Below are positions 1 through 16,540 of a stretch of DNA of 16,540 nt, in pieces. Below the pieces are notes generated by a model. It was not told the DNA's origin, ran no database searches, and was given only the letters and a program-made list of their open reading frames with translations. This DNA comes from JAYEMH01 sp034717985 [NCBI: Candidatus Ratteibacteria bacterium] (GTDB taxonomy: Bacteria > CAZDME01 > JAYEMH01): contig JAYEMH010000037.1 of NCBI GenBank assembly GCA_034717985.1, positions 14,249 to 30,788 on the forward strand. Reading direction: 5' to 3'. Every line of letters starts with the position of its first letter. Position 1 is the stretch's first letter. The translations under genes were made by a program, and so were the position numbers.

Positions 1-266
1 TTTCTCAAGCCTAATTTTTCCACAATGGCTTGATAGCGTTTCTTTTGGTGAGTTTGAAGATATTTCAAAAGACGCCGTCGTTGGGCCACCATCTGCAGAA
101 GTCCCCTTCGGGAATGGTGGTCTTTCAGATGTGTTTTGAAATGAGGGGATAAATAATTTATCCGCTCGGTTAAAAGCGCTATCTGAACTTCGGGGGAACC
201 GGTGTCCTTCTCGTGAACACCGTGTTTTTTAATCACGCCTTCTTTCTTATTTTTGCCTAAAGCCAC
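1..266 (-). CDS. rpsO: 30S ribosomal protein S15 (3' end cut by window edge)
   Basis: S15 is a primary 16S rRNA-binding protein of the small-subunit platform. The reverse strand reads from a GTG start (complement at 264-266) through hallmark S15 segments: [16 protein letters not shown], then [20 protein letters not shown], then VEKLGLR at the left edge. About 88 codons are visible against a usual length of 88-89, so only the last residue or two and the stop are missing. The GTG start is chosen because a strong AGGAGGTG ribosome-binding site lies just upstream (about 271-277) and the reading frame matches the family N-terminus. It is the last gene seen in the nusA-infB-rbfA-truB-ribF-rpsO order, separated from ribF by a 283-bp repeat-bearing gap that carries a promoter of its own. 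Identity is certain; whether S15 autoregulates through its leader cannot be judged. Confidence 0.97.
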
Positions 267-306
267 TTAACACCTCCTGAATTTCTATTTTTAGGGCGCT
301 ACCCTT

Positions 307-420
307 GATTACACAGATTAAAATTTAGATTGCTCAGATTAAAAACATCATCGAGGACATCTGTGTAATCTTTTTAAAAATCTCTGTAATCATAGGCTGG
401 AACGAGTTTCGTGACAGCCT
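307..420. repeat. Intergenic repeat, copy A: inverted ACACAGATT units plus hairpin
   Basis: GATTACACAGAT (307-318) and its exact inverse (359-370) form a 12-bp inverted repeat. A further related unit, AATCTCTGTAATCA (379-392), is followed at once by a hairpin with arms AGGCTG (394-399) and CAGCCT (415-420) and inner arms ACGA/TCGT. The unit-plus-hairpin arrangement recurs at 2549-2586, so this is a dispersed element rather than part of either gene. It lies in the rpsO leader if the promoter at 450-478 is used. Confidence 0.6.
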
Positions 421-449
421 ATTCTATTTTTCCAGATGAATAGCTTTTT

Positions 450-478
450 AGTGTAGCACATAAAGCCGTAAAGGTAAA
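450..478 (-). promoter_or_regulatory. Candidate promoter of rpsO
   Basis: On the minus strand TTTACC (473-478) stands 17 bp before TACACT (450-455), and the -10 is preceded by TGC, an extended -10 form. The same TGC-TAYAYT arrangement appears at the nusA promoter and at both leader-RNA promoters in this window, which supports it. It would give rpsO a separate transcript starting about 175 nt before its start codon. Confidence 0.5.
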
Positions 479-489
479 GAGAAATAATA

Positions 490-564
490 GTTCATAAGTT
501 CCTGGCTCTTAGTTCATAGTTTTATTTCTACTCTTTTTGCTATGAGCCATCAGCAATGAGCTGT
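490..564. repeat. Degenerate GTTCATAG/ATGAGC-type intergenic repeat
   Basis: This stretch is built from imperfect copies of GTTCATA(A/G)G and GGCTC/ATGAGC words, such as GTTCATAAG at 490, GTTCATAG at 512 and ATGAGC at 543 and 557. Its right end overlaps the ribF stop codon region, so the last few ribF codons are drawn from it. Function unknown. Confidence 0.4.
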
Positions 565-1485
565 CGTAAAGAATTCCTTAGCCTTTTTTATGTCGAATCT
601 TATCTGGTTTATCAAATCATGCGGCGAATTAAATTTTAATTCACCCCGCAGGCGGCGAAGAATTTTTACCGAAAGTTCCCGGCCGTAAAGGTCGCCGGAA
701 TAATTAAACAGATACACCTCAAGAATCCTTTTCTGTTCATGAAAAGTCGGGCGCCTGCCCAGATTAAGCAGTCCGCGATAAAGGTTTTCCCGCTCTTCCA
801 CCTCAACTGCATAAATGCCGTCTTTTAAAATTAAATTGAGCGCCGGGGTGATATTTGCCGTGGGAAACCCCAGTGAAATCCCCCTTTTGCTTCCTCTAAC
901 CACCTCTCCTAAAATCGTGTAGGGCCGGCCAAGAAGTTTACCGGCCGAGCGGATATCTCCCTCCTTTAATAATTCCCGTATCCTGGTGCTGCTCACCGGT
1001 TCTTTTTTCAACCGGAACAAAGGCAGCGCCTTGACTTTAAAGCCTAATTTTCTTCCCCATTTTTTAAAGTCCTTAATGCTTCCTTTTCTGCCCTTGCCAA
1101 AACGATAATTTTCTCCGATAAAAATTTCTTTTGCTTGCAGTCGTTCCCGGATAATTTGGCGGGCAAACTTCAAAGGCGGCAGGCCGGCAAATGCCCGGTT
1201 AAAATCTGCCAGCAGGCAGATATTCATCCCGGCGGAACGGAATAAGTTCAATTTCTGCGACAGAGTGGTAAGCTGAGGCCGCAAACCTTTTTCTTTAAGA
1301 ACATTCAGGGGATGAACCGGAAAGGTAAAAATCAAGCTTGTCCCCTTAATTGTTTTTGCCCGCTTGACCACTTTTTTTAGAATGAACTGATGCCCTAAAT
1401 GCACGCCGTCAAAGTTGCCGATAGCCATCACTATGTTCGGGTGCTTATCCTTAGAAAAGTTTTTGATATCATGGATAACTTCCAT
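550..1485 (-). CDS. ribF: Bifunctional riboflavin kinase / FAD synthetase
   Basis: RibF phosphorylates riboflavin to FMN and adenylylates FMN to FAD in the cytosol. At 311 residues it has the usual two-domain length. The N-terminal FMN adenylyltransferase half shows GNFDGVHLGH (residues 23-32, the HxGH-type nucleotidyltransferase motif), IGENYRFGKGRKG (about 123-135) and SSTRIR (165-170). The C-terminal flavokinase half shows GEVVRGSKRGISLGFPTAN (193-211), DGIYAVEV, NLGRRPTF and a DLYGRELSV-type segment. The start lies four bases after the truB stop, so the two are translated from one message; its ribosome-binding site is weak, which fits translational coupling. The final residues (TTAHC) come from repeat-like DNA and look like a tail altered by an insertion or rearrangement. 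The catalytic motifs appear complete. Confidence 0.96.
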   Translation of the reverse strand: MEVIHDIKNFSKDKHPNIVMAIGNFDGVHLGHQFILKKVVKRAKTIKGTSLIFTFPVHPLNVLKEKGLRPQLTTLSQKLNLFRSAGMNICLLADFNRAFAGLPPLKFARQIIRERLQAKEIFIGENYRFGKGRKGSIKDFKKWGRKLGFKVKALPLFRLKKEPVSSTRIRELLKEGDIRSAGKLLGRPYTILGEVVRGSKRGISLGFPTANITPALNLILKDGIYAVEVEERENLYRGLLNLGRRPTFHEQKRILEVYLFNYSGDLYGRELSVKILRRLRGELKFNSPHDLINQIRFDIKKAKEFFTTAHC

Positions 1486-1489
1486 TTAC

Positions 1490-2185
1490 CTAATTTAACC
1501 CCGCTAAAATCTTTTCTTCCGGCACAATATGTTTTCTGAGGCTGTCCAGGTTTGTCAGGCTGTTTAGACTGACGCTTTCGGAAAAAACAAACGGCCCGTT
1601 CCGTAAACGAACTAAATCAAAAAGACATGCCCCGCAGCCGATCATCCGGCCTAAATCGTGAGCCAGGGTTCTGATATAGGTTCCTTTGGAACAATGGACA
1701 AAAAAATGAATGTATGGCGGCTCAAGCATTAGATTTTCGAATTTAAATACCTTTATCTTTCTCAGGCGGCGTTCTACCACCTGCCCTTTTCTGGCTAATT
1801 CAAATAAACGTTTTCCTTTATGACGGCGGGCAGAAAACATCGGCGTAAGCTGTTCCTGCTCGCCGCGAAACTTAGAGAGAAATTCTTCCAGATGCGCGTT
1901 CGTAATCGGCGGGATTGCATTTAAAAAAGCAACCTTCCCCTCGATATCCTGGGTGTCAGTCTGGATGCCCAGAAAAATGGTTCCCTCGTATTCCTTATCT
2001 TTCTGCAATAACTTTTCGGAAAGTTTGGTGGATTTGCCCAGGGCCAGCGGCAGGACCCCTCTGGCTAAAGGATCCAGCGTCCCTAAATGACCGACCCGCG
2101 GCGGTCTGAACCGTCTCCTGATTACATCGACAACATCGTGAGAGGTAAACCCTTTAGGCTTATCGATATTAAGAAATCCATTCAT
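1490..2185 (-). CDS. truB: tRNA pseudouridine(55) synthase
   Basis: TruB converts U55 of the tRNA T-loop to pseudouridine. The N-terminal GFLNIDKPKGFTSHDVV is followed by GHLGTLDPLARGVLPLALG, which holds the catalytic aspartate (D38), then KEYEGTIFLG with TDTQDIEG, LTPMFSARRHKGKRLFELAR, and the C-terminal CSKGTYIRTLAHDLG. At 231 residues it is much shorter than the E. coli enzyme of about 314; the catalytic core is complete, and what is missing is the C-terminal PUA-like extension, as in other compact bacterial versions. The ATG overlaps the rbfA stop by four bases (ATGA arrangement), a sign of coupled translation, and ribF follows after four bases. Confidence 0.96.
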   Translation of the reverse strand: MNGFLNIDKPKGFTSHDVVDVIRRRFRPPRVGHLGTLDPLARGVLPLALGKSTKLSEKLLQKDKEYEGTIFLGIQTDTQDIEGKVAFLNAIPPITNAHLEEFLSKFRGEQEQLTPMFSARRHKGKRLFELARKGQVVERRLRKIKVFKFENLMLEPPYIHFFVHCSKGTYIRTLAHDLGRMIGCGACLFDLVRLRNGPFVFSESVSLNSLTNLDSLRKHIVPEEKILAGLN

Positions 2186-2520
2186 TTTGTTTTCTTGAGC
2201 AGTGTTTCGATATGACAGGCATAATCCAGAGAATCGTCATATTTAAAGAAAACCTCCGGGGTATACCGCAGACGAATTTTATCTCTTAAGTGAGAACGGA
2301 TAAAACCAACCGCGCTCTTTAACCCTTTCAAAGCGGCTTTTTTCTGTTTTTCACTGCCAAGAATATTAACAAAAACCTGGGCGTGGCGGAGGTCCCGGGA
2401 GAGCTTAACCCTGGTTACGGTCACAAAACCGATTCGCGGGTCCTGGACTTCATTCTGGATTAACTCGCTAATTATTTTACGGAGGGAAGAGCGGACTTTA
2501 GCAACTCTCTGAGAGGACAT
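2182..2520 (-). CDS. rbfA: Ribosome-binding factor A
   Basis: RbfA is a small KH-fold factor that binds the immature 30S subunit and helps process the 16S 5' end. The 112-residue product has the expected length. It shows RVAKVRSSLRKIISELIQNE, then DPRIGFVTVTRVKLSRDLRHA, then a helical segment KSAVGFIRSHLRDKIRLRY with PEVFFKYDDSLD, matching the family throughout. The ATG at 2518-2520 has no clear Shine-Dalgarno sequence; the bases upstream are AT-rich and derive partly from the intergenic repeat at 2549-2586. Its stop overlaps the truB start. It follows infB, the usual place for rbfA. Confidence 0.95.
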   Translation of the reverse strand: MSSQRVAKVRSSLRKIISELIQNEVQDPRIGFVTVTRVKLSRDLRHAQVFVNILGSEKQKKAALKGLKSAVGFIRSHLRDKIRLRYTPEVFFKYDDSLDYACHIETLLKKTK

Positions 2521-2548
2521 ATTTAAATAAATTCTATACGATGTTTTT

Positions 2549-2586
2549 AATCTGTGTAATCAAGGGCGGCACTTTTGTGACGCCCT
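2549..2586. repeat. Intergenic repeat, copy B: AATCTGTGTAATCA plus hairpin
   Basis: AATCTGTGTAATCA (2549-2562) is followed directly by a hairpin with arms AGGGCG (2563-2568) and CGCCCT (2581-2586) and inner CAC/GTG around a TTTT loop. It is the same unit-plus-hairpin arrangement as 379-420, with different stem bases. It sits between infB and rbfA, inside the operon, and lacks a T-run on the minus strand, so it does not look like a terminator. Confidence 0.6.
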
Positions 2587-2592
2587 GTACTT

Positions 2593-4824
2593 TTAAAGCT
2601 GGGGCGCTATTTTTTCCAGATGGTAGGATTCGATTAAATCGCCTGCTTTTATATCATTAAAGTTGGCGATGCCTATCCCGAATTCCAAACCCATTCCTAC
2701 TTCCTTAACATCGTCCTTAAAACGGCGCAGGGAGGTAATGCTTCCTTCATGAACAATTGTTCCGTTTCTCACTATCCGGACGCGATTGGAGCGGGAAAAC
2801 TTTCCTTTGTTAACATAGGAACCGGCAATTACCTGCCCTTTGGGAAGGCGGAAAAGCTGCCGCACTTCGGCCCGGCCGGAAAAAATCTGTTTGTAAGTCG
2901 GCTCAAGCAAACCGGTCATGGCCAATTTCACCTCATCCAGCAGTTCATAAATTATCCGGTAGATATGGATATCAACCTTTTCTTTTTCCGCCAGGGCCTG
3001 GGCTTTAAAATCAGGCACAACGTTAAACCCGAAGATAATTGCGTTGGAAGCGGCCGCTAAAATAACATCCGACTCGTTAATTCCGCCCGCTCCGCTGTGT
3101 ATTACCTTGATTTTTACCTTGCCGGCGCCAAATTTCCCTAATGATTCTTTAACGGCCGTTACCGAGCCGAGAACATCGGCTTTTAAAATTAGCGGCAGTT
3201 CCTTCATTTTGCCGGTTTCAATCGCTTTATGTAAATCTTCCAGATGGATATGGGTAACACCCTTAAGGGCTTTTTCCCGTTCTTTTTCTTTTCTTATCAG
3301 GCTTATCTGGCGGGCTTTCTTTTCATCATTAACCGCCATAAAGGTTTCACCGACCGGCGGTATATTAGAAAAACCGAGTACTTCTACCGGAGTGGAAGGC
3401 CCGGCTTCTTTGATGCGGCGGCCATGGTCGGTAAACATCGCTTTAACCTTTCCGTATTCCGAGCCGCAGATAAAAATATCACCAACCCTTAAAGTGCCTT
3501 TCTGCACCAGAATGGCCGCAATCGGTCCTTTCCCTTTATGAATTTCGGCTTCAATCACCGTCCCTTCGGCTAAACGGCGGGCATTGGCTTTCAATTCTAA
3601 CATTTCTGCTTCCAGCAGCAGCATATCCAGAAGCTCATCAATCCCTTTTCCGGTTTTGGCGGAGACATTAACAAAAATCGTTTTTCCGCCCCACTCTTCG
3701 GCCACCAATTCATATTCGGTCATTTTTTTCTTGATCCGGCCAGGATTGACGTTGGGCTTGTCTATTTTATTTATGGCTACCAAAATCGGCACCTTGGCTG
3801 CCCTGGCGTGATCAATCGCCTCTACGGTTTGAGGCATCACCCCATCGTCGGCCGCCACCACCAGAACAACAATATCAGTTACTTTGGCGCCGTGGGCCCG
3901 CATGGAGGTAAAAGCTTCGTGTCCCGGGGTATCCAGAAAAACCACCCGGCCTTTATCCAGTTCCACTTCATAAGCGCCGATATGCTGGGTAATCTCCCCG
4001 GCCTCCCCTTCAGCAATTTTTGACTGGCGGATGGCATCCAGCAGGGTTGTCTTCCCGTGGTCAACGTGTCCCATAATAGTTACCACCGGGGAACGAGGTT
4101 TTAATTCTTTTTCCTCATCAACAATTTTTTCAACCGGTAAAATCTCTGTCTCATCAATCGTCACCTCTTTGGCCTCAACCCCAAAATCCTTAGCCACCAC
4201 CACGGCCACATCCTTGCTCAACCGCTGATTGATGGTCGCCATTATTCCGCGCGCCATCAAATTCTTTATCAATTCCCCGGGCGTAATTTTTAACTGCTGG
4301 GCCAACTCACCGACGGTGGGCGACTCCTTGAACTCCAAACTTAGCTTGGGGCCCTCCGGGGGAACAGTTTCTACTTCCTTTTTAACCGCAGGAGCAGCTT
4401 CAACTTTTTTCTCAACTACCACCGGGGGCGTTTTAACTTTCTCTTTAACCCGTCCGGTCAGCTCGGCTACCGTCGGGGACTTTTTCGGTTTCGAAGCCTT
4501 CTTAACCGGCTTCTTTTTAACGGCGCTCGGTTTCTTTTTTTTCTTCTCTTCCGGCTTTTCTTTTGCCTTTTCTTCTGCTTTTTTCTTTGGCTCCGTTTTA
4601 ATCTTTTTCTTGGTTTTCTTTACTTGAACCGCCGCTTTTTTGGGCTTGGCCGCTTTCTTTTTCCCGGAGCTTTTTTTCACCTTAACTTTCGCGCAAACCA
4701 ATTCGGCTGTTTTGGCATCAAGCAGGGAAAGATGATTTTTAACCTTAATGCCTAATCGTTTAAGCTCCGCCAGGAGCCGTTTATTTTCAATTCCTAATTT
4801 TTTCGCTAATTCATGCACCCGCAT
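2593..4824 (-). CDS. infB: Translation initiation factor IF-2
   Basis: IF-2 is the GTPase that brings initiator fMet-tRNA to the 30S subunit and promotes 50S joining. The 743-residue product starts with an IF2_N-type domain ([19 protein letters not shown]), followed by a lysine/alanine/proline-rich linker (about residues 48-165). A second IF2_N motif begins at about 168 ([19 protein letters not shown]). The G domain carries G1 GHVDHGKT (252-259), G2 within HIGAYEV (281-287), G3 DTPGH (298-302), G4 NKID (352-355) and G5 SAK (388-390). The remaining domains run to the C-terminus, with the usual [11 protein letters not shown] segment. The start at 4822-4824 follows a GAGGAAA ribosome-binding site and lies 12 bp after nusA. 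The linker repeats the words SPTVAEL and SPTVGEL, suggesting internal duplication. Confidence 0.98.
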
Positions 4825-4836
4825 AAAATTTTCCTC

Positions 4837-5964
4837 TTAACCGGTTTTTTTTACGGCCTCCAATATTTTCTCCACCGTCTTTTTGCCAATTCCCGGAACA
4901 GCCATTAAATCTTTGATTTCGGTCGCTAAAAGTTTATCTAAAGTGTCAAAGCCCGCTTCAGCCAGCTTATCTAAAGTTTTTTGGCCGATGCCTGAAAGAT
5001 GGGATAAAGGCACTACCTTTTTTTCCGCGGCCAGCTTGGATTCGGTTTTTATGTCAATTTTCCAGCCGGTTAATTTTACCGCTAAACGGACGTTTTGTCC
5101 TTTTTTGCCAATGGCCAGAGATAACTGGTCATCAGGCACAACAATTTCTGCTTCTCTGTTTTTCAGGTTAAGATTTACCTGCGCTATTTTCGCCGGGCTC
5201 AAAGCGGCCGTCAGGTAGGCCTCCCTATCTTCATTCCAGCGGATGATATCAATCTTTTCGCCCTTCAGTTCCCGGACAATAAGCTTAATTCTACTTCCTC
5301 TCATACCCACGCAGGCTCCCACCGGATCCACATTTTCCTGTGTGGAGTGAACGGCAATTTTAGTGCGTTCTCCCGGCTCGCGGGCAATCGCCTTGACCTC
5401 AACTATCCCATCGGTAATTTCCGGAACCTCTAATTCAAACAGCGTCTTGACAAAATCAGGGTGGGTTCGGGACAGGATAAGCTGCGGACCCTTGGAAGTT
5501 TTTCTCACCTCTAAAAGATAAAACTGCACCCGTTCTCTGGGTTGATAGGTTTCTCCCCGGATTTGCTCCCGGAAAGGCAGAATCCCTTCGGTATTACCCA
5601 GGTCTATTATTTTGTTTTTGTACTCCTCCCGCTGGACAAAGCCGGTTATAATCGTTCCCTGTTTGTCCTTGAAATCTTCATAGACAACTTCCTTTTCCGC
5701 TTCGCGGATTTTCTGGATGACAACCTGACGGGCTGTCTGGGCGGCAATCCGGCCGAAGTTTGCCGGCGTAATTTCCTTGCGTCCGGAAAAAACTTTGAAA
5801 ACTCCGGTTTTACCGTTTATTCTCACCTTTATATCCTCATCCTGGCCAAACCGCTTGCGGGCCGCCGAAAGAAGAGCCGCCTCGATGGTTTTAAGCAAAA
5901 CCTCTTTATTTATGCCCTTTTCTCTTTCCAAATGCTCTAAAATAACAAGAATATCGCCATTCAT
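4837..5964 (-). CDS. nusA: Transcription termination/antitermination factor NusA
   Basis: NusA binds RNA polymerase and modulates pausing, termination and antitermination. The start is placed at the ATG at 5962-5964 because a GAGGT ribosome-binding site lies eight bases upstream and the family N-terminus ([18 protein letters not shown]) begins there. An upstream in-frame start at 6009 would lie inside the leader hairpin. The 375-residue product has the N-terminal polymerase-binding domain (1-95), an S1 domain (about 100-170, with GTIITGFV and GILP), KH domains with GMRGSR (220-225) and GKKGQN (286-291), and a C-terminal helix-hairpin-helix region with two GIG motifs (about 320-375). It is the first gene of the operon here; rimP, normally upstream, is not present in this window. 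Confidence 0.97.
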
Positions 5965-5991
5965 TTTCGTTACCTCATTTTTAAGAATAAA

Positions 5992-6017
5992 AAAAGTGGG
6001 GAACCGCACCCACTTTT
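5992..6017 (-). terminator. Terminator-like hairpin in the nusA leader (possible attenuator)
   Basis: On the minus strand AAAAGTGGG (6017-6009) pairs perfectly with CCCACTTTT (6000-5992) around an eight-base loop, and the T-run continues to 5989, giving a textbook intrinsic terminator. It lies between the candidate nusA promoter and the nusA ribosome-binding site, so it would end transcription before the operon unless relieved. A comparable hairpin is known as the rimP leader of rimP-nusA operons; here it stands before nusA with no rimP. On the plus strand the same hairpin lacks a good T-tail. Confidence 0.75.
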
Positions 6018-6047
6018 AGGATTCATTCCTAACCTTCATCTATGCTG

Positions 6048-6076
6048 AATGTAGCATATATAAAGAAAGAATGCAA
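6048..6076 (-). promoter_or_regulatory. Candidate promoter of the nusA operon
   Basis: On the minus strand TTGCAT (6071-6076) precedes TACATT (6048-6053) by 17 bp, with TGC before the -10 (extended form). TATGCT/AGCATA (6041-6046 and 6053-6058) forms a dyad across the -10. Transcription would start about 25 bases before the leader hairpin. Confidence 0.6.
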
Positions 6077-6144
6077 GGAAAATTTTAGCGAATGTCAAAA
6101 AAGAAGACAGGCTGCTTTTTGTAACGGAGGGATTTAATTTAGCG

Positions 6145-6267
6145 CTAATTGGCGCCGGTGAGGTCACGCGCGTTTTTGATGTAGGATTTGTGTTCTTCCG
6201 TCACTTCTTGTAATGCTGTGATTTCAAAGATGTCTTTCTTTTTATTATACAGCTTCAAGTGCCTTCG
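6145..6267 (-). pseudogene. 3' remnant of a large exported-protein gene
   Basis: The reverse strand encodes about 40 residues that match the C-terminus of the giant protein at 7956: RHLKLYNKKKDIFEIT here against RYLKLYNMEKDIFEIT there, and it ends ARDLTGAN then TAG (6145-6147) against IRNLSGAN then TAA. Upstream of this tail the sequence switches at once (about 6264) to DNA matching the untranslated leader of the giant gene, which begins at about 13665. Nothing of the signal peptide or the body of the protein is left, and no credible start codon serves the tail. I read it as a paralogous gene collapsed by an internal deletion that joined leader to tail. Its last 31 bases also match the tail at 14784-14814 with one difference, so the lost gene could have resembled either neighbour. 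Confidence 0.8.
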
Positions 6268-6494
6268 TAAAAACAAAAATTTTACCACCGAAACACTGAA
6301 TTTAAGAAGCACAGAATTTTAAAAAAATTTACGCCATAACTCCATAGGTCTATATTTCAAATTCATTTTTCAGTATCTCCGAGCTTCCGTGCTTCAGTGG
6401 TTAATTTTCTTTTTTTGTTTTTCTATTAGAGGGACGGGCGTGCCCGTCCCCTACAATATTTTTTGATTCTTTTAAAATCCTGTAAATCCTGTCA
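6264..6494 (-). repeat. Leader-region repeat, copy 1 (matches 13665-13829)
   Basis: From TTCGTAAAAAC onward this stretch aligns with 13665-13829 almost base for base, including CACCGAAACACTGAA, a run of A's, TTCAGT-TCTCCG and GTGCTTCA, and the tandem words AATCCTGTAAATCCTGT near the right end. The only large difference is a 65-bp insertion (6397-6461). Within it, ACCACCGAAACACTGAA and the inverse of TTCAGTGTCTCCG are opposed, so a dispersed repeat pair makes up part of this leader. Confidence 0.8.
6397..6461. repeat. 65-bp insertion with GC-rich palindrome
   Basis: The bases between GCTTCA and TTTGATTCT are absent from the matching leader at 13792-13806. The insertion contains a perfect palindrome with 9-bp arms GGGACGGGC / GCCCGTCCC (6431-6450), much more GC-rich than its surroundings. 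It looks like a small dispersed palindromic element. No target duplication is evident to me. Confidence 0.55.
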
Positions 6495-6495
6495 G

Positions 6496-6619
6496 AAATA
6501 AAAAGGCCGAATCACCTATATTCTAGGCAACTCAGCCTACGCCAAAAAGCGCTGACGCACTGTAGTTTTGCGGGCCCTGTACCCTACGTGGTATGGGGCG
6601 TGCCTTTTTCTAGAACCGC
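6496..6619 (-). promoter_or_regulatory. Structured leader RNA with terminator, copy 1 (GEMM/c-di-GMP-I-like riboswitch candidate)
   Basis: On the minus strand, a stem-loop with GCCCC...TACC / GGTA...AGGGC arms follows GGCA (6604-6601). Then come GCAAAACTAC, a hairpin closed by CTAC/GTAG, and GGCTGAG-TTGCC. The TTGCC can pair with the first GGCA to close the aptamer. Alternatively GGCTGAGTTGCC (6537-6526) pairs over 12 bp with 6516-6505 and is followed by TTTTTATTT, making an intrinsic terminator. Two competing structures sharing one strand is classical riboswitch design. The blocks GGCA / GCAAA / TTGCC match the junction of c-di-GMP-I aptamers, but the GAAA loop of P2 is not seen. This copy drives only the gene remnant at 6145 and perhaps read-through into nusA. 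Confidence 0.55.
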
Positions 6620-6646
6620 TTATCCTACTTTTACACTCTTATACGA

Positions 6647-6675
6647 AGTATAGCATATCAATCTTGAAAAAGCAA
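6647..6675 (-). promoter_or_regulatory. Promoter of leader RNA copy 1
   Basis: On the minus strand TTGCTT (6670-6675) precedes TATACT (6647-6652) by 17 bp, with TGC before the -10. It is conserved at the second leader (13977-14006), including the T-run before the -35, and lies back to back with the plus-strand promoter at 6699. Confidence 0.7.
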
Positions 6676-6698
6676 AAAAATCTTGTTGAAAATATTTA

Positions 6699-6728
6699 TT
6701 GACAAAACATCAATAGATGTTCTAAAAT
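6699..6728 (+). promoter_or_regulatory. Promoter of the nucleotidyltransferase/HEPN pair
   Basis: TTGACA (6699-6704) and TAAAAT (6723-6728) are separated by 18 bp, about 40 bases before the start codon at 6769. The -35 is a perfect consensus. Confidence 0.65.
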
Positions 6729-6757
6729 ATAAAACAGTTGTTCCATATAATAGAACA
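6718..6757. promoter_or_regulatory. Candidate operator: TGTTCTA ... TGTTC ... TAGAACA
   Basis: TGTTCTA (6718-6724) overlaps the -10 and is the exact inverse of TAGAACA (6751-6757). A second TGTTC lies at 6739-6743, 21 bp (two helical turns) from the first, and also faces the GAACA at 6753-6757. A shorter dyad ACATC/GATGT lies in the spacer (6707-6720). The downstream protein has an N-terminal winged-helix-like domain, so autorepression is a reasonable inference. Confidence 0.45.
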
Positions 6758-6768
6758 GGAGATAAAAT

Positions 6769-7404
6769 ATGTTGATCCCACCAAGACGAAAAAAAATACT
6801 GGAAGTTTTTTTCAGAGATCCTTTTCAAGAAATACATCTTAGGGAAATTGTTAGGCTATCTGGAGTTTCGTTGACCAATGTGGATAATTCGTTACGTTTA
6901 TTCGTAAAAGAGGATATGTTTAAAAGGCGAGAAGTCTCTAATATGGTATTCTTTAAACCAAATCTGGAAAATGAGGCGCTTTTAAAAATATTTGAATACT
7001 TAGAACTGGAAAAGAAAAAGGAGTTTTATGACAAAAATAAGAAAATTGCTAGATTATTGCAAAAATATGCAGAAGATATAGTAAATTTATCTAATAAGAA
7101 AATTCAATTAGTAGTACTTTTTGGTTCAGTTGCACGGGGGGCCTGGACCAAAAATAGCGATATAGATATACTGGTTGTTGTCTCTGATAAAGATGCTGAT
7201 GTAACAACCGTACTAAATAAAGCCAAAATAATTGCAACTCCGCTCTTAGAAATAAGTCCCATAAGCACTACTACTGAAAAATTTATTGAGGGTTTTAGGA
7301 AAAAAACTGAATTTTATGATGAGCTGTGGAGAGATCGAATAGTATTATACAATGAATTTTTGTTTTGGCAGTTAGTTAAGGAAAGGGGCAAATTATATGC
7401 CTGA
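6769..7404 (+). CDS. Winged-helix nucleotidyltransferase, MNT-type antitoxin candidate
   Basis: This 211-residue protein begins with a helix-turn-helix/winged-helix-like domain (about residues 6-65, RKKILEVFF, then EIHLREIVRLSGVS, then a wing with MVFFKPN). A minimal nucleotidyltransferase domain follows, with the signature LFGSVARGAWTKNSDIDI (residues 117-134): GS at 119-120 and the metal-binding acids D131 and D133. Such proteins pair with HEPN proteins; in studied MNT/HEPN systems the nucleotidyltransferase modifies and silences the HEPN RNase. The gene overlaps the downstream HEPN gene by eight bases. An AGGAG ribosome-binding site precedes the ATG by about eight bases. The HTH fusion suggests it also represses its own promoter. 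The pair is on the opposite strand to its neighbours and more AT-rich than the nusA operon, in keeping with an acquired module. Confidence 0.8.
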   Translation: MLIPPRRKKILEVFFRDPFQEIHLREIVRLSGVSLTNVDNSLRLFVKEDMFKRREVSNMVFFKPNLENEALLKIFEYLELEKKKEFYDKNKKIARLLQKYAEDIVNLSNKKIQLVVLFGSVARGAWTKNSDIDILVVVSDKDADVTTVLNKAKIIATPLLEISPISTTTEKFIEGFRKKTEFYDELWRDRIVLYNEFLFWQLVKERGKLYA

Positions 7405-7894
7405 AAATATCTATAGACTTCTGCATGAATGTTTTCATCCTAAAAAGGGCAAATCTAATCTCCGTAAGATTCCTGTGGATATCGAGCGAATGCATCAGCA
7501 TATGGATAAAGCACACAATAACCTAAGAGCTATGAAAATAATGTGTGATAATCACTTATTTGATTGGACGATTATTTGCGGATATTACTCAATGTATCAT
7601 TCGGTATTAGCTTCACTTTTCAAAATAGGTATCCGCGCTACTGCTCATTACTGCGCCATTGCTGCTTTTAAAGAATTCTATATTGAGCGCGGAAAAGTAG
7701 CGCCGGAGTATATTAACTACATTAAAAAGGCAAAGCAACTCGAGCAAAAATACGCAGAAACTTTAGAAAAGGCACAAGAAGAAAGGGTTGTTGAGCAATA
7801 TGGAATTGAGATTCTTAGTAACGGTGATGCCAAATGGATTATTGAAGATGCAAAAGATTTTGTTCTTAAGATAGAAGAGGTATTAGCCGAGTGA
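7397..7894 (+). CDS. HEPN-domain protein (UPF0332-like), toxin candidate
   Basis: This is a 165-residue, mainly helical protein. The central stretch reads DWTIICGYYSMYHSVLASL (residues 56-74), then KIGIRATAHYCAI (76-88), matching the HEPN pattern of a YYxMYHA-like helix followed by a glycine and a conserved histidine. R80 and H84 are three residues apart, closer than the Rx4-6H spacing of known HEPN RNases, so nuclease activity is uncertain. The start lies inside the 3' end of the nucleotidyltransferase gene (eight-base overlap), so the two are coupled. The stop is 61 bp from the stop of the convergent giant gene, with no obvious terminator between. The likely role is toxin or effector of the pair. 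Confidence 0.75.
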   Translation: MPENIYRLLHECFHPKKGKSNLRKIPVDIERMHQHMDKAHNNLRAMKIMCDNHLFDWTIICGYYSMYHSVLASLFKIGIRATAHYCAIAAFKEFYIERGKVAPEYINYIKKAKQLEQKYAETLEKAQEERVVEQYGIEILSNGDAKWIIEDAKDFVLKIEEVLAE

Positions 7895-7955
7895 ACCGGA
7901 GTTTACCCCAAATCGAGCTTTGTTCTGGTAAGGATGGAAACAACGAATTTTATTG

Positions 7956-10900
7956 TTAGTTAGCTCCACTGAGGTTACGAATATTTTCAATGTAATCTTT
8001 ATGTTCTTTAGTTACTTCTTGTAACTCTGTAATTTCAAAAATGTCCTTTTCCATATTATACAACTTCAAATACCTTGCCTGCTCTTTGCTCAGGATTCCA
8101 TCCTTAACTAAAAAGGCCTCTAAAGCGGTATCAAAAGCCGTCCCTACCCGAACAATGCTATTATTATCCCCCAGTTCACAAACCACACCAATTATATGTT
8201 TTAAACTTTCCGGTCTTTTTGCCTCTTTATATATCTTCACCCAATCTCCGGGACCAAACGCCACTATGCTTTTTACATTCAGCTTTTGAATTAGTTTATT
8301 AATTACTTCAACGGGTTTCTTTTCTTCTTCGGCCGAAACTATCTCATCAAAGAAATCCTTGCTCAGGTCCATCCCAGTTGCTTTTTCTATATTTTTATAG
8401 AAATCGCTTACTTCTTTTTCTTCCCCGATTTTACCATAGGATAAAACCAATCTTAAACCTCTTTCTTCATCCCGGCCCAACTGCTCAATGATTTTGTAAA
8501 GCCCTAAGGCAAAACCCGGTTCCCGCAGAAGCCGGTGGTTGATAATCAGCCCCCGCCGATTATCCGGGTCTTTAAGCGAAGCCGCTATTTCCTTTCTCAA
8601 CTCGTCCAATAATTTTATATCCGGACAAACTTTGGTAAATTCAGAGAATTTTTGTTCTATCTTTTCGGTTCGCTTTTTATCCTCAGATTCACTTTGTTGC
8701 CCGGCTTCAGCATATTTCCCTTGTCTCCTTACCGCTTTCATCTCCCCCATCTTTCCCCAGAAAACCTGAACCTCCTCACTCACCTCATCTTTTGGTTTCT
8801 CAAGTAAAGATGAGAAAATGTTAGTAACCTCTCCTAAATTCTTTATGCCCTCTTTCATATCGTCTTTTATTTGGTTCGTATTATAATTGATTTGCCCAAT
8901 TCCCCAGTTTTTGCTTTCAAGTTTGGCTATAATTATCCATCTAGAAATTTGCGCTGCTGCAATTGATATATTCAGTTCAGCGGCAATTTCTCGCAAAGTT
9001 CTACCATTATTTGTCATAATCATTATCCGGTAATCGATTTCCCCAAGCTGAGAATTCCTTCGCGCCTTTTTCATCCCCTTCATATTCTCCCAGAATTTCT
9101 CGATTTCCCTTCTTACTTCTTCCACGGGTTTACTGCCAAAAGAATAAAAAGTGTTAATAACCTTGTCTAAATTCTTTATCCCTTCTTCCATATCGGCGCT
9201 TAATTGTTTAACCTTGTCATTAACCGCCATAAGCCCCCAATTTTTCCCTTCAAGTTCTGATATAATCATCCAATTGGAATTGACTACTACTAACGGTAAT
9301 ATCTGCAGTTCTTCTGCAATTTCTAAGACAGTTTTTCCTCCATTTATGCAAAGCATTATTTGATAGTCAAATTCGGTGAGGCGCAAACTTTTTTGTGTAT
9401 AACTCCGTTTTCCTCTAGGAAATGGTGATGATTTCAGGCCAAGACGATTCCCTATCTCTTCCCGTATTCCCTCATCTTTTGCTTTTTTAACCGGCTTCAA
9501 GATATTTGCTTCAGCTATCTGCCATATCCCTGATTGGCTCCCGCCTAAAGCATCAACATATTCAGAAACATTTCTTGTTCCGGTAGAAGTTAAAGGCCCT
9601 CCCTTAGATAAAAATGCCTCTATCCCTCCCACATCTAATTTCGTAGTTGCCTCAATTCCCATTCTTTCTGCCTTATTTAAAACATGCTCTAAAATATTTC
9701 TCTTGAAAATCTTTCCGGTTGAAGGATAAATTTCTTCTAAGAAAATAACCGATTGACCGTCTTCTTTTGTCATTACCCGGATAATCGCCCGGTCAATCGG
9801 AATGCCGTTTCTTTTAACTAAAACCACCCTTTTATTAGAATCAAAATAGGCCGGATGACAACGGAAAAACTCTATATCCGGATAATTATATCCCTGGCAG
9901 GTAGCTGCCGGCTTCTCGCCAATCATCGCCAGAATAAAAGGATCGTCGGTATCCTCTATGGTTATTTGTCCTTTAAGTGCCAGCTTTGTCGGCTGAAGTA
10001 TTTTATCCCGTAAATCCTTTATGTCTGCCGCCGCCGCTCTCTCTCCCTTCTTATTTAAACTGTTAATCAAACTGTTTATAAATTTTACTAAACCCTTTTT
10101 CCCTTCTTGACTTTCTATCTTTCCGGTCTCTATTTCTTCACTATTTAAATTAAACAGAATTAATAAACTTCTGGCAATTTGCAGGTTTTCTAACCGAACC
10201 TCTGCTTCTTCTATATTCTTTATATCTTCAAAATGTTTAATCTTTTTAATGCTCTCTAAAGAAGGTTGTCTATGTTTTATATTCTTTCTTGCCTCAGTAG
10301 TTATCCGGCTTAAATCTTCAATATTGCCACTCGGATTATCAAACATTAAGGATAATTGCTCCCTGACAAATCCCTGAATATGCTGATGCTCTACCATCTT
10401 CCTTAGTTTCTCCTGAATCCGCCCGACTTTCCCTATTGCCTCTGGGCTGATATCCCGTTCTTCTACCGAACTAACCTCATTTTCCATCCAGATATCTTTC
10501 TGCTTTTTCTTAAGCATCGCCAATTGGTCGGTATCATAACGATATTCTTTATATTTCCCCTCTAAAACCTTTTCTACTACGTTCCTGACAATCTCTAATT
10601 CCTCATCCAGATTATGCTCTTTAAACCGCTTATAGAAGGTGGTAAAGGCAATAACTGCCTCCCATGGGTTCTCATATTTAAGCCAATTGTTTACTGCTTT
10701 TCCATCTACCGCTATATCTATTTCTAATATTTTTACTAAATCCGTTAACAAACCTTTGCCTATTTCTTCTATAATCTCCTTCGGATTAGTCTGACCGGCT
10801 TGAGCGGCAAAATCTTTTAATAAATCTCGCCTCTTTAATAAAAGACACCCTTGAGTTACCCCTAAAATATTCCCAAACCCGGACATAGAAAGCTTCTTTT

Positions 10901-13664
10901 TAGAAATTCTTTCTAAAATTCTGGAAACCGAATTTCTATTTTCCGAGTTAGAGAAAACTTCTCTTAAATCATCAAACAAATAGGCCATTCTTTGCGGTCC
11001 GGATACCTTTTCTCCTTTAATTCTAAGGTTATATTCAAAGAATTTAAGCCCGGCTTCCGGATTTATGCTTAATAATCCGGCAAATTGCTTGGCATATTTC
11101 TGCCAAAATAGTTCTTCATCATATTGCAAAGACTTACGCAGTGATGAATTTATCTCCTCTAAAACCCTTTCTGCTTTCTTAAACAACGGATAAAACTCCT
11201 GACAAACAACCTTTACTGCTTCCCTTTCATCAGCAATGTTTCTTTTATCCGAAGCTAAAACCGCGGCCAAACTCCAGATAATAAATCCTTCATCTCTTTG
11301 GGTCACCTCTCTCTCAAGCTCCTCTTTAATTAACTTTTCATATAAATGGCATCTTTCTAAATCGGCTGTTTTCATTATTCCAGCCAGTCTTCTGGCCGCT
11401 TCTTGGCGGACATTCGCATTAGTATCCTTTAACACTTCCAAGAGAGACTCAAGTATTTTAAAAGCTAAAGTAGAATCAATTCTTCCTATTTTGCCCAAAG
11501 CGGCTGCTGCCTCTTGGCGGACTTCCTCATCATTATCATTTAACATTTCTAAGAGAGGCTCAAGTATTTTAAAAACTAAAGCAGAATCAGTTGCCCCTAT
11601 CCCGCCTAAAGCTCTCACCGCCTCTCGGCGGACATTCCAGTCATTATCCTTTAACATTTCTAAAAGCGGACCAAGCACTTCTAAAGCTAAAGCAGAATCA
11701 ATTTTTCCTATTTTGCCCAAAGCGGCCGCCGCCTCTTGACGGAGATACCAGTCCTTATCCTTTAACATTTCTAAGAGCGGGCCAAGCACTTCTAAAGCTA
11801 AATCAGAATCAGTCTGCCCTATCTCGCCCAAAGCGGCCGCCGCCCCTTGGCGGACATACAAGACTTTATCCTTTAACATTTCTAAGAGTGGCTCAAGTAT
11901 TTTAAAAGCTGAAGTCAAATCAGTTTCTCCTATTCTGCCCAAAGCGACTGCCGCCTCTTGACGGACATTCGCATCATTATCCTTTAACATTTCTAAGAGA
12001 GGCTCAAGTATTTTGAAAGCTAAAGCAGAATCAATTTTTCCTATTTTGCCCAAAGCGGCTACCGTCTTTTGGCGGACATTCGAGACGTTATCCTTTAACA
12101 TTTCTAAGAGAGGTTCAAGCATTTTAAAGGCTGAAGCAGAATCAATTTTTCCTATTTTGCCCAAAGCGGCCGCCGCCTCTTGGCGGACATACGAGGCGTT
12201 ATCCTTTAACATTGCAACAAGAGGATTAAGCACTTCTAAAGCTGAAGCAGAATCATTTTTCCCTATTTCTCCCAAAGCGGCCGCCGCCCCTTGGCGGACA
12301 TACCCGTCCTTATCCTTTAATATTTCCAAGAGTGGATTAAGCACTTCTAAAGCTAAAGCAGAATCAGTCTGCCCTATCCCGCCCAAAGCTCGCACCACCT
12401 CGTGGCGGACATCACCATTACTATCTTTTAACATTTCTAAGAGAGGCTCAAGTATTTTAAAAGCTAAAGCAAAATCAGTTTTTCCTATTTTGCCCAAAGC
12501 GGCTGCCGCTTCTTGACGGAGATTCGCATCATTATCCTTTAACATTTCTAAGAGCGGCTCAAGTATTTTAAAAGCTAAAGCAAAATCAGTTTTTCCTATT
12601 CCGCCTAAAGCTCTTACCGTCCCTTGGCGGACATTACCATTACTATCTTTTAACATTTCTAAGAGCGGCTCAAGTATTTTAAAAGCTAAAGCAGAATCAG
12701 TTTTTCCTATTTTGCCCAAAGCGGCTACCGCTTCTTGGCGGACATACCCGTCCTTATCCTTTAACATTTCCAAGAGTGGATTAAGCACTTCTAAAGCTAA
12801 AGCAGAATCAGCTTTCCCTGTTTCGCCTAAAGCTTCCGCCGCCTTTTGGCGGATATACCAGTCATTATTCTTCAACATCCCAAAAAAACAGTTAACTAAA
12901 TTTATACTGATAATCTCCGGTTTGGTGTTTATTATTTCAGTTAATAAGAAGAACTGCTCACGACTTATATTCAAACTGTCCACATCAGAAACCAATTCCT
13001 CTAAAATAGCCGACAAGGATAAATCCTTGGCATCTGCTTTTCTATTTATCGCCGCTCCTCGTTCTGCCGCACTTTCAGTATCATCATCCAATTTTTCATC
13101 TTGTTTTCCATCAAACCCTATTCCCAAACCACCTTCATCACCTCTGACTAATTGCTCAAGCGCTATATTGAGGCTTCCATCTTCAAGATAACTGCGCGCT
13201 TCTTTAATTGCCGCATTACGGCTCCAGCCTTCTTTTATTAAAGTTAAATAAAATTCCAATGTCTCGTTTATCTTCTCTTCTTTCTCATCTTCTAACTCGA
13301 ATTTTCTGATAATCTTTGGCAAGCGGGCGCGGATGGCAAATTCTTTAATGAGTAGGTCTGTTTCTTTACCATCTTCTCCTCTTGCCGGTACCCGCAGAAA
13401 CGAATCCGTCTTCGTCCTACTTCGCCAAGGCTTCGAAGGACAAGCCCAGGCAAAATCTATAAATACTGTACTAATTAAAAAAGCCCCTATAACAACTATA
13501 GAAGTTATCCTCAGGAGCAGCTTCTTCCGTATATCGTATATCGTATTTCGCCCTCTGGAATTTCGAAGAAATTCCGAGGACTGAGTCCCGGAAAATCTTC
13601 GATTTTCTCGGGGCATCTCGTTATCAATTTTTCTCATAAATGACTCATCTATTTCTATCCGCAT
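7956..13664 (-). CDS. Giant exported HEAT-repeat protein
   Basis: An uninterrupted frame of about 1,900 residues. Residue numbers here count from an in-frame TTG at 13679. I prefer the ATG at 13664; ATG 13637, with a GAG seven bases before it, is also possible. A signal peptide spans about 51-79 (RKKLLLR, a hydrophobic core, AWA before C80), then TDSFLRVP. Residues 264-781 are 14 HEAT repeats of exactly 37 residues (PLLEMLKDxDxxVRQEAAAALGKIG). A long helical region follows. A segment from about 1240 (TDDPFILAMIGEKP ... FLEEIYPSTG) recalls, from memory, a domain in large chlamydial and Legionella proteins. Two related repeats of about 115 residues begin at about 1430 and 1546 and have HTH-like character. 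The C-terminal domain (1663-1907) ends NIRNLSGAN. A promoter and riboswitch-like leader lie upstream. Function unknown; an exported scaffold or cell-surface role is inference. Confidence 0.85.
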   Translation of the reverse strand: MRIEIDESFMRKIDNEMPRENRRFSGTQSSEFLRNSRGRNTIYDIRKKLLLRITSIVVIGAFLISTVFIDFAWACPSKPWRSRTKTDSFLRVPARGEDGKETDLLIKEFAIRARLPKIIRKFELEDEKEEKINETLEFYLTLIKEGWSRNAAIKEARSYLEDGSLNIALEQLVRGDEGGLGIGFDGKQDEKLDDDTESAAERGAAINRKADAKDLSLSAILEELVSDVDSLNISREQFFLLTEIINTKPEIISINLVNCFFGMLKNNDWYIRQKAAEALGETGKADSALALEVLNPLLEMLKDKDGYVRQEAVAALGKIGKTDSALAFKILEPLLEMLKDSNGNVRQGTVRALGGIGKTDFALAFKILEPLLEMLKDNDANLRQEAAAALGKIGKTDFALAFKILEPLLEMLKDSNGDVRHEVVRALGGIGQTDSALALEVLNPLLEILKDKDGYVRQGAAAALGEIGKNDSASALEVLNPLVAMLKDNASYVRQEAAAALGKIGKIDSASAFKMLEPLLEMLKDNVSNVRQKTVAALGKIGKIDSALAFKILEPLLEMLKDNDANVRQEAAVALGRIGETDLTSAFKILEPLLEMLKDKVLYVRQGAAAALGEIGQTDSDLALEVLGPLLEMLKDKDWYLRQEAAAALGKIGKIDSALALEVLGPLLEMLKDNDWNVRREAVRALGGIGATDSALVFKILEPLLEMLNDNDEEVRQEAAAALGKIGRIDSTLAFKILESLLEVLKDTNANVRQEAARRLAGIMKTADLERCHLYEKLIKEELEREVTQRDEGFIIWSLAAVLASDKRNIADEREAVKVVCQEFYPLFKKAERVLEEINSSLRKSLQYDEELFWQKYAKQFAGLLSINPEAGLKFFEYNLRIKGEKVSGPQRMAYLFDDLREVFSNSENRNSVSRILERISKKKLSMSGFGNILGVTQGCLLLKRRDLLKDFAAQAGQTNPKEIIEEIGKGLLTDLVKILEIDIAVDGKAVNNWLKYENPWEAVIAFTTFYKRFKEHNLDEELEIVRNVVEKVLEGKYKEYRYDTDQLAMLKKKQKDIWMENEVSSVEERDISPEAIGKVGRIQEKLRKMVEHQHIQGFVREQLSLMFDNPSGNIEDLSRITTEARKNIKHRQPSLESIKKIKHFEDIKNIEEAEVRLENLQIARSLLILFNLNSEEIETGKIESQEGKKGLVKFINSLINSLNKKGERAAAADIKDLRDKILQPTKLALKGQITIEDTDDPFILAMIGEKPAATCQGYNYPDIEFFRCHPAYFDSNKRVVLVKRNGIPIDRAIIRVMTKEDGQSVIFLEEIYPSTGKIFKRNILEHVLNKAERMGIEATTKLDVGGIEAFLSKGGPLTSTGTRNVSEYVDALGGSQSGIWQIAEANILKPVKKAKDEGIREEIGNRLGLKSSPFPRGKRSYTQKSLRLTEFDYQIMLCINGGKTVLEIAEELQILPLVVVNSNWMIISELEGKNWGLMAVNDKVKQLSADMEEGIKNLDKVINTFYSFGSKPVEEVRREIEKFWENMKGMKKARRNSQLGEIDYRIMIMTNNGRTLREIAAELNISIAAAQISRWIIIAKLESKNWGIGQINYNTNQIKDDMKEGIKNLGEVTNIFSSLLEKPKDEVSEEVQVFWGKMGEMKAVRRQGKYAEAGQQSESEDKKRTEKIEQKFSEFTKVCPDIKLLDELRKEIAASLKDPDNRRGLIINHRLLREPGFALGLYKIIEQLGRDEERGLRLVLSYGKIGEEKEVSDFYKNIEKATGMDLSKDFFDEIVSAEEEKKPVEVINKLIQKLNVKSIVAFGPGDWVKIYKEAKRPESLKHIIGVVCELGDNNSIVRVGTAFDTALEAFLVKDGILSKEQARYLKLYNMEKDIFEITELQEVTKEHKDYIENIRNLSGAN
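11337..12890 (-). repeat. 14 tandem 111-bp units encoding HEAT repeats
   Basis: Fourteen consecutive 37-codon units run through the giant gene without a single indel. Every unit has the VRQ/VRH/VRR...ALG.IG core, and neighbouring units share long identical words such as CATTTCTAAGAG and CCCAAAGCGG (plus-strand reading). Units alternate between two ending types, ALEVLN/G and AFKILE. Units 3 and 5 share an SNG(N/D)VR...RALGGIG variant, pointing to duplication in multi-unit blocks. Confidence 0.9.
13402..13551 (-). repeat. 150-bp signal-peptide cassette, copy 1 (identical to 16391-16540)
   Basis: All 150 bases are identical to 16391-16540, and the match may continue past the right edge. It encodes, in the same frame in both genes, the stretch from RNTIYDIRKK through the signal-peptide core and AWACPSKPW to RTKTDS. 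Downstream of it the two genes diverge completely. Confidence 0.95.
13557..13612. repeat. Two palindromes inside the N-terminal coding region
   Basis: GGAATTTC (13557-13564) and GAAATTCC (13568-13575) form a perfect 8-bp hairpin. CCCGGAAAATC (13587-13597) pairs with GATTTTC (13601-13607) and CGGG (13609-13612) with one bulged base. They encode the positively charged segment PRENRRFSGTQSSEFLRNSR ahead of the signal peptide if the upstream starts are used. This looks like a palindromic element inserted within or just before the reading frame. Confidence 0.6.
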
Positions 13665-13829
13665 TTCGTAAAAACACAAATTTTACCACCGAAACACTGA
13701 ATTTAAGAAGCACAGAATTTTAAAAAAATTTACGTCATAACTCCATGGGTCTATATTTCAAATTCATTTTTCAGTGTCTCCGGACTTCCGTGCTTCATTT
13801 GATTCTTTTTAAATCCTGTAAATCCTGTC
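13665..13829 (-). repeat. Leader-region repeat, copy 2 (matches 6264-6494)
   Basis: This is the untranslated region between the leader terminator and the giant gene. It matches 6264-6494 apart from scattered substitutions and the missing 65-bp palindrome insertion. It includes the tandem AATCCTGTAAATCCTGT words and the CACCGAAACACTGAA motif. No ribosome-binding site stands out before the ATG at 13664. Confidence 0.8.
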
Positions 13830-13950
13830 GAAAATAGAAAGACTGAGCCACCTATTTCTAGGCAACTCAGCCATCCCGAAACTTCAGAACCTGTAGTTTT
13901 GCTTGCCCCGTACCCTCCGCGGTATGGGGCGTGCCTTTTTCTAGAACCGC
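13830..13950 (-). promoter_or_regulatory. Structured leader RNA with terminator, copy 2 (GEMM/c-di-GMP-I-like riboswitch candidate)
   Basis: On the minus strand GGCA (13935-13932) opens the fold. The P2-like stem GCCCC..TACC / GGTA..GGGGC has a six-base loop, and GCAAAACTAC and GGCTGAG-TTGCC follow. TTGCC can close on GGCA, or GGCTGAGTTGCC (13872-13861) can pair over 12 positions with 13852-13841, followed by a T-rich run. Against copy 1, stem positions change from U-G to U-A and from G-U to G-C, so pairing is preserved. The RNA sits between a promoter and the giant gene 165-180 bases downstream, the right place for a cis-regulator. If it senses c-di-GMP, ligand binding would favour read-through. 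Assignment to GEMM-I is by the conserved junction words only. Confidence 0.6.
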
Positions 13951-13976
13951 TTATTTACTTTTAAGCTCTTATAGTA

Positions 13977-14006
13977 AGTATAGCATATAAACCCGGCCAA
14001 AAGCAA
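13977..14006 (-). promoter_or_regulatory. Promoter of leader RNA copy 2 / giant gene
   Basis: On the minus strand TTGCTT (14001-14006) precedes TATACT (13977-13982) by 18 bp, with TATATGC before the -10, as in copy 1 (where the spacer is 17 bp). Confidence 0.65.
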
Positions 14007-14021
14007 AAAAATCTGTTTATT

Positions 14022-14288
14022 TCAAAAAACATCTTCGTGCTTGCCCAGTTCAAGAAGATAGGCTGTGTCTTTTTCCCTTCTATAAACACATCTGTAATTC
14101 ATAGTAACACTAAATTCCCAATAATCTTGAACGCCTTCTATTTTTTTATTTCTTAACGAAGGGTGATTTTTATTTTCCAGAAGCATATCCATACACCAGT
14201 AAAATTTCTCCCTTATTTGTTTAGAAACCCCCTTCTTTCTTTTAAGCTTTTTCTTCAAAGGCTCAGCGATAACTATCCGCTTAATCAT
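14022..14288 (-). CDS. RelE/ParE-superfamily toxin
   Basis: An 88-residue basic protein with the size and pattern of RelE/ParE/Txe toxins: an N-terminal strand (KRIVIAEP), two lysine/arginine-rich helices (LKKKLKRKKGVSKQIREKF), then the C-terminal sheet with DYWEFSVTMNYRCVYRREKD and LLELGKHEDVF. The YRCVY segment and the terminal H-E-D-V-F correspond to the family's YRIxY and HxDxY-type ends. Such toxins usually cleave ribosome-bound mRNA; I cannot tell RelE-like from ParE-like activity by eye. The ATG overlaps the stop of the upstream antitoxin by four bases. The pair is close to the leader-RNA promoter of the giant gene but is a separate unit. Confidence 0.85.
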   Translation of the reverse strand: MIKRIVIAEPLKKKLKRKKGVSKQIREKFYWCMDMLLENKNHPSLRNKKIEGVQDYWEFSVTMNYRCVYRREKDTAYLLELGKHEDVF

Positions 14289-14563
14289 CCTTCTACATCT
14301 TTCTTTAGCTCTTTACCAGAATGATAAACCGAATATCTGCCTTTTTTAATAGCGCCTTCAGCTTTCTTAATTGCCTTCTGCCATTTTTTAGTAAAAAAAT
14401 AGGCTTGGTCCTTATTAACAATAGATACCGGAGTGATGACTATTTTATTATCCGTTACATCAAAACGAATCAAATCGTTATCTTTAATATGCAGAACCTT
14501 TCTTATTTTGGAAGGAATAGTAAGCTGCCCATTCCTTACAACCTTACTAACAGCTCCTAACAT
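14285..14563 (-). CDS. AbrB/SpoVT-type antitoxin
   Basis: The start is the ATG at 14561-14563, which has a perfect AAGGAGGT ribosome-binding site eight bases upstream; an in-frame GTG further up lies inside that site and can be dismissed. The 92-residue protein begins with a swapped-hairpin AbrB-type DNA-binding domain: GAVSKVVRNGQLTIPSKIRK, then VLHIKDNDLIRFDV and KIVITP. Its tail (about 50-92) is basic and helical, the part expected to wrap the toxin. It is translationally coupled to the RelE/ParE-like toxin and probably represses the shared promoter. AbrB antitoxins with RelE-fold toxins have precedent in PrlF-YhaV. Confidence 0.9.
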   Translation of the reverse strand: MLGAVSKVVRNGQLTIPSKIRKVLHIKDNDLIRFDVTDNKIVITPVSIVNKDQAYFFTKKWQKAIKKAEGAIKKGRYSVYHSGKELKKDVEG

Positions 14564-14592
14564 TACAAACACCTCCTTTTAAAGCTATATAA

Positions 14593-14621
14593 AATATAAC
14601 ATAATTAAGTAAATTTGTCAA
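14593..14621 (-). promoter_or_regulatory. Promoter of the toxin-antitoxin pair
   Basis: On the minus strand TTGACA (14616-14621) and TATATT (14593-14598) are 17 bp apart, a near-consensus promoter ending about 30 bases before the antitoxin start. The AT-rich surroundings could hold the AbrB-type operator. Confidence 0.75.
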
Positions 14622-14639
14622 TATGTAATTTGCGAAATT

Positions 14640-14781
14640 TGTTGTCACCGAGCCCTAATTGTTACATCATAAGGATTTATCATTGCGGCGAATTTCGTTA
14701 CGGAAAATGTCGTAATATATATTGCCAAGCTTGTCAATTTATTTCTCAGTTTTTTGCATAAAAATTATTAACATTACCTAA
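14640..14781. other. Gap without a recognisable gene
   Basis: I see no gene here. It lies between the toxin-antitoxin promoter and the tail of the right-hand gene. A minus-strand TTGACA at about 14732-14737 has no convincing -10 at normal spacing. No clear terminator follows the right-hand gene. Confidence 0.4.
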
Positions 14782-14841
14782 TTAATTGGCGCCGGTGAGG
14801 TCACGCTCGTTTTTAAGGTAGAAATAGGTTCCTTGTGAGAA
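14782..14841 (-). other. In-frame C-terminal tail behind a TAG stop
   Basis: Directly after the TAG at 14842-14844 the same frame stays open for 19 codons, ending YLKNERDLTGAN and TAA (14782-14784). The last residues match the ends of the giant protein (NIRNLSGAN) and of the relic at 6145 (NARDLTGAN), and 31 bases are nearly identical to the relic. The original protein therefore almost certainly ended at 14782, and the TAG is either a nonsense mutation or a readthrough site. Confidence 0.8.
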
Positions 14842-16540
14842 CTACGAAGCGCTGTAAAGTTCAAGCGAATTATTATATTCCTCTATTTCTTCTTCAATAT
14901 TTTGCGTAATTGGGAGTGGAGTAAGGAATATCACGCCTTTTCCTCCGGATATTATAAGCTCAAGCCCACTGGCAAGTGAATAAAGATTATTTTCTCCCGC
15001 TGAAGCTTTAAACAATAATATCGGCGGCATGCCTGACTGGGCTGATAGTTCCTTAAGTGAATCTAAGTTTTTAGCTTTCCCTTTTACAATACTAAAAATA
15101 TCCTCCGGCTTAACCCCGTTTCTTTTAGCAAATTCTATTAGAGCCTTGATTTCTTCCACTTCAGTGATAGTCCGTTTGAGGCTGAGTTCTTTTTTGAGGG
15201 CTTCTTTGGTTAGCGTTATTGTCTCTATTTTCGAATCAATATCTTTAACCAGCCTATCTAAAACTCTAGCTTTCCCCGGGTCTTGGGCAAATATAAAGAC
15301 CTTTCCTAATTTATCGTTATTATAAAGAGTCCTTAAAACTTCCTCGGTATCTATAATCCCGCCATTGTCTAATATCTCTTCGGCATAAAGAATACAATTT
15401 TGTTTAGCTGCCAAATCTTTAAGCATTTCATCTGTTACTGCTGGATATTTAGCTATTCTTTTTAATTCATTCCTTGAATCTTGTAAGTCAACATATTTGA
15501 GCCTTCTTTGAGTTAAAAATTGGACTTTTCCAGCTGAATCCTTTCTTCCAATTGCCTGCCAAGGTTGAACCCTGTTTCCTTTTCCACCTGTATAGAAAAC
15601 AAAATGAACACTTGCAGTTTCTTTTTCTATATATCTTTTTATAAAGAATCCTCTTATGCAATGGTCAAAATCTCTAAATACTCTGGCCTCCTCTTCCGCT
15701 ACTCTATATACTACATAATCTTTTGCGGCTTGTATGCCCTTTTGTTCTATCTGCTCAGGAGTCAGTCCTACATCAAAAATGTTCCTCTGAGCATGCTTTA
15801 CTAATGTAGGAAACTCTAGTGTATTTTCTACATCCCTATAGACTTTTTTCTTTATCCTCAACAATGTTTCTCTGAAATTTTTTCCATACTTTTCATAACA
15901 AGAAGAAACAGTAACTATGCTAAATATATTATCATATCCTTTTCTTGTTATTATTTCTCTTAATCCTTGAACATAGATTTGTGTCCTTTCTCGTGGAATG
16001 TTGTTAATCTCTTGTATTATTCCATCGGTAACCAATATATTAATTTTTAAGCCGGGTGAATATATCTTTCTAACTTCACAGGATAACTCATAAAGATTAT
16101 CGAGAGTTGCTTCTTCGGCTAAGTCTACTTTTAAAATTGGTAAATGAGGATTTTTTGAACCACCCCAGAATTGAAGTATCTCTATGGGAAAGTTGCTGGT
16201 CACCATTGGAAGTAACTTCTTAAGAAGTTCTTCATAAGCATCCTCTGAATATTTAGGTCCAGACCTGTATTTTCTAGAAGACATCACATCATATATCCGT
16301 TTACATAAAGTTAACCTTTCTGTTGCAATAGATGTGAATAGCTTTTTGTTGAGCCTATCATCTTTTCTTACTGGACATGGACGTAAGCAAGAATCCGTCT
16401 TCGTCCTACTTCGCCAAGGCTTCGAAGGACAAGCCCAGGCAAAATCTATAAATACTGTACTAATTAAAAAAGCCCCTATAACAACTATAGAAGTTATCCT
16501 CAGGAGCAGCTTCTTCCGTATATCGTATATCGTATTTCGC
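14842..16540 (-). CDS. Exported protein with isonitrile synthase (DIT1/PvcA)-like domain, 5' end beyond window
   Basis: The frame is open from the right edge to TAG at 14842, so the true start lies outside; the GTG at 16287 is only the first internal start-like codon. It opens with the same signal peptide as the giant protein (16391-16540), then TDSCLRPCP. The central domain shows FWGGSKNPH, DLAEEATLDNL, a Y-SPGLKINILVTDG segment (about 16170-16020), and later IRGFFIKRY, VHFVFYTGG and PWQAIG (about 15550). This order matches my memory of the isonitrile synthase family, which makes isocyanides from Tyr or Trp in the cytosol. Export would be surprising for that enzyme. The second half (about 15500-14842) is alpha/beta-like (KVFIFAQDPGKARVLDRLV ... 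ILLFKASAGENNLYSLASG) and may be related to the giant protein's C-terminal domain. The in-frame TAG cuts off the conserved GAN tail. Confidence 0.7.
   Translation of the reverse strand, partial: RNTIYDIRKKLLLRITSIVVIGAFLISTVFIDFAWACPSKPWRSRTKTDSCLRPCPVRKDDRLNKKLFTSIATERLTLCKRIYDVMSSRKYRSGPKYSEDAYEELLKKLLPMVTSNFPIEILQFWGGSKNPHLPILKVDLAEEATLDNLYELSCEVRKIYSPGLKINILVTDGIIQEINNIPRERTQIYVQGLREIITRKGYDNIFSIVTVSSCYEKYGKNFRETLLRIKKKVYRDVENTLEFPTLVKHAQRNIFDVGLTPEQIEQKGIQAAKDYVVYRVAEEEARVFRDFDHCIRGFFIKRYIEKETASVHFVFYTGGKGNRVQPWQAIGRKDSAGKVQFLTQRRLKYVDLQDSRNELKRIAKYPAVTDEMLKDLAAKQNCILYAEEILDNGGIIDTEEVLRTLYNNDKLGKVFIFAQDPGKARVLDRLVKDIDSKIETITLTKEALKKELSLKRTITEVEEIKALIEFAKRNGVKPEDIFSIVKGKAKNLDSLKELSAQSGMPPILLFKASAGENNLYSLASGLELIISGGKGVIFLTPLPITQNIEEEIEEYNNSLELYSAS
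16391..16540 (-). repeat. 150-bp signal-peptide cassette, copy 2 (identical to 13402-13551)
   Basis: This is the exact counterpart of 13402-13551, in the same reading frame, and is cut by the window edge. It ends within the codons for TDS; beyond that point the two genes share no obvious DNA similarity until their C-terminal tails. Confidence 0.95.

What the first reader, a model, noticed from the sequence alone, without database searches (positions are those of the whole stretch)
13830..13950. Riboswitch-like leader with a competing terminator in front of the giant exported-protein gene
The RNA has an aptamer-like fold closed by GGCA/TTGCC, and the same TTGCC strand is also the 5' arm of a 12-bp terminator stem followed by T's. 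Copy 1 (6496-6619) keeps all 12 stem pairs despite several base changes. GGCA / GCAAA / TTGCC are the junction words of c-di-GMP-I aptamers, yet the P2 loop (GCGGAG or ACGTAG) is not the GAAA tetraloop. It is either a divergent c-di-GMP-I (or cGAMP-type) switch or a new class. Control of a giant exported protein would fit known c-di-GMP regulons.
Basis: partly seen in the sequence, partly recalled or inferred. Interest (0 to 1): 0.75.

Follow-up and report, generated by a model that had tools for sequence, protein, structure and literature searches.

The report
Divergent c-di-GMP riboswitch before giant protein
Two related RNA leaders in an uncultured Omnitrophota-like bacterium look like strongly drifted c-di-GMP riboswitches whose sensing fold and stop-signal fold exclude each other, so the signal molecule would switch on a large exported protein; the kind of switch is known, this drifted shape is unusual.

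Summary
Copy 2 (13857-13951, minus strand) and copy 1 (6522-6620) can form P1/P2/P3 c-di-GMP-I-like aptamers. The P3 3' strand, the ligand-pairing GCC and the P1 strand are the 5' arm of a 14- or 15-pair terminator. Rfam matches both below gathering (RF03167 38.4 bits, E 4.8e-6; RF01051 31.5 bits, E 0.0073). A model of these two copies alone found 14 places in 270 Omnitrophota genomes; nine are c-di-GMP-I matches. G20, A47 and C92 are kept, favouring c-di-GMP over cGAMP and against the 'GGC' variant. P2 tetraloop and P3 receptor are gone; copy 2 alone has lost C44 of the reportedly universal C44-G83 pair. The layout is that of the Geobacter pilM ON-switch. The downstream 1907-aa HEAT-repeat protein has an export-like N-terminus; copy 1 heads only a gene remnant. 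Two other Omnitrophota genomes repeat aptamer, overlapping terminator and a long export-like ORF (at least 2,300 aa), but most aptamers sampled in the phylum have a separate terminator (36 of 55). RF01051 matches 253 of 285 Omnitrophota genomes. Verdict: new variant of a known kind; ligand binding untested.

The parts
13977..13985 (-). copy 2: extended -10-like element TGCTATACT, conserved in copy 1
   Evidence: sequence; NOT listed by the promoter scan; inference only
13857..13951 (-). copy 2: c-di-GMP-I-like aptamer (P1 13945-13942/13860-13857, P2 13934-13901, P3 13898-13864)
   Evidence: (RF03167, 38.4 bits, E 4.8e-6)
13901..13934 (-). copy 2 P2: long hairpin, loop GCGGAG, no GNRA; resembles a palindrome found elsewhere in a few Omnitrophota
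13903..13903 (-). copy 2 position 44: A in place of C
13841..13872 (-). copy 2: intrinsic terminator, 14 pairs; 5' arm = P3 3' strand + GCC + P1 3' strand; T-rich tract to 13831
13665..13809 (-). 145-nt segment between terminator and gene, 92% identical to the one after copy 1
   Evidence: D3
7956..13679 (-). presumed controlled gene: 1907-aa HEAT-repeat protein with export-like N-terminus (start codon uncertain)
6647..6655 (-). copy 1: extended -10-like element TGCTATACT
   Evidence: not listed by the scan
6522..6620 (-). copy 1: c-di-GMP-I-like aptamer (P1 6614-6611/6525-6522, P2 6603-6570, P3 6567-6529); keeps C44
   Evidence: (RF01051, 31.5 bits, E 0.0073)
6504..6538 (-). copy 1: intrinsic terminator, 15 pairs
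6146..6270 (-). remnant of a giant-gene C-terminus (LKLYNKKKDIFEITALQEVTEEHKSYIKNARDLTGAN) after copy 1
   Evidence: (D5)

Best explanation
Each leader is a transcriptional ON riboswitch of c-di-GMP-I descent. The emerging RNA can fold into the P1/P2/P3 aptamer. If c-di-GMP binds the junction (inferred from G20, A47 and C92), P1 and P3 are held and transcription runs on into the gene. If not, the later 3' arm captures the P3 3' strand, the ligand-pairing GCC and the P1 3' strand, and a strong terminator stops transcription (shown energetically; the switching itself is inferred). Copy 2 so controls a 1907-aa HEAT-repeat protein with an export-like N-terminus. Copy 1 is the switch of a mostly deleted paralogue. 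P2 has become a long hairpin without a tetraloop, perhaps from a dispersed palindrome, and P3 has no receptor.
For: Rfam E 4.8e-6 and 0.0073, both over the full model length. Model R1 from the two copies alone: 14 matches in 270 Omnitrophota genomes, 9 of them on c-di-GMP-I-GGC matches at E <= 0.01, 4 of these 9 over that family's cut-off. With 27 further matches from 24 other genomes: 24 of 29 pairs change on both sides, 91.7% of cells paired against 30.5-43.6% when slid (alignment fitted to the structure). Contact residues kept (residues named in PMC4744006, passages). Terminator fold beats the best fold that keeps the aptamer by 12.3 and 9.9 kcal/mol, and by 9.4-15.0 for other ends tried. 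Aptamer-overlapping terminators in 12 of 74 loci, the two window copies included, against a mean of 0.89 (maximum 4) with shuffled downstream sequence. Same arrangement with long export-like ORFs in G020 (about 2,320 aa or more) and G019 (2328 aa or more). GGDEF matches 5, 7 and 7 in G001-G003. pilM precedent (PMC9262584, passages).
Against: Both copies score below the gathering thresholds. Copy 2, the one before the intact gene, has A at position 44, breaking a pair described as universal among GEMM riboswitches. No tetraloop-receptor contact; a passage of PMC9262584 supports that contact in Cd1 by loss of binding in mutants. The predicted fold before the terminator depends on the unknown 5' end: for copy 2 the aptamer is the minimum or within 0.9 kcal/mol for the four starts tried; for copy 1 another fold is up to 5.6 kcal/mol better with starts 6640 and 6644 (without ligand or tertiary contacts). 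The promoter-like element was not listed by the scans. Most aptamers sampled in the phylum have a separate, not overlapping, terminator (36 of 55). No binding or expression data. The window's own GGDEF genes could not be checked.
Confidence: 0.7

Rival explanations
1. The aptamer of copy 2 no longer binds ligand (C44 lost, tertiary contact lost); the leader now acts as a plain attenuator, the terminator setting a low basal level.
For: A44 occurs only in copy 2 among the 28 of 29 rows of A3 with a letter there; sub-gathering scores; copy 1 already heads a remnant.
Against: The upper P3 stem keeps its pairing through five changed pairs and the shared 5' arm is unchanged, which would be odd in relics. 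G20, A47, C92 and G83 are kept.
Confidence: 0.16
2. It senses 3',3'-cGAMP or another cyclic dinucleotide, with the ON layout of the Geobacter pilM switch.
For: Layout equals pilM (PMC9262584 passages); A20, which as a G20A change lets GEMM-I RNA take cGAMP (PMC6274999 passages), occurs in 5 of 73 aptamers examined by my reading (6 by script), one of them before a giant gene.
Against: Position 20 is G in both window copies. PMC9262584 treats the position as a selectivity factor, not a hard filter, so this is not decisive.
Confidence: 0.1
3. Unrelated new riboswitch class or chance resemblance.
For: Unusual P2; sub-gathering scores.
Against: Full-length alignment to two clan models, reciprocal search, covariation with true members.
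Confidence: 0.03

Closest known systems
c-di-GMP-I (GEMM-I) riboswitch, RF01051
   Same: P1/P2/P3 junction, G20, A47, C92, C44-G83 in copy 1, terminator-coupled, gene for an export-like protein downstream of copy 2
   Different: no GNRA tetraloop, no P3 receptor, A24 replaced by C, G25-C42 extends P2, A44 in copy 2, score below gathering
c-di-GMP-I-GGC, RF03167
   Same: best-scoring model for copy 2; P3 without receptor
   Different: position 47 is A, where the printed consensus has G; 38.4 bits against a gathering score of 59
Geobacter metallireducens pilM 3',3'-cGAMP riboswitch (GEMM-Ib)
   Same: ON switch whose terminator takes up aptamer strands including the ligand-pairing C (PMC9262584, passages)
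   Different: window has G20; its P2 lacks a GNRA loop (pilM's own loop was not checked here)
G020 contig 95 and G019 contig 38 leaders (Omnitrophota, found here)
   Same: receptor-less aptamer, overlapping terminator, export-like ORF of at least 2,300 aa
   Different: both keep a GNRA loop and C44; G019 has A20; their long ORFs show no BLASTP similarity to the window's in the parts seen

Membership tests
c-di-GMP-I riboswitch (RF01051) | three-helix junction P1/P2/P3 supported by covariation | tested here: met
   (A3 is fitted to the structure; with the two copies alone 28 of 500 shuffles reach the observed value)
c-di-GMP-I riboswitch (RF01051) | ligand contacts G20, A47, C92 | tested here: met
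   alignments; residues named in PMC4744006 (passages); mapping of the numbers onto the window partly recalled
c-di-GMP-I riboswitch (RF01051) | interhelical C44-G83 pair, called universal in PMC4744006 (given there as C36-G90 of Vc1; Vc2 numbers recalled) | tested here: inconclusive
   copy 1 has C44 and G83; copy 2 has A44 and G83
c-di-GMP-I riboswitch (RF01051) | P2 GNRA tetraloop with P3 tetraloop receptor | tested here: not met
   loops GCGGAG and ACGTAG, no receptor. The receptor is also absent in L084, which scores 72.9 bits, so it is not strictly defining
c-di-GMP-I riboswitch (RF01051) | Rfam gathering score 35 | tested here: not met
   copy 1 31.5 bits; for copy 2 only the better RF03167 match was printed
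c-di-GMP-I riboswitch (RF01051) | binds c-di-GMP | not testable with these tools
   needs in-line probing or ITC
c-di-GMP-I-GGC (RF03167) | G at position 47 (my reading of the printed consensus GCGAA) | tested here: not met
   GCAAA in both copies
c-di-GMP-I-GGC (RF03167) | Rfam gathering score 59 | tested here: not met
   copy 2 38.4 bits
3',3'-cGAMP riboswitch (GEMM-Ib) | A at position 20 (as a natural signature recalled; G20A effect in PMC6274999 passages) | tested here: not met
   G in both copies
pilM-type ON expression platform | terminator 5' arm made of aptamer strands with the ligand-pairing C | tested here: met
   (layout only; switching not testable here)

The most novel reading that the evidence does not exclude
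A GEMM aptamer was rebuilt: P2 was replaced by a dispersed palindrome, the tetraloop-receptor clamp was dropped and, in copy 2, the interhelical pair too, yielding a cyclic-dinucleotide switch with a different tertiary solution or ligand preference that gates giant exported proteins in Omnitrophota.
Probability: 0.15. Interest if true: 0.7.

Novelty: new variant of a known kind. Interest (0 to 1): 0.5.

Why it matters
Omnitrophota are uncultured, and the roles of their giant ORFs are called poorly understood (PMC10066038, passages; that paper counts ORFs over 20 kb, larger than the window's 5.7 kb gene, and its main text does not contain 'riboswitch', 'c-di-GMP' or 'GGDEF'). A ligand-gated leader before such genes offers a regulator and a candidate signal that can be assayed in vitro without culture. 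RF01051 matches in 253 of 285 genomes suggest a broad c-di-GMP RNA regulon over exported proteins. In the paper library, 'Omnitrophota' with 'riboswitch' gave 0 papers, 'Omnitrophica' with 'riboswitch' 0, 'Omnitrophota' with 'cyclic di-GMP' 0, and 'Omnitroph' with 'c-di-GMP' 3 papers with one mention of each term (listing only). Papers outside that library were not searched.

Tried and rejected
Rejected: a new riboswitch class; membership of the GGC variant (position 47 is A). A DNA relative of the leader was sought in 285 genomes: 18 had matches, all pieces of about 19-51 nt; the three loci that I read (L127, L128, L130) hold no aptamer at the match by eye, the rest were not all read. The C-terminal 334 aa of the giant protein found no relative in genome contigs; 500 aa found one in 242 genomes.

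Overlapping terminators: the first scan gave 6 overlapping, 36 separate and 13 none among 55 loci and misses long-loop or bulged cases. The fold-based one called 23 of 73 and was noisy; it gave no significant link between missing receptor and overlapping terminator (Fisher p 0.079), so I do not claim that link. In one search (13 of 73), swapping downstream regions between loci gave a mean of 6.1 and a maximum of 12; I read this as the conserved aptamer 3' strand pairing with other loci's terminator arms, and then used shuffled downstream sequence with 9 instead of 8 pairs. Of the 12, L125 and L219 also hold a nearer copy of the strand, so overlap with the aptamer proper is doubtful there.

Script calls of positions 20, 44, 47 and 83 contain parsing errors, including the copy 2 row; I corrected the window by reading sequences and alignment A3. 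One search finds C44 in 62 of 73; the other 11 are insert variants, L085, L087 and L088 (an extra U there), weak L096, and parse errors. Rows dropped: L220 and L222 gave no match at E <= 0.01; of R1's 14 matches, L142 and L145-L149 were left out of the locus scripts; L197, L199 and L202 were dropped as duplicates and L203, L207-L209, L216-L218, L221 and L224, the same places as earlier loci, by hand. One search scored at most 14 candidates per genome and at most 17, so counts per genome are lower bounds; (RF03167: 217 of 255 genomes at E <= 1e-4, 147 over the cut-off) rings largely on the same aptamers. One search found none of my terms in PMC8835794.

Full report
What is there. On the minus strand two leaders, 13951-13831 and 6620-6497, share promoter region, aptamer, terminator and a 145-nt following segment. 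Copy 2 precedes the 1907-aa ORF 7956-13679, which holds HEAT repeats and an N-terminal hydrophobic stretch ending in FIDFAWA (no signal-peptide predictor was run). Copy 1 precedes only a remnant of a related C-terminus (6146-6270) and then nusA-infB-rbfA-truB-ribF-rpsO (gene names are my reading of the translations). The organism is inferred: the three best NusA matches, 56-58% identical, are titled Candidatus Omnitrophota. No whole genome is held for it.

Aptamer. Rfam gives full-length, significant but sub-gathering matches: RF03167 38.4 bits (cut-off 59), E 4.8e-6, for copy 2 and RF01051 31.5 bits (cut-off 35), E 0.0073, for copy 1. The copies differ in 5 of the 7 upper P3 pairs and keep them all, 4 by changes on both sides; one P2 pair is lost in copy 1 (28 of 500 shuffles reach the observed value, slid versions give 0 or 1). 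A covariance model made from these two sequences only found 14 matches in 270 genomes of the phylum of G001. Nine (L136-L144) lie on Rfam matches of c-di-GMP-I-GGC at E <= 0.01, four of them over its cut-off. Of the other five, L145, L147, L148 and L149 share the P2-like hairpin and L146 is unclear. Aligned to the model (29 matches from 27 of 29 chosen sources; the 27 rows besides the window come from 24 genomes), 24 of 29 pairs change on both sides and 91.7% of cells pair, against 30.5-43.6% when the partner is slid. The alignment was fitted to the structure, which favours it, and the sources were chosen by me as mostly receptor-less.

Which ligand. PMC4744006 (passages) names G20, A47 and C92 as contacts and an interhelical pair as universally conserved. 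The window has G20, A47 and the CC of the 3' junction in both copies. C44 is C in copy 1 and A in copy 2. In A3 the other 26 rows with a letter there all have C. A24 is C in both copies, and G25-C42 extends P2. GNRA loop and P3 receptor are absent. Receptor loss is common here: my script found a receptor in 34 of 73 aptamers (approximate), and L084, without one, reaches 72.9 bits. Loss of the GNRA loop is rarer: a GNRA loop was found in 63 of 73, 5 not parsed. G20 favours c-di-GMP; PMC9262584 (passage) calls that position a selectivity factor. GGDEF domains number 5, 7 and 7 in G001-G003, the genomes of the three best NusA matches.

Expression platform. The terminators have 14 and 15 pairs. 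Their 5' arm is the P3 3' strand, the junction GCC and the P1 3' strand, so the two folds exclude each other. For transcripts starting at 13953 or 6622 and ending just after P1, the minimum-energy fold has the aptamer form in both copies (29 of 29 and 27 of 28 pairs). With longer 5' ends this is less clear: for copy 2 the aptamer stays the minimum or within 0.9 kcal/mol of it; for copy 1 it falls up to 5.6 kcal/mol behind another fold. These energies contain neither ligand nor tertiary contacts, and the true 5' ends are unknown. Once the 3' arm is made, the terminator wins by 12.3 and 9.9 kcal/mol and by 9.4-15.0 with the other ends tried. This is the logic of the pilM ON-switch (PMC9262584, passages): terminator made from aptamer strands, ligand-pairing C sequestered. 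Hence ligand should turn transcription on. This step is inferred.

Other genomes. Strict aptamer-overlapping terminators occur in 12 of 74 aptamers examined, the two window copies included (L125 and L219 doubtful); shuffled downstream sequences give a mean of 0.89 and a maximum of 4 in 100 rounds. The sample was drawn from best-scoring matches and is not random, and most loci have a separate terminator instead (36 of 55), so the ON layout is the minority form. In G020, the only one of 242 genomes with a relative of the window giant's C-terminal 500 aa (37% identity, query residues 266-485; that relative ends a 2312-aa frame with an export-like start), a different contig carries a sub-gathering aptamer (38.2 bits), an overlapping terminator and an export-like ORF of about 2,320 aa or more, running off the stretch. 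In G019 a receptor-less aptamer with A20, an overlapping terminator and an ORF of 2328 aa or more whose N-terminal stretch ends in YDIAWA stand in a row. Neither long ORF showed BLASTP similarity to the window's. RF01051 matches 253 of 285 Omnitrophota genomes at E <= 0.01, 242 over the cut-off; of 14 control genomes 1 matched and none was over the cut-off. The first gene after the aptamer has a hydrophobic N-terminal segment in 35 of 51 cases against 75 of 236 other ORFs (threshold 2.0; 30 of 51 against 70 of 236 at 2.2; 24 of 51 against 58 of 236 at 2.5). That background counts every ORF of at least 150 aa in six frames, spurious ones too, so the contrast is rough.

P2 origin. The pattern CCCCRYACCNCGNNGGGTRCNGGG fits both P2 hairpins and occurs 6 times in 4 of 270 genomes; the reversed control pattern gave none in the genomes listed. 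By eye, none of the six contexts is an aptamer. P2 may descend from such a palindrome; this is inference, and such palindromes may also arise independently.

Conclusion. The leaders are c-di-GMP-I in descent and pilM-like in layout, drifted in P2 and, for copy 2, in one core tertiary pair. I file them as a new variant of a known kind, with ligand binding unproven and a real chance that copy 2 has lost it.

Noticed in passing
L091, L092, L094, L095 (G002), L093 (G001), L244 (G125): c-di-GMP-I aptamers with two extra hairpins inserted between positions 44 and 45 of P2, a recurrent expanded architecture in three Omnitrophota genomes (by eye).
   Followed up: partly
L083, L104, L105, L141, L144: A at position 20, as in G20A GEMM-I RNA that takes cGAMP, in 5 of 73 aptamers by my reading; the script counted a sixth, L219, which I read as a C21-G46 swap.
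   Followed up: partly
L214, L111, L123, L219, L235, L238: Swaps of core pairs 21-46 and 22-45: A21-U46 in L214, U22-A45 in L111, C21-G46 in L219, L235 and L238; L123 has U22 with G45 (by eye).
   Followed up: no
L085, L086, L087, L088, L109, L115, L119, L120, L137: A similar small protein (RVxxFLTRxExDFLDKLxKDxLFSTG-like) follows the aptamer in 9 of the 51 non-window loci with an ORF (by motif only).
   Followed up: no
window 14783-16540: A further paralogue: ORF 14842-16539 shares the giant's N-terminus (150 nt identical) and has a DIT1/PvcA match (36 bits); a tail motif like the giant's lies downstream of its stop codon, in the same frame.
   Followed up: partly
window 13665-13809 and 6264-6408: 145-nt repeat between terminator and gene; in copy 1 its ends form imperfect inverted repeats (ACCACTGAAGCAC / ACCACCGAAACAC), MITE-like.
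   Followed up: no
window 6430-6452: GGGGACGGGCACGCCCGTCCCT palindrome present after copy 1 and absent after copy 2.
   Followed up: no
window 6769-7894 (+) and 14022-14572 (-): Nucleotidyltransferase-HEPN pair and ParE/YafQ-like with MazE-like pair, both toxin-antitoxin-like.
   Followed up: no
G002 contig 49, 10195-10437: Weak GGDEF match (25.3 bits) inside an open frame of 10,590 aa.
   Followed up: no
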